Assembly (NCBI RefSeq): GCF_001646865.1
Contig: NZ_LRRB01000103.1
Location: 1 to 45,765, forward strand
DNA length: 45,765 bases
Source of the DNA: Aldersonia kunmingensis
GTDB lineage: Bacteria > Actinomycetota > Actinomycetes > Mycobacteriales > Mycobacteriaceae
Reading direction: 5' to 3'
This document shows positions 1 through 45,765 of this stretch, in pieces; position 1 is the stretch's first letter, and each line of letters starts with the position of its first letter. The notes beneath the pieces are model-generated. The model saw only the letters and a program-made list of their open reading frames with translations. It searched no databases and had not been told where the DNA came from. The position numbers and the translations under genes are program-made.

Positions 1-750
1 CACCAAGCCGATGTGATCGCGATCAAGTTTGCGAGCCTCACTGGGCAGCGCTACCTCTCCCTGGAGGAGAGCACCGAGCCGAGCCCGGAAATCGCACCGG
101 ACGTGGTGGTCACGAACACCGTCGACTCCTTCGACATCACCACTGTGTTCAACGGTCTGCGTCCGCTGCTCTCCGAGGCGGACCCAGCGGTCTACAACCA
201 GCTTTCGCGAAATCTCGTCGCGCTGATCGAAGGCAGCGAGAGCGATATCAACCCCGTCCTCCGCGATATCGCCACACTCAGCCGGTTCGCGAGTGATCGG
301 AGCAAGGTGCTGTCGATCATCTTGGACAACCTGACGTCGGTGTCGCAACAGTTGCGCGGCCGATCGGAGAATCTGGAGTACATCCTGGCCGTCTTCCATT
401 CCACCGCAATGCCGATCGCCAACCGCATGACCGAATTCCTCAGCCTCACGGCCACGGGCTCGATCGAGATGAGCGAGATCGTGCGGACCACCGAAGCGCT
501 TTCCAGGCTGTTTCTCGGCGCGGAGAATGCCCAGGACGATCTGACCCGCCGCATCGATGAGGCGATCCCGGATACCCGCGATCAGGTCCGCTCGCTCTCG
601 ATGCTGCCGGGACTCCTCGCCGGATTGAATCGCCTGATCCCGAGTACGGAGCCTGCCAAGGCCTGCCAGCACGGTGCCGTGGTGATTCCAGTCGAGGCGC
701 AGGTGCTGCTCAACGGTCGGGCACTGACTGTGTGCAATGGGGGTGGCTAG
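1..750 (+). CDS. MCE-family protein, MceB position (5' end cut off)
   Basis: The reading frame is open from base 1 with no stop, so this is the 3' part of a gene that starts outside the window; the GTG at 13 need not be the start. The visible 249 residues begin inside the MCE/MlaD domain (IAIKFASLTGQRYLSLEE is its last strand region). A long helical C-terminal part follows, as expected for the subunits that form the periplasmic lipid tunnel of Mce importers. Called MceB by position: four more mce genes follow and the third of those is the lipoprotein, which is the usual E subunit. The next gene starts 14 bases before the stop of this one. Family is clear; subunit letter is inferred. Confidence 0.85.
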   Translation, partial: HQADVIAIKFASLTGQRYLSLEESTEPSPEIAPDVVVTNTVDSFDITTVFNGLRPLLSEADPAVYNQLSRNLVALIEGSESDINPVLRDIATLSRFASDRSKVLSIILDNLTSVSQQLRGRSENLEYILAVFHSTAMPIANRMTEFLSLTATGSIEMSEIVRTTEALSRLFLGAENAQDDLTRRIDEAIPDTRDQVRSLSMLPGLLAGLNRLIPSTEPAKACQHGAVVIPVEAQVLLNGRALTVCNGGG

Positions 751-1768
751 CCCAATGCGGTTACAGCGCAAGCATTTCGAACTAGGCCCGGAGGTGCCCG
801 CTCCGAGCACCCAGCGGTGGTGGGCGCTCGCCAGCGTCGTGGTGCTCGGGCTGGTTTTCGCCGTACTCGGCGCGCTCTATCTTCGCCCGCCCGGGTACTC
901 CACGTACCACGCCCAGCTCGTCGAGTCCGGTGGCCTGAAACCAGGTGACGGCGTTCGTATTTCGGGCATTGTCGTCGGCAAAGTGACCGCGCTCGAACTC
1001 ACCGATGACGCCGTCGACGTCACGTTCATGGTGCAGTCACGGCACCCGCTAGGTGACCAGACCACGATGGACGTCCGGATGTTGACTCCGGTCGGTGGGC
1101 TGTATGTGGCGTTGCAACCTGCCGGAAGCGTTCCGCTGGAGGAACCGATCCCCGCGGATCGGGTCACCCTGCCGTTCGTGGTCAACGATCTGGTGCCGAA
1201 GGCGAAGGAGCTCACCGACCAGATCGACGTGCCAGCCCTGCGCGCCAGCATCTCCGGCGCCGCCGGTGCGCTGTCGAACGCACCCGATGCGCTGCGCAAC
1301 TCCGTGGCCGATCTCGAGTCGGTGGTCGGCGTGTTCGCCGAGCAGAAGAACCAGGTCGAGGGTCTGCTCGCGCTGTCGAACGAGTACCTGCAGACCGTGC
1401 GGGACAACGAGGACTTGGCCAAGGAATGGCTTCAGGCGTATGCCGTGGTGGGCCCGCAACTGGTCAATTCCCAACAACAGGTTGAGACCTTCGCCGACAA
1501 GGTCACCGCGGTCGTCGGATTGCTGTTCGACTTCCTCGCCGGCCCCTACGCCGACAAGGTCGAGCCGCTGCTGCCACCGCTCGAACAGGCGAAGGAGGCG
1601 AGTAATGACCTACTCGAGCGGACAAACACGTTGATGGATTCGATGGCCGAATCGGTCACCCGCCTCGCCGCTCTCGCCGGACCCGACGGCCAGGCCCTGG
1701 TGGACCAGAGTCGGCTTACCGCGCCCCGAATCGACGTCTGCATGCCGACCCCGGGACTCACATGTTGA
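737..1768 (+). CDS. mceC: MCE-family protein, MceC position
   Basis: 343 residues. An N-terminal membrane anchor (about residues 30-50, ASVVVLGLVFAVLGALYL) is followed by the MCE/MlaD domain (about 55-135, with VESGGLKPGDGVRISGI) and a long alpha-helical tail. Such subunits assemble into a hexameric tunnel carrying lipids across the mycolate cell envelope. The start is ATG 737, overlapping mceB by 14 bases; ATG 755 is an equally reasonable start. The protein is clearly shorter than the roughly 500-residue MceC of M. tuberculosis, and the whole operon is of this short type. It overlaps mceD by 7 bases, so translation is probably coupled. Substrate cannot be read from the sequence. Confidence 0.87.
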   Translation: MGVASPMRLQRKHFELGPEVPAPSTQRWWALASVVVLGLVFAVLGALYLRPPGYSTYHAQLVESGGLKPGDGVRISGIVVGKVTALELTDDAVDVTFMVQSRHPLGDQTTMDVRMLTPVGGLYVALQPAGSVPLEEPIPADRVTLPFVVNDLVPKAKELTDQIDVPALRASISGAAGALSNAPDALRNSVADLESVVGVFAEQKNQVEGLLALSNEYLQTVRDNEDLAKEWLQAYAVVGPQLVNSQQQVETFADKVTAVVGLLFDFLAGPYADKVEPLLPPLEQAKEASNDLLERTNTLMDSMAESVTRLAALAGPDGQALVDQSRLTAPRIDVCMPTPGLTC

Positions 1769-2814
1769 TGCCACGGGTAGTCCGGAGCAGGCCGCGCATC
1801 GTCGCTGTAGGCGCGCTCGCCATCATCGCCCTTATCGTTCCTGCGGCGACCAGCCTGGCGGCGGTGGACGAACCGACCGGTGAACGCCGCGACAGTCTGT
1901 GCGCCGACTTCCGCAATACCTTCGGGCTCTATCCCGATGCGACCGTGACGATCCGGGGAATCTCGGTCGGCTCGGTGACCGGTATCGAGCCGGATGGGGA
2001 CAAGGTCCGCGTCACGATGGACATCGACAAGCGCGCAATTCCGGCCAGTATCGGGGCAGTCGTCGTCAACTCGTCGATTCTCACCGACCGCAGGGTCGAA
2101 CTGCTCGATGCGGCCTACCGCGGTGGCCCGGAACTGCCAGAGGGACAGTGCATTTCGACCGAGCACACCGCGGTACCGGTGAGCGTGTCGGATGCGCTCG
2201 AGTCGTTCTCGAATATCGTTGGCCAGCTTGTCGAGCCCGCTGCAGACGGCACCCTGCCGCTGCAGACGGTGCTCGCCGCTGCCGATCGTGAGTTCGACGG
2301 CCTCGGCCCAACCATCAATCGCGAACTTCGTCAGCTGGCCGGACTGATGGCCTCCCCAGACGACTTCATGTCCCAGCTGGGCCAGCTTCTGGATAACTCC
2401 GCGGCGCTGAGTCAGTTCGTCACCGATCAATGGGGCGACATCAAAACCACCCTGGTCACGTTCGCCCCCGGCCTCGACCTGCTGCAAAAGATGCTGGTGG
2501 TGGTCAAGGTGCTGGTCGAGAAGCTCGCCACCGCGGTCGGCCCGATGGACCGCTTGTTCAACCAGCACTTCCCGTACCTGCTGGAGATGCTCGAGTCATC
2601 CGTGCCGGTGACCAAGTTGATCCGCACCCGGCTCGAGGACTCCAGCGATCTGTTGGGGAAGGTGCCCGGGATCGTGCTGATGCTGCGCAACATGATCGAG
2701 TCCACCCCCGGAGCGATCACGCTCAACTATCGCCCGCCGCTGCTCACGCAAGACGCAGCCGTCGCCGGGATACCGCTTCCGCAGCAGCTGCTTTCGACGA
2801 TCGGAGGACGGTGA
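1762..2814 (+). CDS. mceD: MCE-family protein, MceD position
   Basis: 350 residues with an N-terminal hydrophobic segment (about residues 12-33), then an MCE domain (FRNTFGLYPDATVTIRGISV and following) and a helical C-terminal part. Role: one wall subunit of the Mce lipid-import tunnel in the cell envelope. Two starts are possible, ATG 1762 and ATG 1768. The second gives the same TGATG stop/start overlap seen between mceD and mceE, so it may be the true one. The stop overlaps the mceE start by one base. Confidence 0.87.
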   Translation: MLMPRVVRSRPRIVAVGALAIIALIVPAATSLAAVDEPTGERRDSLCADFRNTFGLYPDATVTIRGISVGSVTGIEPDGDKVRVTMDIDKRAIPASIGAVVVNSSILTDRRVELLDAAYRGGPELPEGQCISTEHTAVPVSVSDALESFSNIVGQLVEPAADGTLPLQTVLAAADREFDGLGPTINRELRQLAGLMASPDDFMSQLGQLLDNSAALSQFVTDQWGDIKTTLVTFAPGLDLLQKMLVVVKVLVEKLATAVGPMDRLFNQHFPYLLEMLESSVPVTKLIRTRLEDSSDLLGKVPGIVLMLRNMIESTPGAITLNYRPPLLTQDAAVAGIPLPQQLLSTIGGR

Positions 2815-3863
2815 TGAATTCGCGCCTAGCACGAACCGTGATGAGGCTCCGGCGAACGCGAATCGCAGTGCTGGGTGTGGCGGCCGCGGTGACGGTCGCG
2901 GGCTGTGGGTTCAATCCCAGCGACTACGCCATGCCTGGCAGCGGGGTCTCCGGGCCGACGTATCGGTTGAATGTCGAGTTCGAGTCGCTACTGAGCCTTC
3001 CTGCGGGTGCCGCCGTCCGTAGCGGCGGCACGAAGGTCGGGTCGCTGAGCTCCATCGAACTCGCTCCCCAGGCCGCCATCGCCCACATCGATGTCGGCGA
3101 CGACGTGCAATTGCCGGTCGGCACCCATGCAGAACTGCGACAGACCACGGTGCTGGGCGACATCTATCTGGCGCTCTTGCCGCCGACGGAGACGTCCGGG
3201 GTGCCGCTGCTCGGTGACGGTGACACGATCCCGCTATCGGACACCGACACCGGCCCGCAGATCGAGCAGATCCTGCAGCGAGTTGCGGAATTCGTGAACG
3301 GCGGCAGCGTCACCCGGCTGCAGGATGCTGTGGCCCAACTCAACGAAGCGCTCCCGAGCGAGGACAGCGAGCTGCGCACACTCGCTTCCGATGCCACGAC
3401 CAACCTCCAGGAAACCAGCACGCACATTCCCGATCTCGAACGAATCGTCTCCAGCACCGAGGCGCTGTCGGTGCGGCTCAACGACATGCGCGACCAGATC
3501 GGGTTCCTCTTCTCGCCGGTGGCACGCAGCCGGCTCGGGCGCGTTCCGTACTTCATGGATGCCGTGCTCAACGTGGTGATCGACGTCAACACGCTCACCA
3601 CCGGGCTGGACTGGCTCATTCCTCGGCTGCCGCATATCAACGAGGCGCTGGAGAAGTCGGCGGTGGTGTTGCGCGAGCCGTCGCCGAGCCAGCACGAGAT
3701 CAGGGGCAACGCCGGCGAGCTGATCAAGATGACCCAGAACGACCTCATCCCGTTCCTGCTCGAACCGGGTATCGATGTCCGGCAGATCAGCATCGCTGGG
3801 AACAAAGGCAATTCCACCAGCGATGCGATGGTGCTGCTGCGCATGATCGGAGTGCTGCGATGA
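2814..3863 (+). CDS. mceE: MCE-family lipoprotein, MceE position
   Basis: 349 residues. The N-terminus is a typical lipoprotein signal: an arginine-rich n-region, a hydrophobic core and the lipobox TVAGC with the lipidated cysteine at residue 31. An MCE domain (from about residue 45) and a helical tail follow. In actinobacterial mce operons the fifth subunit is normally the lipoprotein (LprK type), which fixes the letters used for the neighbours. ATG 2814 overlaps the mceD stop by one base and the stop overlaps the mceF start by four (ATGA). A start further upstream is open but would run through mceD and is rejected. Confidence 0.88.
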   Translation: MNSRLARTVMRLRRTRIAVLGVAAAVTVAGCGFNPSDYAMPGSGVSGPTYRLNVEFESLLSLPAGAAVRSGGTKVGSLSSIELAPQAAIAHIDVGDDVQLPVGTHAELRQTTVLGDIYLALLPPTETSGVPLLGDGDTIPLSDTDTGPQIEQILQRVAEFVNGGSVTRLQDAVAQLNEALPSEDSELRTLASDATTNLQETSTHIPDLERIVSSTEALSVRLNDMRDQIGFLFSPVARSRLGRVPYFMDAVLNVVIDVNTLTTGLDWLIPRLPHINEALEKSAVVLREPSPSQHEIRGNAGELIKMTQNDLIPFLLEPGIDVRQISIAGNKGNSTSDAMVLLRMIGVLR

Positions 3864-4810
3864 CCCGCATCCCCGCCTGGTTGTCCGGCCTGACACTGGC
3901 CATCGTGCTCATTCTGGGCGGCACTTATCTCACTATGAATGTGCTGCAGATGGATCCGCGCTCCGAGCGCAATCACATCGAAGTCGACCTGCCCGAGTCC
4001 GGCGGTCTGCGCGCCGGCTCGGACGTCGTCTACCGCGGCGCGAACATCGGTACCGTCGAGCGAGTCGAGGGCATTCCCGGCGGGGTGCGGGCGCGCATCT
4101 CTTACGACTCGAAGTACCAGATTCCCGAGTCGAGCGAGATGAAAGTGGAGAACCTGTCCGCGCTCGGCGAGCCGGTCTTCGCCTTCCTGCCGGCTTCCAC
4201 CACCGGGCCGTGGTTCGGTGACGGCGCACACGTGAACCGACCGGTCATCGTCCCGGCATCGGTGCCGACACTGCTGGCCGGACAAGCACAGCTGTTGGAG
4301 CAAGCGGACCCCGTGGTCGTCGCGCGGATGGTGGATACCTTCCAGACCTCGCTGGCCGACCTCGATACAGCCATTCCGACGATCGGCCGCGGCGCGGAGA
4401 TGCTGCTGGCGACGCTGATGCGGCACGAGCCCTCGCTGGATGCTGCGCTACGCAACCTCATGCGCGCTATGGCCGACAGCGACTGGATCGAGCCCGTACT
4501 CACCGCCGCGCCCCCGCAACTCGACGCATTCGGCGTGACCCTCGGCGCTTCCTTCAAGTACCTGTTCGTGGGCTCGCAGGCGCTGAAGGGAAAGGAAGTG
4601 CTGGGCTCCTGGCACGAGGAGGAGGAGCAGTTGGTCTCCTACCTGCAGCGCTCGTCGCCCGACATCGGCGCGATCGGGGTCGCGTTGCGGCCGGTGACAA
4701 CCTCGGTGGGGCCACTGTTCGGCCTGATCGATTTCGGCGATCTGCTGGAGACGGCCCTACAGACCCTGCCGGGAGATTCGGTTCGGGTGGCGGTGCGAAT
4801 GCCGAACTGA
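3860..4810 (+). CDS. mceF: MCE-family protein, MceF position
   Basis: 316 residues, short for MceF. Membrane anchor at about residues 7-30 (LSGLTLAIVLILGGTYLTM), then an MCE domain with the pattern LPESGGLRAGSDVVYRG and a helical tail. It is the last tunnel subunit of the operon and starts in a four-base ATGA overlap with mceE. The gene after it, 58 bases downstream, encodes a Mce-associated membrane protein, so the operon continues. Substrate specificity (sterol, fatty acid or other lipid) cannot be read from sequence. Confidence 0.87.
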   Translation: MTRIPAWLSGLTLAIVLILGGTYLTMNVLQMDPRSERNHIEVDLPESGGLRAGSDVVYRGANIGTVERVEGIPGGVRARISYDSKYQIPESSEMKVENLSALGEPVFAFLPASTTGPWFGDGAHVNRPVIVPASVPTLLAGQAQLLEQADPVVVARMVDTFQTSLADLDTAIPTIGRGAEMLLATLMRHEPSLDAALRNLMRAMADSDWIEPVLTAAPPQLDAFGVTLGASFKYLFVGSQALKGKEVLGSWHEEEEQLVSYLQRSSPDIGAIGVALRPVTTSVGPLFGLIDFGDLLETALQTLPGDSVRVAVRMPN

Positions 4811-4868
4811 AGCACGTTGCTGGACAACGTAAACGAGATGTTTCACCGGTTCGACGACAGGACACGCG

Positions 4869-5528
4869 ATGACGGATACCGGCACTCCCGACCAGACCGA
4901 GGTCGAGCAGCCCGCAGCAGAATCTTCGACACCTGCCGAACAAGGTCTGCGTCAACGGCTTTCGTCTCGCCCGGTCGTGGCGACGATCGCGGCGGTGAGC
5001 ACGCTCGCGGCGGTGGTGTTCGCCGCGCTGTGGATTACCGATGATTCGTCGGACGAGCTTGCCGCGCTCCAGGAATCCCAAGCGGTGCAGGAAGCAGCGG
5101 AGAATGCCGCGTCGCAGTACGCGCTGGGCGTTTCCCAGGTCAACGCCGCCGACCTGGACACTTGGCGCCGGGCGCTGCAGGCAAATGTCAGCGATCAGCT
5201 GAAGCCGAAACTGGATGCGGCTGTCGATGTGGTCGGTCCGTGGCTGAGCGAGATGGACTACACCTCGACCGCGAATCTCCTTGCGGCCGATGTCCAAAAG
5301 CAGGATGGCGACACCTTTGTCGTGCAGGTCTTCGTGGACATGAACTCGAAGAGCCGGCAGAGCCCGAGCGGGGTGACCGCGACGGCGAGCTACACCGTGA
5401 CCCTCGACCGGGCGAGCAACTGGACGATCACCGATGTTGGTGGCGTCGGTGCGGAACTGCCGGTCGATGCCGCACCACCGGCCGATACGGCACCACCCGC
5501 ACCGGCACCGGCGCCGGCCGGCGGGTAG
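4869..5528 (+). CDS. Mce-associated membrane protein (Mam type)
   Basis: 219 residues: an acidic, Pro/Thr-rich cytoplasmic N-terminus, one membrane segment at about residues 37-57 (VVATIAAVSTLAAVVFAALW), an extracytoplasmic alpha+beta domain of the SnoaL/NTF2-like type usual for Mce-associated proteins, and a Pro/Ala-rich tail (APPADTAPPAPAPAPAGG). Mam proteins are thought to stabilise Mce complexes. Position directly after mceF supports the call. The Shine-Dalgarno match is weak (GACAGGACACGCG before ATG). Family assignment rests on architecture and context more than on signature residues. Confidence 0.78.
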   Translation: MTDTGTPDQTEVEQPAAESSTPAEQGLRQRLSSRPVVATIAAVSTLAAVVFAALWITDDSSDELAALQESQAVQEAAENAASQYALGVSQVNAADLDTWRRALQANVSDQLKPKLDAAVDVVGPWLSEMDYTSTANLLAADVQKQDGDTFVVQVFVDMNSKSRQSPSGVTATASYTVTLDRASNWTITDVGGVGAELPVDAAPPADTAPPAPAPAPAGG

Positions 5529-5558
5529 CAACACGAGAACTGATGATCAGGAGGAACC

Positions 5559-6518
5559 ATGACAAGCACGACCGAACGGCCCTCGGCCGCACCCGCCGAA
5601 AGCACACCGGCGCCGGCACCGGAAGAGCCGATTGAGCTCATTGCCCCGGATTCCCTGACCGCCGAAATGGTCGGGCACTGGACCTATCTCATGCTCGAGG
5701 GCGCGGCATTCGCCATGCAGGGAATGCACCCGACCATCAAGGCCGTCACCGACGAATACTCGATCGCGAAGACCGACCCGATGGGCCGCGCGATCCGCTC
5801 GGTCGACTCGGTGCTGCGCTGGACCTACGGCGGCGAAGAGGCGATCGCCGAGGGCAAGCGGCTGCGGTCACTGCATCAGCCGCTGCAGGTGCGCGATCCC
5901 AAGGGAAAGCTGCTCAGCGCCCTCAACCCCGAGGCCTACCAGTGGGTCATCGCGACGGCCTTTGTCACCACCGCCAAGGCCGGACCGCTGTTGATCGGGC
6001 GTGAGTTCACGGGCCCTGAACTCGACGAACTGCTCGCGGACAACATCAAGATCGCGAAGATCGTGCGGGTGCCGATGAAGGGTTACCCGCAGACCCGCGC
6101 CGAGTTCGACGTGTACTACGAGCACATGGTCGCCGACGTGCTCACCGCCGACGACGAAACGAAGGAGCAGTTCCGTCAGCTCAGGACGGGCGAACTCGAG
6201 CAACTGCAATCGAAGCCGCTCGTCGTCCGCAAGGCACTGCAGTTCGCGATGGGCCCGATGCTGCGGTTCAACTACCTGTCCATCGTCGGCCTGCTGGACC
6301 CGCGGTTGCGAGACATGATCGGCGCCCCCTGGACCGAGGAAGACCAGAAGCAGCTCGAGAAGACTTACGCCTGGATCCGGCTGGCCTACAAGGTGCTGCC
6401 CGACCGGCTGACGTACTTCCCGCTCGCGTACCACGCACGCAAGCACCACCAGTGCATCGCGAAGATGAAGGAACGCGAACTGAAGTCGGCGGCATACAAG
6501 GTGCGCCCGAAGCAGTAG
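5559..6518 (+). CDS. oxygenase MpaB family protein (DUF2236), copy 1
   Basis: 319 residues. The DUF2236 pattern is visible: LMLEGAAFAMQGMHPTIKAV with the conserved His-Pro, the block LRSLHQPLQV, and the C-terminal region ending PDRLTYFPLAYHARK. The family includes heme-dependent latex clearing protein (rubber oxygenase) and fungal MpaB, an oxidative cleavage enzyme, so an oxidoreductase acting on a lipid or isoprenoid is plausible but the substrate is unknown. AGGAGG at 5549-5554 gives a strong ribosome site 4 bases before the ATG. It lies 30 bases after the Mce-associated gene, so it probably belongs to the mce transcript. It ends 3 bases before the convergent TetR gene. Confidence 0.8.
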   Translation: MTSTTERPSAAPAESTPAPAPEEPIELIAPDSLTAEMVGHWTYLMLEGAAFAMQGMHPTIKAVTDEYSIAKTDPMGRAIRSVDSVLRWTYGGEEAIAEGKRLRSLHQPLQVRDPKGKLLSALNPEAYQWVIATAFVTTAKAGPLLIGREFTGPELDELLADNIKIAKIVRVPMKGYPQTRAEFDVYYEHMVADVLTADDETKEQFRQLRTGELEQLQSKPLVVRKALQFAMGPMLRFNYLSIVGLLDPRLRDMIGAPWTEEDQKQLEKTYAWIRLAYKVLPDRLTYFPLAYHARKHHQCIAKMKERELKSAAYKVRPKQ

Positions 6519-6521
6519 CGG

Positions 6522-7157
6522 TCAGCGCTGGCTGCGGTGGGGGGTAAGCAGGGGCGAAAGGTACTCGTAGGCGAAGTCACGCGCGGCCGTCGGTTCGCGC
6601 AGCGGCAGGATGCCGTGCGGGTTGGAGATGAACGACATCACCAGCCGCACGAAAATCTCCGCGACAACATCCGCGTCGAAATCCCCCAACTCGCCGCGGT
6701 CCTGCCAGTACCGAATGAAGTGCCCCATGAGGGTCCGGCCCTGCGCGAGGAACGCGTCGTCGCCGAGAAATTGCGCCATCTCGCCGGCGGCAGAGGACTC
6801 GCGCAGGTTCCGGACCAGCAACCGCGGCGCGGACGCCTCGGCGACGAACGCGGCGAACGTCTCGGCGAGCGCGCCGATCGGCCCACTGGATTTCGCCATC
6901 GCATCGTTCAGGACCATGCCGACCCGGACCGACTCGGCCATGAGCGCGTACCGCACGATCGCAGCTTTCGTCCCGAACCGTCGATAGACGGTGGCCACGC
7001 CCACGCCGGCAACATCGGCGATCTTGACCATCGTGGTCTCTTCGAAACCCACTTCGGCGAAACAGGTCCGGGCTGATTCGACGATCTGCCGGGATCTGGA
7101 GTCGAGCTGGCTCAGTTCAGCCCACGAGGAGGAAATCAGCTCGGGGTACTTCGTCAA
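6522..7157 (-). CDS. TetR/AcrR family transcriptional regulator
   Basis: 211 residues. The N-terminal helix-turn-helix is clear at about residues 22-68 (FEETTMVKIADVAGVGVATVYRRF, split here as IADVAGVGVATVYRRF for the recognition part); the C-terminal half is a helical ligand-binding domain. The only start in frame is TTG 7157, since an in-frame stop lies upstream and no ATG or GTG precedes the HTH; its ribosome site is poor. It is divergent from the second MpaB-family gene and convergent with the first. A perfect inverted repeat in the shared upstream region (7276-7303) is a candidate operator. It probably represses the MpaB genes in response to a lipophilic ligand (inference). Confidence 0.85.
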   Translation of the reverse strand: MTKYPELISSSWAELSQLDSRSRQIVESARTCFAEVGFEETTMVKIADVAGVGVATVYRRFGTKAAIVRYALMAESVRVGMVLNDAMAKSSGPIGALAETFAAFVAEASAPRLLVRNLRESSAAGEMAQFLGDDAFLAQGRTLMGHFIRYWQDRGELGDFDADVVAEIFVRLVMSFISNPHGILPLREPTAARDFAYEYLSPLLTPHRSQR

Positions 7158-7275
7158 TCCAAGGCTCGATCCGGTTGCGGGATGGGCATGCCGTCAGATT
7201 CCCAACGCTACACGCCAGTAAACCTAAGAACGCGAGATCTTCTCCGCTCCAGTGGTTCTCTCGAGACCGTCGGAT

Positions 7276-7303
7276 TGATAGTATGAGCCCGTTGAAACTA
7301 TCA
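7276..7303. promoter_or_regulatory. inverted repeat, candidate TetR operator
   Basis: Perfect 7-bp arms TGATAGT (7276-7282) and ACTATCA (7297-7303), start-to-start distance 21 bp, i.e. two helical turns. It lies between the divergent TetR gene and the second MpaB-family gene, 15 bases before the latter's preferred start. The left arm also contains a possible -10 element (GATAGT/TAGTAT), so a bound repressor would block RNA polymerase. Confidence 0.5.
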
Positions 7304-7318
7304 CCCGTGGAGCGAAAA

Positions 7319-8287
7319 ATGGCGCTGCCAGCAGAGACGCAGGCTCCGGACTACTCCGATGTCCGCCCTTGGGTCATCACCGAATTCCGTAAGCACACCG
7401 CGAGCGCCTTCGGTGGCCTATTCGGCGGTGCCGCATTCGATCAGGTCGCGATGCCGGCTGTGGCCGCGGCTGTCGATCGCACCGGACGATTTGCCGAAAA
7501 CTTCGCCGACCGCGGGGTCCGTAGCGGCTTCTCGGCGCTGCTCGCGCTGTGGGGCGACGCCGAGGATCGTGCCGCCGAGGGCGAGTGGCTGAAGATGCGG
7601 CACCGAGAGGTGCGTGGCAAGGGTCAGGGCGACTTCGACGGCGTCCGATACAGCGCGCTCGATCCGGAGAACTGGGTGTGGATCGGCGTCAGCGGCGTCT
7701 TCGTCGCAATGAATTCCTTCACGCCGTGCACCGGCATCGTGCTCCGGCCGGCGGAGAAGGAAGCCGCCTACCAGGTGATGAAAGAAGCGTTCGCCGGCAT
7801 CGAGTTGCCGGGGCGCTCAGGCAAGTTGCCCGCCACGTTCGTGGAGGCCTCCGCCTACTACGACCGGGTCGTCGAAACGAAACTCGAAGCCAATCCGTTC
7901 CTCGTCGAGCAGTTCGCCGGACTGACGAAGCTGCCACTGCCGACGCTACTGCTCCCGGACGGCGCGCGAGTCCTGTTGACGCCGTTCTGGTTTGCGGTGC
8001 GCCCGGCCGTCGGACACGTCATTCAGGTGTGTTCGTCGAAGACCATGCACCCCGGCGTGCAGAAGCTCACCGGATTCCGGCTCAAGCCGGGACACGAGGT
8101 GGAGTTCCGGATCTACACGCGAGCCATGCAGGTGGCGTGGCGCGTCCTGCCCGACAAGGTGCTGCTCGCTCCGCTGGCCTACAACCGGCTGCAGTACGAG
8201 AAGCTGGCCAGATTCCACCGCAAGTACGCCTTGGACTCGTTCGCACCGCCGGAGTCGCGGCGCGGCAGCGGCGGATGCCCGGTCTAG
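7319..8287 (+). CDS. oxygenase MpaB family protein (DUF2236), copy 2
   Basis: 322 residues from ATG 7319, chosen because GTGGAG ends 6 bases upstream; ATG 7283 would place the inverted repeat inside the gene, and starts further up run into the TetR promoter region. DUF2236 features: WIGVSGVFVAMNSFTP, RPAEKEAAYQVMKEAF, and WRVLPDKVLLAPLAYNRLQ near the C-terminus. Oddity: at the place where copies 1 and 3 have a conserved His-Pro (GMHP, VAHP) this protein reads VAMP, so a conserved histidine of the family is replaced by methionine. The enzyme may be altered in cofactor binding or activity. It ends with GGCPV. Copy 3 follows after 10 bases. Confidence 0.75.
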   Translation: MALPAETQAPDYSDVRPWVITEFRKHTASAFGGLFGGAAFDQVAMPAVAAAVDRTGRFAENFADRGVRSGFSALLALWGDAEDRAAEGEWLKMRHREVRGKGQGDFDGVRYSALDPENWVWIGVSGVFVAMNSFTPCTGIVLRPAEKEAAYQVMKEAFAGIELPGRSGKLPATFVEASAYYDRVVETKLEANPFLVEQFAGLTKLPLPTLLLPDGARVLLTPFWFAVRPAVGHVIQVCSSKTMHPGVQKLTGFRLKPGHEVEFRIYTRAMQVAWRVLPDKVLLAPLAYNRLQYEKLARFHRKYALDSFAPPESRRGSGGCPV

Positions 8288-8297
8288 GGCACGCGGA

Positions 8298-9146
8298 ATG
8301 ACACCTACTCGAACCGAAACCGGTTCCGAACCCCAGTTGCGTCCGTGGGGCCCCGATTCGCTGAGCTGGTCCGCAGGTATCGACTGGCGCGCCGTGCTGA
8401 CCAGCCGCGTCGCGATCCTCATGCAGGTCGCACACCCGGTGGTCGGCGCGGGCGTGATGGACCACTCCGAGTTCCTCGAGGATCGCTGGGCGCGCATCAC
8501 GGCCACCGCGGCATCGGCGCGCCGGTTCAGCGGGCTCGAGGGCCCCGACGCGGCAATCGACGAGGGTCAACGGCTGCGCGAAATGCACGCCAACATCAAG
8601 GGCGTCGACGCGCATGGCCGCAAGTACCACGCGCTCAATGCCGACGCCTATCTGTGGGTGGCAGCGACGGGGTATTGGAGCAGCGCCACGATTCGGCGGG
8701 TGCACAACGCCGAACTCGATGATGCCCAAGAGGACATGCTCTACGCGGAATGGACCGACCAGGCTCGCGTGCTACGGATTCCGGATCGCGTCATCCCGGC
8801 GACCCGGTCGGACTTCTGGGAATACGTGGAGCACACGGTTTCCAATGTGCTGGAACGTAATTCATGCACGGACCTGCTCATCGAGCTCGACCGGCACCCG
8901 TTGCCGCGGCACCCGAAGTTCCCGCTTCCGACACCCTTCTGGAACGCCATGGCGATTCCGCTCGCCGCGCTGCTGCGGCTTGCCACCTCGGGCTATCTGC
9001 CCGAAGAACTGCGCGACCGGCTCGGGATCAAGTGGGACAGCGGGCGCGACCGGCAGTTCTCGACGCTGGTATCCATCACGAACGGAATGGACAAGGTCCT
9101 GCCCGACCGGGCCCGCCACCCGCTGCTCGCGCGGACCACTCGGTAA
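8298..9146 (+). CDS. oxygenase MpaB family protein (DUF2236), copy 3
   Basis: 282 residues, the best DUF2236 match of the three: AILMQVAHPVVGAGVMDHS followed by FLEDRWARI, then REMHANIKG, YLWVAATGYW and a C-terminal block ending DKVLPDRARHPLLAR. No signal peptide or membrane segment is obvious. ATG 8298 is 10 bases after the stop of copy 2, so the two are co-transcribed. An intrinsic terminator follows 16 bases downstream. Role: probable oxygenase or oxidoreductase of unknown substrate; linkage to the mce operon suggests an imported lipid. Confidence 0.8.
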   Translation: MTPTRTETGSEPQLRPWGPDSLSWSAGIDWRAVLTSRVAILMQVAHPVVGAGVMDHSEFLEDRWARITATAASARRFSGLEGPDAAIDEGQRLREMHANIKGVDAHGRKYHALNADAYLWVAATGYWSSATIRRVHNAELDDAQEDMLYAEWTDQARVLRIPDRVIPATRSDFWEYVEHTVSNVLERNSCTDLLIELDRHPLPRHPKFPLPTPFWNAMAIPLAALLRLATSGYLPEELRDRLGIKWDSGRDRQFSTLVSITNGMDKVLPDRARHPLLARTTR

Positions 9147-9162
9147 GACGCCCCGGGGGGCT

Positions 9163-9209
9163 AGGGCCGGGTAGCAGCGCACACGCGGTCGCTATCCGGC
9201 CCTCTTTTT
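9163..9209 (+). terminator. intrinsic terminator after the MpaB gene pair
   Basis: Stem AGGGCCGG-GTAGC (9163-9175) pairs with GCTAT-CCGGCCCT (9191-9203): 13 pairs, one of them G-U, with a 15-base loop. C and then five T (9205-9209) follow. It is oriented for the plus strand and sits between the convergent MpaB copy 3 and livF. Confidence 0.85.
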
Positions 9210-9214
9210 CCTGG

Positions 9215-9943
9215 TCAGCTTGCCTGAGCCGAGGCGTCCGCACCGAGGTAGGCACGTTCGACCCGCGCGGGATCGGCGCGCAAGGCAGCGGCCGAATCCT
9301 CGAGCACCACTTCACCGTGCACGAGTACCGCCGCGCGGTCGGCCATGCCGAGCGCGAGATGGACGTGCTGTTCGACGATGACGACTGCCATCTGCTGCTG
9401 TTCGGCGAGCGTGCGTAGCACCGGCAGGATCTCGGAGACGATGACCGGGGCAAGGCCCATGCTCAGCTCGTCGATGAGCAGCACCTTGGGTCGCTGAACG
9501 ATGGCCCGCCCGATCGCGAGCATCTGCTGCTCGCCGCCGGAAAGCCGGCCGGCGGCCACCTTCCCACGCTTGGCCAACGCGGGGAAGTACGCGTAAACCT
9601 CTGCCACCGCTTCGGATTTCGATCGTCCCCGGACCGCCAGCTTGAGGTTCTGCTCGACGGTCAACTTGCGGAACAGTGACCGGTCATCCGGAACGAGCAC
9701 CAGGCCGGACCGGACCGCGTCGCGCGGACGCCCGCTCCCAATCGCGTGACCACCTACCCGCACCTGTCCGTCGAACTGCGGTAGCAATCCCGAAAGTGCC
9801 AGCAGCAGAGTGGTTTTTCCCGACCCATTCGGGCCGAGGATGCAGAGCACCTCACCCGGCGCGACTGTAAGGTTCACATGCCGAACGCAGGGGCGCTGAC
9901 TGATGTAGCCGGTGCTCAGATCGGCGCATTCCAACCCGGTCAC
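9215..9943 (-). CDS. livF: Liv-type ABC transporter ATP-binding protein LivF
   Basis: 242 residues. Walker A GPNGSGKTT at residues 37-45, ABC signature LSGGEQQM and Walker B VLLIDELSMGLAP are all intact. The E-L-S-M-G-L-A-P stretch and short length are typical of LivF, the second ATPase of branched-chain amino acid (HAAT) importers. GTG 9943 overlaps the upstream livHMG stop by four bases (GTGA), so the two are translationally coupled. Liv-type importers in actinobacterial catabolic clusters often carry carboxylates or amides rather than amino acids, so the substrate here is open. Confidence 0.92.
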   Translation of the reverse strand: MTGLECADLSTGYISQRPCVRHVNLTVAPGEVLCILGPNGSGKTTLLLALSGLLPQFDGQVRVGGHAIGSGRPRDAVRSGLVLVPDDRSLFRKLTVEQNLKLAVRGRSKSEAVAEVYAYFPALAKRGKVAAGRLSGGEQQMLAIGRAIVQRPKVLLIDELSMGLAPVIVSEILPVLRTLAEQQQMAVVIVEQHVHLALGMADRAAVLVHGEVVLEDSAAALRADPARVERAYLGADASAQAS

Positions 9944-12744
9944 GAGATCGCCTCCTGCCCCTTGAGCGCGGGAACCGCCTGATGCTCGAGGTCCGTCGCC
10001 TCGGCCGGCAGGCCGAGGTACGCATGGATGACCGTGTCGTTCGTCCGGATTGTCTTGGGCGTTCCGGTCGCGATCACCCGGCCGAGGTCGAGCACGATCA
10101 CACGGTCACAGATATTGAGCACGAGCTCCATGTCGTGGTCGACGAGCAGGATCGCCGTGCCACCGTTCCGGGCCGCGCGCAGCTTCTCACCCAGCCACTG
10201 ACTCTCGGTGGAGTCAAGGCCGGCCGCGGGCTCGTCGAGCAGCGCCACCTTCGGCTTCGACGCGAGCACCCGCGCCACGGACACGAGCTGACGCTGGCCC
10301 TGGGAGAGCGACGCGACCGTCCGATCCGCAACGTCGGCGATATCGAGCAGCCGCAGCACCTCGTCCACGCGAGCATGCGCCTCGCGTGCCCCCGCGCCGT
10401 TGGAAGCGCCGACGGAGACGTTCTCGCTGACGGACAGATCGTCGTAGAGCTCAACATCCTGGAAGCTGCGACCGAGGCCGAGCCTGGCCCGCCCATGAGG
10501 CGCCTTGCGCTCCAACGAGATTCCACCCAGTTCGACGGTGCCGTCGGCGTGCGCGAAGCCGGTCAGCGCGTCGATCACTGTTGTCTTGCCGGCACCATTG
10601 GGGCCGATGAGCCCCACGATCTCGCCGGGATAAACCTCGAACGACACGTCCGCTGCGGCCTGCACCGCGCCATAGGCGACACCGACATCCCGCACTACGA
10701 GCAGTGGCTCGGCGGGCGCAGTGGCCTCCTGGGCAGGTGCTGCCGATGCAGTCGGTGCCCCTGGCGCCTCCGGCTCGAGCACTGCTCGCGCCGGACCGTC
10801 CGCGGGGCGTGTACGACCCGCGAACGACGGAATGGGAATGCGCGGTATCCGGCTCACGATGCCGTCCGGATTCAGCATCACGGTCAGGATCAGCAGCACG
10901 CCACTGATCAGCGTGTAGTAGTCACCGACGTTCAGCCAGCGGTCCGCGAGCAGGTAGACCACGCCGCCTGGCGCGATCAACCCGGCCAGAATGCCGCCCG
11001 ATACCGACGTGATTCCGGCCGTGAAGAGCAGGGCGAAAATAGCGATGCCGTTGAAGACGGAGTACGAGTCGGCGGCGGCAACGGTCTGCTGGTATCCGAG
11101 CAGAGCCCCGGCGATTCCTGCGAGGAACGCGCCGATGGCGAAGGCCGCCAGCTTCGTTCGCGATACGTCGATGCCCGCCGCGGCGGCGGATCTCTCGTTT
11201 GCCCGGACCGCAAGCATCGCGGCGCCGAGCGAGCTGCGACGCAGCCTCGCGACCGAGATCGCAACGAGGACAAGCAGAATCAGGCACATGATGCCGAACG
11301 CGATGCGGGGGTAGCCCTCACCGAACCCGATACCGATGTCGCTGCCCAGGAAGCGCGGATTGTCGATGGTCGAGCCTTCGATTCCGCCGTTGAGCGTGGG
11401 GTTTCGGAACCAGAACGCCTCGAGGAATACCGCGAGTGCCAGCGTGACGACAGTGAGCGGAAGTCCGCGGATCCGGAGCGCGGGCAGACCGACGATCACG
11501 CCAACGACCATCGCGAACACGGCGGCGAGGAGGGGAGCCCACGGGAATGGAATGCCGAGTCGGTTGTTCAGCACGCTCACTGCGAACGCCGCGACACCTG
11601 CCAGGGTGAGCTGCGCGAGGGATACCTGCCCGGCGAAGCCGGTAACGACCACCTGGGACAGCGAGACGATGGCGAAGATAATGCTGACGATGATCGCGAC
11701 CCGATAGCTGCCGGAGGTGGTGAACAGCGCGATCACTGCCACGAATACGCCGACAACGGTGGGGAACAGTATGTGTTCGGGCCGGGGCGCGCGGCCCAAC
11801 GTCTGACGCACGACACCGCCGCGGTCCGGCAGCGGGCGTCCCTTCACGACCAGGAACACCAAAATCAGGATCAGCGGAATCGCTTCGCGGACTCCGTATT
11901 GCGGCATCCAGTCGTAGGTCGCTTGCAGCTTGACCGCTTCGGACTGCAGACCGCCGATGACAAGTCCGGCGATCACCGTCAGCGAGATGGACGAGAAGTT
12001 GCCGACCAGCGTCGCCGCCAGCGCGGGCACGATGAACATCGTGTAGGCGATAGGGTTCAGCGGCACCATCGGGGCAATCAGGATGCCGCCAAGCCCGGCC
12101 ACCACCGAGGACAACGCCCAGTTGCTCACCGCGATTCGGTCCGGCGACAAGCCGGTGACGTATGCGCCCTTCTCCGACTCGGCTGCGGCTTCGGTAGCAA
12201 TACCGAACGGCGTGAACCGGTAGACCAACGCCGCGCCGGCCGCGATCAGCACGATCAGCCCGGCCAGCCAGAGTCGGTCGGCCGGTACCACGCCCTCACC
12301 GATATGGAGCGCCTTCGCCTCGAAGATCGACTCCACCGCAATCGATTCGGTGCCCACGCGCTGAGCGATCAGCGCTTGGATCACCACCATGAGTCCGATC
12401 GAGGCGACGGCCTTGGCCACCGTGGTGGCGTTGCGCATCGGACGAAATATCAAGGCATAGAGCACAACTCCGAGAACAGCCGCGATAACGAGGGACAGCG
12501 CCATGGCCGGGATGACACCGAGCGGCCCACCGAGATCGGCCGTCCGGGGCAGCCCGGGGATGGGGATCATCAACCGGCCGTCCCGGAGCAGCGCATAGGT
12601 GTAGGCCGTATAGAGCGCGATGGCGCCGGTGGCGAAGTTCACCACGCCCGAGCTCTTGAAGGTCATCACCAGCGCGAGCCCGACTGCCGCATAGACGGCG
12701 CCGTTGCCGAGCCCCAGGACGAAATAGGTTGAAATATCTGACAT
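9940..12744 (-). CDS. Liv-type ABC transporter fusion: LivH permease, LivM permease and LivG ATPase in one chain
   Basis: 934 residues. About 1-300 is LivH (starts YFVLGLGNGAVYAAVGLALV, with VVNFATGAIAL). About 315-635 is LivM (VTGFAGQVSLAQLTLAGVAAF typical). A Pro/Ala-rich linker (about 645-675) leads to a LivG ATPase with Walker A GPNGAGKTT near residue 715, signature LSQGQRQL and Walker B VALLDEPAAGLD. In most bacteria these are three separate genes. ATG 12744 has GAGGGA 8 bases upstream. The reading frame is continuous with no sign of sequencing error at either junction. Together with the lipoprotein binding protein upstream and LivF downstream it makes a complete importer. Confidence 0.92.
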   Translation of the reverse strand: MSDISTYFVLGLGNGAVYAAVGLALVMTFKSSGVVNFATGAIALYTAYTYALLRDGRLMIPIPGLPRTADLGGPLGVIPAMALSLVIAAVLGVVLYALIFRPMRNATTVAKAVASIGLMVVIQALIAQRVGTESIAVESIFEAKALHIGEGVVPADRLWLAGLIVLIAAGAALVYRFTPFGIATEAAAESEKGAYVTGLSPDRIAVSNWALSSVVAGLGGILIAPMVPLNPIAYTMFIVPALAATLVGNFSSISLTVIAGLVIGGLQSEAVKLQATYDWMPQYGVREAIPLILILVFLVVKGRPLPDRGGVVRQTLGRAPRPEHILFPTVVGVFVAVIALFTTSGSYRVAIIVSIIFAIVSLSQVVVTGFAGQVSLAQLTLAGVAAFAVSVLNNRLGIPFPWAPLLAAVFAMVVGVIVGLPALRIRGLPLTVVTLALAVFLEAFWFRNPTLNGGIEGSTIDNPRFLGSDIGIGFGEGYPRIAFGIMCLILLVLVAISVARLRRSSLGAAMLAVRANERSAAAAGIDVSRTKLAAFAIGAFLAGIAGALLGYQQTVAAADSYSVFNGIAIFALLFTAGITSVSGGILAGLIAPGGVVYLLADRWLNVGDYYTLISGVLLILTVMLNPDGIVSRIPRIPIPSFAGRTRPADGPARAVLEPEAPGAPTASAAPAQEATAPAEPLLVVRDVGVAYGAVQAAADVSFEVYPGEIVGLIGPNGAGKTTVIDALTGFAHADGTVELGGISLERKAPHGRARLGLGRSFQDVELYDDLSVSENVSVGASNGAGAREAHARVDEVLRLLDIADVADRTVASLSQGQRQLVSVARVLASKPKVALLDEPAAGLDSTESQWLGEKLRAARNGGTAILLVDHDMELVLNICDRVIVLDLGRVIATGTPKTIRTNDTVIHAYLGLPAEATDLEHQAVPALKGQEAIS

Positions 12745-12769
12745 GTCGCGGTCCCTCGTTATCGGCGGT

Positions 12770-12792
12770 GCTTAGCCTCTCCGTCCCTAAGC
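12770..12792 (-). other. small intercistronic hairpin after the binding-protein gene
   Basis: GCTTAG (12770-12775) and CTAAGC (12787-12792) form a 6-bp stem with an 11-base loop right after the stop of the binding-protein gene and before livHMG. Such hairpins between binding protein and permease genes can stabilise the upstream mRNA. The stem is short, so this is a weak call. Confidence 0.3.
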
Positions 12793-14040
12793 TCAGGCGC
12801 CGATGGGTGCGAGATCGACGGGCACACCGTCGGCATTGACCTCACCGACGAGCAGCGTGCGGCTGCAGATCGACTTCAACTGCGGGAACGACGTGCCGTC
12901 ACAGGTGAAGGTGATGCCGCCGCCGGCGGGCAGGGCAACATCCTTGGTCGAACGCAGCGCCTCGGTGATCGCAGCCGGGGTGACGTCACCCTGGATGCCA
13001 TTCGCCGCGCGGACCAGGCCGAGCACCGACTGGTAACCCGAGGAGCCGTAACCGGCCGGGCTCAGGCTCGGCGCGTACTTGGCCAGGACCGTGCGGTACA
13101 GCACCGAATCCGGGTCATCGGAGTTCGGGTCCACCGCGGTGAATCCGATCGAGTTCTGCATCGCGGTGGTACCGACGGCCTTGACGACGTTCTCTTCCAC
13201 GCACGTCGGGACGAGGTACTTCTCCTGCGTAGGCGCGACCGTCTGCATGGTCCGGAGCACCGAAATGCACAGCGCACCTTCACCGAGGATGCCCACCGCG
13301 TCCGGCTGATTCGCCAGTCCGGCGGTCAACTGCGGGGTGGGGTCGGCGGTACCGGGCTCGATCGGGACCACCTTGACCTCGACGCCCTTCTCCTTGAAGA
13401 CGGGCTCGGCGAAGGTCTGCACGATCGCGCCGACGCCGCCACCGTTGCTCACCGCGATCGCGAACTTCTTCGCGCCGTGGTCACCGGCGTAGGCGGCCCA
13501 ACTGTTGATCACGCCCGGCATACCGGCGGTAAGCATGTACGAGTTGGGGGACATCATCTCCGCGGGGGCGACGCCGTTCAGACCGACGAACGGAATCCCC
13601 GCGCCCGTGAGGATCGGGAGGATCGCGCCACCCTGCGAGCCACTCGGGTGAATGACCGCGGCGACCTTCTGCTCGACCATCTGGTTCGCGCACGAGGTGG
13701 CGGACGCGGTGTCCTCAAATTCCTTACAGGTGATCAGGTCGATCGGATGCCCGGCGAGGCCGCCTGCGTTCTCGTTGACGTACTTGACCGCGGCCTCGGC
13801 GCCGACACGAATCTCGGGGATCGAGACCATGGGGCCGCCCTCGAGCGTGATGAGGCCGATCTTCACCGGCGTGCCGGTGGCCGGCTGGGCCGGCAACTCG
13901 GTGGTCGGGAGCGACGCCAGGTCACCGCTCTCGGAGCTCTCGTCGCTACTGCAAGCGGTGATGCCGAGCAGGCCAACCGCCAGCAGCGCACACGAGCTGA
14001 GGGCCGTCCGCCTCAGCCGTGCCGAATTGCGGATTCGCAT
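12793..14040 (-). CDS. Liv-type ABC transporter substrate-binding lipoprotein
   Basis: 415 residues. Lipoprotein signal with basic n-region (MRIRNSARLRR), hydrophobic core and lipobox GITAC, lipidated Cys30; a Ser/Glu/Asp-rich linker follows, then a type-I periplasmic binding fold (Peripla_BP_6) starting VKIGLITLEGGPMVSIPEIR. ATG 14040 is chosen because AGAAGGAG lies about 7 bases upstream and the signal peptide starts there; the frame is open for 25 more codons upstream. It is the first gene of the operon with livHMG (48 bases downstream) and livF. Ligand unknown; the neighbouring catabolic genes suggest a carboxylated or amide-containing compound (inference). Confidence 0.9.
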   Translation of the reverse strand: MRIRNSARLRRTALSSCALLAVGLLGITACSSDESSESGDLASLPTTELPAQPATGTPVKIGLITLEGGPMVSIPEIRVGAEAAVKYVNENAGGLAGHPIDLITCKEFEDTASATSCANQMVEQKVAAVIHPSGSQGGAILPILTGAGIPFVGLNGVAPAEMMSPNSYMLTAGMPGVINSWAAYAGDHGAKKFAIAVSNGGGVGAIVQTFAEPVFKEKGVEVKVVPIEPGTADPTPQLTAGLANQPDAVGILGEGALCISVLRTMQTVAPTQEKYLVPTCVEENVVKAVGTTAMQNSIGFTAVDPNSDDPDSVLYRTVLAKYAPSLSPAGYGSSGYQSVLGLVRAANGIQGDVTPAAITEALRSTKDVALPAGGGITFTCDGTSFPQLKSICSRTLLVGEVNADGVPVDLAPIGA

Positions 14041-14136
14041 TGAGAACTCCTTCTGTACGTACCTGGACGTAACGCCAGTGCTGTGCACCACATATACATC
14101 AGAGGGGTGACGCACATCACGCCGATGGTTGGCAGA

Positions 14137-14165
14137 AACCTACGCACGGATTTTGGACTTGTCAA
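14137..14165 (-). promoter_or_regulatory. promoter of the Liv operon
   Basis: On the minus strand: -35 TTGACA (14165-14160), 17-bp spacer, -10 TAGGTT (14142-14137). This would start transcription near 14130, about 90 bases before the binding-protein ATG. It is a near-perfect housekeeping promoter. The rest of the divergent region 14041-14373 (333 bases) holds the ribosome sites of the two genes; I see no further gene or strong repeat in it. Confidence 0.65.
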
Positions 14166-14373
14166 CTGTATAGACATGTGTCCAGTCGCCATGGCAGCCG
14201 ACTCGATGCGGAATCGCCACTACCGCGAAATCACCCATACCGGGCGCTACCAGCAGGTCGCCGGACCTTTACATAACTCGCCCGCACTGTCACGATCGTC
14301 AAACCGGCACAGGAAGCCTTTTCGCATTCCGCCGAACCGCTCACGGAGTGCGTCCGCAGCGGAAGGAACGCGC

Positions 14374-15669
14374 GTGAACAAAGACGACATGATCCTGATC
14401 AGCGTGGACGATCACATCGTCGAACCACCCGACATGTTCACCAATCATCTGCCGAGCAAGTACCTCGAGGACGCGCCCCGCCTGGTCCACAACCCGGACG
14501 GCTCGGACACCTGGCAGTTCCGCGACACTGTGATTCCGAACGTCGCGCTGAACGCCGTCGCGGGCCGCCCGAAGGAGGAGTACGGTCTCGAGCCGCAGGG
14601 CCTCGACGAGATTCGTCCGGGCTGTTTCGACCCCAATGAGCGCGTCAAGGACATGAACGCAGGCGGCGTGCTTGCCACCATGAACTTTCCGTCGTTCCCC
14701 GGTTTCGCCGCGCGACTGTTCGCCACCGACGACTCCGACTTCTCGCTTGCGCTCGTGCAGGCCTATAACGACTGGCATATCGACGAGTGGTGCGCGTCGA
14801 ACCCCGGCCGGTTCATCCCGATGGCGCTCCCGGCGATCTGGGATGCGGAGCTCTGCGCCGCCGAGGTGCGCCGTGTGTCGAAGAAGGGTGTTCACTCGCT
14901 GACCTTCACCGAGAACCCTGCAGCACTCGGATACCCGAGCTTCCACGACGACTACTGGACGCCACTGTGGAAGGCCCTCGTCGACACCGACACGGTGATG
15001 AGCGTGCACATCGGATCGTCGGGCCGGCTGTCGATTCCTGCGCCGGACTCACCGATGGACGTGATGATCACGCTGCAGCCGATGAACATCGTGCAGGCCG
15101 CCGCCGACCTGTTGTGGTCGAAGCCGATCAAGCAGTATCCCGACCTCAAGATCGCGCTGTCCGAGGGCGGCACTGGCTGGATTCCGTACTTCCTCGACCG
15201 CGCCGATCGCACCTACGAGATGCACTCCACCTGGACGCATCAGGACTTCGGCGACAAGAAGCCCTCCGAGGTATTCCGCGAGCACTTCCTGACCTGCTTC
15301 ATCTCGGACCCGAACGGCGTCAAGAATCGCCACGACATCGGCATCGACAACATCTGCTGGGAAATGGACTACCCGCACAGCGACTCGATGTGGCCGGGCG
15401 CTCCCGAGGAGTTGCACGACGTTTTCACGACGTATGACGTCACCGATGACGAGATCAACAAGATCACGCACGAGAACGCGATGCGCTGGTACTCGTTCGA
15501 ACCGTTCAAGCACGTGCCGAAGGAGCAGGCGACCGTCGGCGCACTGCGCAAGTCCGCCGAGGGCCACGACGTCTCCGTGAAGGCGCTGTCCCACCACCGC
15601 GAGAGGTCCGGATCCAGCTTCGCCGAGTTCCAGGAGAAGGCGAAAGCGGTCGCAGGCACGAAGGATTGA
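14374..15669 (+). CDS. amidohydrolase family protein (Amidohydro_2), copy 1
   Basis: 431 residues from GTG 14374, with GGAAGG 7 bases upstream; the frame is open much further up but that part is low-complexity and lacks homology to copy 2. A TIM-barrel metal hydrolase of the ACMSD/2-pyrone-dicarboxylate hydrolase superfamily. Candidate metal ligands are His14 in SVDDHIVEP (the first residue of the usual His-x-His is Asp12 here), His212 in VHIGSS and Asp332 in MDYPHSDSMWP. It probably cleaves a C-N, C-O or C-C bond in a cyclic intermediate. It is a close paralogue of the gene at 20179, sharing long blocks such as AYNDWH-DEWC and PGR-IP-ALP-IWD. Divergent from the Liv operon. Confidence 0.85.
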   Translation: MNKDDMILISVDDHIVEPPDMFTNHLPSKYLEDAPRLVHNPDGSDTWQFRDTVIPNVALNAVAGRPKEEYGLEPQGLDEIRPGCFDPNERVKDMNAGGVLATMNFPSFPGFAARLFATDDSDFSLALVQAYNDWHIDEWCASNPGRFIPMALPAIWDAELCAAEVRRVSKKGVHSLTFTENPAALGYPSFHDDYWTPLWKALVDTDTVMSVHIGSSGRLSIPAPDSPMDVMITLQPMNIVQAAADLLWSKPIKQYPDLKIALSEGGTGWIPYFLDRADRTYEMHSTWTHQDFGDKKPSEVFREHFLTCFISDPNGVKNRHDIGIDNICWEMDYPHSDSMWPGAPEELHDVFTTYDVTDDEINKITHENAMRWYSFEPFKHVPKEQATVGALRKSAEGHDVSVKALSHHRERSGSSFAEFQEKAKAVAGTKD

Positions 15670-15748
15670 TCGGGGGCGAAACTTTCGGCCCGTTTACACA
15701 CTTTGCACCCGGTTGAGAGTGGCCCGGGGCGCGATCGCAATCGCGAAA

Positions 15749-16825
15749 CTACTCGAACACGTGCCGCGGCAACGTGTTCGGCAGGTCGAGCGAGGTGAGC
15801 AAACCCGGCCGGGCATCAACCACGTACGGCACGGCGTTGACCACGCGCATAGCCGTGGCGGACATCGCGGCCCGGCCGGCGCCATGACCCTCGGCGGCGC
15901 CGAGTGTCATCTCGCAATGAATATCCGGGTCACCCTCGATGTCCACTCGGTAGGTCGCATCGTTGTCGACACTGAGCCAGTCGGGCGCGACGTCGCGTGA
16001 CATCCGGATGATGTGCTCGATCACGATTGCCTCGCGCCCATTGACGACACCGGCGGCGGTGGTGCTCACCGCGCCGCAGGTGCCTGCTGGGATCGTGCCG
16101 AACGCGACCTCGATATCGCGGTCGGTCAGACGCCGGTCCAGCGTGCCGCGGATCTCCTCGACCTCGACGCCCAGTCCGTCAGCGATCAACCGGATCGGCG
16201 CGTTCCAGGCCAATTCGATGAAACCCGGTGTCTTCAGCATTGGTTCGAAGTCGAGCGGGCGGGCGAATCCCATCCCGTTGATCATGACGTCGGCGACAGG
16301 GTAGTGGTCGTTGAGCGAAACCTCGGTCACCTTGATCGTGCGGATGGACTTCGACTGCGTGGTCAGCAGCAGGGCGAGTTGGTCCGAACCGAATCCGGGA
16401 AAGATGCCCGAGGCATAGAAGGAAGCGTTGCCGCTTTTGGCGGCGACCTCGAGCCGGTCTCGCCAGTCGGGCAGGAAGTACGAGGCTGGGTACACCAGGC
16501 TCGTCGAGGTTGTCGACACGACATTGATGCCCGCAGCGAGCAACCGCTCGTAATCGGGTAGCGCGCCCGCATCGCGCTCGGGGCCACTGGCCGCGTACAC
16601 CACGCAGTCCGGCTGCAACGCAATCAACGCGTCTGCGTCATTGGTCGCCGTCACACCGATCGGGTCGCGCCCGGCGAGCACTCCCGCGTCCTTACCGACC
16701 TTGTCCGGGTTGTGCACCCACACCCCGACCAGTTCCAGATCGGGCCGACGCTGCACCGCGTCGACCGCGTTCGAGCCGACGCCGCCAGTCGACCACACCA
16801 CTACCCGTTTCGTATCCGGTCCCAC
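15749..16825 (-). CDS. DHDPR-fold NAD(P)H-dependent oxidoreductase
   Basis: 358 residues. N-terminal Rossmann motif VVVWSTGGVGSNAVDAV (about residues 8-24), then a C-terminal domain typical of actinobacterial proteins annotated dihydrodipicolinate reductase-like or 2,4-diaminopentanoate dehydrogenase-like. True lysine-pathway DapB is about 245 residues, so this is not DapB. It is the last gene of a minus-strand operon; GTG 16825 follows the luciferase-like gene after 9 bases with AGGAG just upstream. Probable role: NAD(P)-dependent redox step on an aldehyde, amine or keto intermediate; exact reaction unknown. Confidence 0.75.
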   Translation of the reverse strand: MGPDTKRVVVWSTGGVGSNAVDAVQRRPDLELVGVWVHNPDKVGKDAGVLAGRDPIGVTATNDADALIALQPDCVVYAASGPERDAGALPDYERLLAAGINVVSTTSTSLVYPASYFLPDWRDRLEVAAKSGNASFYASGIFPGFGSDQLALLLTTQSKSIRTIKVTEVSLNDHYPVADVMINGMGFARPLDFEPMLKTPGFIELAWNAPIRLIADGLGVEVEEIRGTLDRRLTDRDIEVAFGTIPAGTCGAVSTTAAGVVNGREAIVIEHIIRMSRDVAPDWLSVDNDATYRVDIEGDPDIHCEMTLGAAEGHGAGRAAMSATAMRVVNAVPYVVDARPGLLTSLDLPNTLPRHVFE

Positions 16826-16834
16826 GCTCGCTCC

Positions 16835-17830
16835 TCAGTTCGTGGCAGGTTCTTTGGATTGGCGGCTGCGCTTCACCGCGTTCGCCGCGTGTTCGAGGTA
16901 GCGCCAGGCGATTTCGGGTGCGAGCCCGCCGCATAGCGGGGCGAGCGGAAGCAGGCGACCGCCCGCGACAGTCTCGGCCGCCTCTGCAACCGAGATGATC
17001 CGATACGGGCCATTCTCAGCACGGAGTTCGGCGACGGTCCTGGCCCTCGAGATGCTGGCGACCGTGTCGTCGCCTGGCCGGTACGACGCGGCCATGAGCG
17101 CGTCGTGCTGCAGGTGCGGTCCCAGTTCGTCCCACGCGCGATCGATATCGTCGGCGACAAATACCGCAGTCGGACCGGTCGGATCGGGGAACTGCACGAA
17201 GCCGGGTTCGTGCCCGTGGGCGCGGCACTCCGCCTCGTAGATGTCTTTCAGTTCGGGCCGGTACGTCTGCGATACAAGTCCGAGCCCCTGTCGCGCCGCA
17301 CGCCGGGCCGCGGCGGGGCTGCCGCCGGCGATCATCACCGTCGGACCAGCGGGTGTGCTACAGGACGGTGTGACGGTGATGCGTCGGCCGTCGTAGTCGA
17401 CCGAGTTGCCGCGCAGGAGGTCGAGCAGCAGTGGTAGGTACTCATCTGCCATCGCACCACGGCGATGCGGGTCGATCCCGAAATGCTCGTATTCCGCTGC
17501 GCGATGGCCGATTCCGAGCGCGTAGATCACGCGACCCTTGCTGATGAGATCGAGCACTGCCATTTCCTCGGCGAGGCGAACCGGGTCCCATAGCGGGAGA
17601 ACGACGGCGGCCATGATGATCGACAGCGTGGAGGTCCGTGCGGCGATCGCGGAGGCGAGCAAGGTCGGCGCAGGCAGGTGCCCGTCGTCGGCGCCATGAT
17701 GCTCGGACAGCACCGCGAGCGCCGCGCCGCGCGATTCGGACCAGGCGCACATGTCGATCGCCGCCGCGTAGAGGTCTGCCGCGGGTGCGCCGAATGCAGG
17801 GGCGCGCAGATCGAAGCGAAGCGTGAACAT
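16835..17830 (-). CDS. LLM class flavin-dependent oxidoreductase (luciferase-like)
   Basis: 331 residues with the bacterial-luciferase TIM-barrel pattern: LSEHHGADDG near residue 42, the IIMAAVVLPLWDPVRLAEEMAVLD-type strand/helix region (about 72-95), ISKGRVIYALGIGHRAAEY, and VMIAGGSPAAARRAARQG. In actinobacteria such enzymes use FMN or F420 for monooxygenation or dehydrogenation. Located in an operon SBP2-SDR-LLM-DHDPR on the minus strand; ATG 17830 is preceded by GAGAGGG. An intergenic hairpin separates it from the SDR gene. Cofactor type cannot be decided here. Confidence 0.88.
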   Translation of the reverse strand: MFTLRFDLRAPAFGAPAADLYAAAIDMCAWSESRGAALAVLSEHHGADDGHLPAPTLLASAIAARTSTLSIIMAAVVLPLWDPVRLAEEMAVLDLISKGRVIYALGIGHRAAEYEHFGIDPHRRGAMADEYLPLLLDLLRGNSVDYDGRRITVTPSCSTPAGPTVMIAGGSPAAARRAARQGLGLVSQTYRPELKDIYEAECRAHGHEPGFVQFPDPTGPTAVFVADDIDRAWDELGPHLQHDALMAASYRPGDDTVASISRARTVAELRAENGPYRIISVAEAAETVAGGRLLPLAPLCGGLAPEIAWRYLEHAANAVKRSRQSKEPATN

Positions 17831-17854
17831 CGATCCCTCTCGATGAGTAGGGAT

Positions 17855-17880
17855 GGCTCGGTGCCATATCGCACCGAGCC
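17855..17880 (-). terminator. hairpin between SDR and luciferase-like genes
   Basis: Perfect 9-bp stem GGCTCGGTG / CACCGAGCC with an 8-base loop, 23 bases after the SDR stop. No T-run follows on the minus strand, so it may be a partial terminator or mRNA-processing/stability element that lowers expression of the two downstream genes. Confidence 0.5.
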
Positions 17881-17903
17881 ACCGCTTCCGGCCCCCCGGG
17901 TCC

Positions 17904-18746
17904 TTATCCGAACTTCACTTTGCCCATGAGGATGTCCATGATCGGCTTGCCCGGCGCGTAAGAACCGGTGATCGACGACATGGCGTGACCGCTGTCCACG
18001 ATCAGGGTGACGCCGCTGATCCCGCTCGCCGCATCGCTATTGAGGAAGATCATCGCGTTGCCCTGCTGCTCGGGCGTATGAACCGGCGCACCGGTGGCCT
18101 CGCGGTAGTCCTTCGCGAAGCCGAGCCACAGGTCTTCATTCGCCCGCGCGAGCGGCGTATCGGTCGGGCCGGGGCAGATCGCGTTGATGCGGATTCCCTT
18201 GGCTCGCAATGGATAGGCCTCCATCGCGACGTAGGCGTTGATCGCAGCCTTGCTGAAGCCGTAGTGAATGAAGCCGTCCGACTCGTGCGCAACGCACCAC
18301 TTGTCCGCCGATTCGAAATCGGGGTTGGCCAGGAACTCCTGCACCTGCTCCAGGTTCTCCTCCCACGACATCCCGGCTACCGAGGAGATGAAGCAGATAG
18401 CCGAACCCGACTGCACACGGTCGGTGGACACCAGGCGTTCGATGAGGTGCCGGTGGCCGATGAAGTTGGCGCGCATGAGATCCGGCCCGTCTGCGATTCC
18501 CGCTGCAGAGAAGACGGCATCGAGCGTCCCGTCCAGGTCGTCGATCGCGGCATTGATCGACTGCGGGTCGCGCAGGTCCATCTCGATCGCTTTGTCGACG
18601 TCGTACGTCACCGGCGCAATGTCCATCACGGTGACGTTGGCGCCGAGGGATCGCGCGGTCTGCGCGGCAGCCGCGCCCATGCCGGTGGCGCCGCCGACGA
18701 CGAGCACCCGCTTTCCGGCGTATCCGAATAGATCCGCAACCGTCAT
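17904..18746 (-). CDS. short-chain dehydrogenase/reductase (hydroxysteroid-dehydrogenase type)
   Basis: 280 residues from ATG 18746, preceded by GGGAG; an upstream extension of 48 codons is open but overlaps the binding-protein gene and lacks SDR features. Rossmann motif GGATGMG (residues 18-24), catalytic Tyr162 and Lys166 in YGFSK, Ser121/122 in the FISSVAG stretch, and ICPGPTDTPL. The layout (short N-terminal domain, insertion before the catalytic Tyr) resembles 3-alpha- or 20-beta-hydroxysteroid dehydrogenases. It would oxidise an alcohol to a ketone with NAD(P). Second gene of the operon headed by the leaderless binding protein. Confidence 0.85.
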   Translation of the reverse strand: MTVADLFGYAGKRVLVVGGATGMGAAAAQTARSLGANVTVMDIAPVTYDVDKAIEMDLRDPQSINAAIDDLDGTLDAVFSAAGIADGPDLMRANFIGHRHLIERLVSTDRVQSGSAICFISSVAGMSWEENLEQVQEFLANPDFESADKWCVAHESDGFIHYGFSKAAINAYVAMEAYPLRAKGIRINAICPGPTDTPLARANEDLWLGFAKDYREATGAPVHTPEQQGNAMIFLNSDAASGISGVTLIVDSGHAMSSITGSYAPGKPIMDILMGKVKFG

Positions 18747-18801
18747 CGTTTTCTCCCTGATTTCTCGTCGGTGGATATGAACCGTCTCTGGTGTTCGGCG
18801 G

Positions 18802-19911
18802 CTATTCGCCGAACCGGTCGATGAGGTGCGAGGTCCACCCATCGGAATTGAGCTGTCTGGCAACGAGATAGCCGGGCCCCATCCAGCCACGGCGGGTCCA
18901 ATTCCCGAACGAAATACGCGTGCCGGGTGCTCCGGAGGCGGCGGGCACCATCTTCACGCGCTCGAGCGCCTCCTTGACCCCCCGCGGGCTCAGCGGATGC
19001 GCGTTCGCCAGGGCACGCAGGATGGTCACGGCGACATCCCGATTGACCACCGGTACACACCATTCGGGGCGACGGCCGGTCACCGTCGCGAATTCGTCGA
19101 GGAACTGCTGGCCGACCGGATTGTGCTCGTCGTACTGGTCGACGCCGGTCCAGCCCATGAAGGCGTTCCACATAACGGGATTGATCCAGGCATTCTGGAA
19201 CGCGGTGCCTGCGAATCTGGGCGGGTCCCAATCCAGCTCGGCCAGCACCGGGTTGACGAAGACGATGCCGAAACCGAAGCCGCAGTGCACAATTGCGCCG
19301 GCCTTGGCGTCATGCAGGGCTCGCACCGCCTCGCTCGTGTCTTGAGCGGTTTGCGCGATAGTGATCTCGGCGGTGATCCGGATGCCGCGTTCTGCACAAG
19401 CCTTGCGGAAGTTCGCGATATAGGCCTCGCCGACAAGGGATTTCTCCATCAGCACGCCGACGTCGTTGTGACCGCCCTTCACGAGCAGGTCGGCCCAGAA
19501 GATCGGCTCGTCGAAGTGCGATCCCATCGGCAGCGCGAAGAACCACTCGCTCAAGGCCTCGTCGGAGCCGGTCACGCTGAGTGCCGGGACCTTGAATTTC
19601 TCGCCTAGTACTTCTCGGATCGCGACCGCGTTGTCGCCGATATGGGGACCGAATATGACGAGGCACCCTTCCTCGACAAGCTCCTCGTAGGCATCGATGA
19701 CCGCCTTGACCGACCCCTTCGGCAAACCCTCGACCTCGCGGTAGATGACCTCGATGGGCCGGTCGATCAGGCCGCGCTCGAGTGCATCGGCGAAGACCAT
19801 GTCGAAGGGGATCGTCAGGTCGTCTCGCCGTTCCTGCGGGTAGTCGTCGGACAGCACGAAATCCATCAGATAGCCGACTTTGATGGGCTGCGCAGCGCTC
19901 TCGTAGGACAT
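18802..19911 (-). CDS. periplasmic-type ligand-binding protein without a signal peptide
   Basis: 369 residues. The sequence has the Peripla_BP_6 (Liv/AmiC) fold: IKVGYLMDF at residues 9-17, VIFGPHIGDNAVAIREVL, KVPALSVTGSDEA, and GIVFVNPVLAELDW. The N-terminus MSYESAAQPIKVGYLMDF has no hydrophobic core, no lipobox and no twin arginine. ATG 19911 has AGGAG 5 bases upstream, so a missed signal peptide is unlikely. As read, the protein is cytoplasmic: either a ligand sensor or carrier like AmiC, or a binding protein that lost export. It is first in an operon with SDR, LLM and DHDPR genes and has its own near-consensus promoter. A complete Liv transporter with its own binding protein lies 5 kb away. 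Confidence 0.8.
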   Translation of the reverse strand: MSYESAAQPIKVGYLMDFVLSDDYPQERRDDLTIPFDMVFADALERGLIDRPIEVIYREVEGLPKGSVKAVIDAYEELVEEGCLVIFGPHIGDNAVAIREVLGEKFKVPALSVTGSDEALSEWFFALPMGSHFDEPIFWADLLVKGGHNDVGVLMEKSLVGEAYIANFRKACAERGIRITAEITIAQTAQDTSEAVRALHDAKAGAIVHCGFGFGIVFVNPVLAELDWDPPRFAGTAFQNAWINPVMWNAFMGWTGVDQYDEHNPVGQQFLDEFATVTGRRPEWCVPVVNRDVAVTILRALANAHPLSPRGVKEALERVKMVPAASGAPGTRISFGNWTRRGWMGPGYLVARQLNSDGWTSHLIDRFGE

Positions 19912-19947
19912 GCCACTCCTTGGTGGATGAAACCTAACTTTTGTTGC

Positions 19948-19976
19948 ACATTAGCCAGAGCGGCTATGCCCGTCAA
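19948..19976 (-). promoter_or_regulatory. promoter of the binding-protein/SDR/LLM/DHDPR operon
   Basis: Minus strand: -35 TTGACG (19976-19971), 17-bp spacer, -10 TAATGT (19953-19948). The start site would be near 19941, about 30 bases before ATG 19911. Confidence 0.65.
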
Positions 19977-20036
19977 CGGTTCTTCCTGGTCTCAGAGTCG
20001 GTGCCGCCCCAGTTCGCCTCGTTGGGCGTGCGGGCA

Positions 20037-20065
20037 TTGACCTAAATTCTGTTCACTCGTATCGT
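20037..20065 (+). promoter_or_regulatory. promoter of the second amidohydrolase gene
   Basis: Plus strand: -35 TTGACC (20037-20042), 17-bp spacer, -10 TATCGT (20060-20065). The leader would be about 107 bases. A 7-bp inverted repeat CACTCGT (20054-20060) / ACGAGTG (20081-20087) overlaps the -10 and could be an operator or a leader hairpin. Confidence 0.5.
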
Positions 20066-20178
20066 TCAACGCACCGACAAACGAGTGGGGCGGGGCCTCG
20101 CCGCGAGGTCGCTTTCCGCCCCGCCGCCTATTCGCCGTAAGTGCCGTGAACACCCGTTGCGAATACCAGGAGCGCAGC

Positions 20179-21459
20179 ATGAATATGGATGACTTCGTCC
20201 TTGTCTCGGTCGACGATCACCTCGTCGAACCACCCGATCTGTTCGACAACCACATTCCCGCGAAGTACAAGGACGACGTACCCAAGCTGATCACCCGTGA
20301 TGACGGCACCAACGCCTGGGTGTTCGAGGGCCAGGAGGCGACCAACGTCGGACTCAACGCCGTCGCCGGCCGCCCGCCGGACGAGTACGGCGCCGAGCCG
20401 ACCAAGCTGAGCGAGATCCGCGAAGGCTGCTACAACATCGACGAGCGCATTCGCGACATGAACGCGAACGGTGTCGCCGCGTCGCTGAACTTTCCCTCGT
20501 TTCCGCAGTTCACCGGGCAGTATTTCGCCCGCGCCAAGGACAAGGACCTCGGCCTCGCAGTCCTGAAGGCGTACAACGACTGGCACCTCGACGAGTGGTG
20601 CGGGGCCCACCCCGGCCGCATGATCCCGCTCGCGCTTCCGCCGATCTGGGATCCGCAACTCATGGCCGACGAGGTGCGCCGGGTCGCAAAGAAGGGCTGC
20701 CACGCCGTCACGTTCTCGGAAAACCCGGAGAAGCTGGGTTACCCGTCGCTGCACAGCGACCACTGGGATCCGTTCTGGCAGGCCTGCAATGACGAGAACA
20801 CCGTCGTCTGCCTGCACATCGGCTCGTCGTCGTCCGTCGTCATCACCTCGCTCGACGCGCCGGTGGACACGATGATCACGCTGCAGCCGATGAGTATCGT
20901 GCAGTGCGCTGCCGACATCATCTGGTCGCCGCTGCTGCGCAAGTTCCCCGACCTGACCATCGCGTTGAGCGAGGGCGGAATCGGCTGGATTCCGTATTTC
21001 CTCGAGCGCATCGACCGCGTCTACACGATGCACCGGCATTGGACGCACCAGGACTTCAAGGGTCGTCTGCCCAGCGAGGTGTTCCTGGAGCGGATCGTCA
21101 CGTGCTTTATCGACGACGGTTTCGGCATCGAGAACCGCGACAAGCTCAATGTCGACATGATCACGTGGGAGTGCGACTACCCGCACTCGGATTCGACCTG
21201 GCCGCTCGCACCCGAGTCGCTCGCCAAATACGTTCAGGGCGTGTCGGATTCGGATATCAACAAGATCACGCACGAGAACGCGATGCGACTGTTCTCCTTC
21301 GATATGTTCTCGAAGATCCCGAAGGACCAGTTGACGGTCGGTGCGCTGCGCGCGCAGGCCACCGATGTCGATCTCGGATTCCGGTCGTCGGAGCGACTCA
21401 AGAAGGTTGGCACCGACACCGTCAGCGTGCTCGACCTCGCGAAGAGCCTGCCGTCCTGA
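20179..21459 (+). CDS. amidohydrolase family protein (Amidohydro_2), copy 2
   Basis: 426 residues. ATG 20179 is chosen over ATG 20146 because AGGAG (20168-20172) lies 6 bases upstream and the protein then aligns end to end with copy 1. Candidate metal ligands are His14 (SVDDHLVEP), His213 (LHIGSS) and Asp333 (CDYPHSDSTWP). The two copies share most of the barrel, so they probably act on related substrates or form a heteromeric pair. Divergent from the SBP2 operon; a GC-rich hairpin and then the tandem TetR gene follow on the same strand. Confidence 0.85.
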   Translation: MNMDDFVLVSVDDHLVEPPDLFDNHIPAKYKDDVPKLITRDDGTNAWVFEGQEATNVGLNAVAGRPPDEYGAEPTKLSEIREGCYNIDERIRDMNANGVAASLNFPSFPQFTGQYFARAKDKDLGLAVLKAYNDWHLDEWCGAHPGRMIPLALPPIWDPQLMADEVRRVAKKGCHAVTFSENPEKLGYPSLHSDHWDPFWQACNDENTVVCLHIGSSSSVVITSLDAPVDTMITLQPMSIVQCAADIIWSPLLRKFPDLTIALSEGGIGWIPYFLERIDRVYTMHRHWTHQDFKGRLPSEVFLERIVTCFIDDGFGIENRDKLNVDMITWECDYPHSDSTWPLAPESLAKYVQGVSDSDINKITHENAMRLFSFDMFSKIPKDQLTVGALRAQATDVDLGFRSSERLKKVGTDTVSVLDLAKSLPS

Positions 21460-21471
21460 CCGATCGCGGAT

Positions 21472-21502
21472 GGCCCGGTCGCTCCGCTCCCGCGGCCGGG
21501 CC
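21472..21502 (+). terminator. GC-rich hairpin after amidohydrolase copy 2
   Basis: GGCCCGG (21472-21478) pairs with CCGGGCC (21496-21502), loop 17 bases, 12 bases after the stop. No T-run. Possible L-shaped actinobacterial terminator or attenuator before the TetR gene. Confidence 0.35.
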
Positions 21503-21571
21503 GTCCGGGCGTGACCCGTTCCAAGTGCACAATGGCTGAATGACCACGGACCCGACCGCTGTGGAGGTGTT

Positions 21572-22876
21572 GTGGCGCTCCAGCATCCAACCGATGCGGT
21601 GACACCGGCCGTGGCAGCCGACGCCGCCGATTCCCGGGAGACCAGTCGGCGCGAGGAGATCCTGCAGACCGCCGAGGCGCTGATCGCCACGTCTGGCCTG
21701 CGCACGTCATTGCAGGAGATCGCGAAGGCCGCCGGCATCCTGACCGGCAGCCTGTACCACCATTTCGATTCCAAGGAAGCCCTGCTCATCGAGCTGATTC
21801 GCCGATATCACGGCGAGCTGACCCAGGTTGGCGAGGACGGCCTACGCCGCCTCGATGCGGACGATTCCGCAAGCGTCGACGACCGGGTCGTCGAACTCGG
21901 TTCGGCGATCGCGCACTGCGCGGTGCGCAACCGCGCCGGGCTGCAGATGTCGTTCTACGAGGCGCCCACCGAGAGCGCCGAGCTTGTCGAGTTGCTCGCT
22001 CAGCGGCCGCAAACTGTGCAGGACGCGATGGTGCAGACCTTGCGCGCCGGCCGGTGGAGCGGCTACCTCCGCCCCGATCTCGAGTTGGGCCCGCTGGCCG
22101 ACCGGATGTGCCAATCGATGCTGCACGTCGGCCTGGACGTCATCCGGCGTGACGCCGAACCCGACGAAGTCGCCGCGATGCTTGCGCGAATCATGCTCGA
22201 CGGGTTGGCCGGCAGGATCGTCGACGACGCCGAGTTGGACTCGTCGCCCGCGATGACGTCCGCGGATTCGATCATCGCGACCTGGGCGATCAGCGACTCC
22301 AAACCCGTTGCCGATCGGACCGCGCATATTCGCGCGGCGGCTCTGAAAGTGTTTGGGCGCAAAGGATTCGAGGTCACGACGATTCGAGATATCGCGGCGG
22401 CGGCACAGCTCAACCCAGCCACGGTGCATCGGGTGATCGGCTCGAAGGACGAACTCCTCGCCTCGATCATGCATGCGTTCGGCGAGAAAACGAGCACGGC
22501 TTCGATCGCCGTCCTCGAATCCGATTCCACGTCGATCGAGAAGCTCGACGCGCTCATCTGGATCCATATCAACGCAGTGCTGCAGTTTCCGGACGAGTGG
22601 AAGATTCAGCTCGCGTGGATGCGCCAGTCCCCGCCGGACAACCCCGATCCGGGGCATGCGTTCGGGCTGATGATGGAATGGTTGGAGCGCCTGCTCGCGG
22701 CCGGAATTGCCGATGGCGATATTCGGATCGACGCGGCGGATCTCGCATTGCTCTCGCGCTGCGTAATGGATGTGCTGTGGATGCCGGAAAGCATCATTCG
22801 TGAGCTCGGGCCGCGGCCCGCGCTCGTGCTTGCGCGCGACACGGTGATTCGGGGAATCGTGCGCCGCGAGGCGTGA
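21572..22876 (+). CDS. tandem double-TetR transcriptional regulator
   Basis: 434 residues, about twice a normal TetR. Two HTH domains are visible: one at about residues 28-75 (LQEIAKAAGILTGSLYHHF) and one at about 255-300 (TIRDIAAAAQLNPATVHRVI), each followed by a helical ligand-binding region. This architecture is the same as Mce3R of M. tuberculosis, which controls a mce operon and lipid-oxidation genes. GTG 21572 has GGAGG 4 bases upstream. It follows the amidohydrolase gene after 112 bases. Such a single chain can bind a long asymmetric operator. Orthology to Mce3R is a hypothesis based on architecture. Confidence 0.85.
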   Translation: MALQHPTDAVTPAVAADAADSRETSRREEILQTAEALIATSGLRTSLQEIAKAAGILTGSLYHHFDSKEALLIELIRRYHGELTQVGEDGLRRLDADDSASVDDRVVELGSAIAHCAVRNRAGLQMSFYEAPTESAELVELLAQRPQTVQDAMVQTLRAGRWSGYLRPDLELGPLADRMCQSMLHVGLDVIRRDAEPDEVAAMLARIMLDGLAGRIVDDAELDSSPAMTSADSIIATWAISDSKPVADRTAHIRAAALKVFGRKGFEVTTIRDIAAAAQLNPATVHRVIGSKDELLASIMHAFGEKTSTASIAVLESDSTSIEKLDALIWIHINAVLQFPDEWKIQLAWMRQSPPDNPDPGHAFGLMMEWLERLLAAGIADGDIRIDAADLALLSRCVMDVLWMPESIIRELGPRPALVLARDTVIRGIVRREA

Positions 22877-22916
22877 GAACCGACTCAACCAATCGGTCGC
22901 TTGGGCGACAATTGTT

Positions 22917-22937
22917 GTGTCACTTCAATTCTGACAC
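22917..22937. promoter_or_regulatory. inverted repeat upstream of the acyltransferase
   Basis: GTGTCA (22917-22922) and TGACAC (22932-22937) separated by 9 bases, 211 bases before the acyltransferase ATG and 41 after the tandem TetR stop. Possible operator; no other support. The remainder of 22877-23147 shows nothing else I can name. Confidence 0.3.
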
Positions 22938-23147
22938 CTTCGTACCACTTGATCGTTGGGGTTGCGAAACCGCGACACAGCCCGCATTCTGGTACTGGTA
23001 GTAGCGTTTCGTCCCGGGGGCAGGTGACGGCGCACGCACGGCGAAATATCGGGGGATGCATCGCCGCGGCACACGCTGGCATTTCGAGTGGTCCCCTTTT
23101 GGGTACAGGACAACTACCGGCCGATGTTGACGACGTTTGGAGGGGGA

Positions 23148-23939
23148 ATGACCGTCTCGGAGATCCGCCAGTGGGATCCCACGGTGACCCAGCAGATCAA
23201 ATACTGGGCCGGACCAGTGGTGAAGAAGTGGTTCAGGACCGAAGTACGCAAGATGGACAAGATCCCGTCGCACGGGCCCGCATTGGTGGTGTCCAATCAC
23301 TCGGGTGGGATGTTGACCCCGGACGTTCTGGTCTTTGCGCCAGAGTTTTACGAGCATTTCGGTTACAACCGGCCGCTATTCACGCTGGCCCATTACGGCG
23401 TATTGCTCGGACCGACCTCCACGCTGCTGAACAAGCTCGGTGTCATCCACGCGGACCGCGAGAATGCCGCGGCGGCGCTGCGGTCGGGCGCGGTTGTGCT
23501 GGTCTTTCCCGGCGGGGACTACGACTCGTACCGGCCCTCGTTCGATCACACCATCGATTTCAACGGTCGGACCGGGTACATCCGCACCGCGCTGGAAGCC
23601 GATGTACCGATCGTTCCGACCGTCTCGATCGGTGCGCAGGAGGCCCAGCTGTTTTTGACGCGCGGCAACTGGCTCGCCCGGAACCTGGGCCTGAGCAAGC
23701 TGCTCAGGTTGAACATCCTGCCGGTGAGCGTCGGATTCCCCTTCGGGCCCAGTGTGCTGTTCCCGCTGAATATGCCGCTGCCGACCAAGATCGTCGTCGA
23801 GGTGCTCGACCCGATCGATATCAGAGTGCAGTTCGGCCCGGATCCGGATATCGATGAGGTCGACGCCTACATTCGCGCGCAGATGCAGGAGGCATTGGAC
23901 GCATTGGCGAGCGAGCGCCGCTTCCCCGTGATCGGCTAA
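23148..23939 (+). CDS. lysophospholipid/diacylglycerol acyltransferase family protein (MGAT-like)
   Basis: 263 residues from ATG 23148; GGAGGGGG just upstream supports it over an in-frame GTG at 23088. Acyltransferase motifs: VVSNHSGGMLTPDVLVF, where NH and D replace the NHxxxxD pattern with the longer spacing seen in MGAT-like members, and VLVFPGGDYDSYRP for the glycerol-binding block. C-terminal region typical of the family (PIVPTVSIGAQEAQ). It should transfer an acyl group to a glycerol-type or other lipid acceptor at the membrane. Convergent with the hydrolase gene, 13 bases apart. Confidence 0.82.
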   Translation: MTVSEIRQWDPTVTQQIKYWAGPVVKKWFRTEVRKMDKIPSHGPALVVSNHSGGMLTPDVLVFAPEFYEHFGYNRPLFTLAHYGVLLGPTSTLLNKLGVIHADRENAAAALRSGAVVLVFPGGDYDSYRPSFDHTIDFNGRTGYIRTALEADVPIVPTVSIGAQEAQLFLTRGNWLARNLGLSKLLRLNILPVSVGFPFGPSVLFPLNMPLPTKIVVEVLDPIDIRVQFGPDPDIDEVDAYIRAQMQEALDALASERRFPVIG

Positions 23940-23952
23940 GCGCGCACCCGAA

Positions 23953-25176
23953 TCAGACGACCTCGCCGGCGGCCGCCACGCGGCGGGACCGCACGATGCT
24001 GTTGAGGAACAGCCCGACGGCGATATTGACTGCGGCCGTGCGTGGGCCGTCGAGGAGATCGAATCCGTGTCCGGCGCCGGGCAATTCGAGGTAGCCGACC
24101 TCGCTCTTTGAGTGGGAGCGGAGTTGCTCGACGAAGGCACGCGCCTCGCCGACGGGGATCAGACCGTCCCGGCTGCCGTGCACGACCAGGAACGGTGGAG
24201 CATCGGCACGCGTGCGGACTACCGGTGAAGCCTCCCGGTAAAGCTGGGGGTGCCGCGCCCGCGTGCGCTTCACCACGACGCGCTCGAGGAACTTCACGAA
24301 GCGCTTCCGCTCGACCGTCGAGTTGTCGGCCCAGTCGTAGCGTCCATAGAGGCTGACCACCGCATCCACCGACGTATCGGCATCGGCCGGCAATTCGGTG
24401 TCCCACTGCGGATCGTCAGGAGTGAGTCCGGCGAGGGATGCGAGATGACCGCCGGCCGAACAGCCCGCGATCGCGACGAAATTGGGGTCGCCGCCGTACT
24501 TGCGAGCGTTCGCGCGTGCCCAGGCGACGGCGGCCTTCACGTCCTGGATATGGCGCGGCCAGCGATGCTGCGGGCTGGTTCGGTACTGCATACCGAGACA
24601 GACCCAGCCCTGTTCGGCGAGGTGGGACATCAGCGCGTGGCCCTGCAGGATCCGGCTGCCGACCACCCACGCGCCGCCCGGGACGTAGAGCAGGACGGGC
24701 GCCGGCTTCCCGGGCAGCCGCTCGCGCCGCCACACGTCTAGCTTCTGGGACGGATCGTCGCCGTACTGCACCGCCTGGCGGTAGACGTACTTGCGCTGGC
24801 CACGCGCTTCCACCCAGGGCGCGGACTCGCTCGGCGCCGGCCACGGCTGGGCGAGCTCATCGGGCGCCACGATGCCCTGCAGGGCGGCGAGGGCCAGTTC
24901 CGGCGCCTGCGCTTGCTGGCTCCGCTTACGGTCGGCTCTGTTGGAACCCTTTTCGGACTTGCGTCGCGTCGCGAGATTGTCCGGCAGATAACGAGCACCC
25001 CACACGCCGAGCGCCGCGACCCCACCCAGCGGGGCAAGGCTTCGGCCGATGACGGGAAGGGAGGACGGCGCTGCGCTCAGCTCGATCAGGTAGTCCGCGG
25101 GACGGGCCCTGGCAATCCATTCGGCATACGCGCGCACGGTTGACCTGCGGTTCTGCTGGGCAGAATCACTGCTCAT
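23953..25176 (-). CDS. alpha/beta hydrolase, HSL/carboxylesterase type
   Basis: 407 residues. After a basic, weakly hydrophobic N-terminal region of about 150 residues comes the hydrolase core: oxyanion block YVPGGAWVVGS, nucleophile serine in GCSAGGHLA, acid in VVHGSRDGLIPVG and histidine in GAGHGFDLL. The catalytic triad is complete. Probably a carboxylesterase or lipase acting on acyl or acetyl esters; HGG of the family reads PGG here. ATG 25176 has GGAG upstream. It is not in an operon with the sigma-factor gene (137-base gap). Confidence 0.82.
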   Translation of the reverse strand: MSSDSAQQNRRSTVRAYAEWIARARPADYLIELSAAPSSLPVIGRSLAPLGGVAALGVWGARYLPDNLATRRKSEKGSNRADRKRSQQAQAPELALAALQGIVAPDELAQPWPAPSESAPWVEARGQRKYVYRQAVQYGDDPSQKLDVWRRERLPGKPAPVLLYVPGGAWVVGSRILQGHALMSHLAEQGWVCLGMQYRTSPQHRWPRHIQDVKAAVAWARANARKYGGDPNFVAIAGCSAGGHLASLAGLTPDDPQWDTELPADADTSVDAVVSLYGRYDWADNSTVERKRFVKFLERVVVKRTRARHPQLYREASPVVRTRADAPPFLVVHGSRDGLIPVGEARAFVEQLRSHSKSEVGYLELPGAGHGFDLLDGPRTAAVNIAVGLFLNSIVRSRRVAAAGEVV

Positions 25177-25313
25177 TGCACTTCTCCGACGTTGGAGGGC
25201 GGCTACACGGGCGGCCGACTGGTCACAATATACAAACAGCGTCCAGGTTTAGATCGGCGACCATCCCGAGCTGTTACCCATCGTGGCGGAAATGATGCAT
25301 TGCCGATTCCGGC

Positions 25314-26483
25314 TCAGCCGTCCGTGCTCGAAAGGCGTTGCCGGAGAGTCGCCGCCTGGAGCGTGAGGTGGTTTCGCTCGGCAATGTTGTGCGCCTGCGC
25401 GGCGGCGTCCACGTAGAGCTCCGCGGCCGTTGCCGTGTCACCAGCCCGTTCATGCAGGTAGGCGGCAGATGCGGTGTAGCGCGGAAGTTTCGGGTCGAGT
25501 TGGGCGAGCGCGGCCAGCCCGGCGTGCGGGCCGTCGGCCTCACCGACCGCGACGGCACGGTTGAGCCGCACGATGGGGCTGTCGGTGATGGCGACCAACT
25601 CGTCGTACCACTCGACGATCTGCACCCAGTCGGTTTCGTCGGCGCTCTGCGCGTCGGCGTGCAGCGCGGCGATGGCGGCCTGTGCCTGGTACTCGCCGAG
25701 CCGGTCACGGGCCAGCGCCGCCTGGAGTATCGCGACACCCTCGGCGATCAGGTCGCGCCGCCACAGGTCTCGGTCCTGCTCGCCCAGCGGCACAAGGCTG
25801 CCGTCCGCGCGAGTGCGTGCCGGGCGCCGGGCGTGGTGGAGCAGGAACAGTGCGAGCAATCCCGCGACGTCCGGATCGTCTGTTGTCGAGGCCAATTGAC
25901 GGGCGAGGCGGATCGCTTCGGCGGCGAGATCGACGTCGCCGCTGTATCCCTCGTTGAACACCAGGTACAGCACCCGAAGCACGGTGCGCAGGTCACCGGG
26001 CCGGTCCAAGCGAACATCGCTCACGATCCGCTTGGCCCGGCTGATCCGTTGCGCCATAGTCGCTTCCGGCACCAGGTAGGCCTGTGCGATCTGGCGGGTG
26101 GTGAGCCCCCCGACTGCCCGTAGCGTCAGCGCCACGGCCGACGCAGGCGTGAGGCTGGGGTGCGCGCACAGGAAGTAGAGGTGCAGCGTTTCATCCACGG
26201 ACGCTGCCGGTCCCGGCTCGGGCTCCTCGAAAACGCGAACCTCGCGTTGCTGCCGCGCCGTGTCCGAGCGCGTGAGATCGATGAAGCGTCGCCACGCCAC
26301 GGTGATCAACCAGCCCTTGGGGTCGTCGGGAGGTTGGTTCGGCCACGTCTCGACGGCCCGGAGCAACGCTTCCTGAACCGCGTCCTCGGCGGTCGCGAAA
26401 TCGGCCCCGCGGTGAACGAGGGCGCCAAGGACGCTCGGGATCAGCGCCCTGATCTGCCCCTCGTCCACCGCACCGGCGGTCAT
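25314..26483 (-). CDS. ECF42-type RNA polymerase sigma factor with C-terminal extension
   Basis: 389 residues from ATG 26483; the frame is open upstream but that part overlaps the YCII gene. Sigma region 2 (AEDAVQEALLRAVETWP, then PKGWLITVAWRRFIDLTRSD) and region 4 (LTTRQIAQAYLVPEATMAQR) are followed by a long helical TPR-like C-terminal domain (LYLVFNEGYSG, then LNRAVAVGEADGP). This is the ECF42/DUF6596 type, known to lie beside DGPF/YCII proteins, as here. The start overlaps the YCII stop in an ATGA, so the two are coupled. No anti-sigma factor is seen; the C-terminal domain is thought to be the control element in this family. Confidence 0.9.
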   Translation of the reverse strand: MTAGAVDEGQIRALIPSVLGALVHRGADFATAEDAVQEALLRAVETWPNQPPDDPKGWLITVAWRRFIDLTRSDTARQQREVRVFEEPEPGPAASVDETLHLYFLCAHPSLTPASAVALTLRAVGGLTTRQIAQAYLVPEATMAQRISRAKRIVSDVRLDRPGDLRTVLRVLYLVFNEGYSGDVDLAAEAIRLARQLASTTDDPDVAGLLALFLLHHARRPARTRADGSLVPLGEQDRDLWRRDLIAEGVAILQAALARDRLGEYQAQAAIAALHADAQSADETDWVQIVEWYDELVAITDSPIVRLNRAVAVGEADGPHAGLAALAQLDPKLPRYTASAAYLHERAGDTATAAELYVDAAAQAHNIAERNHLTLQAATLRQRLSSTDG

Positions 26484-26890
26484 CACTCTGTGAAGGTGGG
26501 CGCACCGGTCATGAATGGCCGGAGTTCGAGCCATTCGTGGATCGGCTTGCCACCGGCGCCGGGCGCCGCGGACAGTTCGCCGGCCAATTCGACGGCACGG
26601 TCGTACGAGTCGACGTCGATGATCATCCAGCCCGCGATCAGGTCCTTGGTCTCGGCAAACGGGCCATCCGTGACCGCCGGCTTGCCCTCGCCGTCGTAGC
26701 GAACCCAGGCACCCGTCGGCTCGAGAGCCTGTTCGCTGACGAACTCTCCCGTGCCTTCCAGCTTGGTCGCGAAATCGCGCATGTACTGGATGTGCGCCTG
26801 GATTTCGGCAGGTGCCCACTGGTCCATCGGCGCGTTGTTCACCGAAGCCGGAGCGCCTCGGTAGTGCTTGAGGAGCAGGTACTTCGCCAT
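26483..26890 (-). CDS. YCII/DGPF-domain protein
   Basis: 135 residues. MAKYLLLKHYRG start and the diagnostic VTDGPFAETKDLIAGWMIID with the DGPF motif. Usual length for the family. It is the standard partner of ECF42 sigma factors; biochemical role not established. ATG 26890 has GGGAG upstream, and the four-base overlap with the sigma gene shows a two-gene operon. Confidence 0.92.
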   Translation of the reverse strand: MAKYLLLKHYRGAPASVNNAPMDQWAPAEIQAHIQYMRDFATKLEGTGEFVSEQALEPTGAWVRYDGEGKPAVTDGPFAETKDLIAGWMIIDVDSYDRAVELAGELSAAPGAGGKPIHEWLELRPFMTGAPTFTE

Positions 26891-27020
26891 GACATTCTCC
26901 CTTCGAGTTGCGACCCGTGTTGGTCGCGTACCCCTGGGACGGAGTCGTTGCGGCGTTCTCGACATCCGCTGGCGAAAGCTTTTCACGCCTCGGCGACTGG
27001 GGCTCTCAGGTCGCTTGGGT

Positions 27021-28226
27021 TCATCGGATCCTGACCGGCATCTGAGCCGGGCCGCGCACGCTCGAGGTGTGTCCCATCTTGATGTTGGCGTGGTCAACCT
27101 CCCAGTCGGGCCAGCGCTTCAAGACCTCCTCGAACGCCACCCGCGCCTCGAGCCGCGCCAACGCCGAGCCCAGGCAGAAGTGAATGCCCTGCCCGAAGCT
27201 GAGATGCCCCTCCTTACGGTGGATATCGAAGCGGTTGGGATCGGTGAAGCGTGTTTCGTCACGATTGGCCGATGCGTTGAGCAGCAACATGTATGACCCC
27301 TCGGTCACGGTGTGCCCATAGTGCTCGACATCGCGGGCGACATAGCGCGCCTGCACTGGTGATGGCGGCTCGAACCGCAGGGACTCCTCCACCGCGCCAG
27401 GGATCAGAGATGGATCGGCGACGAGTTCGTGCCGTTGATCGGGATGGTCGCCAAGCAATCGCCCCATAAATCCGATCAGCCGCGCAGTGGTTTCATTCCC
27501 GGCACCGGCGATCATCGCGGTGTAGGCAAGAACCTCGTTGCGGTCGAGCTTCCGAATCGTCCCGTCCTGCTCCTCCACCTCCGCGTTGAGGAGTTCGGTC
27601 ATCAGGTCGTCCGATGGATGCGTCGCCCGCCATTCGATGTACTCGGCGAACGCCGTTAGCGACTCCGCAAATATCTCCAGGCTGATGTCGGCGCTGCCCT
27701 CCTCTCGATGGCCCACGTCGATGCTTCTGTCGGTGATATCCCGGATGTGCTCCTGGCCTTCCTCGGGGATTCCGAGTAGGTAGCCGATCGTGCGCATCGG
27801 CATGATCGCGCCGAGGTCGCGGACGAAATCGAACTCGTCTGCATCGCGCAGGGGATCCAGTGCGCGCGAACAGAATCCACGCACCAGATCCTCGACGGCC
27901 AGCATTCGTCGCGGCGTGAACACCCGGGACAGTAGGCGCCGATGCAGATCGTGGATAGGCGGGTCCTCCCACAGCAGAATGCCGGGCGGCACCTCGAGGC
28001 CGCTGAACAACATGTCGGCTGTCGTGCCGCGCCCCGACCGGTACGTCTGCCAATCCGGCAGAGCCGGCGCGACGTCGTCATAGCGGCTCAGCGCATAGAA
28101 GTTGTACTTCTCGTTGTAATAGAGCGGAGCCTCCGCGCGCAACCGCTGCCAGGCGGGGTACGGATTGTCGTCGATATCGGTGTCATAGGGGTCGTAGTAC
28201 ACATCGACAACGGGATCGGTAGTCAT
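27021..28226 (-). CDS. cytochrome P450, copy 1
   Basis: 401 residues from ATG 28226; upstream in-frame residues (21 codons) overlap the preceding gene and are not P450-like. I-helix AGAGNETTARLIG, EESLRFEPP (ExxR), and heme loop SFGQGIHFCLGSA with axial Cys351. A soluble class I bacterial P450 that needs ferredoxin and reductase from elsewhere, as none is encoded nearby. It is last in an operon with a 45-aa membrane peptide and an AveC-like membrane protein. Close relative of the P450 at 30866 (shared EAPLYYNEK and FYALSR). Confidence 0.93.
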   Translation of the reverse strand: MTTDPVVDVYYDPYDTDIDDNPYPAWQRLRAEAPLYYNEKYNFYALSRYDDVAPALPDWQTYRSGRGTTADMLFSGLEVPPGILLWEDPPIHDLHRRLLSRVFTPRRMLAVEDLVRGFCSRALDPLRDADEFDFVRDLGAIMPMRTIGYLLGIPEEGQEHIRDITDRSIDVGHREEGSADISLEIFAESLTAFAEYIEWRATHPSDDLMTELLNAEVEEQDGTIRKLDRNEVLAYTAMIAGAGNETTARLIGFMGRLLGDHPDQRHELVADPSLIPGAVEESLRFEPPSPVQARYVARDVEHYGHTVTEGSYMLLLNASANRDETRFTDPNRFDIHRKEGHLSFGQGIHFCLGSALARLEARVAFEEVLKRWPDWEVDHANIKMGHTSSVRGPAQMPVRIR

Positions 28227-28266
28227 TTTCGGATCGGCCTTCCGATTAAAAGAGTTGCTGTACAAG

Positions 28267-29052
28267 CTATTTAGGCTGATTCGGCACATCCGGGAACAAC
28301 TGCTCCGTCGGCCCGGCGGTCACATATCCGCCCATCTTCGTCGCGAGGTGGGGAGCGAAAACTGCTCCGTACACGAGGTTTCCGATGATGATCACGGCAA
28401 AGACGGACACAACGCCCGACTGCATCTTCGTCGTCGACACGCGATCGGAAAACATCTCGATGACGTTCCGTCCCTGTTCGTCCGTACGGCCGAGGAGGTA
28501 GGTGAAGACCATCACGAGGATGCCCATCGCGATGGCGTCGTAGATCGGGTACTGGTGCTTGGTTCCCTCGAAGATGGCGAGACCGGGAAGCACATATCCG
28601 TAGTAGAAGACGCCGATCCGGGCGCCGAGGACCCCGTTGAACAGCAGCGCCCAACAGAATCCGACCATCCAGCCAACGGTCAGCAGGGCGATCGGCCGGC
28701 GCCATTGGAACCGCGCGCTCAGCCGGCGTCCGAGCGCGGAACCGACGACGGCGGGCAAGACGAAGTAGGCGATGTAACCGACCGGCACCGAGGACGGCAG
28801 CCCACCCCACGTCTTGTTCAGAGGCCACCACGACGGCATGCGGGGGATGGCGGTGGGGAACTGCGCGTACATCGCCCAGTCGTACGGCGCCTCGATCCAC
28901 GAGATGGAGACAGCCGCAATCGAGACGAGAAGCAGCGGGTGGATGCCGCGCCGGCGGATGCTCAGGTACACGCCGAAGCCGAGGAAGAGGATGCCGCCGA
29001 CGTAGGCAAAAGCAATGGCCCCGATGAGTACAGGGGTCAGTCCTTCACTCAT
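28267..29052 (-). CDS. multi-pass membrane protein, probably AveC-like (spirocyclase AveC family)
   Basis: 261 residues with about six membrane segments: near residues 8-32, 42-65, 90-112, 122-150, 165-188 and 215-238. Polar conserved-looking loops include ISWIEAPYDWAMYAQ, RMPSWWPLNKTWGG and VFYYGYVLPGLAIFEG. I recognise the pattern of actinobacterial proteins named spirocyclase AveC family, related to the avermectin spiroketal-forming protein, but I cannot confirm it without a search. ATG 29052 overlaps the stop of the upstream 45-aa gene; the P450 gene follows after 40 bases. It could be an enzyme on membrane-embedded lipophilic ketones or alcohols, working with the P450. Confidence 0.65.
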   Translation of the reverse strand: MSEGLTPVLIGAIAFAYVGGILFLGFGVYLSIRRRGIHPLLLVSIAAVSISWIEAPYDWAMYAQFPTAIPRMPSWWPLNKTWGGLPSSVPVGYIAYFVLPAVVGSALGRRLSARFQWRRPIALLTVGWMVGFCWALLFNGVLGARIGVFYYGYVLPGLAIFEGTKHQYPIYDAIAMGILVMVFTYLLGRTDEQGRNVIEMFSDRVSTTKMQSGVVSVFAVIIIGNLVYGAVFAPHLATKMGGYVTAGPTEQLFPDVPNQPK

Positions 29053-29186
29053 CCGTGGAGCTCTTCGCTGACTCGGGTGTCCTCGTTGCTCGCGCTACGA
29101 CGTGCCTCGGGATCGAAGTACAGCACCAACCCGAATATGAGGACTATCAGCCCGAACAGTGTCGAAAGCATGATGGCTTGGCCCAC
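29049..29186 (-). CDS. 45-aa single-span membrane peptide
   Basis: GTG 29186 is chosen because AAGGAGG lies 6 bases upstream; the longer frame up to 29276 would put the ribosome site inside the gene. Residues 4-24 (AIMLSTLFGLIVLIFGLVLYF) form one membrane helix, followed by a charged tail (DPEARRSASNEDTRVSEELHG). The ATGA overlap with the AveC-like gene shows tight coupling. Probably a small partner or chaperone of that membrane protein; no family recognised. Confidence 0.65.
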   Translation of the reverse strand: MGQAIMLSTLFGLIVLIFGLVLYFDPEARRSASNEDTRVSEELHG

Positions 29187-29220
29187 GACCAGCCTCCTTT
29201 CACGCGAAAAGCGGATGTTG

Positions 29221-29234
29221 ATAGTGCACACTAT
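29221..29234. promoter_or_regulatory. 14-bp palindrome, candidate TetR operator
   Basis: ATAGTG-CA-CACTAT, perfect 6-bp arms, in the 123-bp space between the divergent 45-aa peptide gene and the TetR gene at 29310. It overlaps possible -10 elements on both strands (TATTAT on plus, ATAATA/TAATAG on minus), so one bound repressor could shut both units. Confidence 0.55.
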
Positions 29235-29309
29235 TATGCGAGTCGGGTCAAGGCCGCTATCGTGGGATTTCGTCAACCGCCGAGTACGGCCCGTCGGAAG
29301 CGAGGAACC

Positions 29310-29972
29310 GTGCCCGGGGAGCGTTCTTCCAAGAAGCAGGGGACCGCCGAGGTCGCGGGCCGAACAGCTCGTCGAGCACCCGGGGAGGCGCGCAAACTTC
29401 TGCTCGACGCCGCTCGAAAATTATTTGCGCGCAAGGACTACCGGACTACAACCACGCGCGAGGTCGCCGAGGCCGCGGGTGTCACCGAATACCTGCTCTT
29501 CCGCCACTTCGGTTCGAAGGCAGGCCTGTTCCGGGAAGCGCTGGTTCTTCCGTTCACCGATTTCATCGACGAGTTCGGCAAGACCTGGCAGGCCGTCGTC
29601 CCCGAGGAAGCCGACGAGGAGACGCTGGCGCGACAGTTCGTCGGCCAGCTCTACGACATCCTCGTCGAGCATCAAGGCCTGCTGCTGACTCTCGTCGCCT
29701 CGGACGGGCTCAGCGACGAGGAGATGGAAGCGGCCGGGATCGCCGATGTCCGGCGGGCGATCGCCCTGCTCGGCCAGATCAGCACCGAGGGCGTCACCCT
29801 ACGCGGAATGCATTCGGGCACACCGGATCTTCCCGCCCACTCAACCGTCGCAATGATCGTCGGCATGGTTGCGCTGCGGTCGACTTTCTTTGGCGACAAG
29901 CCGCCGGCCCGGGACGCGATTGTCGACGAACTGGTGCAGGCAACCCTGCATGGGTTCCTGCACCGCCCGTGA
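29310..29972 (+). CDS. TetR/AcrR family transcriptional regulator
   Basis: 220 residues from GTG 29310 (GGAAGCGAGG upstream); the frame is open to 29055 but that part overlaps the divergent genes and the operator. Basic N-terminus, HTH at about residues 46-70 (TREVAEAAGVTEYLLFRHFG), then a helical ligand domain. Divergent from the peptide/AveC-like/P450 operon and probably its repressor through the palindrome at 29221. Convergent with the SDR gene, 12 bases apart. Confidence 0.85.
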   Translation: MPGERSSKKQGTAEVAGRTARRAPGEARKLLLDAARKLFARKDYRTTTTREVAEAAGVTEYLLFRHFGSKAGLFREALVLPFTDFIDEFGKTWQAVVPEEADEETLARQFVGQLYDILVEHQGLLLTLVASDGLSDEEMEAAGIADVRRAIALLGQISTEGVTLRGMHSGTPDLPAHSTVAMIVGMVALRSTFFGDKPPARDAIVDELVQATLHGFLHRP

Positions 29973-29984
29973 CATGCGGTGGGC

Positions 29985-30803
29985 CTACCGCTTGTTCAGC
30001 TGGCCCGCGTCCACCGGGACAACGGTGCCGGTGATGTAGCGTGCGTCGTCGGAGACCAGCCACGCGATCGCGTTCGAAACATCGATCGGTTCAACGAGAT
30101 CCACCGGCATGGCGTTGGACAGTGCACGCGCCAAATCCGGCGCGTGTTCCATGATGAGCTTCAGGTCTCCGTCGGCCGCCATTGGAGTCCGCACCGCCGT
30201 CGGGGCAACGCTGTTCACCCTGATGCTATGCGGGGCAAGGTAATTGGCCCAGGACCGCATCAGTCCGATGACGCCGTGCTTGGCGGCGGTGTAGCCAAGG
30301 AACCCAGCGGTCGGAATCCCGACACCGATCAGTCCGCCCGTGGAGCTGGTCAGCACGATGGATCCGCCCTGGCCCCGTTCCACCATCGAAGGGATAGCGA
30401 CGCGCCCGGTGTTCCACACGCCCGTGAGGTTGACGCTGAGCACCTCGTCCCATTCCTGCTCCTCGCTGACCCCCGAACCGCCGGCGCCGATACCGGCGTT
30501 GGCCAGGACGATGTCGACCGGACCCAACTCGGCAACGCCCTCTTCGAAGACTTTCCGTAGTTCCGCCACGTCACGAACATCGGCCTGGCGGGCAATGATG
30601 CGCCGATCGAGCTTTTCGACCTCCTTGACGGTCTGCTCGAGTTCCTCGGCAGTGCCCATCGGGTAGCGCACCGAGTCCAGCTGGGAGCAGATGTCGACCG
30701 CGATGATGTCGGCGCCTTCCTCCGCCAGCCGGATCGCGTGGCTGCGGCCCTGTCCACGGGCTGCCCCGGTGATGAAAGCGATTTTGCCGTCGAGTTTTCC
30801 CAC
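29985..30803 (-). CDS. mycofactocin-coupled SDR family oxidoreductase
   Basis: 272 residues from GTG 30803 (GAAGGAG just upstream). GAARGQGRSHA at residues 13-23, the family insertion with YPMGTAEELEQTVKEVE, DIVLANAGI, VNLTGVWNT, catalytic YTAAKHG and PTAVRTPM. These features mark the subgroup whose bound NAD is re-oxidised by the peptide redox cofactor mycofactocin rather than exchanging freely. It oxidises alcohols. It follows the P450 gene after 62 bases in a TetR-P450-SDR operon, so it probably oxidises the alcohol made by that P450. Mycofactocin biosynthesis genes are not in the window. Confidence 0.9.
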   Translation of the reverse strand: MGKLDGKIAFITGAARGQGRSHAIRLAEEGADIIAVDICSQLDSVRYPMGTAEELEQTVKEVEKLDRRIIARQADVRDVAELRKVFEEGVAELGPVDIVLANAGIGAGGSGVSEEQEWDEVLSVNLTGVWNTGRVAIPSMVERGQGGSIVLTSSTGGLIGVGIPTAGFLGYTAAKHGVIGLMRSWANYLAPHSIRVNSVAPTAVRTPMAADGDLKLIMEHAPDLARALSNAMPVDLVEPIDVSNAIAWLVSDDARYITGTVVPVDAGQLNKR

Positions 30804-30865
30804 TACTTCTCCTTCGAGTTCGAGCGAATCACGCTGCCGGATAGCGGAATACAGCGATCTGTCAG

Positions 30866-32113
30866 CTAGCCGACGATGATCGGTAGGTTTTGCCAGCCGC
30901 GGACCGTGGAGGTCGGCGACAATTCGAGTTGATCGCCGTCGACATCCCAGCGTGGGAAGCGCGCGAGGAATTCCTCCATCGCGACTCTGGCTTCGAGACG
31001 TGCCAGCGACGCGCCCAAGCAGAAGTGGATGCCGTGACCGAAGGTGCGCAGGTTGCTCATCTTGCGGTGGATATCGAAGCGGTCCGGGTCCTCCCAGCGA
31101 TCCTCGTCGCGGTTGCCCGATGCGACCATCAGCATCATCGCGCTGCCCGCGGGCACCGTGGTGCCGTGGACCTCGACATCGCGGGCGACGTAACGCGCAA
31201 TTGCATGCCCGGTCGGCTGGAACCGCAGTGCTTCCTCGATGGCCTTGGGGATGAGAGCCGGGTTCTCCACGAGTTCGGCACGCTGGTCGGGGAATTGCGC
31301 CAACAACGAACCGAGCCAACCGAGCAGTCGGGCAGTGGTCTCGTTGCCCGCGCCGGCCACGACTGAGATGTAGGTCAGGATCTCCGGTCGGGTGAGCGTC
31401 CGTGTCACGCCCTCGGTGTCGACGAATTCCGCGCGCAGCAAATCCGTCATCAGATCGTCGGACGGGTGGTCGGCGCGCCAATCGATGTACTGCGCGTATA
31501 GCTCCGCATGCGGAACTGCCGTGTCCCCCACCTTCATCTGCTCGCCGGGCTTGGTTCGCAGGAACGCATCGGTGTGGTCGCGAATTCCCTCCTGGTCGTC
31601 TTCCGGGATCCCGAGCAGCATCCCGATCACGCGCATCGGTACGTCGTTTGCGAATTCCGTCATGAAATCGAAGCGGTCCCGCCCGGCGAGCCGGTCCAGT
31701 GTGCGGATACACAGCTGCCGAACCTGCGGCTCGAGCGACATGATCCGTCGCGGGGTGAACACACTCTTGAGAAGCGCGCGGTGGTTGTCGTGGGCGGGCG
31801 GATCCTCCATCAGCAATGTGCCGGGCGGGATTTCGATGCCGGACTTGATGATTTCCAGGATTGGGCCGCGCGAGGACGAGTAGGTCTTCCAGTCGAGCAG
31901 CGCACGGTCGATGTCGTCGAACCTGCTCAACGCGTAGAAGTCGTGCTTCTCGTTGTAATAGAGCGGAGCCTCGGCGCGCAACCGCTTGTACACGGGATAG
32001 GGATCGCGGGCGATGTCTCTATCCCAGGGATCCCAGTAGACGGGCCCATCGTGATTCACGGGCGGAGCAGTTGCCGTCGCTGCGATAGGACGTTCGGCGT
32101 GTGTTTCGGTCAT
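30866..32113 (-). CDS. cytochrome P450, copy 2
   Basis: 415 residues. I-helix VAGAGNETTARLLGW, ExxR in EEALRFQPTG, heme loop TFGHGIHFCLGASLA with axial Cys365. N-terminal region shares EAPLYYNEK and FYALSR with copy 1, so both come from one subfamily and may hydroxylate related substrates. No redox partner is encoded beside it. ATG 32113 has GAGG upstream. It lies between a TetR gene (48 bases) and the mycofactocin-coupled SDR (62 bases), all on the minus strand. Confidence 0.93.
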   Translation of the reverse strand: MTETHAERPIAATATAPPVNHDGPVYWDPWDRDIARDPYPVYKRLRAEAPLYYNEKHDFYALSRFDDIDRALLDWKTYSSSRGPILEIIKSGIEIPPGTLLMEDPPAHDNHRALLKSVFTPRRIMSLEPQVRQLCIRTLDRLAGRDRFDFMTEFANDVPMRVIGMLLGIPEDDQEGIRDHTDAFLRTKPGEQMKVGDTAVPHAELYAQYIDWRADHPSDDLMTDLLRAEFVDTEGVTRTLTRPEILTYISVVAGAGNETTARLLGWLGSLLAQFPDQRAELVENPALIPKAIEEALRFQPTGHAIARYVARDVEVHGTTVPAGSAMMLMVASGNRDEDRWEDPDRFDIHRKMSNLRTFGHGIHFCLGASLARLEARVAMEEFLARFPRWDVDGDQLELSPTSTVRGWQNLPIIVG

Positions 32114-32161
32114 CGCTGCCTCGTTCTTCTTCTCGGGCTGATCTGCAAATCTGCGTCGCGG

Positions 32162-32773
32162 CTACATCTCTTGGTGAGTACGGGTGGCTTCGTAGCCGGA
32201 GGTCAGCCAGAACACGGTGCGATCGATGGCCGGCACGATGTCGGTGACCTCGATCTCCCCGGCCGTGAACCGCCCCATCAGCCCGTACACGAGGCTCTGG
32301 AGGATCGCGTCGATGTCCTGCACGAACTCGATATCGACGTCCACCAACGCCGCCATCGCAGCGGGGAAGACGGCTTCGAGGCCATGACTGACCAACATCT
32401 CTCCGCGGGTCGATGCGCGGACGCGGAAGTAAGCGGCGAGCAGCCTCGGATGGCGCTCCAACGGCTCGAAGATCGGACGCAGTACGCGCATGAGTGCGAC
32501 GTGCAGTGACTCGCCTGGTTGCGCAGCGTGCTCGGGCAACGAGGCGTAGGCGTTTTCGGCCATCCACCAGTTGATCGCGGCGAGGATCAGTTCGTCGCGA
32601 GTGCCGTACAACTTGTAGATCTTGCTTAGCGATACCCGAGCCCGCCTCGCCACCTCGCGCACCTGGATCGCGTCGTAATCCTCGGTCTCGAGCAGCTCGA
32701 CGACAGCCGCACGAATGCGCTGCTCGCCGTCGCCCAGGGCCGATTCCATAACGGCATCACGACTTACCGTCAT
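32162..32773 (-). CDS. TetR/AcrR family transcriptional regulator
   Basis: 203 residues from ATG 32773. A GTG six codons upstream is possible, but the strong GGAGGGAG sits inside that stretch, 8 bases before ATG 32773, which decides the start. HTH at about residues 37-60 (VREVARRARVSLSKIYKLYG), then a ligand-binding domain. First gene of the TetR-P450-SDR operon; an inverted repeat 46 bases upstream (32819-32833) suggests autoregulation. Confidence 0.87.
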   Translation of the reverse strand: MTVSRDAVMESALGDGEQRIRAAVVELLETEDYDAIQVREVARRARVSLSKIYKLYGTRDELILAAINWWMAENAYASLPEHAAQPGESLHVALMRVLRPIFEPLERHPRLLAAYFRVRASTRGEMLVSHGLEAVFPAAMAALVDVDIEFVQDIDAILQSLVYGLMGRFTAGEIEVTDIVPAIDRTVFWLTSGYEATRTHQEM

Positions 32774-32818
32774 TGGATCGACTCCCTCCACATCGGGGGC
32801 ATTCGAGCTGTCACCAGC

Positions 32819-32833
32819 GGTAATGAAGTTACC
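32819..32833. promoter_or_regulatory. inverted repeat, candidate operator of the TetR-P450-SDR operon
   Basis: GGTAA (32819-32823) and TTACC (32829-32833) with a 5-base spacer, 46 bases upstream of the TetR ATG on the minus strand, where a promoter is expected. The arms are short. Confidence 0.4.
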
Positions 32834-32875
32834 ACCGAGAGAGAGGCGTGTATAGGTATGCGGAAGTCGGGTTGT

Positions 32876-33538
32876 TCAGCGCTCGGCGGAGTGAGCGCGC
32901 GAGACGAACGCTCGGCACAGCCCGGTGGACTTGTCGCCTCGGTCATCCTCGAGCCCGCTGTTGGCGTCGACCGCGAACGGCCCGACCACCGATATCGCTT
33001 CGGCGACGTTGGCAGGCGTCAGCCCGCCGGCCAGGATGACCGGGCAATTCCGCTCAGCCAGCGCTTGCACGATTGCGGCGCTGACCGACCAGTCGTGCGT
33101 GAAGCCGGTGCCGCCGAGGCGGTCATCGGTGCGGGAGTCCAAATGGACGGCGCCGCAGCTGTCGGCGGCGGCGACCGCGCGATCAAGCGCTTCCGCGCCG
33201 GTCACGTGTACCGCCTTGATCACCTGTCGACCGCTCGCCGCGTTCACCACGGCCCTGACTGTCCCGAGGCTGACCTCGCCGTGAACCTGAATCGAGTCGG
33301 CGTTAACTTGATCGGCCAGTCGCAGAATCGCGACCGCGTCCTGAAGGTGCGTGACCAGGACGCGGGTGACGTACGGAGGAACTTGACGAGACAGGTTTCG
33401 GGCAGCTGCAGCATCCAGCCCGTCTTCGGTGAAATGCGTTGTGCCCGCGATGAACCCAACTGCGTCCGCACCCGCGGCCACTGCGATGGCGAGGTCGTCT
33501 TCCGATCGGATACCGCAGATCTTTACCCGTACGGTCAC
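32876..33538 (-). CDS. trpF: phosphoribosylanthranilate isomerase-like protein (TrpF fold)
   Basis: 220 residues, the usual TrpF length. VKICGIR with catalytic-type Cys8, HLDSRTDDR with acid Asp134, GGTGFTHDW and the phosphate-binding ILAGGLTPANV and VDANSGLEDDRGDKS. TrpF catalyses the Amadori step of tryptophan synthesis, and both catalytic residues are present. No other trp gene is nearby. Mycobacteria and Streptomyces use the bifunctional HisA-like PriA for this step, so a stand-alone copy could be a spare or have another substrate. The block VDANSGLE differs from the common VDVSSGVE. GTG 33538 lacks a good ribosome site. Confidence 0.8.
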   Translation of the reverse strand: MTVRVKICGIRSEDDLAIAVAAGADAVGFIAGTTHFTEDGLDAAAARNLSRQVPPYVTRVLVTHLQDAVAILRLADQVNADSIQVHGEVSLGTVRAVVNAASGRQVIKAVHVTGAEALDRAVAAADSCGAVHLDSRTDDRLGGTGFTHDWSVSAAIVQALAERNCPVILAGGLTPANVAEAISVVGPFAVDANSGLEDDRGDKSTGLCRAFVSRAHSAER

Positions 33539-33629
33539 CCGATAGACCGTATCGGCTGCGTGGACACAGAGGGGGGAGCCCGGGGAACTGCGGCTTTACA
33601 ATCCCACCCCAATCTGGAAAGAAAGCTGT

Positions 33630-34403
33630 ATGGAAATCTCGGGTAAGAAGGCAGTCGTTGTCGGAGGCGCGTCCGGCTTCGGCCGCGCCACAGTAGAGGC
33701 GCTCGTCAAGCGCGGTGCCAGCGTCGCGATCCTGGACCGGCCGGCGCCGCATTCGAAGGGTCAGGAGGTGGCCGACGAGATCGGCGTGCCGTTCTTCGCC
33801 ACCGATGTCACCGATTTCGCGGGCACCGAGCAGGCACTTGCCGACGCGGTCGCCGCACTCGGCGGTCTGCACATCGCCGTCACCACGGCCGGTGGCGGCG
33901 CAGCGATGCGCACCCTGACCAAGGAAGGGCCGCACGACCTCGACGTCTTCCGTCAGGTCACCGACCTCAACCTGATCGGCACGTTCAACATCAGCCGCCT
34001 GGCCGCCGCACACATGAGCAAGAACGACCCGGTCGACGAGGAAGCCGAAGAGCGCGGCGTCATCATCAACACCGCATCCATCGCCGCATTCGAGGGCCAG
34101 ATCGGCCAGGTCGCCTACACGGCGTCGAAGGCCGCCATCGCCGGAATGTGCCTGACCATGGCGCGCGATCTGGGCAGCCTCGGCATCCGGGCCACCGCCA
34201 TCGCGCCGAGCCTCTTTGCCACCGGCCTGACCCAGGGCATCCCCGACGAGTTCGCCAAGGCGCTCACCAAGGACGCCGCCTTCCCGAAGCGCCTCGGCAA
34301 GCCCGAGGAGTACGCCAAGCTCGCGCTGGCGATCGTCGAGAACCCGATGCTGAACGGCCAGTGCCTGCGCCTCGACGCCGGCCAGCGATTCGCCCCGAAG
34401 TAA
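33630..34403 (+). CDS. SDR family oxidoreductase, type-2 3-hydroxyacyl-CoA dehydrogenase-like
   Basis: 257 residues. VGGASGFG at residues 11-18, AVTTAGGG, NTASIAAFEGQIGQ, catalytic YTASK and APSLFATGL, then FPKRLGKPEEYAKLA and NGQCLRLDAG. This pattern is that of human HSD17B10/FadB2-like SDRs, which oxidise 3-hydroxyacyl-CoA or steroid alcohols. Divergent from the TrpF-like gene. ATG 33630 has a modest GGAAAGAAAG upstream. Probably a beta-oxidation enzyme; substrate chain length unknown. Confidence 0.85.
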   Translation: MEISGKKAVVVGGASGFGRATVEALVKRGASVAILDRPAPHSKGQEVADEIGVPFFATDVTDFAGTEQALADAVAALGGLHIAVTTAGGGAAMRTLTKEGPHDLDVFRQVTDLNLIGTFNISRLAAAHMSKNDPVDEEAEERGVIINTASIAAFEGQIGQVAYTASKAAIAGMCLTMARDLGSLGIRATAIAPSLFATGLTQGIPDEFAKALTKDAAFPKRLGKPEEYAKLALAIVENPMLNGQCLRLDAGQRFAPK

Positions 34404-34513
34404 AGGGCGCTAAGCACCAACGGCGGTTCTTACGAGCCCGGACACCGTCGGATCGCGGAGCGCAGCTTCACGATTCGACGGTCCCGGGCGGGTGCGGAAG
34501 TATCGCACCTGAC

Positions 34514-35224
34514 ATGGCAAGCACAATCAGTTCACCCACGACGTCGCGGCGGCGGCACATCGTCCGACTCTGCGTATTCGCAGCGGCGCTGCTGACGCTG
34601 TTCTACATCGTCGGCGTCGCCGGAGTGATCGACGTCGATGATGTGCGCACTGCGGTGGCGGCGACTGGACCGGCCGCACCGTTGACCTACGTCGCCGTCT
34701 CGGCGGCGCTCGCCGCGGTGTTCGTGCCGGGTCCCGTGCTCGCTGCCGGAAGCGGCATCCTCTTCGGACCCGTACTCGGGACTGCGGTGACACTCGGCGC
34801 GACGGTCGGCACCGCGATAATCACCAGCCTCCTCGGCCGGCGCGCGGGGCGCGAAAGCGCCCGCGAAGTCCTCGGGGCACAGCGGGCCGACCGGCTCGAC
34901 GACCAACTCGAACGCAGCGGCATATGGGCCGTCGTCGGTCAGCGCTTCATCCCCGGCCTGTCGGACGCGTTGGCCTCGTATGCCTTCGGCGCGTTCGGAA
35001 TACCGTTGTGGCAGATGGCCGTCGGCGCATTCATCGGCTCGATGCCGCGCGCGTTCGTCTACACCGCATTAGGCGCATCGATCGGCGATCTGTCCGCGCC
35101 GCTGGCGTACACGGCGATCGCAGTATGGTGCGTAACCGCAATCGTCGGCGCGATCGCCGCGCACCGCAGCTACCGAAAGTGGCGGCAGCCTGACCTATCG
35201 AATTCACCACGATCGCCGCGATAA
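34514..35224 (+). CDS. TVP38/TMEM64 family (DedA-like) membrane protein
   Basis: 236 residues with about five membrane segments: first at about 18-38, then 58-80 and 83-105 with FVPGPVLAAGSGILFGPVLG, the typical reentrant SNARE-associated-Golgi domain, then GQRFIPGLSDALASYAFGA and a last helix near 200-220. Related proteins are linked to lipid scrambling or transport across the membrane. ATG 34514 is the start of the hydrophobic protein; an open extension upstream is rejected. Its 3' end has a short near-identical copy at 38163-38202. Confidence 0.85.
   Translation: MASTISSPTTSRRRHIVRLCVFAAALLTLFYIVGVAGVIDVDDVRTAVAATGPAAPLTYVAVSAALAAVFVPGPVLAAGSGILFGPVLGTAVTLGATVGTAIITSLLGRRAGRESAREVLGAQRADRLDDQLERSGIWAVVGQRFIPGLSDALASYAFGAFGIPLWQMAVGAFIGSMPRAFVYTALGASIGDLSAPLAYTAIAVWCVTAIVGAIAAHRSYRKWRQPDLSNSPRSPR
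35153..35190 (+). repeat. source copy of a 38-bp repeat (end of the TVP38-family gene)
   Basis: This stretch, coding for IAAHRSYRKWRQP near the C-terminus of the TVP38-family protein, matches 38163-38202 with two substitutions and a 2-base insertion. Confidence 0.6.
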
Positions 35225-35340
35225 TCTCGGGCACCGAACACGACCTGGGAACACTCGATCGCCTGAGTAACACCGGCTGGGTACCGTTCGAGTGAGCAGC
35301 GCCGCGTCGGCAGCGCGACCAAACACAAATGGAGGTTCCC

Positions 35341-36291
35341 GTGGCTGGTGGTCTCGTCGCGCTACTGGACGATGTCGCCGCGATCGCAAAGGTTGCTGCG
35401 GCGTCCGTCGACGACATCGGAGCGGCCGCCGGTAAGGCCAGCGTCAAGGCGGCCGGTGTTGTCGTCGACGACACCGCCGTAACGCCGCGCTACGTGCACG
35501 GGTTCTCCCCCAAGCGCGAACTCCCGATCATCCGCAAGATCGCCATCGGGTCCATCCGCAACAAGCTTCTGATCATCCTGCCGGTCGCGATGATCCTCAG
35601 TCAGTTCCTGCCCGCGGCGCTGCCGTATCTGCTCATCGCCGGCGGCCTGTTCCTCTGCTACGAAGGCGCGGAGAAGGTCTACGAGGCGATAACCGGCGGA
35701 CATCATGTGGAGGACCAGCAGGCTGCGGAGGGGCAGAGCGGACCCGAGCACGAAAAGACGATGATCCGTGGCGCGATCCGGACCGACCTCATCCTCTCCG
35801 CCGAGATCATGGTGATTTCGCTGTCGTCCGTCGAAGACGAACCGTTCCTGACCCGCCTGTTTGTGCTCATCGTCGTCGCCGTCCTCATCACCGTCCTGGT
35901 GTACGGCGTGGTCGCGCTGATCGTGAAGATGGACGACGTCGGCCTCGCACTTGCGCAGCGCAACTCTGCAGTGAGCCAGCGGATCGGGCGGGCACTCGTC
36001 GCCGGGATGCCAATGGTGATGAAGGTGCTTACCGTCGTCGGGATCGCCGCGATGCTGTGGGTGGGCGGCCACATCCTGATCGTCAACGTCGGCGAGGCAG
36101 GCTTCGAATGGCCGGCGGACCAGCTACACGACCTCGAGCATTGGTTCGGCGAACTTGTGCACGGCGGTTTCGGCGGGGTGCTGTCCTGGACCGCCGGAAC
36201 CGTTGTTTCCGCACTCGTCGGGCTCGTCGTCGGCGCGATCGTCGTGCTCATCATGCACCTGATTCCGAAGCGGAAAACCGCGTCGCACTGA
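35341..36291 (+). CDS. DUF808 family membrane protein (YedI-like)
   Basis: 316 residues from GTG 35341; GGAGG 5 bases upstream decides it over the ATG at 35329, which overlaps the ribosome site. The N-terminus AGGLVALLDDVAAIAKVAA is the DUF808 signature; further blocks are FSPKRELPIIRKIAIGSIRNK and about six membrane helices, with a charged loop at about residues 120-145. Function unknown in the family. The stop lies inside the bidirectional terminator shared with the convergent gapB-type gene. Confidence 0.9.
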   Translation: MAGGLVALLDDVAAIAKVAAASVDDIGAAAGKASVKAAGVVVDDTAVTPRYVHGFSPKRELPIIRKIAIGSIRNKLLIILPVAMILSQFLPAALPYLLIAGGLFLCYEGAEKVYEAITGGHHVEDQQAAEGQSGPEHEKTMIRGAIRTDLILSAEIMVISLSSVEDEPFLTRLFVLIVVAVLITVLVYGVVALIVKMDDVGLALAQRNSAVSQRIGRALVAGMPMVMKVLTVVGIAAMLWVGGHILIVNVGEAGFEWPADQLHDLEHWFGELVHGGFGGVLSWTAGTVVSALVGLVVGAIVVLIMHLIPKRKTASH

Positions 36292-36306
36292 CAACGCGAC
36301 GCGGTT
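36276..36306. terminator. bidirectional terminator between DUF808 and GAPDH genes
   Basis: Perfect 11-bp stem AACCGCGTCGC (36276-36286) / GCGACGCGGTT (36296-36306), 9-base loop. Minus-strand reading ends in TTTT, plus-strand in TT. It overlaps the last codons of the DUF808 gene and is 13 bases beyond the GAPDH stop. Confidence 0.75.
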
Positions 36307-36319
36307 GTAGCCATGCCTC

Positions 36320-37786
36320 TCAGGAGACTTGGGCAGGCTCCATGGCCGCGACGTCGAGCGCCGGATAGGTGGGGTACTCCACGCCGGACAGGTACTGAAC
36401 TGTACGCACCACCTGGCACGAGTAGCCGAACTCGTTGTCGTACCAGACATAGAGGATGGCAGTGTCGCCCTCGACGATTGTCGCGTTCGCGTCGACGATG
36501 CACGCCGCACGCGAGCCGATGAAGTCGCTCGACACGGCGTCGGTGGCAGCCGTGTAGTCGAGGTTCCGGCTCAGCGCACCGGTCAGCGACTCTTGGCGGA
36601 GGTGCTCGAGCACCTCTTCCTTCGTGGTCTCACGATTGAGCTGCAGGTGCAGGATGGCGACGGACACATCCGGCGTGGGTACGCGGATCGAGTTGCCGGT
36701 GATCTTGGCCTTCAGATCGGGGAGCGCCTTCGCGACCGCCGAGGCGGCACCGGTCTCGGTGAGCACCAGGTTGAACGGCGCGGAACGACCTCGACGGTCG
36801 GCCTTGTGGTAGTTGTCCAGCAAGTTCTGGTCGTTGGTGAAGGAATGCACCGTCTCGACGTGACCTCGCGAAACGCCGAACTCGTCGTCCATCGTCTTGA
36901 GCGGCGGGACGATGGCATTGGTGGTGCAGGATGCGCACGACACGATGCGCTCGTCCAGGTCGAGGGCGCGGTGGTTGACGCCGTGCACGATGTTGGGGAC
37001 GTCACCCTTGCCGGGCGCGGTGAGGACCACCTTGGCGACTCCCGGGCGGAGGTGCTTCGACAGCCCGTCGCGATCGCGCCAGATGCCGGTGTTGTCGATC
37101 AGGATGGCGTTGTCGATGCCGTACTCGGTGTAGTCGACGCTGGTCGGATCGTTGCTGTAGATGAACTTGATGACGTTGCCATTGGCAATCAGGGCGTTGT
37201 TATCGGTGTCGACCCTGATCGTGCCGTTGAACTGCCCGTGGACGGAGTCCCGGCGCAGCAGCGAAGCGCGCTTGACCAGGTCGTCGCTGCCGCCCTTGCG
37301 GACCACCACGGCGCGCAGGTTCAGTCCGTTGCCCGAACCGGCCTTCTCGATGAGCAGTCGAGCCACGAGTCGGCCGATACGCCCGAATCCGTAGAGGATC
37401 ACGTCCTGAGGCTGGGCAGGGCTCGTATCGGCGCGGCCGACCAGTGCGGCCAGGCTCTGTGCAACGAAATCCGGGATAGAGGCTCCGTCCCCGTCGGCCC
37501 GGTAGGCCATCACCAGCAGGCCGAGGTCGATCTTCGCGGGCGGCAGATCGAGGTGGGTCAATGCCTCGAGAAACGGGAACGTCTCCTCGACGGACAGTTC
37601 GTCGCCGCTGATCTGCCGGGCGAAGCGATGAGTTCGCAGAATGCTGATAACCGACTTGTTCACCAGTGAGCGACTGTGCAGAAGAATGGTTACCGAGTGT
37701 CTGCGGTGCAGGCCACCGATGATCGGGATCATCGCTTCGGCAAGCGCTTCCTCGGAGTTCCACTGGGTCAGTTCCGTTTTGCTCAC
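36320..37786 (-). CDS. gapB: glyceraldehyde-3-phosphate dehydrogenase, N-terminally extended (GapB type)
   Basis: 488 residues from GTG 37786, compared with about 335 for ordinary GAPDH. Residues 1-125 are an extension with helical character (EEALAEAMIPIIGGLHRR, FARQISGDELSVEETFPF). The NAD(P)-binding GFGRIGR is at 133-139 and the catalytic cysteine is Cys287 in SCASCTTNA; FTNDQNLLDNYHKADRRGR and WYDNEFGYS are intact. The same architecture and length are seen in C. glutamicum GapB, which works in gluconeogenesis. It is not next to pgk/tpiA, consistent with a second, gluconeogenic enzyme. A longer start (37936) exists but adds low-complexity residues. Confidence 0.88.
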   Translation of the reverse strand: MSKTELTQWNSEEALAEAMIPIIGGLHRRHSVTILLHSRSLVNKSVISILRTHRFARQISGDELSVEETFPFLEALTHLDLPPAKIDLGLLVMAYRADGDGASIPDFVAQSLAALVGRADTSPAQPQDVILYGFGRIGRLVARLLIEKAGSGNGLNLRAVVVRKGGSDDLVKRASLLRRDSVHGQFNGTIRVDTDNNALIANGNVIKFIYSNDPTSVDYTEYGIDNAILIDNTGIWRDRDGLSKHLRPGVAKVVLTAPGKGDVPNIVHGVNHRALDLDERIVSCASCTTNAIVPPLKTMDDEFGVSRGHVETVHSFTNDQNLLDNYHKADRRGRSAPFNLVLTETGAASAVAKALPDLKAKITGNSIRVPTPDVSVAILHLQLNRETTKEEVLEHLRQESLTGALSRNLDYTAATDAVSSDFIGSRAACIVDANATIVEGDTAILYVWYDNEFGYSCQVVRTVQYLSGVEYPTYPALDVAAMEPAQVS

Positions 37787-38254
37787 TGTGCTCTTGGGCC
37801 TTTCGGACTCACGCGGCGTGTCCCTCGGTTCGGGATGCCGGCTGAATGAGAGGCACGTCACTGGGCCCATTGGCATTCCGAATCGCTGAGCACCGTTCGT
37901 GACGGGCACAGATATCGAGATGCGCACCGTCAGCATATGGAAGCGCTTTTCGGGTCGACAACGCGGTAGCCGAATTCGTTATCACAGTTGTCGGGCGTGC
38001 GCTGTGAGGACCAGAGCTCGCCGTGAAGCCGGACCTGTTGCTGCGCGCCAACTTCAGTGCCACGAAATCGAGAACCGATGGCGCGTTCACGATCGACGAG
38101 CCGGGCACGCTGCGATTGAGGAGAAGACCGCTCGCCCGTTCCCAACTCGCGCTGACGGCTCCATCGCCGCGCGCCGCGGCTACCGAAAAGGTGGCGGCAG
38201 CCCGAATCGCCGAGTTCGGCGCCGTAGCTGTCCCGGTCTCGTCACGCGGCGGCG
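37787..38254. other. non-coding stretch between gapB-type gene and small ORF
   Basis: 468 bases. Open frames exist on both strands but give Arg/Ser-rich, shadow-like proteins without conserved features. It holds the gapB-type promoter region and a short fragment matching the end of the TVP38-family gene (38163-38202). Confidence 0.6.
38163..38202 (+). pseudogene. fragment matching the 3' end of the TVP38-family gene
   Basis: 40 bases aligning to 35153-35190 with two A/G differences and a 2-base insertion (AG) that breaks the frame. Translated before the insertion it reads IAARRGYRK against IAAHRSYRK in the intact protein. No further similarity is obvious upstream, so it is either the eroded end of a lost second copy or a small duplication. 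Confidence 0.5.
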
Positions 38255-38383
38255 TCAGCCTGCGCCGCGGTCCTCCACTGCGGGTTGTTTGCTCGGGTGG
38301 TCGACGGTCAAGAGCCAGACCACGCGCGCAGCGAGCACGGCGAGGACGAGAACACACAAGATGATCGAGAATGCAACGGACAT
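38255..38383 (-). CDS. possible 42-aa membrane peptide
   Basis: ATG 38383 to TGA 38255: residues 2-26 are hydrophobic (VAFSIILCVLVLAVLAARVV, then WLL), followed by a polar tail TVDHPSKQPAVEDRGAG. GAGG lies 9 bases before the ATG. A helix with a charged cytoplasmic tail in an otherwise Arg-rich shadow region is unlikely to be chance, but no family is recognised. It lies 106 bases downstream of dnaB on the same strand. Confidence 0.45.
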   Translation of the reverse strand: MSVAFSIILCVLVLAVLAARVVWLLTVDHPSKQPAVEDRGAG

Positions 38384-38489
38384 AACGCATTACCTCGGGG
38401 CAATCGGGTACTGCCGAATCAACTTTCCTGTGGTGACGTGCGCCCGCACGCGCCGTTGCGTACGGACCCGGTTGTGGCGCGGGAGTTGA

Positions 38490-39881
38490 TCACCCGCGCG
38501 CCATGTCGACGAATCTGCTCAAATGCAGTTGGTGCGCAACGGTAATCGTGGCCGTCGGCCCGTTTCGGTGCTTGCCGAGGATGAGGTCGGCCTCGCCACC
38601 GCGCGGATCGTCACGCTCGAAAGCATCGGGGCGGTGGAGCAGGATGACCATGTCGGCGTCCTGCTCGAGCGAGCCGGACTCACGAAGGTCGGAGACCATC
38701 GGCTTCTTGTCGGTGCGCTGCTCGGGGCCACGGTTCAGCTGGCAGATCGCGACCACCGGAACCTCGAGCTCCTTCGCCAAAAGCTTGAGGCTGCGGGAGA
38801 ACTCGGAGACTTCCTGCTGCCGGGATTCGACCTTCTTGCCGGACGTCATCAGCTGCAGGTAGTCGACCACCACGAGCTTGAGACCGTGCCGCTGCTTGAG
38901 CCGGCGCGCCTTGGCGCGGATCTCCATCATCGTCAGGTTCGGCGAATCGTCGACAAACAGTGGCGCCTCACTGATTTCGCTCATGCGCCGCGCGAGCCGG
39001 GTCCAGTCGTCGTCGCTCATCCGGCCCGAGCGCATATCGCCGAGCTTGATTTTCGCCTCGGCCGAGAGCAGTCGCATGACGATCTCGGTGCGGCTCATTT
39101 CGAGCGAGAAGATCACGCTCGGGAGGCCGTGCTTCACCGAGCACGAGCGCATGAAATCCATACCGAGCGTACTTTTACCAACACCAGGCCGCGCCGCGAC
39201 GATGATCATCTGCCCCGGGTGCAGCCCGTTGGTGACCTCGTCGAGCTCGGTGAAGCCCGTCGGCACTCCCGCCGAGATTCCGCCGCGACTCGCGATGGCG
39301 TCGATCTCGTCCATCGTCGGCTGGAGTAGCTCTTCGAGCGGGACGAAGTCCTCGGCGGTGCGGCGTTCGGTGACTTCGTAGACCTCGGCCTGGGCGCGGT
39401 CTACGACCTCGTTCACGTCTTGGCCATCGGCACCGGAGTAGCCGTACTGGACGATGCGGGTGCCGGCCTCGACGAGACGGCGCAGGATCGCCTTCTCCGC
39501 GACGATGTTGGCGTAGTAGGCGGCATTCGCCGCTGTGGGCACCGTCTGGGTCAGGGTGACCAGATAGGGGGCACCACCGATGCGGCGTAGCTCGCCACGG
39601 CGGTCCAGCTCGGCCGAGACCGTCACCGGGTCGGCGGGCTCACCGCGTGCATAGAGGTCCAGGATCGCGTCGTAGACGCTCTGGTGTGCGGGGCGGTAGA
39701 AGTCGCCCGGCCGGAGCACCTCGAGGACGTCGGCGATCGCGTCCTTGCTGAGCAGCATGCCTCCGAGTACCGACTGCTCGGCAGCCATGTCTTGAGGCGG
39801 TTGGCGTCCGAAATCTTCCCCCGCGGACGGCTCGGGCTCTTCAGCGAACGCCGGACGTTCAAGATCATCGACAACAGCCAC
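38490..39881 (-). CDS. dnaB: replicative DNA helicase DnaB
   Basis: 463 residues from GTG 39881; a TTG at 39911 would add ten residues. N-terminal primase-binding domain (PQDMAAEQSVLGGMLLSKDA and after), linker, RecA-type ATPase with Walker A ARPGVGKST, Walker B LVVVDYLQLM, arginine region GKHRNGPTATITVAHQ. It unwinds DNA at the fork. The ATPase domain is continuous, so the intein found in dnaB of M. tuberculosis is absent. Gene order rpsF-ssb-rpsR-rplI-dnaB is the one in mycobacteria, where it lies near the origin. A 576-base gap with DnaA-box-like sites separates it from rplI. Confidence 0.96.
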   Translation of the reverse strand: MAVVDDLERPAFAEEPEPSAGEDFGRQPPQDMAAEQSVLGGMLLSKDAIADVLEVLRPGDFYRPAHQSVYDAILDLYARGEPADPVTVSAELDRRGELRRIGGAPYLVTLTQTVPTAANAAYYANIVAEKAILRRLVEAGTRIVQYGYSGADGQDVNEVVDRAQAEVYEVTERRTAEDFVPLEELLQPTMDEIDAIASRGGISAGVPTGFTELDEVTNGLHPGQMIIVAARPGVGKSTLGMDFMRSCSVKHGLPSVIFSLEMSRTEIVMRLLSAEAKIKLGDMRSGRMSDDDWTRLARRMSEISEAPLFVDDSPNLTMMEIRAKARRLKQRHGLKLVVVDYLQLMTSGKKVESRQQEVSEFSRSLKLLAKELEVPVVAICQLNRGPEQRTDKKPMVSDLRESGSLEQDADMVILLHRPDAFERDDPRGGEADLILGKHRNGPTATITVAHQLHLSRFVDMARG

Positions 39882-40045
39882 GCGCTCTCGACCCCTCTCG
39901 CCGGCACCCAAGATGCGCCCATCCGTATGGCTGTTGTTGTACCGCCCGACACCGACACAAAGCTCTCGAGCAAATCACCGATCAGCCATGTTCAGAACGC
40001 GCTCCGATGAGGCTAGGGATCGCGTTCGGCGGGTACAAATCGCAT

Positions 40046-40186
40046 TGTGGATGGATTTGGGGATTGTTTGGGGATTCGTAGGGCAAGTCGTGTGCACCTG
40101 GTGTGGACAACCTGAGGACAACTCGAGCAGCGAATCACATAGATGCTGCTAGATCGCTGTTTTAGAGTTGGAAACCTTGTGGATGA
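40046..40186 (-). promoter_or_regulatory. three DnaA-box-like sites upstream of dnaB
   Basis: All in one orientation; read on the minus strand: TCATCCACA (40186-40178), TTGTCCACA (40110-40102) and CCATCCACA (40054-40046). The middle one equals the mycobacterial DnaA-box consensus TTGTCCACA; the others differ from TTATCCACA by one and two bases. Suggests DnaA control of dnaB expression or a DnaA-titration site. Confidence 0.45.
40056..40076. repeat. 11-bp-period direct repeat
   Basis: Two copies of TTTGGGGATT at 40056-40065 and 40067-40076, one base apart, so they face the same side of the helix. They sit next to the outer DnaA-box-like site. Confidence 0.55.
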
Positions 40187-40400
40187 ATTTCTTTTCGGCG
40201 TGTCGCGAAGGTTTACCTTTCGGGCGTGTTGAGTAAACGACCGGTGAATGCAAGTATGATTTGCGTCACGATTTGTTCACGTTGCCATAAGAACCCCATA
40301 CCGCAGCTGCGCCGGGCGTCCACGCCGTGACCGGCCGCAGTTCTGCGTTCCTGAATATCTTGGGCAACTATTCAGCAAACTCATATAGCGGCACACGAAA

Positions 40401-40431
40401 GGGACCCCGCAGGCATTGCCCACGGGGTCCC
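40401..40431 (-). terminator. terminator of the rpsF-ssb-rpsR-rplI operon
   Basis: Perfect 9-bp stem GGGACCCCG (40401-40409) / CGGGGTCCC (40423-40431), 13-base loop, 27 bases after the rplI stop on the minus strand, followed there by TTTCG. Short T-run, strong stem. Confidence 0.75.
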
Positions 40432-40457
40432 TAAGTCGAATCCGAGTTCGGGCGGCG

Positions 40458-40913
40458 TCAGCCGCCGACGACCTCGAGGTCGAAGTTCGCGGTCACATCC
40501 GGGTGCAACCGCACGGCAACAGCGTGCTTGCCGGTGGCCTTGATATGCGCCTTCGGCAGCTCGATGCTGCGCTTGTCGACGACCGGGCCGCCAGCGGCCT
40601 TGATCGCAGCAGCGACATCGGCAGCGGTGACCGAGCCGAACAGCTTGCCCGAATCGCCGGCGGTCTTGACCGTCAGCGACACGGACGCGAGGCCGTTGAT
40701 GGCCTGCTTGAGCTCGTTGGCGTGATCCAGGTCGCGGACCCGACGAGCATCCTGCGAGCGGCGGATGCCCTCGACCTGCTTCTCGGCACCACGGGTGGCA
40801 ACGATCGCCAGGCCGCGGGGCAGCAGGAAGTTGCGGCCGTAGCCGTCCTTGACCTCGACGGTGTCGCCGGGGCCACCGAGGTGCGCAACGTCAGCGGTGA
40901 GAATGAGCTTCAT
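40458..40913 (-). CDS. rplI: 50S ribosomal protein L9
   Basis: 151 residues, full length. [36 protein letters not shown] (given in two parts: [20 protein letters not shown] is the L9 signature) forms the N-terminal rRNA-binding domain, followed by the long connecting helix and a C-terminal domain. AAGGAGG is 6 bases before ATG 40913. It follows rpsR after 14 bases in the conserved operon. Confidence 0.97.
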
Positions 40914-40927
40914 GGTCTGCCTCCTTC

Positions 40928-41185
40928 TCAGCGTGCCGTCGACACGTAGGGCAGCAGCGCAACCTCACGCGAGTTCTTCACCGCAACCGCGATGTCCCGC
41001 TGATGCTGGACGCAGTTACCGGTGACGCGACGGGCGCGGATCTTGCCGCGGTCGCTGACGAACTTGCGCAGCAGCGCCGTGTCCTTGTAGTCGATCTGCG
41101 CGTTGTCGGTCTTGGACTTTTCAGCCTTGCAGAACGCGCAAGCCTTCTTCTTCAGTACCTTTTCGCGCGCGGGCGCCTTAGGCAT
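40928..41185 (-). CDS. rpsR: 30S ribosomal protein S18
   Basis: 85 residues, with [19 protein letters not shown] and [13 protein letters not shown]. It carries CAFC (Cys18/Cys21) and a C-x-x-H in NCVQH, i.e. the zinc-binding (C+) form. Mycolic-acid bacteria often have a second, zinc-free S18 used under zinc starvation elsewhere; this would be the zinc-replete copy. It pairs with S6 on the ribosome, encoded upstream in the same operon. Confidence 0.96.
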
Positions 41186-41233
41186 GTTCTTCTCCGTGTT
41201 TCTAGGTATTCGATCGATCCGAGTTGTTGCGGA

Positions 41234-41761
41234 TCAGAACGGCGGTTCGTCGTCGTGCGAGCCCTGGTAGGAGCCCGCCGCGGGCGCGCTGCCCCACGGG
41301 TCTTCACCCGCGGAGTCCTGGCCGCCGCGATTGCCGCCGCCACCGCCCGATCCACTTCCAGAGGAACCGAAGCCCCCTCCACCACCGCCACCGCCGCGGC
41401 CAACCTTGTTGACCTTTGCGGTTGCGTAGCGCAGGGACGGGCCGATCTCATCGACCTCGAGCTCCACCACAGTGCGCTTCTCACCCTCACGTGTCTCGAA
41501 CGACCGCTGCTTGAGCCGGCCACTCACGATCACGCGGGATCCGCGCTGCAGACTTTCGGCGACGTTCTCCGCGGCCTCGCGCCAGATGCTGCAGCGGAGG
41601 AACAGCGCTTCGCCGTCCTTCCACTCATTCGTCTGGCGGTCGAAAGTGCGGGGCGTGGACGCAACAGTGAAGTTGGCCACCGCCGCACCGGCCGGTGTAA
41701 ATCGGAGCTCGGGATCAGCCGTCAAGTTTCCGATGACGGTGATGATGGTGTCGCCTGCCAT
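41234..41761 (-). CDS. ssb: single-stranded DNA-binding protein
   Basis: 175 residues. OB-fold at about 1-115 ([20 protein letters not shown], with [18 protein letters not shown]), a Gly-rich linker (about 118-150, long Gly runs) and the acidic protein-interaction tip DDEPPF. All hallmarks of actinobacterial SsbA. ATG 41761 has GGGAGG 6 bases upstream. Located between rpsF and rpsR as in other actinobacteria. Confidence 0.97.
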
Positions 41762-41872
41762 GTGGTTCCTCCCGCAGTGTGCAGTCCGTTAATCCGCGCT
41801 GTCCGTTGATGTCACAGCCGTCGCAGCGAAAGCCTAGGCTGTGACACCGACCTCCAGCGGGGAACGGTCAGC

Positions 41873-42160
41873 TCACTTGTCCTTACGCAGGACCTTGGTA
41901 CGAAGCACCGACTCGTTCAGGCCGAGCTGGCGATCCAGCTCGTTGACCGTGGCGGGGGTGGCATTGATATCAACCACCGCGTAGATGCCTTCGGCGTGCT
42001 TCGCGATCTCGTAGGCGAGACGGCGCTTGCCCCAGACATCGACCTTGTCAACCTTGCCGCCATCCTGGCGAACGACGTTGAGGAAGGTATCCAGGGACGG
42101 GGCAATGGTGCGCTCGTCCAGGTTCGGATCGAGAATGACCATCAGTTCGTAATGACGCAC
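41873..42160 (-). CDS. rpsF: 30S ribosomal protein S6
   Basis: 95 residues: [37 protein letters not shown] and [11 protein letters not shown]. Complete. GTG 42160 has an unusually long Shine-Dalgarno match (42169-42178). First gene of the rpsF-ssb-rpsR-rplI operon; the leader holds a stable hairpin that may be the S6:S18 regulatory site. Confidence 0.97.
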
Positions 42161-42168
42161 GGGACCTC

Positions 42169-42178
42169 ATCACCTCCT
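42169..42178 (-). promoter_or_regulatory. very strong Shine-Dalgarno of rpsF
   Basis: AGGAGGTGAT on the minus strand, ten bases complementary to the 16S rRNA tail, 8 bases before the GTG start. Confidence 0.8.
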
Positions 42179-42191
42179 ATGGACTAAGTGG

Positions 42192-42210
42192 GCCACGGAC
42201 GTTCCGTGGC
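42192..42210 (-). promoter_or_regulatory. hairpin in the rpsF leader
   Basis: Stem GCCACGGA (42192-42199) / TCCGTGGC (42203-42210), 3-base loop, 31 bases upstream of the start. rpsF leaders of many bacteria bind an S6:S18 complex for feedback control; this hairpin is a candidate but the conserved motif bases cannot be verified by eye. Rest of 42211-42446: promoters of the divergent units expected, none placed with confidence. Confidence 0.45.
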
Positions 42211-42446
42211 AGGAGGGTCGTTGCGTCAGCAACCTTTGCAGGGTACACGACGTGCCCCTGACCAGCGAAATCGCCGCCACCGCTCGCCGTGCTCACAACG
42301 TTTCGCCGCAGCGGGTAACGGAGTTCTAACGTTGGGCCGATCTCCCGCCGGTGTGGGGTCGGCGCTTCTAGTGTCTCATTCGCGGCACCGCTCGCGGTGG
42401 CGCGACCTTGCTGGTGCCGCGTCATCGCCGATCGACGGGAGTCGTT

Positions 42447-45110
42447 GTGGCCGAGTCGACCATCCTCACCAAGCTATCGCTCCTCGCGCCGGTATCCGGC
42501 GTGCTCGTACCTATCGAGACAGTCCCGGATCCGGTGTTCGCCGGAAAGATGGTCGGGGAGGGCGTCTCGATCGACCCGTTCGAAGGGGTGCTGGTCGCGC
42601 CTTGCAGCGGGCAGGTCATCAACATCCACCCCTCCGCCCACGCGCTGAGTATCCGCACACCCGAGGGGCTTGAGGTGCTCACGCACATCGGCCTCGACAC
42701 GGTCCAGATGCGCGGCGAGGGGTTCGAGGTTCTCGTCGCCAATGGTGACGATGTCACGGCGGGTCAGCACCTGATCACATTCGACCTCGATCTGGTGGCG
42801 ACCCAGGCCAAGAGCCTGCTGACGCAGGTCGTAATCGCGAACTCCGATGTGCTCGCCTCGTTCGAGCCGGCCACCGGAGTCGTGTCGGCCGGGGAAGATG
42901 TCGTCGCCGTCGCCACGCTCGGCGCTGCCGCCGACACAACGGCGGGCGCAGGGGAGGCTGGACGGAAAGTCACCTCCCGCGCGGTTGTCGTCCCCAATCC
43001 CCAAGGCCTGCACGCCCGCCCAGCCGCCGTGTTGTCGAAGACAGCCGGCGAATACGACAGCCACATCTGGATCGCACGCGGCGACGACAAGGCCAATGCG
43101 AAGAGCGTCATGGCGATCATGGGCCTCGAAGTGGGCTACGGCGACACCGTCCGGATCGTCGCCAGCGGATCGGATGCCCAGGCCGCGGCGGACGAACTCA
43201 TCGATCAACTCGAGCAGGGTCTCGGCGAAGAGGGCGTCTCGGCACTGTCGCCCGAGGCCGCGGCGGCGCTCGCGTCCGCAGCGGCAGCCGAACCGGAACG
43301 GCAACCGGAACCGGAGCCCGAACCGGAGCGCCGGTCGGAGGATCCGAACCTGCTCATCGGGGTCTCCGCGTCACCCGGCATCGGCGTCGGCCGAATCATC
43401 CAGATCCGCCGCGAGGACATCGTCGTCGCCGAGTCCTCGAACGACCGCCACGGTGAGCAGCGCAAGCTGAACGACGCGATCGATCGCGCTCAGGTGCAGT
43501 TGAAGGCGCTGCGGGACCGCATGGCAGAAAAGGCCGACACCGAGCGCGCGGGGATCTTCGACGCGCACCGGGAGATCCTGCGCGACCCCGACCTGCTCGA
43601 CCTCGCGGTCAGCGGCATCGACAAGGGCAAGACCGCTGCCTTCGCGTGGCGCGGTGCATACGAAAAGTACGCCGAGCGTCTGGCGAAGCTCAAGAACGAG
43701 TTGCTGGCCGGGCGGGCGATCGACGTGCGCGACGTCGGCCAACGGGTGCTCGCGGAACTGACCGGCGCAGCGCGCGACGAGGACGTCATCCCCGAGGGCA
43801 GCATCCTGGTCGCCGAGGATCTCACGCCGTCGGACACCGCGGCGATGGATCCTGCCCGGGTCGCCGGATTCGCCACGACCGGAGGCGGCGCGTCCTCGCA
43901 TGTCGCGATCCTGGCCCGCTCGATGGACATCCCGGCCGTCGCCGGCATCGAACCGGCAGCACTACAGGTCGCGGACGGCATGCAGGTCGTGCTCGACGGC
44001 ACCCGCGGCACCCTGCGCCTGAACGTGACCGAGGACGAGGCCGACCAAGTCCGCGAGCGGCAACAGCGAATCGCCGCCCGGCGCGCCGAGGAACTCGCGC
44101 ACGCCGACGAACCTGCCACGACGATCGACGGGCACACCGTCGAGGTGGTCGCGAACATCGGCGGCCTCGACGACGCCCAACACGGACGGACGAAGGGCGC
44201 CGAAGGCGTGGGCCTGCTCCGGTCGGAGTTCATCTTCCTCGAGCGGCGCACCGCGCCCGACGAGGAGGAGCAGACCACGCTCTACACCGATATCGGCGCG
44301 GCGCTGCGGCCCGGCCAGCCGTTTGTGGTGCGCACGCTCGACGTTGGCGGCGACAAACCACTGTCCTATCTGCCGATCCCGCCCGAGGAGAACCCGTTCC
44401 TCGGCGAACGCGGCATCCGGGTGGGGCTGAGCCGACCCGACGTCCTCCGCACCCAGGTGCGCGCGATCCTCCGCGCCACAGCGTCGGGCGCCCGCGTGCA
44501 CATCATGTTCCCGATGATCGCCACCGTCGAGGAGTTCCGGCGCGCGAAGGCCGTCGTCGAAGCGGAGCGGACGGCGCTCGGCGTCGATCCGGTGCCGGTG
44601 GGCATCATGGTCGAGGTCCCATCCGCAGCGGTGATGGCGTCACAGTTCGCCGAGGAGGCCGACTTCTTTTCCGTCGGTACGAACGACCTCACCCAGTACA
44701 CACTCGCGATGGACCGCGGTCACCCCAAGCTCGCCCCGCAGTGCGACGGACTCAACCCCGCGGTGCTCGGGCTCATCCGGCTCGCTGTTGAGGGTGCGCA
44801 TGCGCACGGCAAGTGGGTCGGTATCTGCGGCGGGCTGGGATCGGACCCGCAAGCGGTGCCGATCCTGCTCGGCATCGGCGTGGACGAATTGTCGGTGAGT
44901 GTGCCCGCCATCCCGTCGGTCAAGGCCCAGATCCGCACACTGACACTCCCGCAATGCCGGGAGTTGGCGGACCGGGCTCTCGCGGCCCGATCGGCAGCCG
45001 AGGTGCGCGCACTCGTTCATCTCGACGACGGCTCGGAGACGGCCGGTGCCGAGGCCTCCAGCAAGGCAGAGCAATCCTCCACCGAAGCGCGAGAAGGGGA
45101 CGTGCGATGA
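42447..45110 (+). CDS. PTS multiphosphoryl transfer protein: EIIA(Glc)-HPr-Enzyme I fusion
   Basis: 887 residues from GTG 42447 (GGGAG 5 bases upstream). EIIA domain at about 1-150 with His65 (SAHALSI) and phospho-His80 (LTHIGLDTV), spaced as in E. coli EIIA-Glc (75/90). HPr at about 172-260 with phospho-His189 in [12 protein letters not shown] Glu/Pro-repeat linker (about 280-298). Enzyme I from about 302: phospho-His485 in [16 protein letters not shown] site with [11 protein letters not shown] and [12 protein letters not shown], Cys794 in ICGGLGSD. All phosphotransfer residues are intact, so this one chain can carry phosphate from PEP to a sugar permease. It overlaps the IIC gene by four bases (ATGA). 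Confidence 0.95.
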
Positions 45111-45765
45111 GCACAGACTTGCTCTCCCAAGAGACGACATCCACGGAGCCGCAGGAGAGTCTCGGCAGCCGAATCTTCGGTGTTCTGCAGAAGCTGGGCA
45201 AGTCCCTCATGCTTCCGGTCTCGGTCCTTCCGGTCGCCGGCATCATGCTCGGCATCGGTGGGGCGTTCACCGGGGATTACAAGCAAGAGGCCCTCGATAT
45301 GGGCTACTGCACGGTCCCCGACCCAGCGAAGGTCGGCGAGGTCATCACATATGCCGGTGATGTGGTCGCCTGTCAGGCCTCCGACGCGGTCGGTGACCCG
45401 CTCGCCGCGGACATCGTGTGGGAGCCGTGGTACGTATTCCTCGAGGTTCTCAAGGGAGCAGGCGATCCGATCTTCGCCGCGCTGGGCCTGATCTTCGCGA
45501 TCGGCGTCGCGCTGGGCTTCACCAAGAACGACGGCGTCTCGGCTCTGGCGGCCACCGTGGGCTACTTCATCATGAACGCGACCATCGGCGTCGTCGCAAG
45601 CGCACGCGGCATCGACACCAAGGCGGTACTGGGTGTCGAGACCCTCGATACCGGGGTGTTCGGCGGCATCCTGATCGGCCTCATCGCCGGGTACATGTTC
45701 AATCGCTTCTATCGAATATCGCTGCCGCCCTATCTCGGATTCTTTGCGGGCAAACGGTTCGTACC
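45107..45765 (+). CDS. PTS glucose-family permease, EIIC domain (3' end cut off)
   Basis: The first 219 residues are visible and run to the window end. [60 protein letters not shown] and [13 protein letters not shown] match the glucose/maltose/GlcNAc EIIC class and are close to E. coli PtsG. An insert with two cysteines (about residues 68-90, GYCTVPDP) lies in an outer loop after the first helix. ATG 45107 is coupled to the EIIA-HPr-EI gene, whose EIIA(Glc) domain would feed it. Whether a EIIB domain follows is outside the window. Sugar (glucose or GlcNAc) not resolved. Confidence 0.9.

Follow-up and report, generated by a model that had tools for sequence, protein, structure and literature searches.

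A conserved 45-residue micro-protein paired with a short-type AveC-like membrane protein in Aldersonia kunmingensis and related actinobacteria

Results and Discussion

Organization of the locus

The DNA analysed here, in the following called the window, comprises 45,765 nucleotides of the Aldersonia kunmingensis genome. An earlier note on this DNA had described three consecutive open reading frames coding for a small membrane peptide, an AveC-like protein and a cytochrome P450, and all three were found with the same boundaries on the minus strand (Table 1). The four nucleotides shared by the first two genes may couple their translation. For the P450 (P450a) the ATG at 28226, 40 nt past the stop codon of the AveC-like gene, is the likely start; position 28289, the start of the longest open reading frame, was rejected. 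P450a scores 80.7 bits against PF00067, above the gathering score (cut-off 22.8), and contains the haem-binding motif FGQGIHFCLG. A scan of positions 26850-29400 found no promoters, and the terminator-like sites in this region were no different from those in shuffled sequences. A search of a plasmid collection gave no match to the window.

Table 1. Features of the AveC-like locus and their positions in the window.
Feature	Position	Strand	Basis
Cytochrome P450 (P450a)	27021..28226	-	PF00067; neighbourhood survey
Short-type AveC_like membrane protein, 261 aa, six long helices	28267..29052	-	PF17198, E=1.3e-77; AlphaFold
ATGA shared by micro-protein stop and AveC-like start	29049..29052	-	Sequence; 4-nt overlap
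Micro-protein (45 aa, one helix, GTG start)	29049..29186	-	ORF, neighbour loci, codon constraint, pairing
Shine-Dalgarno-like sequence AAAGGAGG, 6 nt 5' of the micro-protein GTG	29193..29200	-	Read from sequence
Palindrome ATAGTGTGCACTAT, probable TetR operator	29221..29234	.	0.01 expected in window
Divergent TetR-family regulator	29310..29972	+	PF00440, 4.5e-17
Mycofactocin-coupled type SDR oxidoreductase	29985..30812	-	TIGR03971, 369 bits, cut-off 300
Second P450 (P450b), 56% identity to P450a	30866..32113	-	Profile and sequence comparison

Besides these genes the window harbours amidohydrolases, a luciferase-like oxidoreductase, a branched-chain-type transporter and binding-protein-like genes. 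Downstream of P450a on the same strand (25314-26890, minus) the gene of a YCII-domain protein overlaps that of an ECF-type sigma factor with DUF6596.

The AveC-like protein

The similarity to AveC claimed in the earlier note is borne out by the profile search, in which the protein reaches 260.8 bits against PF17198 (gathering score 26.6) and aligns with its residues 33-259 to positions 2-234 of the 234 profile positions. An AlphaFold model built with 31 sequences (mean pLDDT 78, pTM 0.81) comprises six long helices (7-34, 39-64, 86-115, 119-145, 170-188 and 209-231), with residues 66-88 at a pLDDT under 50. Structure searches yielded no fold match (best Foldseek match in the PDB at E 0.18, best Z 5.2 in a second look, best BFVD match at E 0.96), and a sequence search of the PDB gave no significant relative. 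The most conserved stretches lie around E-A-P-Y-D-W-A-M-Y-A-Q-F and E-G-T-x-x-Q-Y-P. Judged from loop charges, the short AveC-like protein is probably oriented N-out/C-out, and by our reading of the topology these stretches would form an active site near the outer face.

AveC, the namesake of PF17198, is described in two reports as having a dual spiroketal-forming and dehydrating role in avermectin biosynthesis (PMC6490886; PMC13303154). By the Pfam match the window protein belongs to the same family. However, compared by way of the family profile it differs from AveC in having fewer helices per chain, a separate one-helix partner and oxidoreductase neighbours. Moreover, while an AveC-type spirocyclase is expected to be encoded in a polyketide cluster, a Pfam scan of 27 of the 43 genes called in the window, each in its correct frame, detected no polyketide-synthase family, in line with the earlier note, which placed the locus outside such a cluster. 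That note had also mentioned action on spiroketal precursors; this is described for AveC itself, and nothing in our analysis backs spiroketal chemistry here.

In titles and the beginnings of abstracts we found nothing on a pair of AveC-like protein and micro-protein or on the function of mycobacterial AveC-like proteins, and in the accessible part of one article a "spirocyclase AveC family protein" is named only as the carrier of a signature indel (PMC5819568). The AveC_like family itself is already known and little studied; what is new is the probable split enzyme together with its fused relatives.

The micro-protein is a conserved gene

The micro-protein has a single hydrophobic stretch (best 19-residue hydropathy mean 2.72) and is without significant match in Pfam or NCBIfam. 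Scanning genome contigs for the AveC-like protein gave 159 confirmed relatives, and the best 80 of them were fetched. One of these 80 is from Aldersonia and is the nearest (87% identity); the others are labelled as mycobacterial genera, as Mycobacteriaceae or, once, as Actinomycetota. Directly upstream of the AveC-like gene the micro-protein was present in 79 of these best 80 loci, with the same 4-nt overlap in 63 of the 79. In the exception (L038) the AveC-like gene is intact and the micro-protein is reduced to a remnant. Only its end is left there at about 5930-6001 (IGAVVYFDPEARPS), and the same locus carries a long AveC-like gene.

Comparison of 80 micro-protein sequences, that of the window and the 79 others, revealed seven invariant residues (M1, G2, L7, L10, L13, D25 and P26), the first being encoded by GTG or ATG. 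In its own frame the mean pairwise pS is 0.48 versus a pN of 0.12 (pN/pS 0.25), and there is no synonymous excess in the two other frames of the ORF. Because the micro-protein lies upstream in almost every locus and shows this excess in its own frame, it goes beyond a chance open reading frame: it is a real gene under codon constraint, and more solid than the earlier note could know. Lack of AveC similarity in profile searches and absence of the peptide in relatives had been named there as results that would speak against the proposal, and neither occurred.

Micro-protein and short-type AveC-like gene occur together

Conservation upstream of AveC-like genes is seen also in whole genomes, which were searched with the micro-protein profile. 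Only the best candidates per genome were scored, so the genome counts are lower bounds. In the family sample 9 of 151 genomes gave a match, eight of them at E below 1e-17 and adjoining the gene of a short-type AveC-like protein; the remaining match, in G119 (E 2e-4), falls within a frame of 479 aa and was taken to be due to chance and left out. The genus sample of 118 mycobacterial genomes contained 64 micro-protein matches in 62 genomes, and in the same 62 genomes there were 64 AveC-like matches of at least 330 bits. Every one of these has its micro-protein partner, the gap between both genes ranging from -15 to 39 nt. Eight further genomes of this sample have weaker AveC-like matches only and no micro-protein match, including one with a broken (G201) and one with a fused gene (G208). 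The gene in G201 (L157) is a short-type AveC-like gene broken into two frames.

In the class sample 19 of 345 genomes harbour the micro-protein. These are the same 19 that have a strong short-type match, and both genes are adjacent in 19 of 19. Five of the 19 genomes are from another family, in which the micro-protein and the 4-nt overlap are retained. The constant unit consists of the micro-protein and the AveC-like protein.

Long types and a class with a fused helix

The AveC-like rows collected (n=63, some genes having been fetched twice) comprise 15 short and 48 long ones. Each of the 48 long rows has 48 or more residues ahead of the start point of the short type, including a hydrophobic stretch (19-residue mean at least 1.41), while 13 of the 15 short rows are without N-terminal extension; the other two, L096 and L097, were counted as short, their apparent extension being a falsely picked upstream start. 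The window protein has no extra N-terminal helix either. Its long paralogues in the same genome (G000, contigs C9, C50 and C74) belong to the same Pfam family but differ in having the extra N-terminal helix and no micro-protein. Several relatives have a long copy no more than about 10 kb from the short one. An AlphaFold model of a long paralogue was poor (mean pLDDT 59) and was not used.

We also considered that the micro-protein could be a long-type N-terminal helix that became detached, and rejected this, as hhalign gave no such match. Its best matches were two columns (217-218) in one class of long types and columns 115-129, in the third helix, in the other.

The nearest relatives of the short type form a fused class, called F (L184-L190), found in 7 of 297 genomes of the genus. 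Its members are without N-terminal extension and differ from the short type by an extra helix fused at the C-terminus, just past the conserved QP with which the short type ends; in L189, for instance, this helix reads GALIVWGLLIGFVILFVYW. The two fused loci checked (L155 and L156) have no micro-protein-like ORF upstream, and fused class and short type have pathway neighbours in common. One relative (L159) is an exception to a seven-helix rule: it branches just outside the short type and the fused class, has six helices without the extra one, and is without a small hydrophobic ORF on its strand.

Probable kinship of the micro-protein and the fused helix

When 85 micro-proteins were aligned to the seven fused helices with hhalign, a score of 25.6 was obtained (E 4.8e-5, probability 68%). 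The 45 control segments stayed below this, six short-AveC helix segments reaching at most 12.4 and 39 long-type segments at most 18.2, and none of 300 column permutations reached 25.6, the best one scoring 25.0.

A profile of the fused helices gave a median of 7.7 on the 85 micro-proteins (maximum 17.6, minimum -0.3); 29 of 5000 shuffles reached the median and none of 5000 the maximum. With this profile 89 unrelated helices scored at most 8.0 and 186 short-AveC helix segments at most 8.1, the five second-family micro-proteins scored from 8.8 to 17.6, and the window micro-protein scored only 1.0 bit. In the reverse direction the micro-protein profile scored the seven fused helices from 7.9 down to -0.8 (L190), with a median of 6.5; 14 of 5000 shuffles reached this median and 3 of 5000 the maximum. 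One of the 89 unrelated helices scored 8.6, which is above the best fused helix. Taken together, kinship between the micro-protein and the C-terminal helix of class F is moderately supported by these sequence comparisons, which fall short of proof.

A maximum-likelihood tree computed from 44 rows groups the short type in one clade (100/100) and joins this clade to the fused class (99/89). Relative to the short type the fused class is probably paraphyletic; the branch concerned is weak (86/72), and in 17% of the bootstrap trees a single branch separates the fused rows from all others. Such paraphyly suggests an older fused state, from which the micro-protein split off. Because the C-terminal helix of class F resembles the micro-protein, the latter probably arose by gene fission.

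Neighbouring genes

The earlier note had regarded micro-protein, AveC-like protein and P450 as one coupled unit, which applies to the first two. Relatives of P450a (at least 60% identity) follow directly downstream, as in the window, in 27 of the 80 loci, lie across the TetR gene in another 27, occur only downstream on the opposite strand (convergent) in three, and were not detected in the DNA fetched for the other 23, which for some loci ended early. Because position and presence of the P450 vary over the 80 loci, the constant unit is limited to the other two proteins. Of the 39 P450a orthologues in the genus sample (at least 72% identity), 37 are no more than 3 kb away from a micro-protein/AveC-like pair, and 27 of the 64 pairs have no such orthologue within this distance. 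The P450 is often associated with the pair without being obligatory. Two second-family genomes have a P450 nearby that resembles P450b more closely (60%) and lies next to an amidohydrolase and the pair.

A divergent TetR gene is located just upstream of the unit in 65 of the 80 loci. In the window the palindrome listed in Table 1, for which the expectation allows up to one mismatch, lies between the TetR gene and the micro-protein. A pattern of this palindrome, defined when some of the counted loci had already been inspected, is found upstream of the AveC-like gene in 43 of the 80 loci, with 44 occurrences in total in 975 kb; the palindrome is a probable TetR operator.

The dehydrogenase gene adjoining the TetR gene codes for a protein of the mycofactocin-coupled type, above the curated TIGR03971 cut-off, and is a probable pathway partner. 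Several relatives have P450s, an aldehyde dehydrogenase, dehydrogenases and a long AveC-like gene next to the unit, and also a periplasmic-binding-protein-like gene and NorQ/VWA genes.

Some other window genes have relatives near AveC-like genes as well. A Peripla_BP_6 protein (18802-19911, minus strand) starts with MSYESAAQPIKVGYLMD and has no obvious signal peptide; many of the clusters surveyed have a relative of it beside AveC-like genes, and it may serve the pathway as a cytosolic ligand-binding protein. The regulator encoded at 21572-22876 (plus strand) has 434 aa and matches TetR_N twice in the same chain; second-family relatives of it lie near the AveC-like unit. Two Amidohydro_2 proteins are encoded on the plus strand at 14374-15669 and 20179-21459, and relatives with 79% identity directly adjoin the micro-protein/AveC-like pair in L147 and L154.

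Proposed role of the micro-protein

Small one-helix proteins encoded beside a larger membrane partner are known from the Kdp pump (KdpF) and from the AcrB pump (AcrZ). CydX of cytochrome bd oxidase is likewise shorter than 50 residues, has one helix and is encoded beside a larger membrane partner (PMC4325964). Our micro-protein also has fewer than 50 residues and one membrane helix, and is encoded with a polytopic partner. For CydX and AcrZ the physical association with the partner is established, whereas here it is inferred, and the partners are unrelated.

The explanation we favour, and hold to be reasonably likely, is that the micro-protein is an obligate subunit which provides the seventh helix of a short-type AveC-like enzyme, arose by fission and serves an oxidative pathway under TetR control. 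Both chains would be translated together by means of the ATGA overlap. The micro-protein, like the fused helix, is predicted from loop charges to be N-out/C-in, and would insert beside the six-helix bundle with both ends outside, completing a seven-helix heteromer much as CydX and other one-helix subunits complete their enzymes. The ancestor would have carried this helix at its C-terminus until fission released it. Made under control of the TetR regulator, the two-part protein may take part, together with P450s, the mycofactocin-type dehydrogenase and, in relatives, the aldehyde dehydrogenase, in a pathway that oxidises a lipophilic compound. The P450 and the dehydrogenases would oxidise this substrate, and the AveC-like part would most likely dehydrate, hydrate or cyclise the oxidised intermediate, a chemistry borrowed from AveC. 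A "membrane oxidation system", as suggested in the earlier note, may be at work here. A more far-reaching version, in which the fission-born seventh helix also tethers the soluble P450, so that hydroxylation is followed by cyclisation or dehydration in a mycofactocin-dependent relay of an undescribed pathway, appears improbable to us as a whole.

The micro-protein might instead be a regulatory membrane protein that binds and tunes the AveC-like protein, neither forming a structural helix nor sharing descent with the fused one. Small one-helix regulators do exist, such as AcrZ with its partner AcrB (PMC7267776), the kinship with the fused helix is just moderate, and L159 is a six-helix form that exists alone. 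However, the near-perfect one-to-one pairing and the fused relatives fit a subunit better, and we consider pure regulation rather unlikely. Less probable still is that the main task of the micro-protein is to hold the soluble P450 at the membrane and close to the AveC-like protein. The invariant D25 and P26 at the predicted cytosolic end in 80 sequences would suit an anchor, as would the location of nearly all P450a orthologues of the genus sample close to a pair, but the micro-protein is kept in the 27 genus pairs without such a P450 within 3 kb and also in loci where the fetched DNA contains no P450a relative (23 of 80).

The 4-nt overlap suits translational coupling and would thus be compatible with a leader, that is, a short ORF whose translation controls expression of the AveC-like gene and whose product has no role. 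The conservation at the amino-acid level, with seven invariant residues and a pN/pS of 0.25, and the similar helix fused to the AveC-like protein in relatives make this a very improbable explanation.

With the favoured reading, that of a seventh-helix subunit, a conserved gene of about 30-50 codons, present in mycobacteria, in Aldersonia and in a second family of the class, gains a testable role. If it is true, one branch of AveC-like proteins works as two chains, and the short type expressed without the micro-protein should fail. The split form alongside naturally fused relatives would be unusual evidence on the origin of one-helix micro-proteins, and the pair points towards a P450/mycofactocin pathway yet to be characterised. 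Nine genomes (G146, G243, G312, G512, G520, G559, G576, G098 and G220) have short and long AveC-like genes no more than about 12 kb apart, and therefore two AveC-like proteins may serve one pathway.
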